Assembly: GCF_002797895.1 (NCBI RefSeq)
Contig: NZ_PGES01000001.1
Span: 3,224,001-3,288,000, forward strand
DNA from: Janthinobacterium sp. 67
GTDB taxonomy: Bacteria > Pseudomonadota > Gammaproteobacteria > Burkholderiales > Burkholderiaceae_D
Reading direction: 5' to 3'
Length of the DNA: 64,000 bases
In this document: in pieces, positions 1-64,000 of the stretch
Layout of the letters: each line of letters begins with the position of its first letter
Position numbering within the stretch: position 1 is the first letter of the stretch
Translations under genes and position numbers: made by a program
Notes under the pieces: model-generated
Seen by the model: only the letters and a program-made list of their open reading frames with translations
Database searches by the model: none
What the model was told of the DNA's origin: nothing

Positions 1-849
1 AAGGTCGTCGCCTGGAACCACGTCAACGGGTCCGCGCTGACGGTGGCCAACGAGATCAACAAGGTTTCCGACCTGGGTGGACGCACGGTCGCCATCCCGT
101 TCTGGTACTCGATCCACAACATCCTGCTGCAGCAGATCCTGTCCTCGAACGGCTTGACGCCGGTGACGCGCGCGCGCAACGCGGCCATCAAGCCGAATGA
201 AGTGAACCTGGTCGTGCTGGCACCCGCCGAAATGGTTTCCGCCCTGGCCAGCAAGTCGATCGCCGGATACATCGTGGCGGAGCCCTTCAATGCGGCGGCG
301 GAAAACGCCGGCATCGGCAAGATCCTGCGCTTCTCGGGCGACGTGTGGAAAAACCATGCATGCTGCGTTACTTTCCTGTCCGAGCGCGACATCAACACAC
401 GTCCCGAATGGGCGCAAAAGGTCACCAACGCCATCGTCAAGGCGCAGCTGTGGACGCGCACGAACCAGGTCGACACGGCCAAGCTGCTGTCGAACGTGGG
501 CGAGCACCGCTACACGCCGCATCCGCTGCAGGTGCTGACCAAGGTGCTGGCCACCACCGATTACGCCGGCTACGAAAAGCAGGGCCTGATCGTGCACAAG
601 AACTGGCAGCAGCGCCGCATCGACTTCCAGCCATATCCGTTCGCCTCGTACACGGAAGAACTGGTGCGCGCCATCGGCCGCACCAAGGTGGAAGGCGATA
701 CGCGCTTCCTGGCCAATCTCGATCCGAAATTCGCCGCGCGCGACCTGGTCGATGACCGCTTCGTGCGCAAGGCCATCACGGCGGTCGGCGGCCCGGCCGC
801 CTTCGGCTTGCCGGCCAACCTGCTGCGCAGCGAAACCGTGGCGGTCTGA
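1..849 (+). CDS. ABC transporter substrate-binding protein, NMT1/SsuA-like (5' end outside window)
   Basis: The reading frame is open from base 1 (it begins K-V-V-A-W-N-H-V-N-G), so the 5' end, including any signal peptide, lies upstream; the GTG at 43 is internal. The visible part carries the DLGGRTVAIPF region typical of periplasmic binding proteins for nitrate, sulfonate or thiamine precursors (NMT1/THI5-like family), followed by an AGYIVAEPFN segment that in this family faces the ligand. It ends 2 bases before the permease at 852, so the two are almost certainly cotranscribed. The substrate cannot be told from sequence. No ATPase gene is visible; it is presumably upstream. Confidence 0.8.
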   Translation, partial: KVVAWNHVNGSALTVANEINKVSDLGGRTVAIPFWYSIHNILLQQILSSNGLTPVTRARNAAIKPNEVNLVVLAPAEMVSALASKSIAGYIVAEPFNAAAENAGIGKILRFSGDVWKNHACCVTFLSERDINTRPEWAQKVTNAIVKAQLWTRTNQVDTAKLLSNVGEHRYTPHPLQVLTKVLATTDYAGYEKQGLIVHKNWQQRRIDFQPYPFASYTEELVRAIGRTKVEGDTRFLANLDPKFAARDLVDDRFVRKAITAVGGPAAFGLPANLLRSETVAV

Positions 850-851
850 CG

Positions 852-1616
852 ATGGCAAGCAAGCTGTTCACGAAGTTCGGCCTGCCCCTCGTGGGGCTGG
901 CCTGTGCCTTGCTGCTGTGGTCCATGGGCGTGACGGCGCTGGAGAAATCCACGCCGATTGCCACCGCTTTTGCGCCCTTGCCCACGGCGCTGGCGTTCAA
1001 GGAGATGGTGGGCGGCGCGGATATCTGGCTGCACGTGGTATTGAGCCTGCAGCGGGTGGCCGTGGGCCTGGGACTGGCCATCGTCATCGGCGTGCCGCTC
1101 GGCGTGCTGGTGGCCATGTCGAAAAGCTTTTCCGGCGCGGCCATGCCGCTGTTCCAGCTGCTGCGCATGATTTCGCCGCTGTCGTGGATGCCGATCGCCG
1201 TGATGGTGCTCGGTGTCGGCGACGCGCCCGTGTACTTCCTGCTGGCGTTTGCGGCCGTCTGGCCTATCCTGCTCAATACGGCGGCCGGCGTGGCGCGGCT
1301 CGATCCGAACTGGCTGCTGCTGGCGCGCAGCCTGTCGGCCACGCGCAGCGAGATCGTCTTCAAGGTGATTTTGCCGGGCATCACGGCCGACATTCTGACC
1401 GGCGTGCGCCTGGCCATCGGCATCATCTGGATCGTGCTGGTGCCGGCGGAAATGCTGGGCGTGTCGGCGGGCCTCGGCTACTTCATCCTCGACACGCGCG
1501 ACCGCCTCGCGTATTCGGAACTGATGGCCGCCATCGTGCTGATCGGCATACTCGGCTTCATTCTCGATTACCTGGCCCGCGCCGCGCATGCGCGCTGGCT
1601 GCACGTCAAGAACTAA
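852..1616 (+). CDS. ABC transporter permease, SsuC/TauC-like
   Basis: This 254-residue integral membrane protein has an N-terminal membrane segment (about residues 12-30) and the BPD_transp_1 fold. The EAA-type cytoplasmic loop is seen near residues 155-185 (ARSLSATRSEIVFKVILPG), where the ATPase docks. Length and sequence fit permeases of the nitrate/sulfonate/taurine importer family. It directly follows the binding-protein gene with a 2-base gap. Its stop codon overlaps the stop of the convergent plsC-like gene by 4 bases, so no room is left for a separate terminator. The transported compound is unknown. Confidence 0.85.
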   Translation: MASKLFTKFGLPLVGLACALLLWSMGVTALEKSTPIATAFAPLPTALAFKEMVGGADIWLHVVLSLQRVAVGLGLAIVIGVPLGVLVAMSKSFSGAAMPLFQLLRMISPLSWMPIAVMVLGVGDAPVYFLLAFAAVWPILLNTAAGVARLDPNWLLLARSLSATRSEIVFKVILPGITADILTGVRLAIGIIWIVLVPAEMLGVSAGLGYFILDTRDRLAYSELMAAIVLIGILGFILDYLARAAHARWLHVKN

Positions 1617-2359
1617 GCGGCCTTGTCCAGCGGCAGCGCGGCGGCCACGGCCGCCTGCGTTGCCGCCGCCAGTTCGCGCCGGTGCGCGCCTGTCGTCGCC
1701 ACCGGCGCCAGACAGGTCAGGCGCGCCGTGATGGGCGGGCCGCTCAGTATCGCCACCATGCTTTGCGCAAAGCTCATCTCGCCGATAAAGTCGACGGCGT
1801 GGTGCAAGGCCCCCTGGTCATCCACATACACGAGCGCGAACGGCTGCACCGGCACGTGCGCGTCGATGGCCGCCTCGAACAAATTGGCGTGAAACGGCAG
1901 GATCTGTCCTTGCGCGGCGGTCGTGCCTTCGGGGAAAAACGCGATGCGCTCGCCCGCCGTCAACCTGTCCACCAGGCCCTGGAAAATCAGACGCAGGTCA
2001 CGCTTGCTGCCGCGCGAAATGAAGATGGTGCCGGCGCGCCCCGCCAGCCAGCCGAGGATGGGCCAGGCACGAATTTCCGCCTTGGCGACGAAACGGCAGG
2101 GGTGGACGGCGTTGATGACGAAGATGTCGAGCCACGAGACGTGGTTCGCCACCACCATCGCATGGTCGAGGGCCGGCACGCTGTCGGCCGGCTGCGCCAC
2201 GTGCACGCCGCAAATGTCGAGCAGCTGCGTCGACCAGCGGCGGATGCGCCGGTTGCGACCTTCCAGGTCCAGCCAGGGAAAGACCACGGCGCTTTCGGCC
2301 ATGCCGCAGCTCAGGTGGATGGCGATGCGCGCGAGGCGGTAGGTAAGCAGAAGTTTCAA
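1613..2359 (-). CDS. plsC: 1-acyl-sn-glycerol-3-phosphate acyltransferase (PlsC family)
   Basis: Membrane-associated acyltransferase that would convert lysophosphatidate to phosphatidate in phospholipid synthesis. It shows the HX4D motif (NHVSWLD, about residues 72-78), the FISRG block, and the FPEGTT motif (142-147). The frame is open back to 2443, but that extension runs through a palindromic repeat at 2406-2432. The family N-terminus (LKLLLTYRLARI) begins at a TTG at 2359, which I chose; no strong ribosome binding site precedes it, so the start is uncertain. It is the last gene of the algH-ruvX-pyrR-pyrB-pyrC' run. A lyso-ornithine-lipid acyltransferase role (OlsA) is also possible. Confidence 0.8.
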   Translation of the reverse strand: MKLLLTYRLARIAIHLSCGMAESAVVFPWLDLEGRNRRIRRWSTQLLDICGVHVAQPADSVPALDHAMVVANHVSWLDIFVINAVHPCRFVAKAEIRAWPILGWLAGRAGTIFISRGSKRDLRLIFQGLVDRLTAGERIAFFPEGTTAAQGQILPFHANLFEAAIDAHVPVQPFALVYVDDQGALHHAVDFIGEMSFAQSMVAILSGPPITARLTCLAPVATTGAHRRELAAATQAAVAAALPLDKAA

Positions 2360-2388
2360 ATGACACCAACAAATTAAATAAGGCTCTC

Positions 2389-2432
2389 GACCCCAAGCAA
2401 AATCTGGGGTCAGACCCGGCGGGTCTGACCCC
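2389..2432. repeat. Palindromic intergenic repeat, copy 1
   Basis: A perfect inverted repeat at 2406-2432 has arms GGGGTCAGACCC and GGGTCTGACCCC around a 3-base GGC spacer. It is nested with a further GACCCC...GGGGTC pair starting near 2389. Near-identical elements occur at 36297-36323 and 60320-60347. It sits between plsC and pyrC' and could act as an RNA hairpin in the operon transcript. Confidence 0.85.
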
Positions 2433-2466
2433 GGCTTCGACACCTTCGCTGGTGCACTAGCGGCAA

Positions 2467-3768
2467 TTAACGCTGAAACGCCACCTGTCCGGCAACGATG
2501 GTCGCCTTGACGATGCCGCTCAGCTCATAGCCGAGGAAAGGCGTGTGCTTGCCCTGGCTGGCCAGCGAGGCCGACGACACGGTCCAGCGCGCGGCGGGAT
2601 CGAAGACGCAGATGTCGGCCGCTTCGCCCACGGCCAGGCTGCCGGCCGGGATGCCGGCGACACGGGCCGCGTCGGACGTGACCTTGGCCACGGCGCGCGC
2701 CAGCGGACGTGCGCCCGCTTGCGGCTGGTTCAAGGCATAATCGTCGGCCCATTTCAGGGCCAAGGACAGCAGCAGTTCCAGGCCTGTGGCGCCGGGCGAC
2801 GCTTCGCCGAACGGCAGCAATTTTTCATCGTCGTCGACAGGCGTGTGGTCCGAGCACATGGCGTCGACCGTGCCGTCAAGCAGGCCGGCGCGGATCGCAT
2901 CGCGGTCGCGCTGGCTGCGGAACGGCGGCGTGACCCTGGCGTTCGGGTCGAAGAAGCCGATGTCGGCGTCCGTCAGGTGCACGTGGTGCACGCCCACGTC
3001 GCAGGTGACGGGAAGACCTTCCGCTTTCGCCGCTCGGATCAGTTCCAGGCCCGCCGCCGACGAGATGCGGCACAGGTGCACGCGCGCGCGGCTGGCGCGC
3101 ATCAATTCGAAAATCGTGTGCAGGGCGATGGTTTCCGACATCACGGGCACGCCGGACAAGCCCAGGCGCGAGGCCAGCGGGCCGCTGTGGGCGATGCCGC
3201 CGCGGCCGATGTGCGGGTCTTGCGGGCGCAGCCAGACCGTGTAGCCGAAGGTGTTCGCGTACTGCATGGCGCGCAGCAGCACGGTCGTGTCTTCGATCGG
3301 CTCTTCGGCCTGCGCGAAGCCGATGCAGCCTGCTTCCGTCAGTTCCGCCATTTCCGTCAGCGACTGGCCTTTCAAGCCCATGGTCAACGCGCCCAGCGGG
3401 TGCACGTGGGCCTTGTTCTGCGTCTTGGCGCGGTATTTCAGCATCTCCACCAGGCCCGGCTCGTCCAGCACGGGATCGGTATCGGGCGGGCACACCAGGC
3501 TCGTGACGCCGCCTTGGAGGGCCGCCTGCAATTCCGATTCCAGGGTCGCCTTGTATTCGTAACCCGGCTCGCGCAGGCGCGCGGACAGGTCGACCAGGCC
3601 GGGGGCAACCACCAGGCCGGCCGCGTCAAACGTCGTGTCGGCGGTGAAGCCGGCCGGGGCGCTGCCCACGGCCAGCACCTTGCCGTCGGCGATAAACAGG
3701 TCTTGCAAGCCATCGATGCCGTTGGCAGGGTCGATCAAATGGCCGTTCTTGATATGTAGTGTCGTCAT
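2467..3768 (-). CDS. pyrC': Non-catalytic dihydroorotase homologue (PyrC')
   Basis: A 433-residue amidohydrolase-fold protein resembling class I dihydroorotase, but with the zinc ligands lost. The HxH of the canonical DxHxHxREPG motif is replaced by DLSARLREPG (residues 60-69), the central HxxDP-type histidine region reads GFAQAEEP, and the later histidine position reads HLCRISS. The DHTP motif near residue 305 remains. In Pseudomonas the matching gene pyrC' encodes an inactive subunit needed to assemble aspartate transcarbamoylase; gene order here (pyrR-pyrB-pyrC') is the same. I infer a structural role with PyrB and an active PyrC elsewhere. It starts 24 bases after the pyrB stop. Confidence 0.9.
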   Translation of the reverse strand: MTTLHIKNGHLIDPANGIDGLQDLFIADGKVLAVGSAPAGFTADTTFDAAGLVVAPGLVDLSARLREPGYEYKATLESELQAALQGGVTSLVCPPDTDPVLDEPGLVEMLKYRAKTQNKAHVHPLGALTMGLKGQSLTEMAELTEAGCIGFAQAEEPIEDTTVLLRAMQYANTFGYTVWLRPQDPHIGRGGIAHSGPLASRLGLSGVPVMSETIALHTIFELMRASRARVHLCRISSAAGLELIRAAKAEGLPVTCDVGVHHVHLTDADIGFFDPNARVTPPFRSQRDRDAIRAGLLDGTVDAMCSDHTPVDDDEKLLPFGEASPGATGLELLLSLALKWADDYALNQPQAGARPLARAVAKVTSDAARVAGIPAGSLAVGEAADICVFDPAARWTVSSASLASQGKHTPFLGYELSGIVKATIVAGQVAFQR

Positions 3769-3792
3769 GCTCGCTTACTCGTCCTTGGGCTA

Positions 3793-4758
3793 TCAGCCCT
3801 GATTACCAGCCAAAATACTCATCACCGCCATGCGCACGGCGATACCGAAGGTCACCTGCGGCAGGATCACCGCCTGCGGACCGTCGGCCACGGCCGAATC
3901 GATTTCCACGCCGCGGTTCATCGGGCCCGGATGCATGACGATGGCATCCGGTTTCGCCAGCGCCAGGCGCTCGGGCGTCAAGCCGTAGCTCTTGAAATAT
4001 TCCTGCGCCGACGGCAGCAGCGCGCCGCTCATGCGCTCGTTTTGCAGGCGCAGCATGATGATCACGTCGACGCCTTTCAAGCCTTCATCCATGTTGGTGA
4101 AGGTGCGCACGCCCATCTGTTCCAGGCCGCCCGGCAGCAGGGTGTGCGGGCCGATGGCGCGCACTTCCGGCACGCCCAGCGTGGTCAGCGCATGGATGTC
4201 GGAACGGGCCACGCGGCTGTGCAGGATGTCGCCCACGATGGCCACCGTCAGGTTGGTGAAATCCTTCTTGTAGTGGCGGATCGTGTACATGTCGAGCAAG
4301 CCCTGGGTCGGGTGCGCGTGGCGGCCATCGCCCGCGTTGACGACGTGGACGTGCGGCTGCTTGGTATCGATCAGGTGCTTGGCGATCAGGTAGGGCGCGC
4401 CCGACTGCGCGTGGCGCACGACGAACATGTCGGCATGCATGGCCGACAGGTTGTCGATGGTGTCGAGCAGGGACTCGCCCTTGCTGGCCGACGAAGCCTG
4501 GATGTTCAGGTTGATGACGTCGGCCGACAGCCTTTTTGATGCGATTTCAAAGGTGGTGCGGGTGCGCGTGGAGTTTTCAAAGAACAGGTTGAAAACGCTT
4601 TTGCCGCGCATCAGCGGGACCTTTTTCACGTCGCGGTCGGAAATACCGACGAACGAGGAAGCCGTGTCGAGGATGTGGTTGACGATAGACTTCGGCAAGC
4701 CTTCAATCGTCAGCAGATGTTGCAGTTCGCCGTGTTTATTCAGTTGCGGATTAAGCAT
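3793..4758 (-). CDS. pyrB: Aspartate carbamoyltransferase catalytic subunit
   Basis: Catalyses carbamoyl phosphate plus aspartate to carbamoyl aspartate, the second step of pyrimidine synthesis. The 321-residue protein has the carbamoyl-phosphate signature [12 protein letters not shown] (about residues 59-70), [12 protein letters not shown] near 148, and [11 protein letters not shown] near 274. There is no pyrI; together with pyrC' this indicates the dodecameric class A enzyme known from Pseudomonas. The start overlaps the 3' end of pyrR by 8 bases, which supports translational coupling. Confidence 0.96.
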
Positions 4759-5290
4759 GGTGGGTATCTAAGGTGAGCGTGAATTTTCCATCGTCGACTT
4801 GCTTCAGGACCAGGGCCTGGCCCGCTGGCACGGCAGTGTAGGCGGCCACGAAATCGGCGGCCACCGGCAGCTGGCGTTCGCCGCGGTCGACCAGGGCCGC
4901 CAGCATGATCTTGGCCGGGCGGCCATAGTCGAACAATTCATTGATGGCCGCGCGCGTCGTGCGGCCCGTGTACAGCACATCGTCGACCAGCAGGATGGTG
5001 GCGCCGGCCACGTCGAAACCGATTTGCGTCGGCTTGACGTCCGCATGCAAGCCCTTCTGGGCGAAGTCGTCGCGGTAGAACGAGACGTCGAGCACGCCCA
5101 GGCGGTCGAGCAGGTTCAGGTCGCGCGCCAGGCGTTCGGCCAGCCAGGCGCCGCCCGAATGGATGCCGACGATGGCCACGTTGGGGATGCCCGCCAGGCC
5201 GCTCTGCACTTGCTGCAGCAAGACCGCATACAGGGCCTCGGCGTCGAGTTGGGAAGGATTCGTAGGTTGCGGCATGGAGTTCTTGATCAT
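4751..5290 (-). CDS. pyrR: Pyr operon regulator / uracil phosphoribosyltransferase PyrR
   Basis: A 179-residue phosphoribosyltransferase-fold protein with the PRPP-binding loop [14 protein letters not shown] near residues 98-112. In Gram-positives PyrR is an RNA-binding attenuation protein; in proteobacteria with this gene order its regulatory role is less clear. I see no convincing anti-terminator/terminator pair in the 28-base gap upstream. The ATG at 5290 was kept; an in-frame ATG at 5275 is an alternative start. It lies between ruvX and pyrB in an apparent operon. Confidence 0.92.
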
Positions 5291-5318
5291 TCAGGAATGG
5301 GCCAAAAAGGTCAGATTA

Positions 5319-5717
5319 TTAATAATTCGCGTCGAAATACTGTTGCAGGATGATGGCAGCGGCGCGGTCGTCGATGACTTCGCCGCGCCTGGCGGCGATG
5401 ACGGCCGAGGAATAGCGCTCGTCGACCAGTTCCACGGGCAGGTTGAAACGGCCGTGCACCTGGTTGGCGAAACGGCGGCAGCGCGCGCTCATCTCGTGTT
5501 CCGTGCCATCGGGATGGCTGGGCAGGCCCACCACGATGCGGCTCGCGCCCCACTCCTTGATCAGGCTATCGATGGCGGCGAACTTCGGCTCGTTCGCCGT
5601 GGCCGTGATCACGCTGAGCGGCTTGGCCTGGCAAATCATGGTATTGCCGATGGCAACGCCGATGCGTTTCAAGCCGAAATCGAAGGCGAGGATGGTGTCG
5701 ATGGCGTCACCGCTCAT
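5319..5717 (-). CDS. ruvX: Putative pre-16S rRNA nuclease / RuvX (YqgF)
   Basis: A 132-residue RNase H-fold protein. The first acidic motif is ILAFDFGLKRIGVAIG (about residues 9-24), followed by VVGLPSHPDGTE and DERYSS, and a C-terminal DDRAAAIILQQYFD motif. YqgF is implicated in 16S rRNA 5'-end maturation and was formerly annotated as a Holliday junction resolvase. It begins inside the algH/yqgE stop (4-base overlap) and lies 28 bases before pyrR, matching the order known in pseudomonads and Burkholderiales. Confidence 0.93.
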   Translation of the reverse strand: MSGDAIDTILAFDFGLKRIGVAIGNTMICQAKPLSVITATANEPKFAAIDSLIKEWGASRIVVGLPSHPDGTEHEMSARCRRFANQVHGRFNLPVELVDERYSSAVIAARRGEVIDDRAAAIILQQYFDANY

Positions 5718-6361
5718 GCGTGGCCAGCCTCGCTCGCCAGCATGAGGGGGTCGATGCCCAGCAATTTGATGGCCGCCACGTAGCGCTGCTCGATGGGGAA
5801 ATCGAACAGGATGTCGGCCGAGGCGCCCACCGTCAGCCAGCCGTTGCGGCCGATCTCGTCTTCCAGCTGGCCCGGGCTCCAGCCCGAGTAGCCGATGGAG
5901 ACGAGCATGCGCTCGGGACCATCGCCCTTGGCGACGGCTTCGAGCACGTCGATCGAAGTGGTAAACGCCACTTCATCGGTCACCGTCAGCGACGAGGAGT
6001 AGCGCGCGCCCGGCGTATGCAGCACGAAGCCGCGGTCATCCTGCACGGGGCCGCCGAACATGATCGGTTCATTGATGATGGGCGTGTCGCTGCCGGCCGC
6101 CAGTTTCAGGTCGATGCGGTCGAACAGCACTTCCATGGTCATGTCGGTGGGCTTGTTGATGACGACGCCGAGCACGCCGTTTTCATTGTGTTCGCACACG
6201 TACACGACCGTGCCGCCGAAGATCGGATCTTGCATGGCCGGCATCGCAATGAGGAAATGGTTGGCCAGATTCAGGGTGGAGGAACCGGTCGCGGCCGGTT
6301 CTCCCACACCCTGCATCAGACGATGTCCTGGTAGAGTCTGGTCGATTTTACTCTTTTTCAT
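5714..6361 (-). CDS. YqgE/AlgH family protein (UPF0301)
   Basis: A 215-residue cytosolic protein of the AlgH family, recognised by NHFLIAMPAMQDPIFGGTVVY, written here in two parts as NHFLIAMPAM and QDPIFGGTVVY, and by GYSGWSPGQLEDEI (about residues 155-170). Its biochemical role is unresolved; in Pseudomonas it was linked to alginate expression, and its position next to ruvX is very widely conserved. An in-frame ATG 15 codons downstream is an alternative start. It is the first gene of the run ending in plsC, so the promoter should lie within 6362-6702. Confidence 0.88.
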   Translation of the reverse strand: MKKSKIDQTLPGHRLMQGVGEPAATGSSTLNLANHFLIAMPAMQDPIFGGTVVYVCEHNENGVLGVVINKPTDMTMEVLFDRIDLKLAAGSDTPIINEPIMFGGPVQDDRGFVLHTPGARYSSSLTVTDEVAFTTSIDVLEAVAKGDGPERMLVSIGYSGWSPGQLEDEIGRNGWLTVGASADILFDFPIEQRYVAAIKLLGIDPLMLASEAGHA

Positions 6362-6702
6362 ACGCGATGCTCTCTCTGTGGGCTTGCTGGCAAGTCTCGC
6401 TTACCCCGCTATCGTACGCCTGGCGCAAGCTGCCGCGAATCTTGGGCGGCGCGCACCGTGGTGCCAGGCGTTATTCTTGTTATCTTATAAATTAATGATC
6501 AATTCGCTATGCTTGCGGGCGCATTTCGATGCCAATTGTAAAATTGATTGCAAAATCGCTGTCGCACATAAAGCGCCACGAACATACCCGGTAGTTTACA
6601 CTGAATTGCCGCCGCAGCGACGCCAAAGGCACGACGCGAGCGGCCATAAAGCCCTGTTGGCGGCAAAAAATAGCCTATCTTTGACACTGAACACGCGAAA
6701 TA
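6362..6702. other. Divergent intergenic region yqgE / photolyase
   Basis: This 341-base gap between divergent genes must contain both promoters. It is AT-rich around 6476-6560. A TTGACA hexamer at 6681-6686 lies too close to the photolyase start to serve as its -35 box. I see no clear operator, RNA gene or ORF. Confidence 0.5.
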
Positions 6703-8166
6703 ATGACAATCAAGACTTCCCTGGTGTGGTTCCGGCGCGATCTGCGCGCGTTTGACCATGTTGCACTGCATCACGCCCTGCGCCAGAGCCAGGCCGTGCA
6801 TTGCGTCTTCGTGTACGACACCGCCATCCTGGCTGCGCTGCCGCGCCGCGACCGTCGAATCGATTTCATCCATGCCAGCGTGGCCGAGCTGGCCAGCGAG
6901 CTGCGCCAGCTCGGTGGCGACCTGATCGTGCTGCACGCGGACGCGGCCGAAGCCATCCCGCGCCTGGCGGCCGAATTGAACGCCGACGCCGTCTTTGCCA
7001 ACCACGACTACGAGCCGCAAGCGATCGCCCGCGACGCCACGGTGGCGGCCGCGCTCACGCGCGACGCGCGCCTGTGGTTCAGCTTCAAGGACCAGGTGAT
7101 CTTTGAAAAGGACGAAGTGCTGACCTTGTCGGCCAAGCCCTACACCGTCTACACGCCGTACAAGAATGCCTGGCTGAAGAAAATGCGCGCCGAACCCGGC
7201 TGCCTGGCGCCGTTCGACATCGAGCCGCACGCGGCCAGCCTGGCGCCGCCGCGCGCCGGCACGCCGGCGCCCCTGCCCACCCTGGGCGAACTGGGTTTCG
7301 AGGCGAGCAACCTGGCCGAACTGGCCATTCCCACCGGTATGTCGGGCGCCAGCACGCTGTTTGACGATTTCCTGGCGCGCGTGGCCCGCTATGACGTGGC
7401 GCGCGATTTCCCCGCCCTGAAGGGGCCGTCCTACCTGTCCATGCATTTGCGCTTCGGCACCGTGTCGCTGCGCTACCTGGTGCGCACCATCGTCGACCTG
7501 ATGGACCGGGGCGGCGGCGGCGATGGCGCGCCCGTGTGGCTGGCAGAACTGATCTGGCGCGATTTCTACGCCATGATCTTGTACCAGAACCCGCACGTGG
7601 AAGGCGGCGCCTTCAAACCGGCCTACGACGCCATCGCCTGGGCAACCGGGCTTGAGGCCGATGCCGCCTTTGCCGCCTGGTGCGAGGGGCGCACCGGCTA
7701 CCCGCTGGTGGACGCGGCCATGGCGCAGCTGAACCAGACGGGCTATATGCACAACCGCCTGCGCATGGTCACGGCCTGCTTTTTGATCAAGGATCTGGGT
7801 ATCGACTGGCGCCGCGGCGAAGCGTACTTTGCGCTGCACCTGAACGACTTCGACCTGGCCTCGAACAACGGCGGCTGGCAATGGGCTTCGTCGTCGGGCT
7901 GCGACGCGCAGCCCTACTTCCGCATCTTCAATCCCATTACGCAGTCGGAAAAATTCGATGCGGGCGGGCGCTTCATCCGCCGCTACCTGCCGCAACTGAA
8001 GGCGCTGGGCGACAAGGAAATCCACGCGCCCTGGCTGGTGCCGCGCATGCTGCTCGAGCAAAAAAACATCGTGCTGGGACGCGATTATCCGGAACCGCTG
8101 GTGCAGCACGACGAGGCGCGCAAGGAGACGCTGGAACGCTATGCCGTGGTGAAGGTGGTGGCGTAG
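6703..8166 (+). CDS. phrB: Deoxyribodipyrimidine photo-lyase (CPD photolyase)
   Basis: Light-dependent repair of cyclobutane pyrimidine dimers. The 487-residue protein starts with the antenna domain (TSLVWFRRDLRAFDH, residues 3-17). The FAD-binding C-terminal half includes WRDFYAMILY, the GRTGYPLVDAAMAQL stretch, MHNRLRMVTACFLIKDL, and WASSSGCDAQPYFRIFNP near residue 393, all typical of class I CPD photolyases. It stands alone on this strand, followed by two palindromic repeats and a convergent chpA. Confidence 0.95.
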   Translation: MTIKTSLVWFRRDLRAFDHVALHHALRQSQAVHCVFVYDTAILAALPRRDRRIDFIHASVAELASELRQLGGDLIVLHADAAEAIPRLAAELNADAVFANHDYEPQAIARDATVAAALTRDARLWFSFKDQVIFEKDEVLTLSAKPYTVYTPYKNAWLKKMRAEPGCLAPFDIEPHAASLAPPRAGTPAPLPTLGELGFEASNLAELAIPTGMSGASTLFDDFLARVARYDVARDFPALKGPSYLSMHLRFGTVSLRYLVRTIVDLMDRGGGGDGAPVWLAELIWRDFYAMILYQNPHVEGGAFKPAYDAIAWATGLEADAAFAAWCEGRTGYPLVDAAMAQLNQTGYMHNRLRMVTACFLIKDLGIDWRRGEAYFALHLNDFDLASNNGGWQWASSSGCDAQPYFRIFNPITQSEKFDAGGRFIRRYLPQLKALGDKEIHAPWLVPRMLLEQKNIVLGRDYPEPLVQHDEARKETLERYAVVKVVA

Positions 8167-8195
8167 TCAGGTAATTGATTGGCATTACGGTGATG

Positions 8196-8223
8196 TCGGG
8201 TTACGCGCTGCGCGCTAACCCGA
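8196..8223. repeat. REP-like inverted repeat 1
   Basis: An inverted repeat with arms TCGGGTTACGCGC and GCGCTAACCCGA (one mismatch) lies between the convergent photolyase and chpA genes. It pairs with a related element at 8260-8293 of the same GTAGGTCGG(A/G)TTA type. It probably forms a hairpin in both transcripts and may act as a bidirectional terminator. Confidence 0.75.
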
Positions 8224-8259
8224 CCTACCCGACTTGCGTCGTCAATCAACAGGCGTAGG

Positions 8260-8293
8260 TCGGATTAGCGGGGCAAGGCCCAGCGTAATCCGA
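8260..8293. repeat. REP-like inverted repeat 2
   Basis: A second inverted repeat, with arms TCGGATTAGCG and CGTAATCCGA. Compared with the copy at 8196-8223 the inner base has changed from G to A with the complementary change in the other arm. It ends 24 bases before the chpA stop codon. Confidence 0.7.
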
Positions 8294-8317
8294 CAACATT
8301 GTTGGCATTGGCGCCGG

Positions 8318-11300
8318 TTACGCCACGCCGTCGCTCAACAACCGCCCCACCTCCGCCAGCAATTCGTCCTCCTGGAACGGCTTGCCGAAATACGCATTCA
8401 CGCCCAGCTCGAACGCGTGCGCGCGGTGCTTGTCGGCGCTGCGCGAGGTGATCATGATGACGGGAATGGCGCGCGTCTTGTCGTCGCTGCGCACATTGCG
8501 CGTCAAATCAAAACCGTCCATGCGCGGCATTTCCACGTCGACCAGCAGCATGGCCGGCATGGCGGCCGCTTCCAGCGCATGCAGCTGCTCCAGCGCATCG
8601 AGGCCATCCTTGGCCAGCATTACCTGGTAGCCTTCACGCTCGAACAGGCGCTGCATCACGCGGCGCACCGTCAGCGAATCGTCGACCACCATCACGCGCA
8701 CGGCTGGCGCTTCCAGCGCGCTCGTAGCGGCATGCTGCTCGCTGCTGGCCAGCGCATACTGCGACAGCAGTTCCGGATGGTGCTCGAGGTGCTGCGCCAA
8801 AGCCACCGGATTGAGGATCAGCACGATGTCGCCCGTGCCCAGCACCGTGGCGCCGGCGATGCCCGGCATGCGCGCCAGCTGCGGGCCCACGTGCTTGACC
8901 ACGACTTCGCGGTTGCCCAGCACGTCATCGACCTGCAAGGCCAGCCTGTCATTGCCATTCCGGAGCAACAGCACGGGCGCATGGCGCTGCGTGGCCTGCG
9001 CCGCCGGCGTCTCGCCCAGCATGGCCGACAAATGATGCAGCGCCAGCGACTGCCCGTGCGACTCGATGCGCCCGGCCGCCCGCACCTGCTCCAGCTGCTC
9101 GCCTTTCAGGTGCAGCACCTGCTCCACCAGCACCGATGGCAAGGCATACGTCTTGCCGCTGGCCGCCAGCAGCACCACCTGGGTGACGGCCAGGGTCAGC
9201 GGCAGGTGGATGGTGAAGCGCATGCCCAGGCCCGCCTGCGTCAGCGTTTCCACTCTTCCGCCCAGGGCCAGCGCTTCGGAGCGCACGATATCCATGCCGA
9301 AACCGCGCCCGGCCAGTTCCGTCAGGCTGTCGGCGGTGGAAAAACCGGGCGTGAAAATCAGCTCGGCCGCCTGCGCGTCGGTCAATGGCGCGTCCGTCGC
9401 CACCAGGCCGGCGCCGTGTGCCTTGGCGCGGATGCGTTCCAGGTCCAGCCCCGCGCCATCGTCAGAAAAGCTGATCGCCACTTCATTGCCCTGCTGGCTG
9501 ACCTGCACCAGCAGCTCGCCCGTTTCGCTCTTGCCCGCGGCCAGGCGCGCATCGCGCGGCTCGACGCCGTGCACGATGGCGTTGCGCAGCAAGTGTTCGA
9601 AGGGTGCGGCCATGCGTTCGAGCACGCTGCGGTCGATTTCCACGCCACCGCCGCGGATGTCGAGGTTGACGCGCTTGTCGACTTCCTTGGCGCTTTGCCG
9701 CGCCACGCGGAACAGGCGTTCGGCGATACTGGCAAACGGCACCATGCGGATCTGCATCAGGTCGCGCTGCAGCTCGCGCGTCAGGCGCGCCTGCAGCACC
9801 AGATCGTCCGTCACCGCGTCGACGCTGTGGCGGAGGTTTTCGTGGAACGAGGCCACGTCGTTGACGCTTTCGGCCATCATGCGCGTGAGTTCCTGCAGGC
9901 GCGTAAAACGGTCGAATTCGAGCGGGTCGAATTCGCGCTCGCTGCCGACGGCCATGCGCGAGGCGATCTGCGATTCGGCCTGCATTTCCACTTCGCGCAG
10001 CTGGCGCCGCAAACGGGCCAGGTTGTCGGAAAACTCGGACAGCGAAGCGCCGAGCACGCCCACTTCATTTTCCATTTTGGAGCGCGTGATCGACACTTCG
10101 CCGGCCTGGTTCACGAGGCGGTCGAGGATATCGGCGCGCACGCGCACCAGGGCCGCCTTCGGTTCGGCGGCCGGCGTGTCTTCCATGCCCGGCAAGGGCA
10201 GCAAGGGCTGCTGCAATTGCTCGAACAGGTGCAGCGCATGGTCGTAATGGGCCAGCAACTCCTCGAAGGCCTGCGGCGTGGCGGTGCCCGCGTGCAGCAT
10301 GTTTTCGATATGCGTCTCGATTTCATGCGCGTGCTGGCCCAGGCGCATGGCGCCGGCCATGCGCGCGCTGCCCTTGACCGTGTGCAGGGTACGCAGCAGC
10401 ATCTGCGCCTGGCCGCTGTCGTGCGGCTGCTGCTGCCAGCTGCGCAACGCCTCGCCGATGCGCGGCAGCAGGTCGGCGCCCTCTTCCAGGAAGACGGACA
10501 ATAAATCGAGGTCAAGTTCATCGCTGATGCCGGCGCTGGCCGCCAGCAGCGCAGCCGCATCGGCCGGCATGATGGCGGGCGCCGGCGCTTCCGGCGCCGC
10601 GTGTTCCAACGGCGGCGCGTGCTCGAAACCGGCGTCGAACAGGTCGTCGCTGTCCTGCACTGGCGCCGGCAATTCGGCAGCCTCCGGCTGCAGCGCGTCG
10701 GCGACGATGCTCGCATACGTCGCTTCGAACAGGGTCTCGAGCTGCGGCGGCGGGACTTCGGCGACCGGCTCGGCGGGCTGCGCCGGCGCGCCGACGATGC
10801 TGGCGTAAGCGGCCGCGAACAGGGCGTCGAGCCGCTCTTCCTTGCCCTCGCCGGGCGGCGCCGTCAGGGCGCGCCACAGGGTGTTGAGCGCTTCGATCAT
10901 GTCCGGCTGCGTTGGCGCCAGGTCGCCCAGCGCAAACGCCTGCAGCATTTGCCCGATGCGCTGCGTGGCCTGTTCCAGCACGTCGTGCTGTTCGGCGCGC
11001 AGGCCGGCCAGCGGCGGCACCACCGTTTCGATCACCGTTTCGAGCGCGTGCGCCAGGTCGCGCAGGGACTGGAAGCCCACCGTGCCCGACGTTCCCGCCA
11101 GCGTATGCACGGCTTGCAGCGCTTCCGCGCTGACGGCGCGCTGTTCATGGCGCCATTCGCCGAAATCGCGCGTGAGCACGCGCAGCAATTCGTCCGTCTC
11201 GGCCAGGTAGATGTTGTACAAGGGTAGACTGATGCGCAGGTCGCCCACATGCTTGAGGTGATCGTCCGGCGCTTCGTGCAGCGCGGGCGCCGTGGCCAGG

Positions 11301-13585
11301 GGCAGTCCGATCACATTGCCATTGCTGGCCACCGGCGCGGCCGGGCGTGGCTTGCGCAGTTCGAACGGTCCGCCTTCGCGCACGCGCTCGGCCGCCGCCA
11401 GCAGCATGCCGGGCTCGCGCTCGCGCCCCGCGCCACCTTCCAGTTGGGCCACCCACTCGCTGAGCTGGTACCAGCCGTAATTGAGCAAGGTAAACAAGTC
11501 GTCGCTGACGGGCCGCGCCTCGGCCAGCCAGGTATTCATGACGCGTTCGATGGCGCCGGCCGCTTCGGCAAACTGCGCCAGGCCGATCATGCGGCTGCTG
11601 CCTTTCAGTGTGTGGAAGGAGCGGCGCAGCATGGCCAGGTGGTCGCCGCTGGCGGCCTGCTCGCGCGGCAGGGCCAGGGTGGTGTCGATGAAGGCCAGCA
11701 CTTCGCGCGCTTCGGCGATGAAAATGTCGAGCATCTCCGCGTCGACATCGGTCACTGCCGGCGCGGCATCCATGCCGGCAGGCGCGGCGGGCGCCAGGGC
11801 CTGGTCAAGCAAGGGAACGGGGCCGGCGGCGGCGACTTTTTCAAATGGCAGGGCGCGGAAGGTGCCGGCGGCCGCGTCGAAATGGAAACGCCCGCTGGCC
11901 GCCTGCGCGTTGCGGCCCAGCATATCGGCAAAAAAGCCCAGCGCGCTGACATTTTGCGCGATCTCGTCGAGCGCCTCGGCGCGCGCATCCGCGTTGGCTT
12001 CCGCCTTGGCGTCGGCACCGGCCAGCTGCCGCACGGCCGCATCGACCTGCAGCACGGCGGCGCGCGCGTCTTCCTGTGCCAGCCCGGCCAGCTGCTGCTG
12101 CAACTGCTCCAGCACGGGCGCGACGCCATCGAGCGCCCCCGCCGTCCCCGTACCAACCGCATCCGCGTAATACGCATTGAGCACTTTTTCCACCTGGCGC
12201 AAGCCCGTCTTCATTTCCTCGGCCAGCGCGGCCACCGTCTGGCCCTGTTCGATCTGTCGCGACAGCTCGCCTGCAGTAACAGGCGGCGGCGCTTCGCCAG
12301 CCAGCAGCGCCTGCAGGCGCGCGGCGATGGTTTCCGCGTTGCCCGCGAAATCGTCGGGCAGGCGGCGCAGCTGCTCCAGGCCCGTGTCGGCAAACAGCAG
12401 CGCCATGCCGATTTCATTTTCCAGGGCCGCGCTGCGCCCGCTGGCCACGGCTTGCCGCGCCACGGCCGCGCATTCGCGCAGCAGGCTGGCCAGGGCCGGC
12501 TGCTTCAAGGTCTCCACATGCGCCGCCACTTCTTGCAGCGACGTGTCGAAATCCGTGCCCAGGGCCGGATCGAGGTCGGCTTGCGCCAGGCGGCTCCAGC
12601 TGGCGCGCGCCTGCGCCAGCGCCGCGCGGGCGCCTTGCAAGGCGTCCTGGTCGACCTGGCCGTAGCGCCGCGCTTCCACATCGGCGGGCAGCATGCCTTC
12701 CAGGGCGAAGGCGGCGCGCAGCTGGCGGGCCTCCGGCGTCGGTTCGTGTGCCGCGGCGATGAAGAACAGGGCATCGCGCAGCATTGATTCAGGCAGGCTG
12801 GCCGTCCCCTGTGCCAGGCGGCGCAATTGCAGGTTGATCAGGCCGAACAGCTGCTTGACGTTGAGCGTGCCCATGCCCTCGCCGCTGGCCGCCAGCCCGG
12901 CAAACGCCTGCATGGCGAACCAGAAGGTGCGCGCCGGCGCGTCCTGCTGCGCGTCGGCCACCAGGGTCAAGGTGGCGTGCAGGTCGCCCGCATGCTGGCG
13001 CCGCGCCGCGTCATCCTGCGCCTTCAGGAAGGGCAGCAAGGATTTTTCAAAGCGCCCGCGCCAGGCCGGGTAATCGCGCACCGGGGGCGATTGCGCCAGC
13101 GCGATGGCATGCCCTTCCAGCGGCGACGCTGGCGGGAAAAACAGGTCGGCCGGGTGGATGCGTTCGGCGCCCAGCATGGTTTGCAGGTCGCGGTAATAGG
13201 GGAACAAGCGCGCCGGCTGCGGCTGCGTGCCGGCCACCAGGTCTTCCAGGTATTCGCCCAGGGCCTGATACAGTTCGGCGACGACCTGCGCATGGTCCAG
13301 CGTGTATTCGAGGCTGCCGTCGCGAAAGCGCGCCAGCGCCTGTTCCGCGGCGTCCGTCAGCAGGCTGGCGCCGGCCACGTCCACCATCACCAGCGCGCCA
13401 TGCGCCTGGTGCAGGTGCGAGCGCGCATGCTGCAGGGCCGTGGCGCGTTCCTCGCGCTCGCGGCCACCCGCCTCGAACAGGGCCGTTTTCGAGCGGCCCA
13501 GCGCTTCGCGGATTTCCACCATCACCCACGACAGAGGTTCGCTGTCGAACGGCTTGGACTGCTGCGGACTATCTGGTTTGCTCAT
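8318..13585 (-). CDS. chpA: ChpA/PilL-type hybrid chemosensory histidine kinase
   Basis: A 1755-residue CheA-type kinase of the Pil-Chp system controlling type IV pilus function. Seen in order: an N-terminal Hpt-like helix bundle with HQAHGALVM (near 85, degenerate); Hpt sites HTLKGSSRM (near 660), HTLAGTSGT (near 827) and HTVKGSARM (near 1068); a CheA dimerisation and ATPase region with the N box HLLRNAIVHGVE (near 1325), DDGAGLD and GRGFGMDIV; a CheW-like domain (about 1455-1600); and a C-terminal receiver (about 1628-1755) with the phosphoacceptor in LLVDVEMPRMDG near 1682. GAGG precedes the ATG. It follows pilJ after 40 bases as the last gene of pilGHIJ-chpA. Confidence 0.93.
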   Translation of the reverse strand: MSKPDSPQQSKPFDSEPLSWVMVEIREALGRSKTALFEAGGREREERATALQHARSHLHQAHGALVMVDVAGASLLTDAAEQALARFRDGSLEYTLDHAQVVAELYQALGEYLEDLVAGTQPQPARLFPYYRDLQTMLGAERIHPADLFFPPASPLEGHAIALAQSPPVRDYPAWRGRFEKSLLPFLKAQDDAARRQHAGDLHATLTLVADAQQDAPARTFWFAMQAFAGLAASGEGMGTLNVKQLFGLINLQLRRLAQGTASLPESMLRDALFFIAAAHEPTPEARQLRAAFALEGMLPADVEARRYGQVDQDALQGARAALAQARASWSRLAQADLDPALGTDFDTSLQEVAAHVETLKQPALASLLRECAAVARQAVASGRSAALENEIGMALLFADTGLEQLRRLPDDFAGNAETIAARLQALLAGEAPPPVTAGELSRQIEQGQTVAALAEEMKTGLRQVEKVLNAYYADAVGTGTAGALDGVAPVLEQLQQQLAGLAQEDARAAVLQVDAAVRQLAGADAKAEANADARAEALDEIAQNVSALGFFADMLGRNAQAASGRFHFDAAAGTFRALPFEKVAAAGPVPLLDQALAPAAPAGMDAAPAVTDVDAEMLDIFIAEAREVLAFIDTTLALPREQAASGDHLAMLRRSFHTLKGSSRMIGLAQFAEAAGAIERVMNTWLAEARPVSDDLFTLLNYGWYQLSEWVAQLEGGAGREREPGMLLAAAERVREGGPFELRKPRPAAPVASNGNVIGLPLATAPALHEAPDDHLKHVGDLRISLPLYNIYLAETDELLRVLTRDFGEWRHEQRAVSAEALQAVHTLAGTSGTVGFQSLRDLAHALETVIETVVPPLAGLRAEQHDVLEQATQRIGQMLQAFALGDLAPTQPDMIEALNTLWRALTAPPGEGKEERLDALFAAAYASIVGAPAQPAEPVAEVPPPQLETLFEATYASIVADALQPEAAELPAPVQDSDDLFDAGFEHAPPLEHAAPEAPAPAIMPADAAALLAASAGISDELDLDLLSVFLEEGADLLPRIGEALRSWQQQPHDSGQAQMLLRTLHTVKGSARMAGAMRLGQHAHEIETHIENMLHAGTATPQAFEELLAHYDHALHLFEQLQQPLLPLPGMEDTPAAEPKAALVRVRADILDRLVNQAGEVSITRSKMENEVGVLGASLSEFSDNLARLRRQLREVEMQAESQIASRMAVGSEREFDPLEFDRFTRLQELTRMMAESVNDVASFHENLRHSVDAVTDDLVLQARLTRELQRDLMQIRMVPFASIAERLFRVARQSAKEVDKRVNLDIRGGGVEIDRSVLERMAAPFEHLLRNAIVHGVEPRDARLAAGKSETGELLVQVSQQGNEVAISFSDDGAGLDLERIRAKAHGAGLVATDAPLTDAQAAELIFTPGFSTADSLTELAGRGFGMDIVRSEALALGGRVETLTQAGLGMRFTIHLPLTLAVTQVVLLAASGKTYALPSVLVEQVLHLKGEQLEQVRAAGRIESHGQSLALHHLSAMLGETPAAQATQRHAPVLLLRNGNDRLALQVDDVLGNREVVVKHVGPQLARMPGIAGATVLGTGDIVLILNPVALAQHLEHHPELLSQYALASSEQHAATSALEAPAVRVMVVDDSLTVRRVMQRLFEREGYQVMLAKDGLDALEQLHALEAAAMPAMLLVDVEMPRMDGFDLTRNVRSDDKTRAIPVIMITSRSADKHRAHAFELGVNAYFGKPFQEDELLAEVGRLLSDGVA

Positions 13586-13625
13586 GCATGCCTCGGTAAG
13601 GAAATCGCCTGGACTGGCGCGGCGT

Positions 13626-15863
13626 TCAGGCGGCGACGCGGAAGCGCGACACCGAATTTTTCAGTTCCTGCGCCAGCATCGACAGTTTATGGATCGACTG
13701 CGCCGTTTGCTGCGTGCCGTCCTGGGTATGCTCCGTCACGCTCAGGATATGCTGGATATTCAAGGCCACGCCGCTGGCCGAACCGGCCTGCGTGCCCGTG
13801 GCGAACGAAATGCCCTGGATCAGTTCCGCCAGGTGTTTCGAGACCTGGCTGATGTCGTTCAAGGCCGCGCCGGCCGCGTCGGACAGGCGCGCGCCCTCGA
13901 CCACGCCCTGCGTCGACGTTTCCATCGCCCGCGTCGCATCCTGGGTATCGGCCTGGATGGTGCGCACCAGCGCGCCGATCTGCTTGGCGGCGGCGGCCGA
14001 GCGTTCGGCCAGGCGCTGCACTTCCTCGGCGACGACGGAAAAGCCGCGCCCCGCTTCGCCGGCCGATGCGGCCTGGATGGCGGCGTTCAGCGCCAGCACG
14101 TTGGTCTGCTCGGTGATGTCGGAAATGAGCTCGGTGATCTCGCCGATTTCCTGCGACGATTCGCCCAGGCGCTTGATGCGCTTGGAGGTATCCTGGATCT
14201 GCTCGCGGATTTCATGCATGCCCTTGATGGCGTTTTCCACCGCCGTCGAACCCTGCTGCGCGGCCGCCACCGACTGGCGCGCCACGTCGGCCGAGACGCT
14301 GGCCGACTTCGACACGTCGGTAATCGCATTGGCCATCTTGACAACGGTGGCGCTGACGCCCTGGATTTCGCGCGACTGCTGCTGCGAGGCGATCAGCAGC
14401 TTGCTCGAGATGCTTTGCGCCTGCGTCGAAGCGCGGTTGACCTGTTCCGCCGTCGCCGTCACCCGCCCCACCAGGCCGCGCAATTCCTCGACCGTGTAGT
14501 TGACGGAATCGGCGATGGCGCCCGTGATGTCTTCCGATACGGTGGCCTGCACCGTCAGGTCGCCGTCGGCGACCTTCTGCAATTCGTTCATCAGGCGCAG
14601 GATGGCCGCCTGGTTCTGCTCATTCCTGGCCTTCGCCACTTCCTCTTTTTCCTGCGACTGCAGGCGCCGGATTTCCGCTTCCTGGCGCCGCCGCTCGGCG
14701 TCGCGCGTGCGGTTGACGGAGTCCTGCAGCAGCACCCTGCCGATGCCGGCCGCCGCGATCAGGGTCAGCAACACGCCGCCGACCATCATCCAGAAGGCGA
14801 CGCCCAGGGTTTCCTGGTTCGCGTGGTACATCTGCTGCAGCAGGGTCAAGCGCTGGCGCAGGTCTTCGTTCTCGTTGAAGATCAGCTGTTCGGCGCTTTT
14901 CGCCGAGCTGAATTTGTCAAGCCGGTCGAGGATCGACGAGACCAGCTTCTGGTAGGTGTCGAAACTGGCTTTCAGCGCCACCAGCCGGTCGCGCAGTTCG
15001 GCGTCGCGCGTGGGCGCCAGCTGCAGCGACACGCTGCCATTGAGCAAGCCTTCGACGGCGGTGCGAAAATACGTCGTGTCGCGCCCCAGCGAAAATGCCG
15101 TTTCCGAGCTGATGCTGCCCGACGAGAGGAATTCGCTGGCGCTGCGGCTCATGCGCTGGCTCAGCATCATCAGGCGGCCGATGACGGCCAGGTCGCGCGC
15201 ATTGCCGCCGCGCTGCACCTTCAGGGCCCCGATTTCCTCGGTCTGCGCCAGCAGCGCCGGCGACAGCGCATTCAATTGCTGCAAGGTCTTGTCGAATTCG
15301 CCCAGCTCCGGCTTCAGGCGCAAGATGGTGCTGGCCGCGCGGTCGCTGCTGGCCCACTTCTTGCGCGCGTCGGCCACCGCCGCCAGCAGCGCGGAACGCG
15401 ACTCGCCGATATCGCGGCCGTGGTACGTGCCGCCGCGCAGCATCAGGCGGAAATCCTGGTTCAGTTCATTGCGGCTTTCCTCGAGCTGGCGGAACGCTTC
15501 CGGATTGCCTTGCACGGCGTTCGGCGCGGCCTTGCCGATGCGCTGAGAATGCATCAGCGCATCGCTGGCCAGCTGCGTCTGCGCCGAGGCGATATTGCCG
15601 CTGCGCGTATTGAGGCCGACGAACAGCAGGCTGGCGGCCAGGCTCAGGGCCATCACCGTCGACAGGATGCTCAATTGTTTTTGCAGCGGCAGGTGGCCGA
15701 TCAGCGGCAGCTTCAAGTCGCGGGCCGGCGCGCTGGCCAGCGACTTGCGCCGTCCCAGCGCATCGCGCAGACGCAGCGGCAAATCGGCCGCCGATGCCGG
15801 CTCGCCAGGCGCGTGCTCCGCTTCGGGCAGGCCGGCCGCCAGGATGGGGGAATTGGCGCCCAT
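13626..15863 (-). CDS. pilJ: Type IV pilus methyl-accepting chemotaxis protein PilJ
   Basis: A 745-residue transmembrane chemoreceptor. Membrane segments lie near residues 60-78 ([14 protein letters not shown]) and near 350 ([19 protein letters not shown]), enclosing a periplasmic PilJ-type sensor region; the cytoplasmic signalling tip contains [19 protein letters not shown]. The frame is open to 16079, but I start at the ATG at 15863 because it overlaps the pilI stop by one base (TGATG) and yields the family N-terminus. In Pseudomonas, PilJ senses pilus retraction or PilA and signals to ChpA through PilI. Confidence 0.93.
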
Positions 15864-16486
15864 CAGCACATATCCTTGTGGACAGCGAGGCCGCCAAAGC
15901 CGGCATCGAGAAAGCGCTCCGATTGCGCCAGCTGGGCCAGGTCCAGGCGCAGCCACTGCTGGCCTTCGCTGTCGCGCAGCGTTTGCGCCGCCCAGGACGG
16001 CTGCACATCCGGCAAGGGCACGGATTGCATCGCGCGTAGCTGGCGCAAGCCCAGTACGCGTTCGACCAGCAAGGCGCAATTGAGGCCCAGGCGCGGAGAA
16101 AAGGTGATGATGCGGCAGTGATGACCGGGCGCGCAGGCCGGTCCGCCCATGTAGCGGGCCAGGTCGACGACGCCCGTCAGGCGTCCGCGCAGGGCCGCCA
16201 GGCCCAGGTACCAGTCCTGCGCCAGCGGCACGCCTTGTATCTGCACGCCGGAGGCAATGACGATTTCACCGAGCTGCGTCAGGTCGAGCAGGCAGGGCCG
16301 GCCGCCGAGCATCACGCCCAGGTCCTTGCGCGCGGCCAGCGCGCCGCTGCGCGCGGCCTGTATCCGCTCGATCAATTGCAGCTGATACTGGCGCAAGCGC
16401 CCCTGCCGCGCGCCCGTTCCCAACGTTGGCATGGCGGCAGGCGGAAAGGCCGCGGTGGGCACGCCGGGACCTGGCATCGTGTGCAT
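15863..16486 (-). CDS. pilI: CheW-like adaptor PilI
   Basis: A 207-residue CheW-domain protein (domain about residues 50-200) that would couple PilJ to ChpA. Visible features include [20 protein letters not shown], typical of CheW, and a hydrophobic [16 protein letters not shown] strand. The gene lies 2 bases after the pilH stop and overlaps pilJ by one base. It is longer than E. coli CheW (about 167 residues), with an extra proline-rich N-terminus. Confidence 0.88.
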
Positions 16487-16488
16487 GC

Positions 16489-16854
16489 TCAGGAAATCGC
16501 GGCGATCTTGGCCAGCAGCTCGGCTTCGACCACGGGCTTGACGAGGTAATCGCGCGCGCCCTGGCGCAAGCCCCAGATGCGGTCCGTTTCCTGGCTCTTG
16601 CTGGAACAGATAATCACCGGCACGTCCTGCAGTTCGGGATCGCGGGCGATGGCGCGCGTGATCTGGAAGCCATTCGCACCGGGCATCACCACGTCCATCA
16701 GGATCAGGTCGGGCCTGGCCTGCTTCAGCTGCGCCAATGCGTCGGCGCCGTCCTGCGCCGTCAGCACGGCGTAACCGGCGCGCACCAGCATCTCGCTCAG
16801 GTAGTAGCGTTCTGTCGGCGAGTCATCGACGATCAGAATTGTGTGTATGGCCAT
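16489..16854 (-). CDS. pilH: Twitching motility response regulator PilH
   Basis: A single-domain CheY-like receiver of 121 residues. Its acidic pair is in ILIVDDSPTERYYL, the phosphoacceptor Asp in LILMDVVMPGANG (near residue 52), and the conserved Lys in YLVKPV (near 104). Position between pilG and pilI, and closeness to Pseudomonas PilH in length, support the name. PilH is thought to limit or redirect phosphate flow from ChpA, opposing PilG. Confidence 0.9.
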   Translation of the reverse strand: MAIHTILIVDDSPTERYYLSEMLVRAGYAVLTAQDGADALAQLKQARPDLILMDVVMPGANGFQITRAIARDPELQDVPVIICSSKSQETDRIWGLRQGARDYLVKPVVEAELLAKIAAIS

Positions 16855-16887
16855 CTGCTTCCTTGCTGCGTTGTAATCAATAAATCA

Positions 16888-17310
16888 CTACTCAAAATAC
16901 CCGGCCAGGTGCCGCCGCACGGCTTCCAGCAGCGCCTCGCGCCCCAGCGGCTTGACCAGGCAGGCGCTGGCGCCAGCCATGGCGCCGCGCGCGCGGTCGA
17001 ACAAGCCCTCCTTCGACGACAGCATCAGCACCGGCGTGGCGTGATGCGCGGCGCTGGCCTTGATCAGCGCACACGTGCGGTAGCCGTCCAGGCGCGGCAT
17101 CACGATGTCGCACACGATCAGCGCCGGCTGGCAGTCGGCGATCTTGGCCAGGGCCTCGAAGCCGTTTTCCGCCACCACGACGCAATAACCGGCTTCGCGC
17201 AAGACCTTCTCGGCCGCGCTGCGTATCGTCGCACTGTCGTCGATGACGAGTATCGTCACGCCCTCGCAGGCACCATCGGACGATACCGCGGGCAGGAAAG
17301 GACGCGTCAT
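16888..17310 (-). CDS. pilG: Twitching motility response regulator PilG
   Basis: A receiver-domain protein of 140 residues with VTILVIDDSATIRSAA, the phosphoacceptor in LIVCDIVMPRLDGY, and the conserved Lys in CLVKPLGRE. The frame is open to a GTG at 17343, but the ATG at 17310 gives the usual PilG length and N-terminal extension. It is the first gene of the pilGHIJ-chpA run; no pilK (methyltransferase) or chpB follows within the window. Confidence 0.88.
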   Translation of the reverse strand: MTRPFLPAVSSDGACEGVTILVIDDSATIRSAAEKVLREAGYCVVVAENGFEALAKIADCQPALIVCDIVMPRLDGYRTCALIKASAAHHATPVLMLSSKEGLFDRARGAMAGASACLVKPLGREALLEAVRRHLAGYFE

Positions 17311-17348
17311 GTGATTATTCGATAATCTTTCATACCATAGCACAGGCG

Positions 17349-17370
17349 TGCCGCCATTTCATGGGCGGCA
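17349..17370. terminator. Possible hairpin 3' of rubredoxin gene
   Basis: An inverted repeat (TGCCGCC ... GGCGGCA, 8-base loop) lies between the rubredoxin stop and the pilG start. No T-run follows on either strand, so termination is uncertain; it may simply separate the rubredoxin transcript from pilG. Confidence 0.35.
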
Positions 17371-17396
17371 GCGGCGTGCTTGCGCATCATGCTTGA

Positions 17397-17609
17397 TTAA
17401 ATGGCCACCATCTCGAAATCGTCCTTGCGCGCACCGCACTCAGGGCAGGTCCAGTTCATCGGCACATCGGCCCAACGCGTGCCGGGAGCGATGTCTTCGT
17501 CGGGCAGGCCGGCCGCTTCATCATAAACCCAGCCGCAAATAAGACACATCCACGTTTGGAATTGCTGCGTTGTTTCGTTGCTACTCACGTTCTGCCACCC
17601 TTCAATCAA
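17397..17609 (-). CDS. rubA: Rubredoxin
   Basis: A 70-residue iron-sulfur electron carrier. Two Cys pairs bind one iron: MCLICGWVYDEAAG and WTCPECGARKDDFE, separated by PGTRWADVPMNW. The core is the usual 54 residues with a short N-terminal extension, so a start a few codons downstream is possible. It is divergent from the thiD-like gene with only 36 bases between starts, so their promoters overlap. This rubredoxin/thiD/hemL neighbourhood recurs in betaproteobacteria. Confidence 0.95.
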   Translation of the reverse strand: MIEGWQNVSSNETTQQFQTWMCLICGWVYDEAAGLPDEDIAPGTRWADVPMNWTCPECGARKDDFEMVAI

Positions 17610-17645
17610 GTAAAATGCTGAATTAGGTATCTTAATCTACCCGCC

Positions 17646-18503
17646 GTGCAAAACCAAACTTCTCCCCTCATATTAAGCTTCGGCGTGTCCGATCCGGTCG
17701 GCGCGATCGGCATCCAGGCCGACCTGGCCACGTTTTCAGCCTTCGGCTGCCATGGCCTGTCCGTCACCACGGGCCTCCTGATCAGCGACACGGCCCGCGT
17801 GGAAGACGTGCAGGCGGTCGACCCGGACTGGGTTTCCGACCAGGCGCGCGTGCTGCTGGAAGACATGTCCGTCGCCGCCATCAAGATCGGCGCGCTGGGC
17901 AGCGTGGAAAACGTCACGGCCATCGCCGAAATCGTCTCCGACTATCCGGACGTGCCGCTGATCCTCGATCCCTTCATTTCGGCGCTGCCGGAACAGGGCA
18001 TGGACGACGAAGATATCCTGACGGCCGTGCGCCAGCTCCTGATTCCGCAAACGACCCTGCTGGTGCTCTCGCCGGTGGAACTGGAGCGCCTGGCCGAGAC
18101 CTGGCGCGACGCCGACCCCGACGACACTTTGCAAAACGACGTCGACTACCTGGTGGCGCTGGGCTGCGAATACGTGCTCGTCACCGGCATGCCGGCCGAC
18201 GCCAGCAAGTCCGGCACGGCCGAAGGCAAGCTGCGCGCCAATACCCTGTTCGGCGAGGACGGCGTGGTGCGCCACGACGAATGGCAGCACCTGCCCGGCA
18301 TCTTCAACGGCGCCGGCAGCACCCTGTCGGCGGCGGCCACCGCCCTGCTAGCCCTGGCGGAAAACGAAGACGACGTGCCGCAGGTGGTCGTGGCGGCGCA
18401 GGAATTCACGGCCGGCGCGCTGGCCCACGCGCAGCGCCACGGCATGGGCAAGCTGGTGCCGAACCGGCTATTCCGGCAGCAGCGCCAGCGCGGCGCCCAA
18501 TAA
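17646..18503 (+). CDS. ThiD-like kinase (divergent hydroxymethylpyrimidine kinase homologue)
   Basis: A 285-residue protein of the PfkB/ThiD fold starting at GTG. Overall similarity to phosphomethylpyrimidine kinase is clear ([15 protein letters not shown] near the N-terminus, [17 protein letters not shown] near the C-terminus). However, key family positions have changed: the GxDPSGGAGIQ loop reads [12 protein letters not shown], the AQNT substrate segment reads ISDT, TPNLPEA reads LSPVELE, and the catalytic GTGC reads GAGS. It may therefore act on another substrate or be non-catalytic. It lies just upstream of hemL on the same strand. Confidence 0.75.
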
Positions 18504-18553
18504 GCACAGACCAGACGACACAGACAACGATCCACTTTCAAGGCACGATTATC

Positions 18554-19843
18554 ATGACGACGACTTCACAGAACGACATCCTGTTTGCCCGCGCACAAAA
18601 AACCACGCCAGGCGGCGTCAATTCGCCCGTGCGCGCCTTCCGCTCCGTCGGCGGCACGCCGCGCTTCATCACGCGCGCCGAAGGCCCGTATTTCTGGGAC
18701 GCGGACGGCAAGCGCTATATCGACTACATCGGCTCCTGGGGCCCGGCCATCGTCGGCCACGCCCATCCGGAAGTGGTGAAAGCGGTGCAGGATGCGGCCG
18801 CGCTGGGCCTGTCGTTCGGCGCGCCGACGGAAGGCGAAGTGCTGATGGCCGAGGAAATCACGCGCCTGGTGCCATCGATCGAACAGGTGCGCCTGGTGTC
18901 GTCGGGCACGGAAGCGACCATGAGCGCCCTGCGCCTGGCGCGCGGCGCCACGGGCCGCGACAAGATCGTCAAGTTCGAAGGCTGCTACCACGGCCACGCC
19001 GATTCGCTGCTGGTGAAAGCGGGCAGCGGCCTGCTCACCTTCGGCAACCCGACGTCGGCCGGCGTGCCGGAAGATTTCGTCAAGCACACCCTGGTGCTCG
19101 ACTATAACAACGTCGAGCAGCTGAAAGACGCCTTCGACAGCTTCGGCGCGGACATCGCCTGCGTCATCGTCGAACCGGTGGCCGGCAACATGAACCTGGT
19201 GAAAGCGACGCCGGAATTCCTGCAGGCGATGCGCGAACTGTGCACGCAGCACGGCGCCCTGCTCATTTTCGATGAAGTCATGTGCGGCTTGCGCGTGGCC
19301 CTGGGCGGCGCGCAGGCGCTGTACGGCATCAAGCCCGATCTCACGGCGCTGGGCAAGGTGATCGGCGGCGGCATGCCGGTGGCGGCCTTCGGCGGCAGTG
19401 CGGCGCTGATGCACAACATGGCGCCGCTGGGCGCCGTCTACCAGGCCGGTACCTTGTCGGGCAACCCGGTCGCCGTGGCGGCCGGCATGGCCACCCTGAA
19501 ATTGATCCAGCAGCCGGGCTTCTACGAGCAGCTGGGCGCGACGGCCAAGCGCCTGGCCGAAGGCCTGACCGCCGCCGCCAAAGAAGCTGGCGTGGTCTTC
19601 TGCGCCGACTACATCGGCGGCATGTTCGGTATCTATTTCAGCGCAACGCCGCCGACCAGCTACGCGGAAATGATGGCCGGCGACCGCAGCAAGTTCAACG
19701 CCTTCTTCCATGCCATGCTGGACGAAGGCGTGTACTTCGCGCCCGCCGCCTTCGAAGCGGGCTTCGTCTCGGCGCAGCACGATGATGCCGTCATTGACGC
19801 CACCATCGCCGCCGCGCGCAAGGTGTTTGCCAAACTGGCATAA
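18554..19843 (+). CDS. hemL: Glutamate-1-semialdehyde 2,1-aminomutase
   Basis: PLP enzyme forming 5-aminolevulinate, the committed tetrapyrrole precursor in the C5 pathway. The 429-residue protein begins [17 protein letters not shown] at residue 17 and has the PLP-lysine segment [16 protein letters not shown] near residue 266 and the [14 protein letters not shown] aspartate motif. The frame extends upstream to 18281, but the ATG at 18554, preceded by AAGGCACG, gives the family N-terminus. It is 50 bases downstream of the thiD-like gene. Confidence 0.96.
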
Positions 19844-19848
19844 GCGTT

Positions 19849-20565
19849 TTATACGGTCGCGGTGTCCATCACCGCGGCCACCAGCGCCGGCAGGCTGGCC
19901 ATGTCATTGAAGACGACATGCGCGCCGGCCGCCTTCAGGCGCGCTTCCTGGCCGGGCGCGATATGCCCGCCGCCGATGAATCCCAATACCGTCATGCCCG
20001 CCGCCACGGCGGCCGTCACGCCCGTGACGCTGTCTTCCAGCACCAGGCACTGGCCTGGCGGCACGCCAAAGGCGGCAGCCGCCGCCAGGTAGACACCCGG
20101 GTGCGGTTTGGCATGACCGACCAGGTCCGGCGTGAACACGCGCTTGTCGAACAGCGGCGCCATGCCGGTGCGCTCGAGCGCCGACAGCACGCGCGCGCTG
20201 ACGCTGTTCGACGCGACTGCCTTGGGCAGCGGAATGGCGGCCAGCGCCTGCGCCACGCCGGGCACGGCGCGCAATTGCGCATCGCAAGCCGCATCGACGG
20301 CATTGCCGATGGCCATGATCTCGTCGGCCGGCAATTGCGGCAAACCCAGTTCCTTGTAGATATCCTGCATCAGCGGCACCAGGCGCTGGCCCAGGCGCGG
20401 CTCGATCAAGCCTTGCAGGGTGACGCCCTCGGGCAGGTTCGGCAGACGCGGCCCCAGCAATTCCAGCAACGCTTGCAGGGCCACGGCTTCGCTGTCGATC
20501 AGCACGCCATCGCAGTCGCTGATCAGATGGGTAAAGCGCGGTGGGGTGGTGGCGGTATCAGGCAT
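19849..20565 (-). CDS. HAD-superfamily phosphatase (beta-phosphoglucomutase/Gph-like)
   Basis: A 238-residue haloacid dehalogenase-type hydrolase. Motif I is SDCDGVLIDSE, motif II is VASNS, motif III is AKPHPGVYL, and motif IV is VLEDSVTGV, in the order seen in subfamily IA sugar-phosphate phosphatases. The ATG at 20565 is preceded by CTGGAGAG, which decides the start over the upstream ATG at 20637. It is convergent with hemL, with only 5 bases between stops. The substrate is unknown. Confidence 0.88.
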   Translation of the reverse strand: MPDTATTPPRFTHLISDCDGVLIDSEAVALQALLELLGPRLPNLPEGVTLQGLIEPRLGQRLVPLMQDIYKELGLPQLPADEIMAIGNAVDAACDAQLRAVPGVAQALAAIPLPKAVASNSVSARVLSALERTGMAPLFDKRVFTPDLVGHAKPHPGVYLAAAAAFGVPPGQCLVLEDSVTGVTAAVAAGMTVLGFIGGGHIAPGQEARLKAAGAHVVFNDMASLPALVAAVMDTATV

Positions 20566-20837
20566 GGACTCTCCAGAAAGCAATGGTGACGGGAAATGCG
20601 GCGGCCAGCCGGCCAAGGCCGGCATCGTAACGATCATAGGTGGAACAGGCGGACGCTACCACGCAGAAAACGTCACGATGACGATACTTTTCTGCACGGC
20701 AGGCGGTAGGCATCAATCGGCAATCATCAATACCAATTCAATACCACGCAATACCAGTGATTATCGCCGATTTTTGAAATTGCTGCGCTCGTCCTGAAAC
20801 CGGAGCGCGGAGCACCCCGGCGATGCTGCGATACGGC

Positions 20838-21803
20838 TTATTTCAGCCAGCCGCGGTGGCGGAAGTACAGGAAGGGCGCGATGGCGCTGGTGATCATGAG
20901 GCCCCAGGCCCAGGGATAGCCGAACGACCATTCCAGTTCCGGCATCAGCTTGAAGTTCATGCCGTACACGCTGGCGATCAGGGTCGGCGGCAGGAAGGCC
21001 ACGCTGGCTACCGAGAAGATCTTGATGATCTTGTTCTGGTTGATGTTGATGAAACCGACGGTGGCATCCATCAGGAAGTTGATCTTGTCGAACAGGAAAG
21101 ACGTATGGCCGTCCAGCGATTCGATGTCGCGCAAAATCTGCCGCGCTTCCTCGAACTGCTCGGAATTCAATAAGCGGCCGCGCATCAGAAAGCTCACGGC
21201 GCGGCGCGTATCCATCATGTTGCGGCGGATACGGCCATTCAAATCTTCCTCGTGGGCAATCGCGTTCAGCGCTTCAGCCGCGTGCGCATCGGTAAATTCC
21301 TTTTGCAGCACGCGCGTGCTGACTTCTTCCAGGTTCTGGTAGATGCCTTCGAGCACGTCGGCCGAATATTCGGCATCGGTGGCGTACAGGTCGAGCAGCA
21401 CGTCCATGTAATCGGCAATCGAGCCTGGCCGCGAACGGGCGCGCATGCGCACCAGGCGGAACACGGGCAAATCGTCCGTATGCATGGAAAACAAAATTTT
21501 GCGGGCAAGAATGAAAGCGACCGTGATGACGCGCGAGGGGCCGTCGTCTTCTTCGCGCAAGAAATCCGTGCGCAGGTGCAAGTCGCCGTTTTCCGCTTCG
21601 TAATAGCGGGCCGACGCTTCGATATCCTTGACTTCGTCTTCGCCCGGCAGGGTGACGTTGTAGATGGCCTTGACCCAGGCCCGTTCATCATCGGTAGGGT
21701 CGGTCAGGTCGACCCACACCGGTTCGGCATTTTCGAGGTCTGCGCGGCTGTCGATCGGCACCTGGTTGAGCCGGCCATTCTGTAATACAAAGACATTGAT
21801 CAT
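20838..21803 (-). CDS. corA: Magnesium/cobalt transporter CorA
   Basis: A 321-residue pentameric divalent-cation channel. It has a large soluble N-terminal domain and two C-terminal membrane helices (about residues 262-282 and 296-314), with the signature YGMNF at the end of the first helix and an acidic MPELEW loop. It stands alone between the HAD phosphatase and the mtgA run. Confidence 0.95.
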   Translation of the reverse strand: MINVFVLQNGRLNQVPIDSRADLENAEPVWVDLTDPTDDERAWVKAIYNVTLPGEDEVKDIEASARYYEAENGDLHLRTDFLREEDDGPSRVITVAFILARKILFSMHTDDLPVFRLVRMRARSRPGSIADYMDVLLDLYATDAEYSADVLEGIYQNLEEVSTRVLQKEFTDAHAAEALNAIAHEEDLNGRIRRNMMDTRRAVSFLMRGRLLNSEQFEEARQILRDIESLDGHTSFLFDKINFLMDATVGFININQNKIIKIFSVASVAFLPPTLIASVYGMNFKLMPELEWSFGYPWAWGLMITSAIAPFLYFRHRGWLK

Positions 21804-22024
21804 GCGCGCTCTCAGCCGGATGTGGGGTTATCGTGATGTGCTGGCGCTGGCGCCAAAAATGAAAACAGCGCAAGTGTACCCGCAAAGGCCTTTTCACGAC
21901 CACCCCCGGCACCGCTTTTTCACGGAAAAAGTGCGGCGCTGCACCAAGGGAGACGATTAAGATGCCGCCCTGCAATAATGCCAATTCAGCAGCCTTGACT
22001 TAATGCAAACGAACGAGGCCGCCT

Positions 22025-22747
22025 TCAAGGCAATTCCGCCGCCCCCATGCGGCGCAGGATCACGCCCGTGCGCCGGTTCAAATACCCGGTATCGCGGTGG
22101 CGGTCGTAAAAACGGGGATTCGGCAGCATCACGGCCAGTTTCGCCGCCTGCCCGGCGCTCAAGCCCGCCGCGCTGACCCGGTAATAGTGGCGCGCGGCCG
22201 CTTCGGCGCCAAAGGTGCCCGTGCCGAATTCCACCACGTTCAGATAAATCTCGAAAATGCGCTGTTTCTCCATCAGACTTTCCAGCATGTAGGTGATGAT
22301 CAGTTCCTGGCCCTTGCGCACATAGCTGCGCGAACCGGACAGGAACAGATTCTTCGCCAGCTGCTGCGTGATGGTCGAGCCACCGGCCACGACCTTCTGC
22401 TTCTTGCTGTTTTTTTCATACGCCTTTTGCAAGGCTTCCCAGTCCACGCCTTCGTGCTCGGAGAAATTCGCGTCTTCCGAAGCGATGATGGCCCGTTTCA
22501 GGTTGTTCGAGATGCGTTCGTACGGCACCCACGTCTGCTGGATCGTGGCCTTGGGATTCTTGTCCTGCAAGACAGACAACTGTTCGCGCATGAAGGCCGT
22601 GCTGGACGGGTTATGGTCGACCCACCACCAGATTTGCAGGAAGAAATACAGTTGCACGACGATAAAGGCCAGCACGGGGACGATGAACAGCCACTTGATC
22701 CAGCCGTAGCGGCTGCCACGAGCCTTGCCCTTCTTGCCGCCGCTCAC
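22025..22747 (-). CDS. mtgA: Monofunctional peptidoglycan glycosyltransferase MtgA
   Basis: Polymerises lipid II into glycan strands. The 240-residue protein has one N-terminal membrane anchor ([19 protein letters not shown]) and a GT51 domain with the catalytic Glu in [15 protein letters not shown], then [17 protein letters not shown] and [14 protein letters not shown]. Although the frame runs far upstream, I start at the GTG at 22747, which overlaps the aroE stop as GTGA. That coupling and the family N-terminus both support it. Confidence 0.94.
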
Positions 22748-23571
22748 AGGGCACTGCGCAGCTGCGCCAGCAAGTCCTGCGTCTGCGGCCGCACGCCGCG
22801 CCACACATAAAACGCTTCGGCCGCCTGCTCCACGAGCATGCCCAGGCCGTCGCGCACCTGCGCGCCATGTTGGGCGGCAAAGTCCATGAAGACAGTAGGC
22901 TGGGCGCCGTACATCATGTCCAGCGCCAGGGTATGGGGGCAGAAGATACCGGGCGGCACGGGCGGCAAGTCGCCCGCCAGGCTGGCCGAGGTGGCATTGA
23001 TGACGATATCGAAGACGCCATCGGGCTGCGCAAAGCCGCCGGCGCGCAGCTGAGCGGGGTGCGCCAGCGCATCGGCGAACTGCGCCACCAGCGCCTCGGC
23101 CGTCGCCACAGTGCGGTTGGCAATGAAGATTTCCTGCGGTCCCTGTTCCAGCAAGGGCAGCACGACGCCGCGCGCGGCACCGCCCGCGCCCAGCAGCAGG
23201 ACGCGCTTGCCGGCGACCTTTACGCCCGCGTTGCGCACGATGTCGGCCACCAGGCCCGCGCCATCGGTATTGTCGCCAAGAATGGTGTCGCCATCGAAAC
23301 GCAGGGTATTGACGGCGCCGGCCGCCTGCGCGCGCGGCGTCAGCTCGGTGGCCAGCGCGCACGCGTCCAATTTAAAGGGTACGGTCACGTTCGCGCCCTT
23401 GCCGCCCTCGGCGGCAAAGCTGCGGGCCGCCAGCGCAAAGCCATCGAGCGGCGCCAGCCGGCGCTCGTAGACGATGGGCTCGCCCGTCTGCAGGGCAAAC
23501 GCGGCGTGGATCAGTGGGGACTTGCTGTGGGCGATGGGATTGCCGAAGACACAATATTGATCAGGACTCAT
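22744..23571 (-). CDS. aroE: Shikimate dehydrogenase (NADP+)
   Basis: Reduces 3-dehydroshikimate to shikimate. The protein of about 275 residues shows the shikimate-binding [15 protein letters not shown], the catalytic Lys in [10 protein letters not shown], the NADP loop [12 protein letters not shown] and the ANRT motif that favours NADP. The ATG at 23571 was chosen; a TTG at 23586, overlapping the upstream stop, is an alternative. It is followed by mtgA with a 4-base overlap. Confidence 0.95.
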
Positions 23572-23582
23572 TGCTTGCTTGT

Positions 23583-24476
23583 TCAATTACTACCGCCAGT
23601 CAGGTTAGCTTCCATTTTTTCTTCGCGCGTAAATTTGAAGCGGGTGATGACGACCCACAGGTCATCCTTGTCGCTCGACAACATATTCGGTGGAAAACGG
23701 CCGAATGGCGCCGAGCGGCGCACGATGGCCAGGGCCGCCGCGTCCAGCGCCGGATTGCCCGAGCTTTTCTCCACGCGGACGCCGCCCTCTTTCTGGTAAA
23801 TCGTGCCGTCCTGGAAGATGGGGATATAGACGACGAGTTCGCCATACATCTTGCGGCCATTCTTTTGCGGGAAATTCAGGGTGCCGATTTCCTCGATGCG
23901 CTTTTGCAGGGTCTTGTAATACATGGCATAGCCGACCTCTTGCGTGCTGGGCGTAATGAAGGTCTTGCGGGGGCGCTTGTTCTGGTCTTCCACGGTCTGG
24001 CTGATCTCGGCCGCCATGCGGGCGATGGCCTTGCTGCTTTCCATCAAGTCCGAACCGGTGGCCAAGGGATTGGGCTTGTCCTTTTCCGTGACGGGCGCGG
24101 CGCTGTAGGGCGTGGGCTTGGCCGCCTGCGTCAGCAGTTCCTGCTGTTTTTGTTCCAGTTCGGCGATGCGCCGGGCGCTGGCCTTGACGCTGTCGCCCTC
24201 TTCCACCTTGCGCATGTCGGGCAAGGGCGACTTGGCGCGGCCCTTGTCGGCTTGTCCGCCACCGTCGAGATTGGCTTGCGCCAGGGCATCGGCCTTCAGC
24301 GGCTTGTTCGCATGCTTGGCGTTGACCAGGATCACTTCCAGGCCGGGATCGGTGGCCACGGCCCGCTGCGGCGCCGGGGCGACAAAATGCATCGCCAGCA
24401 AGGCGCCGTGCGCCAGCAGCGAGACCGCCACGGCGATCATCAGGAAACGATTCTCTCGGAAAGACTTCACGCGCAA
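23583..24476 (-). CDS. TonB C-terminal domain (energy transducer-like) protein
   Basis: A 297-residue inner-membrane protein with one N-terminal membrane helix ([20 protein letters not shown]), a long periplasmic linker that is Lys/Ala-rich and partly coiled-coil ([18 protein letters not shown]), and a C-terminal TonB-like domain (about 190-275: [41 protein letters not shown]). The TTG start has AAGGA six bases upstream; a GTG at 24470 is the alternative. No exbB/exbD is nearby, so its partner is unknown. It lies between the RNB ribonuclease and aroE. Confidence 0.85.
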
Positions 24477-24577
24477 CCCAGTTCCTTACAAGCACAAGAT
24501 ACAAGATGGCTGAATTCTACGTCAAAGGGCGGCGCCGGCAACAGTTTTCAGCACCGCCTTGTGGCGTGACGATGGCC

Positions 24578-26665
24578 TTACTTGACCTCGGGTTCGCTGA
24601 CTACGTCTTCGCTGGCCAGTTCCGCCACTTCCGCATCGGCGTCGCTGACCTGGTTCGCCGCTTCCGGCGATGGTTCGGCCGCCACGTCGCCCTCGTCCGC
24701 CACATCGTCGCCCGCCTCTTCTTCGTAGTCGAGCTCGGCGTCGGCCGCCGCATCGGGCACGGCGGCGATTTCCAGCAGGCGCGCTTCGATGCTGAGGTCG
24801 ACCTCATCCCAGCGCAGCAAGTCCAGTTTCACCTGGGCGCCGCGCGCCACCGACGGCATGCCCGGCAGCTTGATGACCAGCGGAATGTCGACCAGGCGCA
24901 GGATTTCGTCTTTCAGCACGACGGCGTCGACCTGGCGCGCGTTTTCCTGGTGCAGCCAGCGCAAGCACCAGTAGCGTTCCATGTTCGACTGGAAGTCGCC
25001 ATACGCGGCGTACGCGGCATCAAACGCCGAAACGATGGCGAACAAGTTCGCGTCGCGCGGCTTGAACGGGGCCACCAGCGGCGCCGTCACGCCATGCTCG
25101 GCGCAGGCGATGATTTGCCACTGGTTCACCAGATCCGTATAGCGGCGCAAGGGCGAAGTGCTCCACGCATATTGATCGACGCCCAGGCCCTGGTGCGGCG
25201 CCGCATGGGTGACCATGCGCACCTGCATTTTTGCCGCCCAGCTATTGCCGCTGCCGCCACCCTGGCTGCGGTAAATGCCGGGCACGCCATGGTCGTGCAG
25301 CATCTTGCCCCAGGTGCTGTTGGCAAAAATCATCAGTTCGGCGACGATCTTGTCGAGCGGCGCGCCACGCTTGCGGCGCGCCACGGTGACGATGTCGTTT
25401 TCCACATAGAAGTTGAAATCGACGCGGTTATTCTGTTCCGGCTTCAGGCCAAACGCTTCGCGCTTCTTCATGCGCCCCTGTTCCAGCTGTTGCGCCCATT
25501 GCCACAGCACGGCAAAATCGGCCTTGTGCGGATACTCGCCTTCGCCGCTGACCAGGGTTTCCTCGTTGACCAGGTCGTCGAGCTGGTTATGGCGCAAGTT
25601 GCTGGCAATCGGCACCAGCTCGGCGCGCGTCTGCGTGCTGACGACGGCCCAGTCGGCTTTCGGGTCCAGGGTCGCGTACAGCGACAGGGCCGGGCACGTC
25701 GTGCCTTCCGCCAGCGTAAACGCGTTGACGATTTCATCGGGCAGCATGGTGATCTTGTCGCCCGGCATGTAGACGGTCGACATGCGTTGGCGCGCCATCT
25801 TGTCGATCACGTCTTCCGGACGGATGCCCAGGCCCGGCGCGGCGATGTGGATACCCACTTTCACGGTGCCATCGGGCAAGGGCTGCACGGAGAAGGCATC
25901 GTCGATCTCGGTCGTGGTCACGTCGTCGATCGAGAAGGCGGCCACGTCGGCCAGCGGCAGCTTGGCCGTCACGGACGGCACGGGCACGCTCGGGAAACCG
26001 GCGCCTTTCGGGAAATTCTCAAACAGGAACTTCGACAGGTGCAAGTCTTTCGGCGACGCAATGCCACCGACGGCCAGCATCAGGCGTGGCGGCGTCGTGT
26101 GCAGTTCCGTGCACGCCGCTTCCAGTGCCTTGTATTCGATGGTGTTCTTGTCGGGCTTGAACAGCAGTTGCAGCACCATGGGCTGCATCGAGGCCGGCAG
26201 GCGGTTCTGCTTCAGCTCTTCCACGTAAGCGGCCTGCACCAGCGCCTGCTGCTTTTTCTTTTCGATGCCGGCCAATGCCGCCTTCAGCGATGCTTCCGGC
26301 GCCGCCTTGTAGCGGCCACGGCCCTTCTTGTAGAAATACACGGGCGCCGAATGCAGGGCCAGGATCAGGCCGGCCGCTTCCGGCGGCAACGGTGCGTGGC
26401 CGAAGTACTCGGCGCCCAGCTCGGCAAAGCCAAACTCGTCTTCGCCTGCCACTTCCCACAGGAAATCGAGATCGATGTCGGCGGCAACGGCCTTGGCTTG
26501 CTCGAGCAGCTCGGCCGGGGCCGGCTTTTCATATTGCAGCAACACATCCTTGACCTTGACCTTGGTGCGCTTGCCGCTGGCCATTTCGACCTGGTACGCT
26601 TCACCCGCTTGCGACAGGACCGTGCCGACCTTGAAATCGCCGGATTCTTCAAAAAATAGATTCAT
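24578..26665 (-). CDS. RNB-domain exoribonuclease (RNase II family)
   Basis: A 695-residue 3'-5' exoribonuclease. The central RNB domain has the acidic metal motif FSIDDVTTTEIDDAFSV and GIHIAAPGLGIRPEDVIDK, then YAWSTSPLRRYTDLVNQ. An S1-like region follows and the last 60 residues are strongly acidic. It is nearer RNase II than RNase R in length. It starts 2 bases after the ubiC stop. Confidence 0.9.
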   Translation of the reverse strand: MNLFFEESGDFKVGTVLSQAGEAYQVEMASGKRTKVKVKDVLLQYEKPAPAELLEQAKAVAADIDLDFLWEVAGEDEFGFAELGAEYFGHAPLPPEAAGLILALHSAPVYFYKKGRGRYKAAPEASLKAALAGIEKKKQQALVQAAYVEELKQNRLPASMQPMVLQLLFKPDKNTIEYKALEAACTELHTTPPRLMLAVGGIASPKDLHLSKFLFENFPKGAGFPSVPVPSVTAKLPLADVAAFSIDDVTTTEIDDAFSVQPLPDGTVKVGIHIAAPGLGIRPEDVIDKMARQRMSTVYMPGDKITMLPDEIVNAFTLAEGTTCPALSLYATLDPKADWAVVSTQTRAELVPIASNLRHNQLDDLVNEETLVSGEGEYPHKADFAVLWQWAQQLEQGRMKKREAFGLKPEQNNRVDFNFYVENDIVTVARRKRGAPLDKIVAELMIFANSTWGKMLHDHGVPGIYRSQGGGSGNSWAAKMQVRMVTHAAPHQGLGVDQYAWSTSPLRRYTDLVNQWQIIACAEHGVTAPLVAPFKPRDANLFAIVSAFDAAYAAYGDFQSNMERYWCLRWLHQENARQVDAVVLKDEILRLVDIPLVIKLPGMPSVARGAQVKLDLLRWDEVDLSIEARLLEIAAVPDAAADAELDYEEEAGDDVADEGDVAAEPSPEAANQVSDADAEVAELASEDVVSEPEVK

Positions 26666-26667
26666 TA

Positions 26668-27282
26668 TTATGCTTTGTTCATTAATGTGTCGGTTGCAAC
26701 GGTGCGAGTGACGGACGTCAACTCCAGCACCGCCGGCAAAAATACTTCGGTTACCAGCAGCAATCCCTGGTGACGCTGATACAGGCAGCGGCGGGCAAAA
26801 AACAGCGCCTGCCCGTCGGCGCGCCGCCCTTCCCGCGCCAGCGCCGCCTGCGCCCGCTGCACCAGCGGGTGGCCGGCGCGCAAGCGGGCAAATTCCAGTT
26901 CGCCGCGGCGCACCATGCGGTCGCCAAACAGGGTCGTGCCCAGCGAACGCTCGCCCAGCGCGGAAAACAAGGGCCAGTCCGTGGCCGTCGCCTGCATGGG
27001 CACGACGGTATGGCCAAACACGGCCGGTTTGTCATCGCAACGCAGCAGCACTTCGCGTTCCCACACGCGGCCCGCGCGGTGCAGACCGATGATGGCGGCC
27101 TCGTCGCTCAGACAACGTGCCGTTTCCTGATGCAAACATTGCACGCGAAATGCCTGGCTATGCGCTTTCAGCTTGGCCGTCAGCGAACCGCCGCCCGTGA
27201 GCCAGTGGCGCAAGGCGGGTGGCGCATTGACGGCGTTCACGTGCGCATGCCATTGCGCCTGCCGCAGCGAACCCGGCCTCAC
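26668..27282 (-). CDS. ubiC: Chorismate--pyruvate lyase
   Basis: Converts chorismate to 4-hydroxybenzoate, the first committed step of ubiquinone synthesis. The 204-residue protein shows HWLTGGGSLTAKL, the WEREVLLRCDD arginine region, the AVFGHTVVP strand, RSLGTTLFGD and the C-terminal LLVTEVFLPAVLEL, in family order. The GTG at 27282 overlaps the yqiA stop as GTGA, which sets the start; the open frame upstream is not used. Confidence 0.88.
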   Translation of the reverse strand: MRPGSLRQAQWHAHVNAVNAPPALRHWLTGGGSLTAKLKAHSQAFRVQCLHQETARCLSDEAAIIGLHRAGRVWEREVLLRCDDKPAVFGHTVVPMQATATDWPLFSALGERSLGTTLFGDRMVRRGELEFARLRAGHPLVQRAQAALAREGRRADGQALFFARRCLYQRHQGLLLVTEVFLPAVLELTSVTRTVATDTLMNKA

Positions 27283-27863
27283 TGGGCAGCGTCCGCATCG
27301 ATGCCGCAAAAGGCCAGCACGGGCGCCACATAATCGGCAAATTCGCTGATGCCATGGTCGCTGCCGTCGATGACCAACTGCCGCGCCCCCTGATAATGCG
27401 CCACCATGTCGCGGTAGTCGAGCACTTCATCGCCGGTGGCGGCAATCAGGAAATAGCGTTGCGGCTCAGTAATTTTCTCTACGGCAAACGTGCGCAGCTC
27501 GGCTATGTATTCGCGCTTGAACTCGAAGGGCTTGTCCGAATGGAATTCCGTCGTCACGCCCACATGCTGTTCCAGGTCGATCAGGGGCACGATGGCAGGA
27601 TTGAGCAATACGGCGCGGCAACCGAGCTGCTCGGCCAGCCAGGTGGCGTAATAGCCGCCCAGCGAGGAGCCGACTATCGTCAGCTCTGCCGGCGCCACGT
27701 CCTTGACCAGCGACAGGGCCAACTCGATGGCAAGCTTGGGCGAAGCCGGCAATTGCGGGCACAGCCACTGTGCCTCGCGGCCCAGCGCCTGCATCTGCGC
27801 GGCCAGCAGGCGCGACTTCATCGACAGGGGCGACGAGCGAAATCCATGCAGGTACAGAATCAT
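27279..27863 (-). CDS. YqiA/YcfP family alpha/beta-fold esterase
   Basis: A 194-residue serine hydrolase of the YqiA family (UPF0227). It starts MILYLHGFRSSPLS, has the nucleophile elbow VGSSLGGYYATWL near residue 67, and a late SDHGIS histidine. The ATG overlaps the mpl stop by 4 bases (ATGA) and its stop overlaps ubiC. The substrate is unknown; E. coli YqiA hydrolyses short-chain esters in vitro. Confidence 0.87.
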   Translation of the reverse strand: MILYLHGFRSSPLSMKSRLLAAQMQALGREAQWLCPQLPASPKLAIELALSLVKDVAPAELTIVGSSLGGYYATWLAEQLGCRAVLLNPAIVPLIDLEQHVGVTTEFHSDKPFEFKREYIAELRTFAVEKITEPQRYFLIAATGDEVLDYRDMVAHYQGARQLVIDGSDHGISEFADYVAPVLAFCGIDADAAQ

Positions 27864-29236
27864 CGGCCCAGGGCCTCCAGCAATTTCTGGTGCACGCCGC
27901 CAAAGCCGCCATTGCTCATGACCACGATCTGGTCGCCGGGACGGGCGCTGGCCGCCACGGCCGCCACCAGGGTATCGATGTCTTCGTAGGCGCTGGCAAT
28001 CTTGCCCAGCGGCGCCAGCGCGTCGCCCAGGCTCCAGCCCAGCGCTTGCTGACTGCCGAAACCGAAGACCAGGTCGGCATCCTTGAGGCTGCCTGGCAGC
28101 GCATCTTTCATGGCGCCCAGCTTCATGGTGTTCGAACGCGGTTCCAGCACGGCCAGGATGCGGGTGCCGCTGCCGACCTTCTGGCGCAGGCCGCCCACGG
28201 TGGTGGCAATGGCCGTCGGGTGGTGCGCGAAATCGTCGTACACGGTGATGGCGTTGACGACGCCGCGCACTTCCATGCGGCGCTTGACGCTTTCGAACGT
28301 GGCCAGCGAGGCACAGGCCTGGGCAATCGGTACGCCCACGTGGCGCGCGGCGGCGATGGCCGCCAGCGCATTGCTGCGGTTGTGCTTGCCAGTAAGCGCC
28401 CACGCCACGTGGCCTTCCTGCTTGTCATTGAAGAACACGTCGAAGCTGCCATCGGCCTGCTCTTGCAGTTGCCAGTTGGCATCTTGACCAAAACTTTCCT
28501 TTTCACTCCAGCAACCGCGCGCCAGCACGCGCTGCAGCGACGCTTCGTCGCCGTTGAACACGAGGCGGCCGATGCCGGGCACGGTGCGCACCAGGTGGTG
28601 GAATTGCGTCTCGATCGCGTGCAGATCGGGGAAGATGTCGGCGTGATCATATTCCAGGTTGTTCATGATGGCCGTCTTCGCGTGGTAATGCACGAACTTG
28701 CTGCGCTTGTCGAAGAAGGCCGTGTCGTATTCGTCCGCTTCGATGACGAAGAAGTCCGACTCGGCGCTCTTGCCGTCGATCATGCCGCTGAGGCGGGCGG
28801 AAATGCCAAAGTTCATCGGCACGCCGCCGATCAGGAAGCCCGGCGCGTAGCCCGCGTCTTCAAGTATCCAGGCCAGCATGGCCGAGGTGGTCGTCTTGCC
28901 ATGCGTGCCGGCCACGGCCAGCACCCACTTGTTGCGCAAGATGTGTTCGCCGATCCACTGGGGGCCGGACACGTACGGCAGGCTACGGTTGAGGATTTCT
29001 TCCACCAGCGGGTTGCCGCGCGAGACCACATTGCCAATCACATACAAATCCGGGTTCAGCTTGGCCTGTTCCGGGTCGAAACCCTGGATCAGTTCGATTC
29101 CCTGCGATTCCAGCTGGGTGCTCATCGGCGGATACACGTTGGCATCGCAACCGGTAACTTTATGGCCGGCTTCCTTGGCCAGGACAGCCAGGCCGCCCAT
29201 GAAGGTACCGCAAATGCCGAGAATATGAATATGCAT
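27860..29236 (-). CDS. mpl: UDP-N-acetylmuramate--tripeptide ligase
   Basis: Recycles murein by joining L-Ala-gamma-D-Glu-meso-DAP to UDP-MurNAc. The 458-residue Mur ligase has an N-terminal Rossmann-like start (HIHILGICGTFMGGLA), the P-loop GTHGKTTTSAMLAW near residue 109, FFVIEADEYDTAFFDKRSK and a C-terminal ligase domain with VYDDFAHHPTAI. AmpD, another recycling enzyme, is also in this window (44 kb). Confidence 0.95.
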   Translation of the reverse strand: MHIHILGICGTFMGGLAVLAKEAGHKVTGCDANVYPPMSTQLESQGIELIQGFDPEQAKLNPDLYVIGNVVSRGNPLVEEILNRSLPYVSGPQWIGEHILRNKWVLAVAGTHGKTTTSAMLAWILEDAGYAPGFLIGGVPMNFGISARLSGMIDGKSAESDFFVIEADEYDTAFFDKRSKFVHYHAKTAIMNNLEYDHADIFPDLHAIETQFHHLVRTVPGIGRLVFNGDEASLQRVLARGCWSEKESFGQDANWQLQEQADGSFDVFFNDKQEGHVAWALTGKHNRSNALAAIAAARHVGVPIAQACASLATFESVKRRMEVRGVVNAITVYDDFAHHPTAIATTVGGLRQKVGSGTRILAVLEPRSNTMKLGAMKDALPGSLKDADLVFGFGSQQALGWSLGDALAPLGKIASAYEDIDTLVAAVAASARPGDQIVVMSNGGFGGVHQKLLEALGR

Positions 29237-29350
29237 GTGATCAGTGCGAAAGGCGCACGCTTAGTAAGTAAGACGGTGAGATAAAAAACAGCAAGTGCAG
29301 GATTTTACCTGACGCCATGACTTTTTCCGCTTCGGAGTATCATCTCGCTC

Positions 29351-29989
29351 ATGACGAACGATGCATTTGACGATAGCGCGCAGCTGCGCCTGGAAATCGC
29401 CGCCGCTGCCGCGCGCCTCGTGGCGCAGGATGGCGCCGACTATGGCAGCGCCAAGCGCAAGGCGGCGCGGCAAGTCCTCGGCGACGCGCCGAACCGGCCC
29501 AATATCCTGCCTGACAACGACATGATCGAGGAGCAGGTGCGGCAATACAATGCCCTGTTCCTGGCCGACAGCCAGCCGGCGCGGCTGTTCCAGCTGCGCA
29601 CGATCGCGCTGCAGGTGATGGAAGCGTTGCAACAATTTCATCCCCTGCTCAGCGGCCCCGTGCTCAATGGCACGGCCGGCCCCCACGACGAGATCTATCT
29701 GCAGCTGTTTGCCGAGAGCGCCAAGGATATCCACATCTTCCTGCTGAATAAAAATGTCGTGCTCGACATGTCGGAAAGCCCGCATTTCAAGGGAGCGCGT
29801 TATGATGCGGTCGAGACAGCCAGTTTCTTGTGGAAAAACGAAGGCGTGCACGCGGCCATGTATGAACTTGACGATATGCGCGGCGCGCTGAAAACCAAGG
29901 CGGATGGCAAGGTGCTGCGCACCGATATTGCCGGGCTGCGCAGCCTGCTGGCAGCCAGCCTCGCCGATGGCGCGCCGGCTGCCGACTAA
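29351..29989 (+). CDS. Conserved protein of unknown function
   Basis: A soluble 212-residue protein without signal peptide or membrane segment. The N-terminal half has a basic stretch (YGSAKRKAARQVLG) and a helical QLRTIALQVMEALQQF segment; the middle carries GPVLNGTAGPHDEIYLQLF, which has the look of a nucleotidyltransferase-fold G[S/T]..D.DL..F motif, followed by alternating beta-type segments. I cannot name it. It is divergent from mpl and sits 19 bases upstream of the TlpA-like gene, so the two probably share a transcript. Confidence 0.7.
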   Translation: MTNDAFDDSAQLRLEIAAAAARLVAQDGADYGSAKRKAARQVLGDAPNRPNILPDNDMIEEQVRQYNALFLADSQPARLFQLRTIALQVMEALQQFHPLLSGPVLNGTAGPHDEIYLQLFAESAKDIHIFLLNKNVVLDMSESPHFKGARYDAVETASFLWKNEGVHAAMYELDDMRGALKTKADGKVLRTDIAGLRSLLAASLADGAPAAD

Positions 29990-30008
29990 CATTGATATAG
30001 ATAAAGAT

Positions 30009-30563
30009 ATGACAAAAAAGAATTGGATCGCCTGTGCCATCGTGGCGCTGATGTTTGGCGGCATGGGCGCCTACGTCGGTTTGAGCAAGGAAAAAGCCAA
30101 AGCAGCGGGGCCGCTGACGACCACCATCGCGCCGGGCGCGACGGGTCCCGTCAACGAGTTGTATGCGCTGTCGCTGCCGGACGCGGCGGGCGCCACGCAA
30201 GCCTTGTCGCAATGGAAAGGCAAGAATGTGCTGGTCAATTTCTGGGCGCCATGGTGCCCTCCGTGCGTGGAAGAAATGCCGGAGTTATCCGAAGTACAAG
30301 GCCACTATGCGGGTAAAAACCTGCAGGTGATCGGCATCGGCATCGATTCGGCCAGCAATATTGCCACTTTTGCCAGCAAGTTCAAGATCGCCTATCCCGT
30401 GTATGTCTCGGGCATGAGCGGCACCGACCTGTCGCGCCATTTTGGCAATGCCACGGGCGGTTTGCCCTTTACGGTGCTGATCGGCGCCGATGGCGAAGTC
30501 AAAAAGACCTATCTGGGCCGCTTGAAATTTGATCAGTTGCGCGCCGATCTGGATAAATTGTAA
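30009..30563 (+). CDS. TlpA-like thioredoxin-fold thiol-disulfide protein
   Basis: A 184-residue membrane-anchored periplasmic redoxin. An N-terminal membrane helix (WIACAIVALMFGGMGAYVGL) precedes a TlpA/ResA-type domain with the active site FWAPWCPPCVEEMPEL near residue 80 and the cis-Pro loop GGLPFTVLIG. It may reduce apocytochromes or other periplasmic thiols. It precedes aroQ by 82 bases, an order common in Burkholderiales. Confidence 0.9.
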   Translation: MTKKNWIACAIVALMFGGMGAYVGLSKEKAKAAGPLTTTIAPGATGPVNELYALSLPDAAGATQALSQWKGKNVLVNFWAPWCPPCVEEMPELSEVQGHYAGKNLQVIGIGIDSASNIATFASKFKIAYPVYVSGMSGTDLSRHFGNATGGLPFTVLIGADGEVKKTYLGRLKFDQLRADLDKL

Positions 30564-30645
30564 ATTCGGAGCGTGCTTTTTTCTCTTGCCAATGCGTATC
30601 TTTGGCGGCAAAATGCGGAACTTTCGCTAAAACGGTCTTCCATAC

Positions 30646-31083
30646 ATGGCAAAAAACCTCCTTCTGCTCAACGGTCCCAACCTGAATTTGCTGGGAACGC
30701 GCGAGCCTGAGGTCTACGGCGCCAGCACCTTGGCCGATATCGAGCAGGCAGCAATGGCGCAAGCCATGGCGGCCGGCGCCGACCTGGTCTGCTTTCAAAG
30801 CAACCACGAAGGCGCGCTGATCGACCGCATCCATGCCGCGCGAGCGGAAGGGATCGATGCCATCGTCATCAATCCGGGCGGCCTGACCCATACCAGCGTT
30901 GCCTTGCGCGATGCGCTGGCCGGGGTCGCCATCCCGTTCGTGGAAGTCCATATCTCGAATATTTATCAGCGCGAAACGTTTCGACATCACTCATTTCTCA
31001 GCGCGATCGCGCAGGGGACGATCTGCGGGCTAGGTATCGATGGATATCGGTTTGCCATCGACTTTGCGCTTAAAAAACGTTAA
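30646..31083 (+). CDS. aroQ: 3-dehydroquinate dehydratase, type II
   Basis: Third step of the shikimate pathway. The 145-residue protein starts with [20 protein letters not shown] at residue 5, has [12 protein letters not shown] (residues 53-64) and the catalytic-His strand [14 protein letters not shown], all typical of the dodecameric type II enzyme. It lies 91 bases upstream of accB, as in many proteobacteria. Confidence 0.96.
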
Positions 31084-31174
31084 TCTACGCGATCTGCACG
31101 CATTTAGCGCGGCGATAGGTTCTTGGACATCACCGCATCACTCAAAAAACAAACTACATTCCTAGGGGTTTTAC

Positions 31175-31639
31175 ATGGATCTACGAAAACTCAAGACCTT
31201 GATCGACCTGGTCGCCGAATCGGATATCGCAGAGCTGGAAGTTACCGAAGGCGAAAGCAAGGTTCGCATCGTCAAATCGTCGGCCATGCCGCAAAACCAG
31301 ATGGTCATGATGCAGCCGCAAGGCATGCAAGCCCAATACCAGCCAGCCGCGCCAGCCGCCGCTCCTGCTGCGGCAGCCGCCGTCGTGGTCGCCGCCGAGC
31401 CAACGGGCTATGTGGTCAAGTCGCCGATGGTCGGTACCTTCTACCGCTCCTCCGCTCCTGGCAGCGCCGCCTATGTTGAAGTGGGCTCGACCGTCAAGGA
31501 AGGTGATACCCTGTGCATCATCGAAGCGATGAAGCTGCTCAATGAAATCGACTCCGACAAAGCCGGCGTCGTGACCCAGATCCTGGTCGAAAACGGCCAG
31601 CCGGTCGAATTCGGTCAACCCTTGTTTGTGATCGGCTAA
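31175..31639 (+). CDS. accB: Biotin carboxyl carrier protein of acetyl-CoA carboxylase
   Basis: A 154-residue protein that carries biotin in fatty acid synthesis. The N-terminal oligomerisation helix ([20 protein letters not shown]) is followed by an Ala/Pro-rich linker (about residues 50-75) and a biotinyl domain (79-154) with the biotin Lys in [12 protein letters not shown] at about residue 120. AGGGG precedes the ATG. It is 101 bases upstream of accC. Confidence 0.97.
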
Positions 31640-31740
31640 AACCCAGTCCACACGGCCGGCAACGGCCGTTTGCAGTTTTAGCCCCTCACACTTGTTGTTT
31701 CGCCGGCTCGCCGGCTCTCACAGACATACGCGAACCTACC

Positions 31741-33156
31741 ATGTTTGAAAAAATCCTGATTGCCAACCGTGGTGAAATTGCCCTCCGTATTCAGCGCGCC
31801 TGCCGCGAAATGGGCATCAAAACGGTTGTAGTCCACTCCGAAGCCGACAAGGACGCGAAATACGTCAAGCTGGCCGACGAATCCGTTTGTATCGGGCCGG
31901 CACAGTCCGCCCTGAGCTATCTGAACATGCCCGCCATTATCAGCGCCGCTGAAGTGACGGATGCACAAGCGATTCACCCAGGCTACGGTTTCCTGTCGGA
32001 AAACGCCGACTTTGCCGAACGCGTCGAGAAATCGGGCTTCGTCTTCATCGGCCCCCGCTCGGAATCGATCCGTTTGATGGGCGATAAAGTATCGGCCAAG
32101 CAAACCATGATCAAGGCCGGCGTACCCTGCGTCCCGGGCTCGGAAGGCGCGTTGCCGGACGATCCGAAAGCGATCGTGCAAATTGCCCGCAAGATCGGCT
32201 ACCCGGTCATCATCAAGGCTGCCGGCGGCGGTGGCGGACGCGGCATGCGCGTCGTGCACACGGAAGCGGCCCTGATCAACGCCGTGGCGATGACCAAGAC
32301 GGAGGCCGGCACGGCTTTCGGCAACCCTGAAGTGTATATGGAGAAGTACCTGGAAAATCCGCGCCACGTGGAAATCCAGATCCTCGCCGACGAACACAAG
32401 AACGCCGTCTGGCTGGGCGAGCGCGACTGCTCCATGCAGCGCCGCCACCAGAAAGTGATCGAAGAAGCACCCGCGCCGGGCATCCCGCGCAAGCTGATCG
32501 AGAAAATCGGCGACCGTTGCGCCGAAGCTTGCCGCAAGATCGGCTACCGCGGCGCCGGCACGTTTGAATTCCTGTACGAAAACGGCGAGTTTTATTTCAT
32601 TGAAATGAATACCCGCGTGCAAGTGGAGCATCCCGTCACCGAGATGATCACCGGCATCGACATCGTGCAAGAACAGATCCGCATCGCCGCCGGCGAAAAA
32701 CTGCGCTACCGCCAGCGCGACGTGCTGCTGTCGGGCCACGCCGTCGAGTGCCGCATCAATGCGGAAGATCCATTCAAGTTCACGCCGTCACCAGGCAAGA
32801 TCGTCTCGTGGCATGCACCGGGCGGCCCCGGCATCCGCGTCGATTCGCACGCCTACGCCGGCTACTACGTGCCGCCGCATTACGACTCGATGATCGGCAA
32901 AGTGATCGCTTACGGCGCCACGCGCGAGCAAGCGATCCGCCGCATGCAGATCGCCCTGTCCGAAATGGTGGTCGAAGGCATCAACACGAACATCGCCCTG
33001 CACCGCGAACTGATGATCGACGCGCGCTTCATCGAAGGCGGCACCAATATTCACTATCTGGAACAGAAGCTGGCCGACATGCCGGACCTGGGCAAGAATC
33101 TGAATAGCGGCAGCCCCAGCATCGCCAAGAAATCCGAAATCAAGGCGGGCGCATGA
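31741..33156 (+). CDS. accC: Acetyl-CoA carboxylase, biotin carboxylase subunit
   Basis: ATP-dependent carboxylation of biotin on AccB. The 471-residue protein has the N-terminal [16 protein letters not shown], the ATP-grasp glycine loop [15 protein letters not shown], and the catalytic [16 protein letters not shown]. It is about 20 residues longer than E. coli AccC because of a C-terminal tail rich in Ser and Lys. Its TGA overlaps the prmA ATG (ATGA), supporting translational coupling. Confidence 0.97.
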
Positions 33157-34097
33157 GCTGGACGGAAATCGTCATCGAAATCGCCCGTGACAACGCCGAG
33201 GCCATGTCCGACGCGCTGATGGAAGCGGGCGCCCTGTCGGTGTCGGTGGAAGACGCCGATGAAGGCACGGAAGCCGAGCAACCGCTGTTTGGCGAACCCG
33301 GCATGGAACCGAAGGAAGCGGCGTGGGAACGCAGCCGCGTCGTGGCGCTGACGGACGTCGACGCCGACCAGGCCGCCATCGTGGCCGCTGCCGCGCAAGC
33401 GGTCGGCATGGCGGAAGCGCCAGCGTTCACCGTGCGCCCCGTGGAAGAGCAGGACTGGGTGCGCCTGACGCAGTCGCAATTCGCGCCTATTCACATCGGC
33501 AAGAATATCTGGGTCGTGCCCAGCTGGCACGAGGCACCGGATCCTGACGGCCTGATCCTGGAACTGGACCCGGGCCTGGCCTTCGGCACGGGCAGCCACC
33601 CGACCACGCGTCTGTGCATGGAATGGCTGGAAGCCAATCCGGCCCCAGGCAAGACCGTGCTCGACTACGGTTGCGGTTCCGGCATCCTGGCCATGGTGGC
33701 CAAGAAACTGGGCGCGCAAACGGTGGCCGGCGTCGATATCGACCCGCAAGCGATCGAATCGGCGCGCGACAATGCAGAACGCAACCAGTGCGACATCGAA
33801 TACTTCTTGCCAGACACGTTTGCCACCTCGGCACACGCCGCGGCCAAGTTTGACATCGTCGTCGCCAACATCCTGTCGAGCCCATTGAAGCTGATGGCGC
33901 CGATGCTGTCCGGCCGTGTCGCCGATGGCGGCGCCCTGATCCTGTCCGGCGTGCTGGCACGCCAGGCGGAAGAAGTGGCCGCTGCCTACGCACCGTTCAT
34001 CGAGCTGGGTGTATGGGCCGAGCAAGACGGCTGGGTGGCCCTGCATGGCCGCCTGGGTGCAACGCAAGCGCCTGCGCCCCGCGCGGAAGGTGCATAA
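33153..34097 (+). CDS. prmA: Ribosomal protein L11 methyltransferase
   Basis: Trimethylates lysines of L11 using S-adenosylmethionine. The 314-residue protein has the substrate domain at the N-terminus, then the SAM motif [20 protein letters not shown] near residue 168, [17 protein letters not shown], and the post-motif [14 protein letters not shown], which matches the NPP/L-type motif of PrmA. It overlaps accC by 4 bases. An acidic segment near residues 30-45 is an unusual but family-compatible insert. Confidence 0.95.
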
Positions 34098-34105
34098 GCA
34101 CAGCA

Positions 34106-35323
34106 ATGGCCCTCGCCACCAAATGCCCCCATTGCAACACGATATTTCGGGTCGCTGCTGACCAATTGAAGTTACGTGGGGGCATCGTGCGCTGCGGCAC
34201 GTGCAGGGAAGTGTTTGACGGCAATGCCGCGTTGGTCGATCCAGCCGCGGCATCGCCGTTTTTAACATCGGCCCCCGGCACTGCCGTCCCGCTGCCGGAC
34301 AGTTACCCTTCCGACAACAGCCTGCCGTCCGTCACGGACGACGAACCCATCTATTCCCTCGACTTCGACACCTCATTCGACCCGTTCGGCATCTTGCCGG
34401 AAACGGCGCAGCTGAAGGACGACGCCAACGATGGCGAGCACATCGAGCTGGACCTCAACGTGGGCCTGCCCGACGAGGCGCCGGCCGCCACGCCCGTTGC
34501 CGAGCCGCTCGATGTACCGGAACCTGAAGAAACACCGGCAGAGCCGCCCGAAGCACCGTTGCCCCAGCCGATGGCGCCCTTCAAGCGCCGCCAGGTCGAT
34601 GACGCGCCCGCCTTCGCCACATATTTGCGCGACAGCCGCCGCGAACCGAACCTGGAAGCGGTGGCAACCCCGATCATCCCAACCGAAAAAGTCAGCCTGG
34701 ACAAGCCTGCCCCCGCGCGCCGGGAACCCACGCTGGCCGACCACTCGTTCGCAGCGCTGCCCGCCGACGCCAGGGAAGAGCCAGTGCTGCCCCCAGCCGA
34801 TGACGAGCCGGCCTTCGTCACCCAGGGACGGCGTCGCGAACAGAGCGGCAAGGCCTTGCGCGTGGCCATGGCCGCCGGCTCGGCAGTGCTGCTTTTGCTG
34901 CTATTCCTGCAAGTAATGACCACCTTCCGCAATCCGCTGGCGGCGCAGTTTCCGCAGTGGAAGCCGACCCTGGTGGCGCTGTGCAAGCTCAGTGCTTGCC
35001 AGGTCGACTTGCCCGCGCAGATCGAGGCGCTGGCCATCGAGCAGGGCGAGTTGCAAACCATCAAGGAACAAACCTTTTCCTACGTCTCGCTGCTGCGCAA
35101 CCAGAGCCGCAGCGTGCAAGCCTGGCCCAGCATCGAACTGACACTCAACGACGCCAACGACAAGCCCGTCTTGCGCCGCGTGATCGCGCCGCGCGACTAT
35201 CTGCCAGCCAATATCGACGTGAGCAAGGGCTTTGCGCCGCGCTCGGAACAAACCATCAAAGTGTATTTTGCATTAGACCAGCTTACGGCGTCTGGCTACC
35301 ATATCGCCATCTTTTACCCTTAA
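34106..35323 (+). CDS. Zinc-ribbon and DUF3426 membrane protein
   Basis: A 405-residue protein with an MJ0042-type zinc ribbon at the N-terminus (Cys pairs at residues 7/10 and 30/33, in KCPHCNTIF and VRCGTCREVFDG), a long acidic, Pro-rich low-complexity region (about 50-240), one membrane helix near 251-272 and a C-terminal DUF3426 domain. Function unknown. The frame is open upstream, but the ATG at 34106, 8 bases after prmA, gives the family start. This prmA neighbour is conserved in betaproteobacteria. Confidence 0.88.
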   Translation: MALATKCPHCNTIFRVAADQLKLRGGIVRCGTCREVFDGNAALVDPAAASPFLTSAPGTAVPLPDSYPSDNSLPSVTDDEPIYSLDFDTSFDPFGILPETAQLKDDANDGEHIELDLNVGLPDEAPAATPVAEPLDVPEPEETPAEPPEAPLPQPMAPFKRRQVDDAPAFATYLRDSRREPNLEAVATPIIPTEKVSLDKPAPARREPTLADHSFAALPADAREEPVLPPADDEPAFVTQGRRREQSGKALRVAMAAGSAVLLLLLFLQVMTTFRNPLAAQFPQWKPTLVALCKLSACQVDLPAQIEALAIEQGELQTIKEQTFSYVSLLRNQSRSVQAWPSIELTLNDANDKPVLRRVIAPRDYLPANIDVSKGFAPRSEQTIKVYFALDQLTASGYHIAIFYP

Positions 35324-35334
35324 CCGACACTATC

Positions 35335-36273
35335 ATGACCAAAACATCGCTGATCTGCGGCTCGCTTGCCACCGACACCATCATGCAATTCCCCGGCCGC
35401 TTCGGCGAATCCCTGCTGGCCGACCAATTGCACAAGGTAAACGTGTCCTTCCTCGTGCCCACCATGCGCACGGAGTTCGGCGGCTGCTCGGGCAACATCG
35501 CCTACAGCCTGAAAATGCTGGGCGGCGACCCGCGCATCGTCGGCGTCATGGGCCAGGATAGCGCCGCCTACCTGGAGCGCCTGCAAAAGCTGGGCATTTC
35601 CACCGCCAACATCCTGATCAAGGCCGACAGCTACAACGCGCAGTGCTTCGTCACGGCCGATGCCGACAATAACCAGATCAACGCTTTCCACCCGGGCGCC
35701 ATGTCGTTTGCGCATGAAAACCCGATTGCCAATGCGGGCCCGGCCAAGGTCGCCATCATTTCGCCAGACGGCGACCAGGGCATGCTCAAGCACGCTGCCG
35801 ACCTGGCCGAGCTGGGCATCCCCTTCATGTTCGACCCGGGCCAACAGTTGCCACGTTTCAATGGCGAACAGTTGATCGACTTCATCAACAAAGCCACGTA
35901 TGTGTCGGCCAACGATTATGAAATGGAAATGTTGATGGAACGCACGGGCTTGACCCTGCCGGACATCGCCAGCCGCCTGGAAGCGCTGATCGTCACGCGC
36001 GGCGAAAAGGGTTCGGAAATCTATACGGACGGCAAGCGCATCGACATTCCTGTCGTGACCGCCAAGGAAGTGCTGGACCCGACCGGCTGCGGCGACGCCT
36101 ACCGTGCCGGCTTGCTGTTCGGCATCACCAACGACCTGGGCTGGGAAACCAGCGGCCGCCTGGCCAGCCTGCTGGGCGCCATCAAGATCGCCACCCAGGG
36201 CGCGCAAAACCACGTATTTACGCCGGAAAGCATCGCCGATCAGTTCGAAGCGGCCTTCGGTTACCGCTATTAA
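35335..36273 (+). CDS. PfkB-family carbohydrate/nucleoside kinase (adenosine kinase-like)
   Basis: A 312-residue ribokinase-fold kinase. The N-terminal substrate motif reads FGGCSGNIAYSLKMLGG and the C-terminal ATP motif DPTGCGDAYRAGLLFG, with the catalytic Asp near residue 254. Similarity of the N-terminus (ICGSLATDTIMQFPGRFGE) points to the adenosine kinase-like branch common in proteobacteria. The true substrate may be adenosine or a sugar. It starts 11 bases after the DUF3426 gene and appears to end this operon; a palindromic repeat follows. Confidence 0.88.
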   Translation: MTKTSLICGSLATDTIMQFPGRFGESLLADQLHKVNVSFLVPTMRTEFGGCSGNIAYSLKMLGGDPRIVGVMGQDSAAYLERLQKLGISTANILIKADSYNAQCFVTADADNNQINAFHPGAMSFAHENPIANAGPAKVAIISPDGDQGMLKHAADLAELGIPFMFDPGQQLPRFNGEQLIDFINKATYVSANDYEMEMLMERTGLTLPDIASRLEALIVTRGEKGSEIYTDGKRIDIPVVTAKEVLDPTGCGDAYRAGLLFGITNDLGWETSGRLASLLGAIKIATQGAQNHVFTPESIADQFEAAFGYRY

Positions 36274-36296
36274 TCCAGCAAAGCCCGATTAAGGCT

Positions 36297-36323
36297 GGGG
36301 TCGGACCCTGAGGGTCCGACCCC
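36297..36323. repeat. Palindromic intergenic repeat, copy 2
   Basis: A perfect inverted repeat with arms GGGGTCGGACCC and GGGTCCGACCCC around TGA. Relative to the copies at 2406 and 60320 the left arm has A to G and the right arm the matching T to C, so pairing is kept. It lies between the convergent pfkB-like and yggT genes. Confidence 0.88.
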
Positions 36324-36371
36324 GGTATCTGCATTTGGGGTTCTAAACTGCCAACCAGATCCCCTCTCGTT

Positions 36372-36905
36372 TTACCTCACCACAATAATCATCCCCACCA
36401 GCACTTGCGCGATCTGCAGCAGGATCAGCGCGACCAGCAGCGACAAATCCAGACTGCCGACGAGCGGCACGACCTTGCGGATCGGACGCAGCAGCGGTTC
36501 GTTCAGGGCCCGTACGAACGGCGCCAGCGGCGCATGCGGGTTAACCCAGCTGAAGATGGCTTCGATGATCAGCAAGGCCATGAAACCGTAGAGTATCCAT
36601 TGCAGGAAGCGTTGCAGCGACTTGAGCAGCACCACTTCGACGGGATAGCCGGAAATAAACAGGACCGAGCTGGCCAGCAGCACGATCAGGAAGGCGCCGA
36701 TCAGGCTGGCCCAGTCATACCCGCCCACGCCCGGCACCACGCGGCGCAGGGGGCGCACCAGCCAGTCGGACAATTGAAACGTGAATTGCGCCACCGACGA
36801 GGGCGGCCGCACGCGCACCGCCTGCATCCAGAAGCGCAGCAGCAACACGCCGCCCAGCAAGGTAGCGATGGTATCAACGATCAATGTAAGGATAACGATC
36901 AGCAC
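36372..36905 (-). CDS. YggT family membrane protein
   Basis: A 177-residue inner-membrane protein with two YGGT repeats, each a pair of hydrophobic helices (TLIVDTIATLLGGVLLLRFW near the N-terminus; LSLLVALILLQIAQVLVGM at the C-terminus). It carries the amphipathic segments LVRPLRRVVPGVGG and LLRPIRKVVPLVG typical of the family. The GTG start is preceded by GGAG. Function is not established; relatives are linked to osmotic tolerance or, in other phyla, to cytochrome assembly and division. Confidence 0.88.
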   Translation of the reverse strand: MLIVILTLIVDTIATLLGGVLLLRFWMQAVRVRPPSSVAQFTFQLSDWLVRPLRRVVPGVGGYDWASLIGAFLIVLLASSVLFISGYPVEVVLLKSLQRFLQWILYGFMALLIIEAIFSWVNPHAPLAPFVRALNEPLLRPIRKVVPLVGSLDLSLLVALILLQIAQVLVGMIIVVR

Positions 36906-36917
36906 GACTAATTCTCC

Positions 36918-36953
36918 AAAAAAAAACCGCTGTGTGATTGAGTCACACAGCGG
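36918..36953 (-). terminator. Intrinsic terminator of the Ala/Lys/Pro-repeat gene
   Basis: A perfect 11-bp stem (CCGCTGTGTGA ... TCACACAGCGG, loop TTGAG) at 36927-36953 is followed on the minus strand by nine Ts (plus-strand A-run 36918-36926). It lies 36 bases after the stop of the 36989-38290 gene. Confidence 0.93.
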
Positions 36954-36988
36954 CGTGTTGCCTCATCCAGGCACCCGTATCGTAGAAA

Positions 36989-38290
36989 TTACGATGGGCG
37001 GGTGCTGGTTGGGAATGGCCAGGCTGCAGCCGGTGCCAACACGGTTTTTGCTACAGGTGCGATAGGCGCCGATGGCTTGGCGACAGGAGCTGCCTTCTTC
37101 GGTGCGGCCTTTTTAGGCGCGGCCTTCTTGGCGGCTGGCTTGGCGGCCACGGCGGCTGGTGCCGCTGGAGCTGCTGCCGGCGCTGCGGCTGGTGCGGCTG
37201 CCGCGACTGGCGCTGCGGCTGCTGGCTTGGCGGCAGGTTTCGCTGCTGCTTTTGCTGCCGGCTTGGCTGCCGGTTTGGCGGCTGGCTTGGCGGCTGGCTT
37301 GGCGGCTGGCTTCGCTGCAGCTTTTGCTGCTGGCTTGGCTGCCGGTTTCGCTGCGACCTTGGCAGCAGGTTTCGCTGCTGGCTTGGCTGCCGCTTTTGCT
37401 GCTGGCTTGGCTGCTGGCTTGGCTGCTGCCTTTGCCGCTGGCTTCGCTGCTGCTTTTGCTGCCGGCTTCGCTGCTACCTTGGCCGCTGGCTTGGCTGCTG
37501 CTTTGGCTGCTGGCTTCGCTGCAGCTTTTGCTGCTGGCTTGGCTGCTGCTTTTGCGGCTGGCTTGGCTGCTGCCTTGGCGACGACTTTTTTCGCTGCTGG
37601 CTTGGCTGCCGCTTTGGCTGCCGGCTTCGCTGCTGCCTTGGCTGCAGGTTTCGCTGCCGCTTTTTTCACTGCTGGCTTGGCTGCGGCTTTTGCTGCTGGC
37701 TTCGCTGCTGCTTTGGCGGCTGGCTTGGCTGCTGCTTTTGCTGCCGGCTTCGCTGCTGCTTTTGCTGCCGGCTTCGCTGCTGCTTTGGCGACGACTTTTT
37801 TCGCTGCTGGCTTGGCTGCCGCTTTGGCTGCTGGCTTCGCTGCTGCCTTGGCTGCAGGTTTCGCTGCCGCTTTTTTCACTGCTGGCTTGGCTGCTGCTTT
37901 TGCCGCTGGTTTGGCTGCGGCTTTTGCTGCTGGCTTGGCGGCCGGTTTGGCTGCGGCTTTTTTCGCGACAGGCTTGGCTGCTGCCTTGGCGGCCGGTTTC
38001 GCTGCGGCTTTCGCTGCTGGCTTGGCTGCAGGTTTCGCTGCAGGTTTCGCTGCAGGTTTTGCCGCTGCCTTGGCCGCTGGTTTCGCTGCGGCTTTTGCTA
38101 CTGGCTTGGCAGCCACTTTTGCTGCAGGCTTGGCTGCGGCTTTGGCGGCTGGTTTTGCTGCTGGTTTCGCTGCGGCTTTGGCAGCTGGTTTAGCGGCAAC
38201 CGTCTTCGCTGCGGCTGCCGGCTTCTTCGCGGCAGGAGCAGCCTTGGCGGCTGGTTTCTTTACTTCTGATTTCTTAGCGGCTGTTGCCAT
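36989..38290 (-). CDS. Histone H1-like Ala/Lys/Pro-repeat protein (AlgP-like)
   Basis: A 433-residue low-complexity protein made almost wholly of AAKPAAK-type repeats, strongly basic and probably DNA-binding like AlgP (AlgR3) of Pseudomonas or histone H1-like proteins of Bordetella. A GGAGAGAC site precedes the ATG at 38290. The repeats include a 210-bp tandem duplication: the KKVVAK unit recurs at 37581 and 37791. Its last 60 residues are Ala/Pro-rich and not repetitive. The opposite strand is also open across the gene because of codon periodicity. PhaF-type granule binding is less likely because no phasin domain is seen. Confidence 0.88.
   Translation of the reverse strand: MATAAKKSEVKKPAAKAAPAAKKPAAAAKTVAAKPAAKAAAKPAAKPAAKAAAKPAAKVAAKPVAKAAAKPAAKAAAKPAAKPAAKPAAKPAAKAAAKPAAKAAAKPVAKKAAAKPAAKPAAKAAAKPAAKAAAKPAVKKAAAKPAAKAAAKPAAKAAAKPAAKKVVAKAAAKPAAKAAAKPAAKAAAKPAAKAAAKPAAKAAAKPAVKKAAAKPAAKAAAKPAAKAAAKPAAKKVVAKAAAKPAAKAAAKPAAKAAAKPAAKAAAKPAAKVAAKPAAKAAAKPAAKAAAKPAAKPAAKAAAKPAAKPAAKVAAKPAAKPAAKAAAKPAAKPAAKPAAKPAAKPAAKAAAKPAAKPAAAAPVAAAAPAAAPAAAPAAPAAVAAKPAAKKAAPKKAAPKKAAPVAKPSAPIAPVAKTVLAPAAAWPFPTSTRPS
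37581..38000. repeat. 210-bp imperfect internal duplication in the H1-like gene
   Basis: The block starting ACGACTTTTTTCGCTGCTGG at 37581 recurs at 37791, exactly 210 bp (70 codons) away. The copies stay nearly identical for about 110 bases and then drift. This shows growth of the gene by tandem duplication in whole codons. Confidence 0.75.
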
Positions 38291-38586
38291 TTGTCTCTCC
38301 TTCATCTGAGATGAGAAATTTAAGCTACAAGATTTAAACCCGTCCGACCCACCACAGGGATAGGCCAGGCGAATTATTCATCGGCACAAACGGTCGTTTG
38401 CGCTAATGAATTCGGCACCAGCTGAACTGCTGCAACTCCTCACGTTTGCAGCACTTCAGCCATCGTCGGTGCCACCCTGCTTTATCTCGCAGCTGGTGGC
38501 AAAGTCTGAATTCGGTCATTCGTTTTCGATGCCGTGCGTTTTTTCGCTCCTCGCATCGCGCTCGCCACAACACCGATACGTCAAAT
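38291..38586. other. Leader/promoter region of the H1-like gene
   Basis: No credible ORF is seen. The minus-strand promoter of the H1-like gene should lie here, close to its start. Together with the small RNA candidate and the nrdB fragment next door it forms a 1.2-kb stretch without an intact protein gene. Confidence 0.5.
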
Positions 38587-38624
38587 AAAAAACCGCCATG
38601 CCTGAAAAAATTCGGGCACGGCGG
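38587..38624 (-). terminator. Orphan intrinsic terminator (minus strand)
   Basis: The stem CCGCCATGCCTGAA ... TTCGGGCACGGCGG, allowing two G-T type pairs, is followed on the minus strand by six Ts. It has no protein-coding gene immediately upstream. Confidence 0.8.
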
Positions 38625-38737
38625 CAGACGAAAACGGTGTGGTTTTGTGCATATCCGTGTAAATCTGTATCCCTGTTTTGCGAGGTTTTTTCGCTACCGC
38701 GCTGGTTAAAAAACCCCGCATTCTAACGCTCGCATTT
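38587..38737 (-). ncRNA. Candidate small RNA (promoter, stem-loop, terminator)
   Basis: Read on the minus strand, a TTGACA/TATGAG promoter (38770-38743) is followed by a 12-bp stem with 16-base loop (arms GCGGGGTTTTTT at 38719-38708 and AAAAAACCTCGC at 38691-38680; one G-T pair). Next comes an intrinsic terminator (stem 38624-38593 with T-run 38592-38587). The predicted RNA is about 150 nt. No protein gene on this strand would need this terminator: the nrdB fragment upstream has its own. It could also be a leader of the H1-like gene ended by attenuation. It is not an RNA family I recognise. Confidence 0.45.
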
Positions 38738-38742
38738 GCAAT

Positions 38743-38770
38743 CTCATAAAGTACACGAAAACCTTGTCAA
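38743..38770 (-). promoter_or_regulatory. Putative sigma-70 promoter for the small RNA candidate
   Basis: On the minus strand a consensus TTGACA (38770-38765) is followed after 16 bases by TATGAG (38748-38743). The start of transcription is expected near 38736. Confidence 0.45.
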
Positions 38771-38975
38771 TGCGCAACCGGCACGACACGTTTTCGCCCG
38801 CTTTTTTGCACGATACGCGTGCTATCGCACAATCGCGCGGCAAATGCCGCCGCCAGCGTCTGCGGAAATGATTTTTTGGCTTCGTGATGCGGCCATTCGC
38901 GGCATCCGAAAATCCTGGCGCAAGCGTCGTCGCATGGCCCGATGAAGCACGCATTTTTCCGCCGCGATGCACGCG

Positions 38976-39006
38976 AAAAAAAAGCGCCGTCACGATGACG
39001 GCGCTT
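38976..39006 (-). terminator. Terminator of the nrdB fragment
   Basis: The stem AAGCGCCGTCA ... TGACGGCGCTT (38982-39006) is followed on the minus strand by eight Ts. It is nearly the same as the terminator of intact nrdB at 39385-39414, so the terminator belongs to the repeated unit. Confidence 0.9.
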
Positions 39007-39028
39007 CCTGGCGTTGACTGAAAAAGGA

Positions 39029-39370
39029 TTACTCCCAGTTCAGCGCACCACCCGTTTGGTACTCGGTCACGCGCGTCTCGAAGAAGTTGCGTTCCTTCTT
39101 CATGTCGATCATTTCGCTCATCCACGGGAATGGATTTTCTTCCTGGGCGAACAGCGGCTCAATGCCGATCTGCTGCGCGCGGCGGTTGGCGATGAAGCGC
39201 AAATAGCCCTTGAACATCGGCGCGTTCAGACCCAGCACGCCGCGCGGCATGGTGTCTTCCGCGTACGCGTATTCCAGTTCCACGGCTTTCATGAACAGGT
39301 CCTTGATCTCTTCGCGGCAGGTCGTCATCCACGGCGGCGGGTTTTCCATCTTGATCGTGTTGATCAAGTA
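39029..39370 (-). pseudogene. 3'-terminal fragment of nrdB (ribonucleotide reductase beta)
   Basis: This fragment encodes the last ~113 residues of NrdB, from INTIKMENP to the C-terminal GGALNWE, and lacks the metal-binding and radical sites, so it cannot be active. It repeats the 3' end of the intact gene at 39466. Over the last ~95 codons the proteins are identical while about nine codons differ synonymously; the ~12 codons near the break differ more (PPPWMTTC versus PQLWTAAF). Homology stops near 39370, after the shared ATCAACACGATCAAG region. The ORF extends a few codons into unrelated sequence. Confidence 0.9.
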
Positions 39371-39384
39371 AATGTCCCGCCACA

Positions 39385-39414
39385 AAAGAAAAGCGCCGTC
39401 AGATGACGGCGCTT
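39385..39414 (-). terminator. Intrinsic terminator of nrdB
   Basis: The stem AAGCGCCGTCA ... TGACGGCGCTT (39391-39414) lies about 50 bases after the nrdB stop, with a short T-rich tail on the minus strand (TTCTTTT). It has a near-identical twin at 38976-39006. Confidence 0.85.
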
Positions 39415-39465
39415 CGGCAAAACGGGATAAGGCACCCCGCCTTGTATTTTTACTTCAGTACTGGC

Positions 39466-40617
39466 TTATTCCCAGTTCAACGCACCACCCGTTTGATACT
39501 CGGTCACGCGCGTCTCGAAGAAGTTGCGTTCCTTCTTCATGTCGATCATTTCGCTCATCCATGGGAATGGATTTTCTTCCTGGGCGAACAGCGGCTCGAT
39601 GCCGATCTGCTGCGCGCGGCGGTTGGCGATGAAGCGCAGGTAGCCCTTGAACATCGGCGCGTTCAGACCCAGCACGCCGCGCGGCATGGTGTCTTCGGCG
39701 TACGCGTATTCCAGTTCCACGGCTTTCATGAACAGATCCTTGATCTCTTCGCGGAAGGCGGCCGTCCACAACTGCGGATTTTCCATCTTGATCGTGTTGA
39801 TCAAGTCGATGCCGAAGTTGCAGTGCATCGATTCGTCGCGCAGGATGTACTGGTACTGCTCGGCCGCGCCCATCATCTTGTTCTGGCGGCCCAGCGCCAG
39901 GATCTGCGTGAAGCCGACGTAGAAGAACAGGCCTTCCATCAGGCAGGCAAAGACGATCAGGGATTTGAGCAGCTTCTGGTCGTTTTCCACCGTGCCGGTG
40001 ACGAACGCCGGATCGGTCAGGGTGTTGATGAACGGGATCAGGAATTCATCCTTGTCGCGGATCGACTTGACTTCGTTGTAGGCGTTGAAGATCTCGCCTT
40101 CATCCAGGCCCAGCGATTCGACGATGTACTGGTAGGCGTGCGTATGGATCGCTTCCTCGAACGCCTGGCGCAGCAGGTACTGGCGGCACTCGGGCGCCGT
40201 GATGTGGCGGTAGGTGCCCAGCACGATGTTGTTGGCGGCCAGCGAGTCGGCCGTCACGAAGAAGCCCAGGTTGCGCTTGACCAGGCGGCGCTCGTCGTCC
40301 GTCAGGCCGTTCGGGTTTTTCCACAGCTCGATGTCGCGCTGCATGTTCACTTCCTGCGGCATCCAGTGGTTGGCGCAGCCGGCCAGGTATTTGTCCCACG
40401 CCCATTTGTACTTGAACGGCACCAGCTGGTTGACGTCCGTCTTGCCGTTGATGATGCGCTTGTCGTCCGCATTCACGCGGCGCGCCACTTGCTCGGCGTT
40501 CGCTTCGGACGGCTCGGCACCTGCCGGCAGGTTCAATTCGGTATTACCCAGTGGCGCTTGCTGCGCCGGACGCGGCACAGCTGCCGACGTGGTTTCATCA
40601 TCCCATGACAACGACAT
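39466..40617 (-). CDS. nrdB: Ribonucleoside-diphosphate reductase, beta subunit (class Ia)
   Basis: Provides the tyrosyl radical/di-metal site for deoxynucleotide synthesis. The 383-residue protein has metal-ligand motifs [18 protein letters not shown], which also contains the candidate radical Tyr, and [10 protein letters not shown]. It ends GGALNWE. AAGGAAGAAGAAT directly precedes the ATG at 40617, which decides the start over an upstream in-frame ATG at 40635. It lies 118 bases after nrdA with a hairpin between, and its 3' end is repeated downstream at 39029. Confidence 0.96.
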
Positions 40618-40701
40618 ATTCTTCTTCCTTTCCATGCCGGCGAGCCGGCGGTCCGCAACAGGCCCGTTGTATCGGACAATGCGGACATTGACAACATTGA
40701 A

Positions 40702-40724
40702 TCAGCCCGGAAGCTCCGGGCTGA
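40702..40724 (-). other. Intercistronic hairpin between nrdA and nrdB
   Basis: A perfect 10-bp inverted repeat (TCAGCCCGGA ... TCCGGGCTGA, 3-base loop) lies 11 bases after the nrdA stop. No T-run follows, so it is more likely a processing or stabilising hairpin, or a weak attenuator, than a full terminator. Confidence 0.7.
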
Positions 40725-40735
40725 CAACTAAAATC

Positions 40736-43687
40736 TTACTGGCAGGCTTCGCATTCTTCGAAACCGTCATCACCTGGGCGCAGGTAGCAAGCTTCGCCAT
40801 CGGCGTCGTCCGCTGCCGCCGCCACTACCGGCGCCACGGCCACCGCTGCTGCCGCCACGACCGCTGCCTGGGCGCTTTGCGCGCTGGCCGACATGCCGCC
40901 ATCGACTGCCACGGCGTTCAGGGCGCCTGTACGGGAGGTCGATTTCTCCATGTGGGTGGCGGCGATGGTACGCAGGTAGTAGGTGGTTTTCAGGCCACGC
41001 AGCCATGCCAGCTTGTAGGTCTCGTCCAGTTTCTTGCCCGATGCGCCAGCCATGTAGATGTTCAGCGACTGGGCCTGGTCGATCCACTTCTGGCGACGCG
41101 AAGCCGCTTCCACCAGCCAGCTTGGCGACACTTCGAAGGCGGTGGCGTAGATGTCGCGCAGGTCTTGCGGGATGCGGTCGATCTTCACCAGCGAGCCGTC
41201 GAAGTACTTCAGGTCGGAGATCATGACTTCATCCCACAGGTCGCGCGCCTTCAGGTCGCGCACCAGGTAGCCGTTGATCTCGGTGAATTCGCCCGACAGG
41301 TTCGATTTCACGTACAGGTTCTGGAACGTCGGTTCGATACAGGCCGATACGCCGATGATGTTCGAAATCGTCGCCGTCGGGGCGATCGCCACGCAGTTCG
41401 AGTTGCGCATGCCGAACTTGGCGATGCGTTCGCGCACCGGGGTCCAGTCCATGGCCGACGAGGAATCGACTTCCAGGTAGCCGCCGCGCTCTTCGGCCAG
41501 CAGTTTGACCGAGTCCTGCGGCAGGATGCCGCGGTCCCACAGGGAACCGGCGTACGATTCATAGCGGCCGCGCTCTTCGGCCAGTTCCGTCGACGCCAGG
41601 TAGGCGTAGTAGCAGACGGCTTCCATCGAGGTGTCGGCGAACGACACGGCGGCGTCCGAGGCGAACGGCACGCGCATCATGTGCAGGCAGTCCTGGAAAC
41701 CCATCACGCCCATGCCGACCGGACGGTGGCGCATGTTCGAGTTGCGCGCCTTGTCGACGGCGTAGTAATTGATGTCGATGACGTTGTCGAGCATGCGCAT
41801 GGCGGTACGGATGGTCTTGGCCAGCTTGACGTGGTCGATCTTGCCTTCCTTCATGTGCGCCGGCAAGTTCACGGAACCGAGGTTGCAGACGGCGATTTCG
41901 TCAGGGCCCGTGTTCAGCGTGATTTCCGTGCACAGGTTCGAGCTGTGGACGACGCCGACGTGCGACTGCGGGCTGCGGATGTTGCAAGGATCCTTGAACG
42001 TGATCCATGGGTGGCCCGTTTCAAACAGCATCGACAGCATCTTGCGCCACAGGTCCAGCGCGGCGATCTTCTTGAAGACGCGGATTTCGCCGGCGGCGGC
42101 CTTGGCTTCGTAGCCCAGGTAAGCCTGTTCAAAGGCCTTGCCGACCTTGTCGTGCAGGTCCGGCGTGTCCGACGGCGAGAACAGGGTCCAGTCGCCTTTT
42201 TCCATGACGCGCTTCATGAACATGTCGGGAATCCAGTTCGCCGTGTTCATGTCGTGCGTGCGGCGGCGGTCGTCGCCCGTGTTCTTGCGCAGGTCGAGGA
42301 ATTCCTCGATGTCCATGTGCCAGGTTTCCAGGTAGGCGCAGACGGCGCCCTTGCGCTTGCCGCCCTGGTTGACTGCCACGGCCGTGTCGTTGACCACTTT
42401 CAGGAACGGCACCACGCCTTGCGACTTGCCGTTCGTGCCCTTGATGTGGGCGCCCAGGGCGCGCACTGGCGTCCAGTCGTTGCCCAGGCCGCCGGCGAAC
42501 TTGGCCAGCAGCGCATTGTCCTTGATGGCGTCGTAGATGCCTTCCAGGTCATCGGAGACGGTGCTCAGGTAGCACGACGACAGCTGCGAGCGCAGGGTGC
42601 CCGAATTGAACAGGGTCGGCGTCGAGCTCATGAAGTCGAACGAGGACAGCAGGCTGTAGAACTCGATGGCGCGCGCTTCGCGGTCCGCTTCGTTCAGCGC
42701 CAGGCCCATGGCCACGCGCATGTAGAACGCCTGCGGCATTTCGATGCGCACGTCCTGGATGTGCAGGAAGTAGCGGTCGTACAGGGTTTGCAGGCCGATG
42801 TAGCCGAACTGCAAGTCGCGGTCGGCGACGATGGCTTTGGCCAGGCGCTCCAGGTCGAAACTGGCAAGTACCGGGTTCAGCAGCTCGGCGGCGATACCCT
42901 TGGCAATGTATTGCGGGAAATACGTCAGGTATTCGCTAGCAGCGGCCGCTTGCGGCACTTCCTTGCCGAACACTTCCTTGCGCACCGTGTGCAGCAGGAT
43001 GCGGGCCGTGACCTGGCTGTAGGCCGGGTCTTTTTCCATCAGCGCGCGCGCCGCCAGGATGGCCGACTTGTGCAGCTCTTCGACGGGCACGCCGTCGTAC
43101 AGGTTTTTCACCGTTTCAGCCAGGATGGCGTCGGCATCGACGTGCTTTTCCAGGCCGGCGCAGGCGGCGTTGATCAGGTCGCGCACTTCCTGCATGTCCA
43201 GCAGGCGGCGCACGCCGTTATCCAGCACGTTCAATTGTGGCGCGGTCACTTGCGCGGACGCGCCTTGCGCTTCCTTCTGCAGGCGGCGCTCTTCCATGTG
43301 CTTGGCGCGGTACAGCACGTAGGCACGCGCCACGTCGTGCTCGCCCGAACGCATCAGCGACAGTTCCACCTGGTCTTGCACGTCTTCGATATGGAAGGTG
43401 CCGCCGCCCGGATGGCGGCGCACCAGCGCGGCGACGACGCCGTCGGTCAGTTGTTCCACCAGTTCGCGGATGCGTGCCGAGGCTGCGCCCTGGCCGCCGT
43501 TAACGGCCAAAAACGCCTTGGTCATGGCGATGGCGATCTTCGAAGGCTCAAATGCCACCACCGCGCCGTTGCGGCGGATGATGCGATAGTCGCCCAATGC
43601 CGCGCCCGTGCTCGCCACGCTGTTGGCCGCGCCTGGCGCTGGCGATACTGGCGTTGGATGGATGGAAATATCTTGTGGTGATTGCAT
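40736..43687 (-). CDS. nrdA: Ribonucleoside-diphosphate reductase, alpha subunit (class Ia)
   Basis: A 983-residue catalytic subunit reducing ribonucleoside diphosphates. It has an N-terminal ATP-cone allosteric domain (starting IIRRNGAVVAFEPSKIAIAM, about residues 37-56), the active-site Cys region HSSNLCTEITLN, MGVMGFQDCLHMMRVPF, and the C-terminal redox Cys pair in EECEACQ that is recharged by thioredoxin or glutaredoxin. It is longer than E. coli NrdA (761) mainly through N- and C-terminal extensions. GGGAGCTTCA precedes the ATG. NrdR-type boxes lie about 265 bases upstream. Confidence 0.97.
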   Translation of the reverse strand: MQSPQDISIHPTPVSPAPGAANSVASTGAALGDYRIIRRNGAVVAFEPSKIAIAMTKAFLAVNGGQGAASARIRELVEQLTDGVVAALVRRHPGGGTFHIEDVQDQVELSLMRSGEHDVARAYVLYRAKHMEERRLQKEAQGASAQVTAPQLNVLDNGVRRLLDMQEVRDLINAACAGLEKHVDADAILAETVKNLYDGVPVEELHKSAILAARALMEKDPAYSQVTARILLHTVRKEVFGKEVPQAAAASEYLTYFPQYIAKGIAAELLNPVLASFDLERLAKAIVADRDLQFGYIGLQTLYDRYFLHIQDVRIEMPQAFYMRVAMGLALNEADREARAIEFYSLLSSFDFMSSTPTLFNSGTLRSQLSSCYLSTVSDDLEGIYDAIKDNALLAKFAGGLGNDWTPVRALGAHIKGTNGKSQGVVPFLKVVNDTAVAVNQGGKRKGAVCAYLETWHMDIEEFLDLRKNTGDDRRRTHDMNTANWIPDMFMKRVMEKGDWTLFSPSDTPDLHDKVGKAFEQAYLGYEAKAAAGEIRVFKKIAALDLWRKMLSMLFETGHPWITFKDPCNIRSPQSHVGVVHSSNLCTEITLNTGPDEIAVCNLGSVNLPAHMKEGKIDHVKLAKTIRTAMRMLDNVIDINYYAVDKARNSNMRHRPVGMGVMGFQDCLHMMRVPFASDAAVSFADTSMEAVCYYAYLASTELAEERGRYESYAGSLWDRGILPQDSVKLLAEERGGYLEVDSSSAMDWTPVRERIAKFGMRNSNCVAIAPTATISNIIGVSACIEPTFQNLYVKSNLSGEFTEINGYLVRDLKARDLWDEVMISDLKYFDGSLVKIDRIPQDLRDIYATAFEVSPSWLVEAASRRQKWIDQAQSLNIYMAGASGKKLDETYKLAWLRGLKTTYYLRTIAATHMEKSTSRTGALNAVAVDGGMSASAQSAQAAVVAAAAVAVAPVVAAAADDADGEACYLRPGDDGFEECEACQ

Positions 43688-44079
43688 TGAAGCTCCCGTT
43701 GTCAGCTAAAGTCAGCCTGCAGTTTTGCTGCCGCGTGTGTTGTTGAATAGAACGCCCGATGGTCAGGGCTTCTTCAGATATTTGTTGCTAAATAGTAAAT
43801 TCATAGTGCATAAAACAGCTCAGTAATCCATCTCGCCACACCGCACTGCCCGGCTGGCGCAAAACACGATCAAGGGTGATAAACCGCCAGTTCCAGTGCT
43901 GTATCAGCAATCCGGGTAGCTTTGACAATAATTCTGAAAACGTCTGTGATGGCACTACATATAGTCTTTACTTCCAACTTCTGCACTAATTGTAGTGCCC
44001 ATCGGAGGGGGATGCAATAGTTTTCCGGCATCCGCCGGCGTAATTTTTTGTATTTTCATATACGATTTCGGTTGACTTT
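43688..44079. other. Upstream region of nrdA
   Basis: A 392-base gap between nrdA and ampD with the NrdR-type box pair at 43952-43998. A 67-codon frame here (43955-44158, minus) overlaps ampD and the boxes and is not supported as a gene. The nrdA leader would be about 250 nt long if transcription starts at the boxes. Confidence 0.6.
43952..43998 (-). promoter_or_regulatory. Tandem NrdR boxes
   Basis: Two 16-bp near-palindromes, GCACTACATATAGTCT (43952-43967) and GCACTAATTGTAGTGC (43983-43998), start exactly 31 bp apart, about three helical turns. Both match the known NrdR box (ACACTATATATAGTGT-like). NrdR is the ATP/dATP-sensing repressor of nrd operons, and these sites lie upstream of nrdAB, so repression of nrdAB at this site is a strong inference. 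Confidence 0.82.
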
Positions 44080-44691
44080 TCAGGGCATGGATGGAAAGCC
44101 CAATCCCCGCGAAGTAAGCGCTAACGCAGGCTGCCCGCGCAGGGTTTCCATCCAGCATTTTTGATAAAAATGCCAGTCAAAGAACGGCCCCGGATCCGTC
44201 TTCCTCCCCGGCGCGATATGTTCGTGACCGCGCACCTGGGACAGCCCGTGGCGCGCCACCAGCGCCGCCGTCAGCGCCGCCAGCACATGGTATTGCCGCT
44301 GCTGGAAAGGCAGGTCGTCCGCGCCTTCCATTTCGATACCGATGGAATAGCCATTGCACTGCGGGCGTCCTTCGAACATGGACACGCCCGCATGCCAGGC
44401 ACGTTGATCAGTAGAAACATATTGCAACAGCGCACCATCGCGCCGCACAAAAAAGTGCGCCGACACCTGCAAGCCACGCAGGTCGGCGAAAGAAGGATCG
44501 GCATTATAATCTACCCGGCCCGTAAACAAGTCCGACACATGCGGTCCGCCAAAGTGGCCGCCCGGCAAGCTGATGTTATGGATCACCAGCAAGTCGACTT
44601 GTGCCCCGTCCGGGCGCGCATCGTGGTACGGCGAATCGTAGCGCAGCGCGCCGTCGCACCAGCCGTCTTCATCTATCTTCCATATACTCAT
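44080..44691 (-). CDS. ampD: 1,6-anhydro-N-acetylmuramyl-L-alanine amidase AmpD
   Basis: Cytosolic zinc amidase of murein recycling; loss often induces AmpC. The protein of about 203 residues has the Zn ligands in LLVIHNISLP (His near residue 38), AWHAGVS, and GHEHIAPGRKTDPGPFFDW. The ATG at 44691 is preferred to a TTG three bases upstream. It overlaps the sigma-54 activator gene by 23 bases, so the two are cotranscribed. Confidence 0.94.
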   Translation of the reverse strand: MSIWKIDEDGWCDGALRYDSPYHDARPDGAQVDLLVIHNISLPGGHFGGPHVSDLFTGRVDYNADPSFADLRGLQVSAHFFVRRDGALLQYVSTDQRAWHAGVSMFEGRPQCNGYSIGIEMEGADDLPFQQRQYHVLAALTAALVARHGLSQVRGHEHIAPGRKTDPGPFFDWHFYQKCWMETLRGQPALALTSRGLGFPSMP

Positions 44692-45790
44692 CAAATAGGG
44701 CTTCCTGTATCGTCAATTTCTGCATGCGGTAGCGCAACTGGCGCACGCTCAGGCCCAGCTGGCGCGCCGCCCGTGCGCGGTGGTAGCGGGCCTGCACCAG
44801 CGCCCGCACGATCATGTCGCGCTCGGCCTGGCGCAAATACACGTCCAGCGGCAGGACGGGGGCCACGCCATGCGCCGCCATGCCGGGCAGGCTCAGTTGC
44901 CGTTCCGGCAAGGCCGGCACCGCCGGCGCCGCCCGCAACGGCGTGCCGCCCGCCATGGATGGCAAGGCCAGCCCGTCGAGCGCGATCACGCCGCCGTCGG
45001 CAAAGGCCAGCGCCCGCTCCAGCACGTTTTCCAGCTCGCGCACATTGCCGGGAAACGCATACGCACCCAAGGCCGCCAGCACGGGCGGCGCCAGGTTCAC
45101 GGCACGATGCGGCGACAGGCGCGCGAGGATCACCTCACATAATACCTGCAGATCGCCGCGCCGTTCGCGCAGCGGCGGCAGCGCCAGCTCGATCACATTC
45201 AGGCGGTAAAACAGGTCCTGGCGAAACGTGCCGGCGGCCACGCCGCGCGCCAGGCCATGCTGGCTCGCGCACAGGATGCGCACGTCGACGGCTTCGTCGC
45301 TACTGCCGCCCAGCTTGCGCACGCGGCGCTCCTGCAGCACGCGCAACAGTTTTACCTGCATGGCCAGCGGCAGATCGTCCACTTCGTCGAGCAGCAGGCT
45401 GCCGCCGTGGGCCGCCTGGAACAAACCCTGGCGTTCGTGCAGCGCGCCCGTATAGGCGCCCGGCCGGCAGCCGAAGAATTCGGCCTCCATCAGCGCTTCG
45501 GGAATGGCGCCGCAGTTGACGGCGATAAACGGGAAGCCGGCGCGCGCGCCCTGCGCATGAATGGCGCGCGCCGCCAGTTCCTTGCCCGTGCCCGATTCGC
45601 CGCGGATGGCCACCGGCGCGCCACAGCGGGCGATGCGGCCGATCTGCGCGCGCAGCGCCTGCATGGGCAGCGAGTTGCCGCTCAGTTGCGGCGCCGGCGG
45701 CATGCCGGTGGCGGTCACGGTATCCGGACCAGGATTGGGACGGGACATGGAAGCGCGCCTTTCCGCAATGGCGGCGCCGAACCGCCTCAT
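44669..45790 (-). CDS. Sigma-54-dependent activator lacking a receiver domain (PilR-like)
   Basis: A 373-residue AAA+ enhancer-binding protein. Seen are Walker A IRGESGTGKELAARAIH, the sigma-54 contact loop GAYTGA (Tyr in place of the usual Phe), a Walker B-like SLLLDEVDDL, FPGNVRELENVLERAL and a C-terminal Fis-type helix-turn-helix (ARAARQLGLSVRQLRYRMQ). Only ~40 residues precede the AAA+ domain, so the receiver of PilR/NtrC proteins is missing. In related bacteria pilS-pilR sits between a PP0621-like gene and ampD; here no pilS is present. An ATG at 45748 is an alternative start. Confidence 0.85.
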   Translation of the reverse strand: MRRFGAAIAERRASMSRPNPGPDTVTATGMPPAPQLSGNSLPMQALRAQIGRIARCGAPVAIRGESGTGKELAARAIHAQGARAGFPFIAVNCGAIPEALMEAEFFGCRPGAYTGALHERQGLFQAAHGGSLLLDEVDDLPLAMQVKLLRVLQERRVRKLGGSSDEAVDVRILCASQHGLARGVAAGTFRQDLFYRLNVIELALPPLRERRGDLQVLCEVILARLSPHRAVNLAPPVLAALGAYAFPGNVRELENVLERALAFADGGVIALDGLALPSMAGGTPLRAAPAVPALPERQLSLPGMAAHGVAPVLPLDVYLRQAERDMIVRALVQARYHRARAARQLGLSVRQLRYRMQKLTIQEALFDEYMEDR

Positions 45791-45867
45791 GCAGATGCTA
45801 CGCCGGACGGAGGCCGGACGACGTTACGATACGGATGAGCAACGCGAGCGTACCTGCGGGCCTGCCT

Positions 45868-46128
45868 TTACAAGGTGGCGTGCGCGTGGCTGCAGTAATC
45901 GTGGCCCTTGGCCTGCACGTTTTCGGAGGCCGGGTAGTACACGCCGCAATGGGCACAGCACAGCATCAGCTCGGCATCAGGCAATTCCTGCGGCCGCGCG
46001 GGCTGCGCAAACGGATTCGGCTGCTGCTGTTGCTGCGCGCGGGCGCGCTGCTGCATGCCACGGAGCTTGCTGCGGATCGCAAACAGCACCAGGAACACCA
46101 GCGCCAGCCAGAATAAAACACGTGTCAT
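45868..46128 (-). CDS. PP0621-like small membrane protein
   Basis: An 86-residue protein with an N-terminal membrane helix (VLFWLALVFLVLFAI), a Gln-rich linker and a C-terminal Cys/His cluster (CCAHCGVYYPASEN, then HDYCSHAH) that looks like a small zinc ribbon. Function unknown; family members lie between a CcsA-like gene and pilS/pilR. The ATG at 46128 overlaps the ccsA-like stop by 4 bases. Confidence 0.8.
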   Translation of the reverse strand: MTRVLFWLALVFLVLFAIRSKLRGMQQRARAQQQQQPNPFAQPARPQELPDAELMLCCAHCGVYYPASENVQAKGHDYCSHAHATL

Positions 46129-46928
46129 GCGAATCCTCGGTGTAAAACCACTTCCAGTACAAAACGACTGCCGACATAGGCCAGCAGCAAGGTGGCGAAA
46201 CCGGCCAGGGTGAAACTCAAGGCCGTCTTGCCGCGCCAGCCACGGAAGCGCCGGCCTGCCAGCAGCGAGGCGAACAGCAGCCACGACAGCATGGTAAACA
46301 CGGATTTGTGATCCCAGTTCAAGGCCTTGCCAAACAGTTGTTCGGAAAACACGATGCCCGACAGCACGGTCAGGCTGAGCAAAATAAAACCCAGGCCGAT
46401 CATGCGGAACAGCAGCTTTTCCATCGTCAGCAGGGCTGGCAGCTGGTCGAGCGCGCTGCCGATGAAGCCGCGGCTTTCGCTGCGCGTATGCAAGCGCGAT
46501 TCCTGCAGCGCCATCAGCACGGCGTGGAAGGCGGCAATCGTCAGGGTGCTGTAGGCGAGCACGGCCACGGCAATATGCCAGCCGAAGACGGCCGACTTGC
46601 CTTCCATGCTGACCTGGCTGCCGGGAAAGGCCCAGGCCAGGCCGATGGCGAGGACGGCGCTGGGCATGACCATGCGGCGCAATCCGTCCAGGCTGAAATT
46701 GCGGTTCTCTATCCAGTAAGCGCCCACTGACACCCACAGCGCGGCCGACAGCATGGCGGAAAAGCCGAAGCGCAAGGTCCCCGGCGCCATCAGGTCGAAC
46801 CACAGGGTGGCGGCGTGGGCCAGCCAGGCGACGCCGGTCAGGCCGGCAATGAGCCGGGCACGGGACGAGGGAAGCACCGCGCACGCCGCGTACAACAGGG
46901 CGGCGATGAAAAAGAAATAGATCTGCAT
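46125..46928 (-). CDS. CcsA-like cytochrome c assembly-family membrane protein
   Basis: A 267-residue polytopic membrane protein with about eight hydrophobic helices and conserved membrane-facing histidines (WHIAVAVLAYSTLTIAAFHA; HKSVFTMLSWLLFASLLAG), the pattern of the CcmC/CcsA heme-handling family (YpjD-type). In many proteobacteria this gene is the divergent neighbour of ffh; here ffh lies 11 kb away, beyond the iron-uptake block. Its role in cytochrome maturation is not established for this branch. Confidence 0.85.
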   Translation of the reverse strand: MQIYFFFIAALLYAACAVLPSSRARLIAGLTGVAWLAHAATLWFDLMAPGTLRFGFSAMLSAALWVSVGAYWIENRNFSLDGLRRMVMPSAVLAIGLAWAFPGSQVSMEGKSAVFGWHIAVAVLAYSTLTIAAFHAVLMALQESRLHTRSESRGFIGSALDQLPALLTMEKLLFRMIGLGFILLSLTVLSGIVFSEQLFGKALNWDHKSVFTMLSWLLFASLLAGRRFRGWRGKTALSFTLAGFATLLLAYVGSRFVLEVVLHRGFA

Positions 46929-47106
46929 AGTTTAAGTTTACACCATAGCCGGCAAGCGCGATTCAAGCGGCAGTATGGGCTGCAGGCAATTCGCCGCCAG
47001 CCGATACCGCAAGCCTGCCATGATATCGCGCCTCGGGCGCGGCGGGGTGGCGCACCCTCAAGATTTTGGCAATCTTTCGCACCACCTGTACATATTAGTA
47101 TGTCGC

Positions 47107-47138
47107 AAAAAAATGATGGCCCGCTTAAACGGGCCATC
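47107..47138 (-). terminator. Intrinsic terminator after the orphan binding-protein gene
   Basis: The stem GATGGCCCG ... CGGGCCATC (47115-47138) is followed on the minus strand by seven Ts. It lies about 20 bases after the stop of the gene at 47160. Confidence 0.88.
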
Positions 47139-47159
47139 GGGCCTTGCCTATCTCCCCGT

Positions 47160-48149
47160 TTACTTCACGTTCAGGCTCTTTTTCGCCTGCTCCAGCAAGT
47201 CCGTCTTGACCCAGTCCTTGGCCACGGGCGGCTTCGTCATGCGGCCCACGCCCGTTTTCACCATCACGTCCGTGGTTACCTGGATATGCTCGGGCGAAAT
47301 GTCGTACGAATATGGCGAATTGCTGATCGCGTCGTCGAAGTCATCCTTCGTGATCTGACCGCGGAACACGACTTCGCGCACATATTTTTCCGCCGTCGCC
47401 TTGTTGTCGATAAAGGTTTTCGTTGCTTCGACGAAGCAACGCATGAATTTTTCCGCCACGGGACGACGTTCCTTGTAGAACTTTTCCGTCATGACCATGG
47501 TCCGCACAGGTTCGCCGATCGGCGTATCGTACGGTTTGATGACTTCCGTACCAAAACCCTTGTTGATGGCCTGCGACGACTGCGGCTCGGACTGCATCAT
47601 GGCGTCGATATTCTTGCCCATCAGCGCCTGGTTCAAGTCGGCGTAGGCGAGGAACACCAGTTGCACGTCCTTGCCCTTGGTTTCGGAATACGTCAGGCCC
47701 GCCTGCGCCAGCTCGGCCAGCAGCAGCACTTCCTGGATGCCGCCGCGCGTCACGCCCACGCGCTTGCCCTTGAGTTCCTTGACGCTGGCGATCTTTTGCC
47801 CCGTGCCCGCCACCAGGCGCGCGCCGCCCTTGGCAAAACCGGCCACGACATAGATGGGCGCGCCGCCGGCGCGGCCGGAAATGGCCGCCTCGGATGCCGT
47901 CGCGCCCACGTCCAGCTCGCCGGCGATGATGGCCTGCATCACGTCGAGGCCCTTGGCGAAGATATGCTCTTCGACCTTGATGCCGCACTTGGGCGCGATT
48001 TCCTTGATGTACGAGACGGCGCCGTAATGGGCGAATTTCAAGTTACCCAGGCGCACGACTTCCTGCGCCTGCGCCTGCACGGCGCCCATGCCGAAGGCCA
48101 GCATGAGGGCGGCGGCGATACCGGTCTTCAACGTTGATTTTTTCTGCAT
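47160..48149 (-). CDS. Orphan periplasmic binding protein, NMT1/SsuA-like
   Basis: A 329-residue exported protein with a clear signal peptide (about residues 1-28: GIAAALMLAFGMGAVQAQAQ). The mature part begins VVRLGNLKFAHYG and has AIIAGELDVGATASEAAI and LKGKRVGVTRGG, typical of aliphatic sulfonate/nitrate-type binding proteins. AGGAGAAC precedes the ATG at 48149. No permease or ATPase of this class is adjacent, so it may use a distant transporter or be an accessory sensor. A terminator follows. Substrate unknown. Confidence 0.82.
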   Translation of the reverse strand: MQKKSTLKTGIAAALMLAFGMGAVQAQAQEVVRLGNLKFAHYGAVSYIKEIAPKCGIKVEEHIFAKGLDVMQAIIAGELDVGATASEAAISGRAGGAPIYVVAGFAKGGARLVAGTGQKIASVKELKGKRVGVTRGGIQEVLLLAELAQAGLTYSETKGKDVQLVFLAYADLNQALMGKNIDAMMQSEPQSSQAINKGFGTEVIKPYDTPIGEPVRTMVMTEKFYKERRPVAEKFMRCFVEATKTFIDNKATAEKYVREVVFRGQITKDDFDDAISNSPYSYDISPEHIQVTTDVMVKTGVGRMTKPPVAKDWVKTDLLEQAKKSLNVK

Positions 48150-48302
48150 CGGGTTCTCCTGTGGTGGTTGGTATGTGCCCGCAAGGGCAAAAAACACGAA
48201 ACACTGCTTTTTTATTATGAGGAGATAGTACCGCGTGTTGGAGCCAAGGCAACATTTTTTTGCCGGCAGCCACGCCGCCGGCCTTGTTGCCACTGTCTGA
48301 CA

Positions 48303-50306
48303 TTACGGTCCCGCCAGCGCCACGACCGGATCGAGTCCCGACGCCTTGCGCGCCGGCATGAAGCCAAACACCAGCCCCGTCACCACGGCGCAGGCAAACG
48401 CGCCGGCGATGGCGCTGAGCGAAAAGATCACCGGCACGTCCCAGACCAGCAGCAAGCCGGCCACCGTCACGCCGACCACGATGCCGGCCACGCCGCCCAC
48501 CACCGACACCAGCACGGCTTCCGTGAGGAACTGGCGCAGGATGTCGCGCCGGCGCGCGCCCGTCGCCATGCGGATGCCGATTTCGCGCGTGCGTTCGCGC
48601 ACCGTCATCAGCATCACGTTCATGACGCCGATGCCGCCCACCACCAGCGAGACGGCCGCGATCAGGCTGAGCATCATGGTCATGTTGTCCTGCGTCTTCG
48701 CTTCGGCGGCGATCGACGCGGCCGCGTTGCTGATGCCGTAGTCGCGGATGCGGTGGCGCTCGAACATGGTGGCGTCGACCGCCGCTTCCACCTCCGTCAC
48801 GCGCTTGACGTCGTCCACCGCCATCACCGTGTACGTGGGCTCGCGCTGGCCGAAGACGCGGATGCCAGCCGTGGAAAACGGCAGCAGCAGCACGTCGTCT
48901 TCATCTTTCTCGCCCGTCAGCGCGCCCTTCGCGCTCATCACGCCGATCACCTGGAACGGCACGTTGCCGATCAGGATGCTCTGCCCCACGGGATTGGGCA
49001 CGTCGGGCATCAGTTTTTCCGCCAGGTGCGCGCCCAGCACGGCCACGGTGGCCATCTCGCGCTCGTCTTCCTCGGTAAAGAAGCCGCCCTTGGCCACGGG
49101 CCAGGTCTGAATCTGCGGCAGGGCCGGCCCCGTGCCGCGCACATAGGTCTGCACGTCGAGGTTGCCGTGGCGTATCACCTTGTTGCCCGTGACATTCGGC
49201 AGCACGTGGGAAATGCCCGGCACGTCCTTGAGCGCATCGAGGTCGGCCAGGGTGATGCTGCGCCCGGGGATGCGCGAACTTTCGCCGCGCGACGCCATGT
49301 ACAGCAGATTCGAACCGAAGGCGCCCAGTTGCGCCATCACCTGCTGGCGCGTGCCCAGGCCGATGGCCAGCATGACGATCACGGAAGCGACGCCGATGAC
49401 GATGCCCAGCAGGGTCAATCCCGTGCGGAAGCGGTTGATCCACAGCACGCGCCAGGCCGCGCGGGCCGCGTCGAGCAATTCCGTGCCCAGCGACGCCCCT
49501 GTATCGTGGGCGGCGCGCGACATGTCCAGCGGCGGCAGGGCCGTCGACGTGGCGGGAATGGCAACGGCGCCCGAGTCCGCCACGATTTCGCCATCGCTGA
49601 TCTCGATTACGCGGCGCGCCTGGGCCGCCACCTTGCGGTCATGCGTAATGAGGATAATGGTGTGGCCCGCGTCGGCCAGTTCGCCCAGCAGGGCCATGAC
49701 TTCGGCGCCGCTGCTGCTGTCTAACGCCCCCGTCGGTTCATCGGCGAGGATGATGCGCCCGCCATTCATCAGCGCGCGCGCGATCGACACGCGCTGCTGC
49801 TGCCCGCCCGACAACTGGTTCGGCCGGTGATCCAAACGCTCGCCGAGGCCCAGGCGCTTGAGCAGCGCTTCCGAGCGCGCATGGCGGGCCGCGGCGGGCA
49901 TGCCCGCGTAAAGGGCCGGCACTTCCACGTTTTCGCGTGCCGATTCCGTGGCGATCAGGTGATAACCCTGGAAGACGAAGCCGAACGCTTCGCGCCGCAG
50001 CCACGCCAGTTCATCGGGATTCAGGCTGGCCACGTCCTGGCCGGCGAAGCGGTACGTGCCGTCGCTGGGACGGTCCAGGCATCCAAGAAGATGCATCAGG
50101 GTCGACTTGCCGGAACCGGACGCGCCGACGATAGCGACGAATTCGCCGGCGCCAATCGACAAGGTCAGGCCGCGCAGCACTTCCACGGCCGGCGCGCCAT
50201 CGTGGCCGCCGTAGCGCTTGCGGATGCCGGCAAGTTCAATCAGTGGCGCCGGCTGGCCGCCTTCTCCGGCTTGTCCCAGCGACCTGGCCTCGCTCATCGC
50301 GCTCAC
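48303..50306 (-). CDS. macB: MacB-type ABC transporter (ATPase-permease fusion)
   Basis: A 667-residue inner-membrane protein: an N-terminal ATPase (Walker [13 protein letters not shown], signature [15 protein letters not shown], Walker [13 protein letters not shown]), then one membrane helix, a large periplasmic domain and three C-terminal FtsX-type helices (near 545-655). MacB proteins export macrolides, heme-related compounds, toxins or siderophores from the periplasm through TolC. It starts at GTG overlapping the macA stop (GTGA); an ATG nine bases later is possible. Its position behind a siderophore receptor suggests PvdT-like siderophore export. Confidence 0.9.
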
Positions 50307-51490
50307 AGCTGGAACCTGCTGCTGCCGCTGCCGGCCGGCTGTTCGCCCGTGACCAGCAATTCGCCTTCGCGCAAGCCTTGCAGCACTTCCGCGCTGAGGC
50401 GGTTGCGCACGCCCACGGTGACGGCGCGCGTATCGACCTTGCCGTCCGCATCCATCACGCGGGCCGTGAACTGCCCCGGCTTGGCGCCTTCTTCCGTCGA
50501 CGGTCTCAGGGCCGGCAAGGGCACGGCCAGCACATTGTTCGCCGCCGCAGTGACGAACACCACTTGCGCCGTCATCTGCGGCATCAGTTCGCCATCGGCG
50601 TTATCAACGTCGAACAGCACTGTATACAAGATCACCTTGCTGCTCGACGGCGCCAGGGCCGTGCCGGCGGCGGAACCGCCGGGCACCGGCGGCGCGGGCA
50701 GCACTTGGCGCACCTTGCCGCTCCAGCGCCGCTGGTCGCCGCCCAGGGTGGTGAAATACACGGGCATGTCCGGGCGCACGCGGCGCACGTCCGCTTCCGA
50801 CACTTCCGTCCACACCGTCATGGCCGACAGGTCGGCGATGCGCAGGATGTTCGGCGTCTGATACGTGGCGTTCAGGGTTTGCCCTTCCTTAGCATCGAGG
50901 CCCACGACCTTGCCGGCCATCGGCGCGTAGATGCGCGTATAGCCGAGGCGCGCCTCGTCCGCCTTCAGGCTGGCCTGGGTCTGGGCTATCTGCGCCCTCA
51001 GGTGGTCGATCTTGGCGCCGGCCGAGGCCAGGGTGGCTTCGGCCGTTTCCAAGTCGGCCAAGGGGGTCGAATCGAACTTGGCCATCTGCTTCTGGCGCAC
51101 GTGCTGCTGGCCCGCCAGGCGGTGCTGCGCCTGCTGGTCGGCCAGCTGCGCGCGCAAGCCCGCCAGCGCGGCGCGGCCCGCATCGACCGTGGCCTGCTGC
51201 ACGCTGGGGTCGATCTCGGCCAGCAACTGGCCTTTATCGACGTCGCTGCCCGGCTGCACGTGCAGCCGCGTGATCTGGCCCGACACCTGCGCGCCCACGT
51301 CGACGTAGGTTTGCGGCTGCAGGGTGCCGATGGCCGTGACGCTCGCTTCGATGTTGCCGCGCTTGACGGGCGCCGTGTCGAACACGGTGCTCGGGCCGCG
51401 CGTGGCCCACAGGGCGCCGGCGCCGAACAGCGCCAGCAAGACCACGCCGCCCAGGATGCGGGCGCGGCGCGTAGGCAGGCGGGCCGCCAT
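50303..51490 (-). CDS. macA: MacA-type periplasmic adaptor
   Basis: A 395-residue membrane-fusion protein. An N-terminal membrane anchor ([18 protein letters not shown]) is followed by a lipoyl/barrel-sandwich segment ([20 protein letters not shown]), a long alpha-hairpin (coiled coil, about residues 105-190) and beta-barrel domains with [14 protein letters not shown]. It bridges MacB to an outer-membrane channel, which is not encoded here. It lies 92 bases after the DUF3325 gene, within the same run. Confidence 0.9.
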
Positions 51491-51571
51491 CAGGCAGCCG
51501 CTTTCAGTACATTCAAAACATCAATCGGTGTCGCCAGGCGTGAAAAGTGCATCGGTCTATCCTTGAAAATG

Positions 51572-51588
51572 GCGGTGAATATCACCGC
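51572..51588 (-). other. Hairpin over the DUF3325 stop codon
   Basis: A perfect 7-bp inverted repeat (GCGGTGA ... TCACCGC) covers the stop codon of the DUF3325 gene and is followed on the minus strand by CATTTTC. It could weaken readthrough into macA but is not a strong terminator. Confidence 0.4.
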
Positions 51589-51923
51589 ATGAACGTCACA
51601 AGACCTGCCAGCGCGGCGACGGCTGCCAGCAGGGAACTACACAACAGCAAGCGGGGCGCATACGGCAGCAGCAGGGCCACCAGCAGCGCGCCGGCCGATA
51701 GGAAACCGAGCCAGGCGACGACGCCGACGGTGGCGCTCCAGCCGGCCACGCAGGGCCAGATGGCCAGCGCCAGCAGGACCGCGCCCGCCAGTTGCAGCGC
51801 GCGCCGCACGTTCGGCGCCGCGTCCCTGCCCCAGACCTGCCCATGGTGGCGGTCCATCGCCAAGCAGAGGCTGGCCATGCCCGCATACGACAGGCCCAGC
51901 GCGCACAGGATGGCAGGGATCAT
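51582..51923 (-). CDS. DUF3325-family small membrane protein
   Basis: A 113-residue protein with about four hydrophobic helices (MIPAILCALGLSYAGMAS; ALQLAGAVLLALAIWPCVAG; LLLCSSLLAAVAALAGLV). DUF3325 proteins commonly accompany PepSY membrane proteins and TonB siderophore receptors; function unknown. The ATG at 51923 overlaps the PepSY stop by 4 bases. The open frame runs further upstream inside the PepSY gene but is not used. Confidence 0.78.
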   Translation of the reverse strand: MIPAILCALGLSYAGMASLCLAMDRHHGQVWGRDAAPNVRRALQLAGAVLLALAIWPCVAGWSATVGVVAWLGFLSAGALLVALLLPYAPRLLLCSSLLAAVAALAGLVTFMR

Positions 51924-53623
51924 GACTGTCCTTCCGTATTGATTTGCAGGCTGGCCGTGGGCGCGGCGCTTTCCCTGGCCGCGGCCTTTTTCACGGGCTT
52001 TTCCTTGCGCTGGCGGACTTTCCACGCGCCCCAGGCGGCCAGCAGGCCGAAGGCCATGCCGCCCAGTTCCACGCCGGCGCTTTCCCAATCGCCGCGCGCG
52101 ACCTGCGCCGCCAGATTGTCACCCGTGCTCAGTACATTGAGCACGGGCAGCAGCAAACACAGGGCGGCCAGCAAGCCCAGTTGCTCGATCCACGCGCGCT
52201 TTTCCGCGCGCAGGCAGGCGTGCGCCAGCATCACAAACCACACGCCAAAGAAGGCGCGCAATTCCCAGCCGGCGCGGTGTTCGACGCCGACGGGGATCAG
52301 GCGGTTGGCCCACAGGAAGCCCACGCAGGCGATGGACAGGCCGGCAATGGCCGCCACGTTCAGGCAGGCGACGATGCGGTACACGCGCTGCGTATAGGCG
52401 CCGAACTCGCCGCCGGACTTCTGGCGGCGCTTGACCATGAAGAGGATGGCGCCCGTGCCCATCATGGCAGTGCCAGCCAGGCCGCAGAAGAAGTACAGCC
52501 AGCGCATCGGCGTGCCGCCAAAGCCCGCCATGTGCAGGTTCGACATGACGGCGCGCGTCAGGCCCGCGCCGCCCGTATCCGATTCGCCGGGCCGGCGCAA
52601 GGCGACCTGTTCGCCCGTGGCCAGCGCATAGCAGGCCCTGCCCGTATTGGCGCTGAGGCGTTCCATCGTGTCCGTCTCTTCATTCCAGCCGTACATGCAC
52701 ACGCGCATGGAGGCGTCGTTCGGGTTGTCCAGCACCACGGCGCGGATGTCCTGGCCGATGGCCTGTTCGGCGCGCAGCGCGAACGGTTCCAGCGCGGGAA
52801 TGGCCAGCGGCTGGCCAGTCTTGACGGGCTTGCCCACATCGTTCCAGTCGGCCAGGAAGGCCTTCTTGGCGTTGTCCATGCCGTATTGCGCCGCCACGGG
52901 GGCCGGCACGTAGTCATCGCTGAAGAAGGCCAGGCCCGTGTAGGCGATCATGAACTGGAACGGCAGCGTCAGCACGGCCACCGCGTTGTGCGCGTCGAGC
53001 CACGAGCGCTGGCCCTTGGCCGGGCGGAAGGTGAAGAAATCCTTGAAGATGCGCTTGTGCGTGATGACGCCGCTCACCAGCGCCACCAGCATGATCATGG
53101 TGGTGATGGCAACGATCCACACGCCGATGCGTCCCGCGTGCAGCTCGTAATGAAAATCGACGAAATGGTGGCCGCCGATGGTGTCGCGCTGCGTTGCCTC
53201 GCGCGCATGTTCGATGACGGCGCCCGTCAGCGGGTCGAGATCCGCCGAGCCATAGCCGCCGGCGGGCTGGAACCAGTAGGCGGACAGGCCGTGGCCGGGA
53301 CGCTGCACGGGCCAGATTTCCCACATGTCCGCCTTCGGGTGTTCCTTCGTCATGAAGTCGAGCGCCAGTTCCAGGCGGTGCCCACGATCTGTGACCTTCG
53401 GCAGCGGCGGATCGTTCGCATGGGCCGCCTCTTCCAGTGCATGTTCGGGCGTCATCCAGTGGGTGATCGGTTCGTCGAAGACGGCCAGGGTACCGGTCAG
53501 GAAAATGGCGAACAGCAGCCAGGAAATCCACAGCCCGCTCCATGTATGCAGCCAGGCCATGGCTTGGCGCAAGCCGCCCTGCTGCGGCGTCTTGGCCACT
53601 TTGTCTACCTTGACGGCGTTCAT
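51920..53623 (-). CDS. PepSY-associated membrane protein (putative ferrisiderophore reductase)
   Basis: A 567-residue inner-membrane protein with an N-terminal helix typical of PepSY_TM proteins (WLHTWSGLWISWLLFAIFLTG), a periplasmic PepSY region (about 60-180), further helices (VWIVAITTMIMLVALVSGV; LYFFCGLAGTAMMGTGAILF) and three C-terminal helices. Related proteins such as FoxB and FsrB-like enzymes reduce or help internalise iron-siderophores. It overlaps both neighbours by 4 bases. Confidence 0.83.
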   Translation of the reverse strand: MNAVKVDKVAKTPQQGGLRQAMAWLHTWSGLWISWLLFAIFLTGTLAVFDEPITHWMTPEHALEEAAHANDPPLPKVTDRGHRLELALDFMTKEHPKADMWEIWPVQRPGHGLSAYWFQPAGGYGSADLDPLTGAVIEHAREATQRDTIGGHHFVDFHYELHAGRIGVWIVAITTMIMLVALVSGVITHKRIFKDFFTFRPAKGQRSWLDAHNAVAVLTLPFQFMIAYTGLAFFSDDYVPAPVAAQYGMDNAKKAFLADWNDVGKPVKTGQPLAIPALEPFALRAEQAIGQDIRAVVLDNPNDASMRVCMYGWNEETDTMERLSANTGRACYALATGEQVALRRPGESDTGGAGLTRAVMSNLHMAGFGGTPMRWLYFFCGLAGTAMMGTGAILFMVKRRQKSGGEFGAYTQRVYRIVACLNVAAIAGLSIACVGFLWANRLIPVGVEHRAGWELRAFFGVWFVMLAHACLRAEKRAWIEQLGLLAALCLLLPVLNVLSTGDNLAAQVARGDWESAGVELGGMAFGLLAAWGAWKVRQRKEKPVKKAAARESAAPTASLQINTEGQS

Positions 53624-53901
53624 GCGGCACCCCGCGACAGCAGCAGGCCAAGGCCGCCGCAGGCGATGGCCGGCAGCAGCATGCCCAGCCAGGCGCGGCG
53701 CAGGTCCTGCACGGCAAAGACCCAGATGACGGCGCAGGTATAGACGACGAAGGCGCTCAGGGTGGCCGTCAGCACGGCTTCGGCGCGCGACAGCGGCAGC
53801 ACGGCCGCCAGCAGCACGGCCACGCCGGACGTCAGTGCATAGCCGCCAAAGACGGCGGCGAGCACGCGCGAGAACAACATCATGTGGGTCGCTTTCATCA
53901 T
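53620..53901 (-). CDS. DUF3649-family small membrane protein
   Basis: A 93-residue protein with about three membrane helices (VLAAVFGGYALTSGVAVLLA; AFVVYTCAVIWVFAV; LGMLLPAIACGGLGLLLS). DUF3649 proteins are typically encoded next to PepSY and DUF3325 proteins in iron-uptake loci, and this order is seen here. Start chosen at tandem ATGs at 53901 after GGGAGC; the frame extends upstream to 53997. Confidence 0.78.
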   Translation of the reverse strand: MMKATHMMLFSRVLAAVFGGYALTSGVAVLLAAVLPLSRAEAVLTATLSAFVVYTCAVIWVFAVQDLRRAWLGMLLPAIACGGLGLLLSRGAA

Positions 53902-54011
53902 CGCGGCGCTCCCTGCGGCATACGCTGGCGCGCGCCATCGCGGGCCAGATTCAACTGCACTTCCATAAGCCAGGCATCCTTCATCAAGATAGATCATTCA
54001 AAAGCGGTTGT

Positions 54012-56210
54012 TTACAGTTTGTAGTTCAAGGTCAGCATCAGGTTGCGCGGCGTGCCCACCATGTTGCCGAAGACATCGGAATAGATGCTCTGGTAGTAGT
54101 GCTTGTCGAGCACATTGTTGACATTCAGGCGCAGCTCGGCGCGGCTGTCGATCTGCCACGCCGCGTTCAAGCCCACGATCGCGTAGCGGCCCTGGCGCAG
54201 ATGGTAGGTGCCGTCGTCTGACTCCGTCGCGCCCTGCCCGTACACGGAAGCGCCCACGCGCCAGCCCTGCGCCGCGCCGGACAGGCGGTAGCTGGTGGCC
54301 AGCTTGAGCTGCTGGCGCGGATAGCGGCTGTTGAAATCCTTGCCGATATTGGCCGGATCGCTGTCGCGCTTGAATTGCGCCTTCACATACGTAAAACCGG
54401 CCGACAGCTGCCAGTCCGGCGTCAGCGCGCCCGCCACGTCGAGCTCCGCGCCTTCGCTGCGCACTTCGCCCGACGCGCGCTGGCAATAGCCCCAGGTGCT
54501 GCCCGGGCACGGGTTCGGGCCGGCCAGGTCGTCCACGCCACGGTTTTGCTGGCGGATCTGGAACACGGCCGCGCTGGCATTGAGGGCGCCGCCGAAGTAT
54601 TCGCCCTTCACGCCCGCTTCATAGTTGGTGCCGCTGATCGGCTTCAATGGCTGCGCATGGGCGTCGGTGGCCGCCTGCGGCTGGAAGATTTCGGTCCAGC
54701 TGGCGTACACGGAATGCTGCTTGTCGAGGTCATACACGACGCCGGCGTACGGCGTGAATTCGCGCGCCACCGAGTAGCCGGCATCGTCCTTGTACCAGCT
54801 CACGCGCCCGCCCAGCACCAGCGACAGCGGGTCGGCCAGGCGCATGCGGGTGCCCGCATACACGCCGCTTTGCTCGGTGATGCTGGCCGTGCGCCACTGC
54901 GCGTAGTTGATGACGGGACGCGCCACGCTGCCCGCATCCCAGTGGAACGGGTCGAGCACCGGCGCCGCCGCGCCCCAGCTGTATGGCGCCCAGCCGCCAT
55001 AGCTGTTTTTCGACGAACGGCGGTGGCTGGCGCCGACGGTCAGCTCGTGCTCGCGGCCGAACAGGCTGTAGCTGCCGCTCGCATAGGCGTCATAGCTGGT
55101 GTTGGCCAGCTCGGCGCGGTAGCTTTGCGAATTGAAGCGCAGGGTGTCGCCGCGGCGGTTGATGCCGGAAAACGTCGTGTCGATCTCGGGCGTCTTGCGC
55201 GTGGCCGCCAGCTTGGCCTTCCAGCCATTGGCGAAGCGGTGTTCCAGTTCGGCGAAGATGGTCTTGTCCGTCTGGCGCCAGTCGTCGAAATCGCTGCCCA
55301 GGTAAGTGGAACGGGGCAAATTCAAAAAGCGTCCGTCGGCGGCCGTCACCACGCCCGTCGAGACGCCGTCGTTGTCCGTCTTGCGGTAGTGCGCGCCCAC
55401 CGTCAAGGTGGTGTCGGGGCGCAGATCCGCTTCGATGATGCCGTACAGCTGGTGGTTGCGGCCATGCAGCACGTCGACAAAATCCTTCTTGTCCTGCACC
55501 GTCACGACCATGCGCCCGCGCAGGGTCTTCGCTTCATTGAGCGCATTGGCCGCATCGGCTTCCAGGCGGTAGTTCCTCCAGCTGCCCACGCTCGCCGAGA
55601 GTGACGCTTGCGGCGTGGCCGTCGGGCGCTTGCGCACCATGTTGATGGCCGCGCTGGGCGTGCCGCTGCCCGTCATCAAGCCCGTGGCGCCGCGCACCAC
55701 TTCGATGCGGTCGTAGATGGCCAGGTCGTCATTGTCGCCATTGAAGGTGTTGTTCGCGCCCAGGCTGGTGGGCAAGCCATCGAACAGGATGTTATCGACG
55801 GGGAAGCCGCGTGCGCTGAAACTGCCCGAATCGCCCGTAAAGTTACCCTTTTGCATGACCAGCCCCGTGATCGACTGCACCGCGTCGTCCAGGGTCGTGA
55901 TGCCCAGGTCGTCGATCTGCTGGCGCGTCAGCACGCTGACCGACTGCGGCGTCTCGCGCAGAGACAGGTTCAGCTTGGTTGCCGTATTGCTCACGCCCGT
56001 CGTGTAGGAGCCGCTGCCCTCTGTTGTCGCATCGCGCCCCGCCGTGACGGACACGCCGAGCATGGTCTGCTCGGCGGCGGGGGTGGCTGGCGCCTGCTGC
56101 GCGATGGCCGGCAGGCTGGCGGCAAGGCACAGGGCCGCAGCCGCTTGCGCCAGCGGACGCAATGCGCAGTGAGAGGATGGCAAACTGACAAAATTCAAAG
56201 CGTGAGACAT
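54012..56210 (-). CDS. TonB-dependent siderophore receptor
   Basis: A 732-residue outer-membrane receptor. It has a signal peptide (about 1-38, ending near LPAIAQQ), a plug domain with RETPQSVSVLTRQQIDDLG and VEVVRGATGLMTGSGTPSAAINMVRK-like signature (seen as RIEVVRGATGLMTG and GTPSAAINMVRK), and a barrel ending NLMLTLNYKL. No long N-terminal signalling domain is evident, although fecI/fecR lie just upstream. AGGAA precedes the ATG at 56210. The plug and barrel resemble ferrichrome/ferrioxamine/pyoverdine-type receptors; the ligand is unknown. Confidence 0.9.
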   Translation of the reverse strand: MSHALNFVSLPSSHCALRPLAQAAAALCLAASLPAIAQQAPATPAAEQTMLGVSVTAGRDATTEGSGSYTTGVSNTATKLNLSLRETPQSVSVLTRQQIDDLGITTLDDAVQSITGLVMQKGNFTGDSGSFSARGFPVDNILFDGLPTSLGANNTFNGDNDDLAIYDRIEVVRGATGLMTGSGTPSAAINMVRKRPTATPQASLSASVGSWRNYRLEADAANALNEAKTLRGRMVVTVQDKKDFVDVLHGRNHQLYGIIEADLRPDTTLTVGAHYRKTDNDGVSTGVVTAADGRFLNLPRSTYLGSDFDDWRQTDKTIFAELEHRFANGWKAKLAATRKTPEIDTTFSGINRRGDTLRFNSQSYRAELANTSYDAYASGSYSLFGREHELTVGASHRRSSKNSYGGWAPYSWGAAAPVLDPFHWDAGSVARPVINYAQWRTASITEQSGVYAGTRMRLADPLSLVLGGRVSWYKDDAGYSVAREFTPYAGVVYDLDKQHSVYASWTEIFQPQAATDAHAQPLKPISGTNYEAGVKGEYFGGALNASAAVFQIRQQNRGVDDLAGPNPCPGSTWGYCQRASGEVRSEGAELDVAGALTPDWQLSAGFTYVKAQFKRDSDPANIGKDFNSRYPRQQLKLATSYRLSGAAQGWRVGASVYGQGATESDDGTYHLRQGRYAIVGLNAAWQIDSRAELRLNVNNVLDKHYYQSIYSDVFGNMVGTPRNLMLTLNYKL

Positions 56211-56304
56211 GCAAGTTCCTGATAGTAGTGGCGTCATCAGACGGTGAAAAACAGGCGCCCTACTCTGTAGGTGCCGCGAAAACGAAAAACGGGCAGCCGG
56301 ATGG

Positions 56305-57312
56305 CTAAATATTTTTTAATGACATGGCCGGTTCGACCGTCACCCAGTAGCGCGTGCGGCTGCGCACCTGCACCGGCAATGAGTTGGGCAGCATGTTCAG
56401 GATGCGCTGGGTGTCGGCCAGCGGGAACACGCCCGACAGGCGCAGCTGCGCCACCGCCGGTGCGCAGTCGATCACGCCGGGGCGGTAGCGGGCCAGTTCG
56501 GCCAGGAAATCGCCGAGGCTCACGTCGTCGACGATCAGCTGTCCGCGCGACCAGGCGTCCGCATACGCACCGAGGGCGTGCGGCGCATCGGGCGCCTGGC
56601 GGGAAAATGCCACGCCGTGCCCGGCCGCCAGCAGCAAGGGTGCGCCGCTGCCGTCGCGGGGACGGATTTCAACGGCGCTGTCAAACACGTCCACGGCGCT
56701 GTAGCCATCCTGCTGGCGCACGGCAAAGCGCGTGCCCAGCGCGCGCACCAGGCCTTCGCGCGTGGCCACCACCAAAGGCGCGCCGCTGCCGGCGCCATGG
56801 CCGCTGGCGACGAGTATCTCGCCGGCCAGCAGTTCGATCAGGCGGCGGCTGGCGTCGAAACGCACGTTCACGGCCGATCCCGTATTCAGGCTGAGCACAC
56901 TGCCATCGTCCAGCGCCACCTCGCGCCGCTCGCCCGTGGCCGTGCGATAGTCGGCGCGCAGGGTGCGCACGCCATCCCAGGCATCCGTCTGCGCGGCCAG
57001 CATGGCGCCGCCGGCCGCCACGCCCAGCCACGCCAGCAACTGGCGCCGCTTGCCGTTGACGGCTTGCTGCTGCGTGCCGGCCAGCGCCTGCGCGGCCGCA
57101 CCGCGGTGCAAGCCGTCGAAGCGCCGCGACACGGCCTCGATATGCCGCCAGGCCCGCGCATGCTCCGGGTCCGCCTCGCGCCAGCGCTGCCAGGCGGCCT
57201 GCCGCGCCGCGTCCATCTCGCCCGACATCAGCATGGTCAGCCACTCGGCCGCCTGCTGTTGCACGTCCTCGCGGATGGCCGCCGGGGCCGCAACACTCCC
57301 CACCTTGCTCAT
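56305..57312 (-). CDS. fecR: FecR-family anti-sigma factor
   Basis: A 335-residue inner-membrane regulator: an N-terminal DUF4880-type segment (QQQAAEWLTMLMSGEMDAARQ, written here as QQQAAEWLTMLMSGEM and DAARQ), WRHIEAVSRRF, a single membrane-like segment near 95-110 and a periplasmic FecR domain (VALDDGSVLSLNTGSAVNV; EILVASGHG). It would hold the FecI-like sigma factor and relay ferrisiderophore binding. The ATG overlaps the fecI stop by 4 bases. Confidence 0.9.
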   Translation of the reverse strand: MSKVGSVAAPAAIREDVQQQAAEWLTMLMSGEMDAARQAAWQRWREADPEHARAWRHIEAVSRRFDGLHRGAAAQALAGTQQQAVNGKRRQLLAWLGVAAGGAMLAAQTDAWDGVRTLRADYRTATGERREVALDDGSVLSLNTGSAVNVRFDASRRLIELLAGEILVASGHGAGSGAPLVVATREGLVRALGTRFAVRQQDGYSAVDVFDSAVEIRPRDGSGAPLLLAAGHGVAFSRQAPDAPHALGAYADAWSRGQLIVDDVSLGDFLAELARYRPGVIDCAPAVAQLRLSGVFPLADTQRILNMLPNSLPVQVRSRTRYWVTVEPAMSLKNI

Positions 57313-57818
57313 GCCGGCAGCGAGAAAAATACCTGGCGGTTGGCGCGCGTCAGGTATTGCTTGACCGAACTGGCCGACACGTTCAGGCGCGCGGCGATCT
57401 CGGTATAGCTGAGTCCCTCCAGTTGCGCCAGCAAGAACGCCGTGCGCACGGGCGCGGGCAAGCCGTCGAGGGCCTGGTCGATTTCCTGCAAGGCTTCCAG
57501 CGCCAGCAACCGTTCTTCCGGCGCGGGCGCCACTTCCGGCGGCAGGCAAGCGAGCGCTTCCAGATAGGCGTCTTCCAGCACTTGCCGGCGGTAGCGGTGC
57601 GCCACCAGGCGGCGCGCGATGGTGGCCAGGAAAGGCCGCGCTTCGCGGATCCGCGGCGCGGCATCGGCCGTCAGCACGCTGACGAAGGTGTCTTGCGCCA
57701 GATCCGCCGCCTCGCCCGCATTGCCCAGCTTATGCCGCAGCCAGCCCTGCAGCCAGCCGTGATGGCTGCTGTAGAGCGCGTGCAGGTCTTGTTGCTGTGC
57801 AAAATCGGCGGCCGACAT
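57309..57818 (-). CDS. fecI: ECF sigma factor, FecI-like (iron starvation type)
   Basis: A 169-residue extracytoplasmic-function sigma factor. Region 2 is seen in LRHKLGNAGEAADLAQDTFV and region 4 in LEGLSYTEIAARLNVSASSV followed by KQYLTRA. AAAGGGAT precedes the ATG. A Fur-like box lies 44-58 bases upstream, so expression is probably iron-repressed. It should direct transcription of the downstream receptor gene. Confidence 0.92.
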   Translation of the reverse strand: MSAADFAQQQDLHALYSSHHGWLQGWLRHKLGNAGEAADLAQDTFVSVLTADAAPRIREARPFLATIARRLVAHRYRRQVLEDAYLEALACLPPEVAPAPEERLLALEALQEIDQALDGLPAPVRTAFLLAQLEGLSYTEIAARLNVSASSVKQYLTRANRQVFFSLPA

Positions 57819-57859
57819 GGCATCCCTTTCCGCCCGGGCGTACGGTGCCCGAGAATGTA

Positions 57860-57880
57860 AATAAGAATTATTCTCATTCT
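57860..57880 (-). promoter_or_regulatory. Fur-type operator upstream of fecI
   Basis: On the minus strand the 15-mer TGAGAATAATTCTTA (57876-57862) matches 12 of 15 positions of the 7-1-7 Fur consensus TGATAATNATTATCA and is palindromic. It sits just upstream of the fecI-like gene. Confidence 0.75.
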
Positions 57881-58057
57881 AACCGCGTTCCTGCCGTTCA
57901 TGCAATCTCGGCATTGCCAGAAATACCAAGTAATTCAAACGCCGGCCAACCGCCAGGCGGTGCAGCGCGGGACCGCCAGCCACCCGCGATAAGGTAAAAT
58001 GGCGGCCATCGTCCGGCTTGCGCCGCCCACTCCCAAGCTTTTCATTGCAGGTTCATC

Positions 58058-59425
58058 ATGCTAGATAATCTCACCCAACGGCTTGCCAAAGTCGTCAAGA
58101 CCATGCGCGGCGAGGCGCGCCTGACCGAAGCGAACACCGCCGACATGCTGCGCGAAGTGCGCCTGGCGCTGCTCGAAGCCGACGTCGCCCTGCCCGCCGT
58201 GCGCGAATTCATCGCCAAAGTCAAAGAAAAAGCCATGGGCGAGGATGTCATTTCCTCGCTCACGCCAGGCCAGGCCCTGGTAGGCGTGGTGCAGCGCGAG
58301 CTGGCCGCCCTGATGGGCGCCGACCTGGGACCGGAAGCGTCGCAGATCAGCTTTGCGCAGCAGCCGCCCGCCATCATCCTGATGGCCGGTCTGCAGGGTG
58401 TGGGTAAAACCACCACCGTCGGCAAGCTGGCAAAGTACCTGAAGGAAGAAAAGAAGAAGAAAGTGCTGACCGTCTCGGCCGACGTGTACCGTCCCGCCGC
58501 GATCGCCCAGCTGCAATCGGTCACCGCCCAGGTGGGCGCCGACTTCTTCCCGTCCACCAGCACGGACAAGCCGGTCGATATCGCCCTGGCCGCGCTGGAC
58601 TGGGCGAAAAAGCATTACCACGACGTGCTGATCATCGATACGGCGGGCCGTCTCGGTATCGACGAAGAGATGATGCGCGAAATCGCCGCCGTCCACGGCG
58701 CCGTGAAACCGATCGAAACCCTGTTTGTCGTCGACGCCATGCTGGGGCAGGACGCCATCAACACGGCCAAAGCCTTTAACGATGCGCTGCCGCTGACCGG
58801 TATCGTGCTGACCAAGCTCGATGGCGATGCGCGCGGCGGTGCGGCCCTGTCCGTGCGCCACATCACGGGCAAACCGATCAAGTTTGCCGGTGTCTCGGAA
58901 AAACTCGACGGCCTGGAAGCGTTCGACCCGACCCGCATGGCCAACCGCATCCTGGGCATGGGCGACATCCTCGCCCTGGTGGAAGAGGCGCGCAAGGGCG
59001 TCGACAGCAAGGCGGCGGCCGACCTGGCGCAGAAGATCAAGGTCGGCGGCAAGTTCGACATGAACGATTTCAAGGCGCAACTGGGCCAGATGAAGAAAAT
59101 GGGCGGCATGGCCAACCTGATGGACAAGCTGCCGGCCCAGTTCCAGCAGGCGGCAGGCGGCAAGAACATGGATCAAGCCGACAAACAGGTGCGCCGCATG
59201 TGCGGCATCATCGATTCGATGACGCCGCAGGAACGCGCCAAGCCTGAACTGATCAAGGCCACGCGCAAGCGCCGCATCGCCGCCGGCGCCGGCGTGCAGG
59301 TGCAGGAAGTGAACCGCATGCTGACGCAATTCGAGCAGATGCAGACGATGATGAAGAAATTGTCGGGCGGCGGCATGATGAAGATGATGCGCAGTATGAA
59401 GGGCATGATGCCGGGAATGAGGTAA
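58058..59425 (+). CDS. ffh: Signal recognition particle protein Ffh
   Basis: GTPase that with 4.5S RNA targets membrane proteins to FtsY. The 455-residue protein has an N domain, G1 GLQGVGKTTTVGKLAKYL near residue 108, DTAGRLGIDEEMM, TKLDGDARGGAAL, and a Met-rich M domain ending GGGMMKMMRSMKGMMPGMR, written here in pieces as GGGMMKMMRS and MKGMMPGMR. It is divergent from the fecI block and is followed by a long palindrome that may end transcription. Confidence 0.97.
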   Translation: MLDNLTQRLAKVVKTMRGEARLTEANTADMLREVRLALLEADVALPAVREFIAKVKEKAMGEDVISSLTPGQALVGVVQRELAALMGADLGPEASQISFAQQPPAIILMAGLQGVGKTTTVGKLAKYLKEEKKKKVLTVSADVYRPAAIAQLQSVTAQVGADFFPSTSTDKPVDIALAALDWAKKHYHDVLIIDTAGRLGIDEEMMREIAAVHGAVKPIETLFVVDAMLGQDAINTAKAFNDALPLTGIVLTKLDGDARGGAALSVRHITGKPIKFAGVSEKLDGLEAFDPTRMANRILGMGDILALVEEARKGVDSKAAADLAQKIKVGGKFDMNDFKAQLGQMKKMGGMANLMDKLPAQFQQAAGGKNMDQADKQVRRMCGIIDSMTPQERAKPELIKATRKRRIAAGAGVQVQEVNRMLTQFEQMQTMMKKLSGGGMMKMMRSMKGMMPGMR

Positions 59426-59426
59426 G

Positions 59427-59544
59427 GCTTCAAAATCCGCTGCGCGGTGGTCTTTGCGGCCGGCGATGCTCACCGTACTTTAGTACGGTTGCGCTTCTCG
59501 GCCACAAATACCATCCGCTCGCTGTGATTTTGAAGGCCTTTTTT
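59427..59544 (+). repeat. Long imperfect palindrome with T-run after ffh
   Basis: An inverted repeat of about 110 bp centred on ACCGTACT-TT-AGTACGGT (59472-59489). Outer arms match as CTTCAAAATC (59428) and GATTTTGAAG (59526-59535), and inner arms align as GGTCTTTGCGGCCGGCGATG against GGTATTTGTGGCCGAGAAGC (reverse complement of the right side). T6 follows at 59539-59544, so it may terminate ffh. Confidence 0.82.
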
Positions 59545-59855
59545 ACGCCGCGTGAGGCGTAGTTCAAGTCAAAAAACATCGTTCTAAATAATGCCGGATT
59601 GCATTTTCATGTGTCCGGCATCCTTTCTTTCCTCCCCCGCAGCGCCCCTGCCCGCATAGCCAGCAACCATGCCATTTACGGGCAAAAACGCCATTCCGCG
59701 CCCCCAAGCGGTGCGCCCGGGAGACAGGCGCGTCATTTCGCTGCTTTTTCCTCGTGAAAACGTGAAAAACACTTGCATACTAGGTAAATCCACACCAATA
59801 TTAGCCGTGCGATTAATTGCGCAATTTCCCATGTGTTTGTTAAGGAGGCTCGAAG
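59545..59855. other. Intergenic region upstream of the SWIB gene
   Basis: About 310 bases without a supported gene. It contains a hairpin ATGCCGGA ... TCCGGCAT near 59589-59620 and, before the SWIB gene, TTGCAT (about 59773) with CAATAT 17 bases later as a possible promoter. The minus-strand frame at 59584-59937 overlaps the SWIB gene and is not credible. Confidence 0.5.
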
Positions 59856-60251
59856 ATGGCAACAGCCAAAAAAACCCCAGTAGCAGCGCCAGCCAAAGCA
59901 GCAGCAGCCAAGCCTGCAGCCGCCAAGAAAGCAGCACCCGCAGCCAAAGCGGCAGCTAAACCTGCAGCGGCGAAGAAAGCGGCAGCACCGGCAACACCAC
60001 GCAAGCCAAACGCAGCATTCATGAAAGCAATGACGCCATCGAAAGATCTGGCCGCCGTTGTTGGCGCAGCTCCACTGCCGCGCACGGAAGTGACCAAAAA
60101 GGTATGGGATTACATCAAAAAACTCGATCTGCAAGATCCGGCCAACCGCCGCATGATCAATGCGGACGACAAGCTGAAAGCAGTTTTCGGCGGCAAAGCC
60201 CAAGTCTCCATGTTTGAAATGACCAAACTGATCTCCGATCATTTGAAATAA
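59856..60251 (+). CDS. SWIB/MDM2-domain protein with histone H1-like tail
   Basis: A 131-residue protein: residues 1-48 are an Ala/Lys/Pro-rich basic tail (KKTPVAAPAKAAAAKPAA-type), and 50-131 form a SWIB domain (FMKAMTPSKDLAAVVGAAPL, KVWDYIKKLDLQDPANRRMI, MFEMTKLISDHLK). SWIB domains occur in chromatin remodelling factors and in chlamydial and betaproteobacterial proteins, where they may affect DNA compaction. AAGGAGGC precedes the ATG. The tail resembles the repeat protein at 37-38 kb. Confidence 0.92.
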   Translation: MATAKKTPVAAPAKAAAAKPAAAKKAAPAAKAAAKPAAAKKAAAPATPRKPNAAFMKAMTPSKDLAAVVGAAPLPRTEVTKKVWDYIKKLDLQDPANRRMINADDKLKAVFGGKAQVSMFEMTKLISDHLK

Positions 60252-60283
60252 TCAGATACGCACAGGGCGTCTACGCCGTGTGA

Positions 60284-60319
60284 GTGCCCCGCCGCATCCG
60301 CGAGCGGGGCATTTTTTTT
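60284..60319 (+). terminator. Intrinsic terminator of the SWIB gene
   Basis: An 8-bp stem (TGCCCCGC ... GCGGGGCA) is followed by eight Ts, about 35 bases after the SWIB stop. Its T-run runs directly into palindromic repeat copy 3. Confidence 0.93.
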
Positions 60320-60347
60320 GGGGTCAGACCCTGTCGGGTCTGACCCC
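60320..60347. repeat. Palindromic intergenic repeat, copy 3
   Basis: A perfect inverted repeat with arms GGGGTCAGACCC and GGGTCTGACCCC around TGTC. The arms are identical to copy 1 at 2406. It lies just after the SWIB terminator, between convergent genes. Confidence 0.88.
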
Positions 60348-60394
60348 GGCCGTTGCGGTGGGGTTTAAAAAACATGAAACCCGACCCCAGCCCA

Positions 60395-61021
60395 TCACCC
60401 GGCCGGCTTGAATTCCCACTTGCTCCAAGCCGCCCTGACCGCATTCGGATACTCGGCCCTACCCCGGCTGCCGTTGTACCGCCCCAGCGCCAGGTACAAA
60501 TCGCCCTTTTCCATGTCCAGGTACATGCGCAGGATCGCGCAGCCGTAGCGCAGATTCGTCTGCATGTGAAACAGCTTGCTGCGGTCATGGTCGCCGATGA
60601 CGCCCGTCCAGAACGGCATCACCTGCATGTAGCCGCGCGCGCCGGCCAGCGAGACGGCATATTTGCGGTAGGCCGACTCCACCTGGATCAGGCCCAGCAC
60701 GAGGGCCGGCTCGAGGCCCGCGCGGCGCGATTCGTACCATACGGTTTCCAGGAATTCCGTGCGCAGCTGGGCGTCCGGCAGCTTGCGCTGCAGGCGCGAC
60801 GACATCTGCGACAGCCATTGCTGGTAGCGCTGCAAGTCGGCGGGCGTGGCAAATTTGGGTTGCGGTGGGCGTTCGTCGCGGATCGCATGCGACAGCGCCA
60901 GGCGGACGGAGTCGGCCAGCGCCTCCTCCTTCTGGTTGCCGGCCTGCGCCGGAGAGACGCAGGCCAGGCAGGCGGCCAGCGCGAGCGCGCCAGCCGTCTT
61001 GCTTACCGATAGACGCTTCAC
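60395..61021 (-). CDS. Lytic transglycosylase, SLT domain
   Basis: A 208-residue exported murein hydrolase. The signal peptide is residues 1-27 ([17 protein letters not shown]). The SLT domain has the catalytic Glu in [16 protein letters not shown], followed by [12 protein letters not shown] and [15 protein letters not shown] chose the GTG at 61021, which overlaps the proS stop (GTGA); the frame extends further upstream but through proS. Cotranscription with proS is common in betaproteobacteria. Confidence 0.9.
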
Positions 61022-62757
61022 TGCGCCATTTTGCCCTGGATGAAGGCGACGATCTCGTCCGGCGCCACGCCGGTCGCTTCCGCATCGCGGCGGCCCTGGT
61101 ATTCCAGTTTGCCTTCTTTCAGGCCGCGCTCGCCGATGACGATGCGGTGCGGCACGCCGATCAGCTCCCAGTCGGCGAACATGGCGCCTGGACGCAAGCC
61201 ACGGTCGTCGACGATGACATCGACGCCAGCGCCTTGCAGGGCCGCGTACAGCTTCTCCGTCTCTTCCTTGACCAGTTCGCTGCGGTCCATGCCCATCGGG
61301 CACAGCACGACCTCGAACGGCGCGATCGACGCGGGCCAGATGATGCCCTTGTCGTCGAAGTTCTGCTCGATGGCGGCGCCCAGGATGCGCGTCACGCCGA
61401 TGCCGTAGCAACCCATCTGCAGCGGCGCAGGCTTGCCGTTTTCATCGAGGAAGGTGGCTTTCATGCTTTCCGAGTACGCCGTACCCAGCTGGAACACGTG
61501 GCCCACTTCGATGCCGCGCTCGATGGCAAGCGCGCCCTGGCCGTCCGGCGAAGCGTCGCCGGCGACGACATTGCGCAAGTCGGCCACGATGGCAGGCTCG
61601 GCCACGTCGCGGCCCCAGTTGGCGCCCGTGTAGTGGAAACCGGCCTCATTCGCGCCGCACACGAAGTCGCTCATGTGGGCGACCGTGCGGTCCGCCACCA
61701 CGGTGACCGGGGCCTTCGTGCCGATCGGACCCAAGTAGCCGGGAATCGTGCCGTAGACTTCCAGGATTTCCGCTTCCGTCGAGAAACGGTGACCGGCCAG
61801 GCCGGCAACCTTGCCCACCTTGATCTCGTTCAATTCATGGTCGCCGCGCAGCAGCAGCATGAAATGCTGTTTCGTGACTTTCTCGTCCTTGCCCGTCGTT
61901 TCCACCGTCAGGGCGATGGTTTTCACGGTCTTCGACAGCTCGATACCCAGCAAGGCAGCCACGGTTTCGCACTTGACGGTGTCCGGCGTGGCCGTTTTCG
62001 TCAGCGCCTGGGCGGCGGCCGGGCGCTCGCCCGCTGGCGGCAGCGCTTCGGCCGCTTCCATGTTCGCGGCGTAGTCGGACGTCGGGCAGTACACGAGCGC
62101 GTCTTCACCCGTGTGGGCGATGACGTGGAATTCGTGCGAACCGGAACCGCCGATGGCGCCGTTATCGGCCGCCACGGCGCGGAATTTCAGGCCGAAACGC
62201 GTGAAGATGCGAGTGTAGGCGTCAAACATGACCTTGTACGACGCTTGCATGCCGGCCAGGTCGCGGTCGAACGAGTAGGCGTCCTTCATCGTGAATTCGC
62301 GGCCGCGCATCAGGCCGAAGCGTGGGCGGCGCTCGTCGCGGAACTTGGTCTGGATGTGATAAAAATTCAACGGCAGCTGGCGGTAGGACTTGATTTCCGT
62401 GCGCACGACGTCCGTGATGACTTCTTCCGACGTCGGCTGGATCGCGTATTCGCGGCCGTGGCGGTCTTTCACGCGCATCAGTTCGTCGCCCATCTTGGTC
62501 CAGCGGCCCGTCTCTTGCCACAGTTCGGCCGGCTGCACGAGCGGCATCAGCAGTTCGATGGCGGCGGCTTTGTTCATCTCGTCACGGATGATGGCTTCCA
62601 CCTTGCGGATCACGCGCAAGCCCATCGGCATGTAGGTATAGATGCCGGAACCGAGGCGTTTGATCATGCCTGCACGCATCATCAATTGGTGGCTGACGAT
62701 TTCCGCGTCAGAAGGTGCATCTTTAAGTGTGGAAATAAAAAAACGGGAGGCGCGCAT
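61018..62757 (-). CDS. proS: Prolyl-tRNA synthetase
   Basis: Class II aminoacyl-tRNA synthetase of 579 residues. The motif 1 area is [20 protein letters not shown] near residue 28; motif 2 includes [17 protein letters not shown]; an editing-type insertion domain (about 225-405) precedes motif 3 ([12 protein letters not shown] near 442); the C-terminal anticodon domain ends [10 protein letters not shown]. It is the bacterial-type ProRS with YbaK-like insertion. It overlaps the SLT gene by 4 bases. Confidence 0.97.
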
Positions 62758-62961
62758 AACGGTGAATTCTTTTTAAAAAGAGAGGGTTATAATCAACCTA
62801 ATTTTAAAGGATTAGCTGGCTGATGCGTCCATACTTTACACAAATGCGCTCAATTGGTGCGATTCCGGCGCTTTTCGCACCCCGAAAAGGTCACCGGCTT
62901 GCGAAGTTGTGGGTAAATATGTAAAAAAGGACGCACTGTCGCAGAAAGTTTGAGGTGCATT

Positions 62962-63594
62962 ATGCTCGACCGTGAAGGGTTTCGGCCCAACGTCGGCATC
63001 ATCCTGCTAAACGCCCAGAACGAGGTGTGGTGGGGCAAGCGGGTGCGCGAGCACTCATGGCAGTTTCCGCAAGGCGGTATCAAATATGGCGAAACACCGG
63101 AACAAGCCATGTTTCGCGAACTTGAAGAGGAAATCGGACTCAGACAGGAACACGTCAAAATTGTCGGCCGCACCCGCGACTGGCTGCGCTATGAAGTGCC
63201 AGACCACTTCATCAAGCGCGAGATTCGCGGCCATTACCGTGGCCAGAAGCAGATTTGGTTTCTGCTGAGAATGTGCGCGCGCGATAACGACGTCAATCTG
63301 CGCCTGACCGACCATCCCGAGTTCGACGCCTGGCGCTGGCATGAGTACTGGGTCCCGCTCGATGTCGTGATTGAATTTAAACGCGATGTGTACCAGCGCG
63401 CCTTGCAGGAGCTGTCCCGCTTCCTGACCTGGCCCGTGCATGGCAACGCACAGCAAGTGCACCGCCACACGTCGCGCTACCTGCGCCAGCCCCATGCGCC
63501 ACGGGCACAGGACGGTACGGCACCGGCCAAGCCTTGCGACGGCATTGCCGCCGAAGGGTGTACGCCGGAGCTGATTCTGCCGGGCAAGGGATAG
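62962..63594 (+). CDS. rppH: RNA pyrophosphohydrolase RppH
   Basis: Removes pyrophosphate from mRNA 5' ends, starting decay. The 210-residue protein begins [17 protein letters not shown] and has the Nudix box [19 protein letters not shown] followed by IGL (about residues 38-60). It is longer than E. coli RppH (176) through a C-terminal tail. The ATG at 62962 is preceded by GAGG; a TTG at 62950 is not preferred. It is divergent from proS. Confidence 0.95.
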
Positions 63595-63621
63595 CCCGCC
63601 GCAATGAACGCACTCTCCCAC

Positions 63622-63658
63622 GCAAAAGGGGCAGCCTGAACAGGCTGCCCCTTTTTTC
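63622..63658. terminator. Bidirectional intrinsic terminator rppH / mqo
   Basis: A perfect stem (AAAAGGGGCAGCCTG ... CAGGCTGCCCC) lies between the convergent rppH and mqo genes, with a T-run on the plus strand and the matching A-run giving Ts on the minus strand. Confidence 0.92.
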
Positions 63659-63692
63659 ATGCCGGCAGGAACACCCTGCCGGTCAGGCTGGC

Positions 63693-64000
63693 TTAGTTTG
63701 CTGCCGGTGCTGGCGCAGCGGCGGGTACGTCCAGGGTGATGGCCTTCAGACCCAGGATATTGCTGCTGTAGTGGCGGATCTTGTTGGCCAGGGCCGGGTC
63801 GCTGTTCAGCTTTTGACCGTACGACGGCACCATTTCCACCATCTTCGCTTGCCATTCCGGCGTGGCCAGGCGGCTCTTGAATGCCGTTTGCAGCACCTTG
63901 ATCATGATCGGCGGCGCGGTCGAAGCGCCTGGCGATGCACCCAGCAGGGCAACGATGCTGCCATCGGCGGCGCCCACGACTTCCGTGCCGAACTGCAGCA
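63693..64000 (-). CDS. mqo: Malate:quinone oxidoreductase (C-terminal part; 5' end outside window)
   Basis: The frame is open to the window end (it reads [20 protein letters not shown] in the first visible residues), so the GTG near 63977 is internal. [11 protein letters not shown] and [13 protein letters not shown] match the C-terminus of Mqo, the membrane-associated FAD enzyme that oxidises malate and reduces quinone. The last ~12 residues are an Ala/Pro-rich tail. The terminator at 63622-63658 follows. Confidence 0.9.

Follow-up and report, generated by a model that had tools for sequence, protein, structure and literature searches.

A second nrdB 3′ end in Janthinobacterium as the probable scar of one-sided recombination

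In a screen for homology-facilitated illegitimate recombination (HFIR) in Escherichia coli, 56 of 60 clones gave a partial-duplication PCR product and 4 of the 60 looked like true HFIR; partial duplications of 109-950 bp were confirmed in 14 sequenced clones, and the authors read them as the outcome of a single crossover of a donor circle that lacked part of its homologous end (PMC3240628). For the T6SS effectors of Vibrio cholerae, a second report proposes that incoming DNA anchored on one side pushes the old 3′ part and immunity genes downstream, so that arrays build up (PMC5361080). Insertion with long target duplication (Nobusato et al. 2000) is described as often tied to restriction-modification genes (PMC1643837, PMC3154945), and in the merodiploids of Streptococcus pneumoniae a duplication that can keep an essential gene intact is reported to arise when the cell takes up DNA of which part is already repeated in its chromosome (PMC3784515).

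The recombination scar at the present locus is well supported and of a kind already known; its recurrence at one gene is unusual, and its value lies in joins that are repeated and readable. A search of the open-licence PMC literature for nrdB together with partial duplication and recombination, or with an insertion hotspot, returned nothing on point.

Layout of the nrdB 3′ region

The window, a stretch of 64,000 nt from Janthinobacterium sp. 67 (genome G000), carries nrdA (40736-43687, minus strand; assigned from its reading frame) upstream of an intact gene for the 389-aa small subunit of ribonucleotide reductase (39466-40635, minus strand; supported by its frame and by relatives across genus and family), which we take to be nrdB, following the initial annotation. 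Behind this gene lies a 96-nt spacer of the GCCAGTACTG type (39370-39465), whose low-coordinate end is the non-homologous join, and then a 341-nt fragment of the nrdB 3′ end (39029-39369, minus strand). Each 3′ end is followed by a terminator, both being strong GC hairpins on the minus strand. The second terminator, at 39390-39415, now closes the intact nrdB and is found by both consensus scan and folding (z -5.1), while the one behind the fragment, at 38976-39006, folds with a z of -3.5 and is absent from the list of the consensus scan. The native flank downstream of nrdB (38306-38975), continuous with a complete nrdB in G010, G012, G004 and others, reaches from there to a Lys/Ala-rich gene (36989-38305, minus strand) that forms the other border of the variable interval and that, from its AAKPAAK repeats, is presumably histone H1-like. 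In other genera, four loci (L093, L094, L096, L097) likewise have a frame resembling this gene on the far side of nrdB.

The two 3′ ends form an ungapped direct repeat of 95 % (39026-39325 against 39463-39762), and over the 341 nt from 39029-39369 and 39466-39806 they are 94.7 % identical, far above chance. This comparison and the two folds confirm the second nrdB 3′ end with its own terminator that had been noticed in the initial annotation; the 3′ end is indeed repeated, but the repeat stops at 39369 and leaves the spacer at 39370-39465. Counting the stop as codon -1, there are nine differences between codons -2 and -91, and all nine are silent, in keeping with the earlier count of about nine silent changes in the final ~95 codons (9 nt over the last 96 codons). 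The protein-changing differences are confined near the break, as had also been stated: a cluster at 39317-39337 (minus strand; codons -97 to -103) holds eight nucleotide differences in six amino-acid-changing codons and is identical in G015. One further amino-acid change is found at codon -114, just beyond the aligned repeat, and codons -105 and -115 contribute two additional silent changes. By NG86, dS is 0.168 and dN 0 over the last 96 codons, and dS is 0.317 and dN 0.176 over the 17 codons adjoining the break; over all 113 codons dN/dS, the measure suggested in the initial annotation, is 0.13 and not near 1. Nine of nine random changes would be silent by chance with a probability of 7e-7 to 2e-5, the range reflecting the assumed transition bias. 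These nine silent differences mean that each stretch belonged to a working gene until recently; a young age of the duplication itself does not follow from them.

The cluster has a possible source of its own. A patch at 39314-39340 matches another gene of the same genome at 25 of 27 nt (E 2e-4), which from its sequence we take to be a D-2-hydroxyacid dehydrogenase; the same stretch of the full nrdB copy has no match below E 0.2 outside nrdB. The 27-nt match is suggestive of template switching, and the protein-changing patch may be a copied patch, not accumulated decay.

The fragment resembles nrdB up to 39369 and no further, and no extended homology was seen at that join. The whole spacer was found in 2 of 40 genus genomes and 2 of 294 genomes drawn from the family, namely that of the window and G015 (Janthinobacterium sp. 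GW456P), which agree at 92 of 96 nt. Among the same 40 and 294 genomes no donor of the spacer was found, all other matches being to the terminator hairpin or to short pieces.

Resident position and recurrence

Which of the two 3′ ends occupies the original place can be read from relatives. Our genus set comprised 40 genomes, and the query has a match in 38 of them; G028 (88 % complete) and G037 (82 %), which gave none, are both fragmented. In 19 single-copy genomes the flank that follows the fragment in the window follows a complete nrdB, in 10 of them over the whole 829 nt and in 9 with an interruption by some tens of extra or diverged nt, and in single-copy relatives a hairpin much like that at 38976-39006 follows the gene. 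Because its flank follows complete nrdB in these relatives, the fragment holds the resident position and, judged by the shared flank, is the displaced resident nrdB 3′ end, in agreement with the proposal of the initial annotation that recombination left an old 3′ end behind. Other genus genomes have unrelated sequence directly after the nrdB stop codon, often with genes. In G005 these encode LysR, SnoaL-like and short-chain dehydrogenase proteins (Pfam), with like frames, among those listed, in G007, G024 and in part G001; in G016 an EamA transporter (Pfam) is found there, with similar frames, again among those listed, in G033 and G009. The interval beyond nrdB is a place of frequent change.

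An nrdB 3′ fragment is present in five of the 38 matching genus genomes, from three separate joins, and missing from the other 33. Event A, in G000 and G015, comprises 341 nt of nrdB and the 96-nt spacer. Event B, in G018 and G005, comprises 802 nt of nrdB and a spacer of approximately 800 nt with 45 % GC and new reading frames, 95 % alike in the two genomes. Event C, in G027, comprises 624 nt of nrdB and an 88-nt spacer that is little more than a terminator. We also observed a 110-aa reading frame in the spacer of event B (L035 in G018, L032 in G005), the G005 version of which has no Pfam match.

As a control, 35 oriented 20-kb regions of the genus were compared with themselves for direct repeats within 6 kb, with minima of 100 nt and 75 % identity. 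This returned the five nrdB repeats and a set of repeats of 75-81 %, which we assigned by distance, not one by one, to the histone-like gene; an nrdA repeat was found in none of the 35 regions. G021, G022 and G031, with shorter loci only, lie outside the control and the tree described below.

In the family draw, which did not include G018 and G027, 267 of 294 genomes match the nrdB tail. More than one match was seen in 11 of them, namely G000, G015, G005 and eight genomes from other genera. Outside the genus, fragments lie directly downstream of nrdB in G179 and G290. The 876-nt fragment of G179, with its break ~880 nt before the gene end, is decayed throughout, and G290 (L093, 5689-6900) has a tandem array behind nrdB that consists of an 83-nt stub and two 343-nt fragments. 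Five candidates were rejected as fragment carriers: in G049 and G132 the second match is a full gene on another contig, in G185 it is 35 % identical and far away, in G299 the match is split at contig ends, and in G090 it is weak and contains stops. Within the genus of G290, 60 of the 61 genomes drawn match and eight have two or more matches; among these eight, G290 alone has fragments near its nrdB, six have the second match elsewhere, and G324 has contig-end matches only. A different arrangement was observed in G141 (L095, 4361-13897), where two full nrdB copies, nearly identical (98 % over 2357 nt that take in part of nrdA), lie at a distance of 7 kb and enclose PAAR, Tox-REase-5 and Imm52 genes (Pfam); an older nrdA piece of 414 nt is also present. 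Insertions beside the nrd genes have apparently been repeated in this other genus.

In all seven genomes with fragments the full gene is on the nrdA side. As the gene is probably essential, the only joins to be seen are those in which a full copy survives.

Decay gradient and possible spread of the joins

In events A, B and C alike, the far part of the fragment remains nrdB-like and decay is concentrated beside the break. For B and C the nearest relative of the far part is the full gene of the same genome: G018 differs from its own copy at 7 of 690 positions (next-best allele, 20), G005 at 2 of 690 (18), and G027 at 7 of 470 (17). The break-proximal parts in B and C are strongly altered, and the altered part is common to G018 and G005. 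Judging from these distances, the far part appears to track the host's own nrdB while the break-side part ages. Such patterns would result from exchange with single-copy alleles via the flank, from transfer in which the crossover falls within the fragment, or from gene conversion. The fragment of G179, with 73-84 % identity per 90-nt block, shows even decay and no gradient, as one would expect once a duplicate has ceased to be renewed.

The initial annotation had argued that a decayed tandem duplicate would not show a pattern of almost only silent differences. This was too strong, as all three genus events keep their far part nrdB-like. The far-part identity in B and C is such as gene conversion or renewed exchange would give, and silent-only differences are therefore compatible with an old duplicate.

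Event A is without the concerted pattern seen in B and C. The window fragment differs at 7 of 285 positions from G004, G012 and G014 and at 9 from its own full copy, so that it is not closest to its own. The far parts of the G000 and G015 fragments are different alleles, with 8 differences in the last 174 nt, and the two genomes share the break-proximal patch. Across the sampled genus genomes, allele relationships point clearly to neither a donor nor a host lineage for either copy; in the flanking genes the closest species sampled reach ~95-96 % identity, and along the operon the similarity forms a mosaic.

The carriers of each shared event are not sisters in a FastTree tree built from ten flanking genes of 35 genomes (10,884 columns). 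For event A, G000 groups with G007 and G001 (0.97) and G015 with G012 (0.999); for event B, G018 groups with G038 (0.82; with G029 and G032, 1.0) and G005 with G004 (0.90). Given these positions, horizontal spread through nrdB homology would be the simpler reading, notably for B. Event A may instead be old and shared by common descent, with many losses by loop-out: the G000 and G015 spacers differ at 4 of 96 nt, which is about the divergence of the flanking genes (95.35 % identity), and loop-out between direct repeats is easy.

Proposed mechanism and comparison with known systems

We propose that the window probably carries the scar of a one-sided recombination at the nrdB 3′ end, homologous within nrdB and illegitimate at the other end. 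Incoming DNA that carried an nrdB 3′ end with its own terminator would have paired with the resident gene by homology, and the other end of the donor, having no matching partner, would have been joined ~341 nt before the stop codon. The product would be a complete nrdB with a new 3′ untranslated region, followed by the truncated resident 3′ end in its native flank. Both marks of such a scar, an intact target on the homologous side and a truncated resident copy on the other, are present in the window. The likeliest route would be that the donor, with part of its nrdB end missing, had formed a circle and entered by a single crossover; integration of a linear molecule, by homology at one end and illegitimately at the other, ranks second, and the data fit both. 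Later exchange with single-copy alleles, or gene conversion, would then keep the far part nrdB-like while the break side mainly decays. The DNA may have entered by uptake; ComEC and DprA are present in the genome, though they are not diagnostic of this, and E. coli also has both.

The main alternative is that replication slippage or sister-strand exchange duplicated the nrdB 3′ end and its terminator in place, long ago and with no foreign DNA, and that conversion has since maintained the copy. We consider this unlikely. In its favour, gene conversion would account for the decay gradient, the G027 spacer is hardly more than a terminator, and in the G290 array the same 3′ untranslated region and terminator, or its start, follow every copy, with spacers of ~95 nt. 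A simple tandem duplication places the same sequence downstream of both copies, which is what G290 displays; in the window and in G015, what follows one stop codon is unlike what follows the other except in the terminator hairpin. Duplication alone would also hardly yield the spacer that G018 and G005 have, with its ~800 nt, 45 % GC and new frames. Duplication in place is thus likely for G290 and possible in an ancestor of event A, and an earlier duplication of this kind in a donor strain would be compatible with the window too.

The breaks of event A and G290, in different genera, are no more than 2 nt apart, at 341 and 343 nt before the gene end. Estimated roughly by hand, with about ten pairs of break points distributed over a kilobase, chance would bring two so close together in about one case in fifteen. 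As a long shot, the nrdB stretch GAC(C/T)TGATCAACACGATCAAG may be a preferred break point, cut or joined by a dedicated activity, at which nrdB-anchored cassettes with replacement 3′ ends form repeatedly and then spread between strains by nrdB homology, with the gene as a landing site and without an integrase. A pattern scan for this break point and spacer length across a collection of 84,980 species gave one record, GW456P; the scan may omit records close to the window, and the collection may lack G290, whose sequence seems to fit but which is not among the hits. The same near-identical breaks and ~95-nt spacers could be attributed to a site-specific mobile element that targets nrdB, supplies a replacement 3′ end and is now a short remnant. 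This is very improbable: the other breaks, ~624, 802 and 880 nt before the gene end or inside nrdA, leave no fixed attachment site, an integrase would not fit into the 96-nt spacer and was not noticed in the insert frames listed (ten proteins were scanned against Pfam), and the pattern scan yielded its single record. The suggestion in the initial annotation of a mobile segment carrying nrdAB is not supported either, given the short spacer, the varying break points and an nrdA that is unrepeated in the 20-kb regions. Finally, the open reading frame of the fragment, with 96 codons of silent differences only, could be imagined as a functional gene under purifying selection, for example for a short protein with the NrdB C terminus, but this is scarcely credible, as the G015 fragment has a frame-shifting 11-nt deletion and two missense changes and is therefore not maintained by selection in that genome, a terminator stands immediately upstream, a scan of 38900-39600 gave no sigma-70-like site, and 33 of the 38 matching genus genomes do without it.

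If the window indeed carries a one-sided scar, the locus is informative beyond nrdB. Comparisons commonly reveal gene gain at hotspots and seldom the mode of joining, which nrdB records: the length of the fragment shows where the illegitimate join fell, and the gradient of decay is a hint of subsequent exchange. One could use the locus to follow, in natural genomes, the frequency with which one-sided integration works outside the laboratory. There is also a caution in it, namely that silent-only differences between a gene and a fragment of it are no proof of recent import.

Set against the described systems, the resemblance differs from case to case. The duplications of S. pneumoniae span ~100 to 900 kb between existing repeats, unlike the short joins at nrdB. 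As in insertion with long target duplication, the insert in the window lies between long direct repeats of its target, nrdB; unlike the inserts reported as often tied to such genes, the 96-nt spacer carries no gene, and thus no restriction-modification genes. The arrays of V. cholerae find a parallel in G141, with its PAAR, Tox-REase-5 and Imm52 genes between two nrdB copies, whereas the part displaced in the window is the tail of a housekeeping gene and not, as in the cases set out for V. cholerae, a potentially useful immunity gene. The partial duplications of E. coli share with our locus one homologous and one non-homologous join and a partial target copy beside the insert; those were obtained by laboratory conjugation with a selected plasmid, whereas the joins reported here occurred in natural genomes, at the end of an nrd gene, and repeatedly at one locus.
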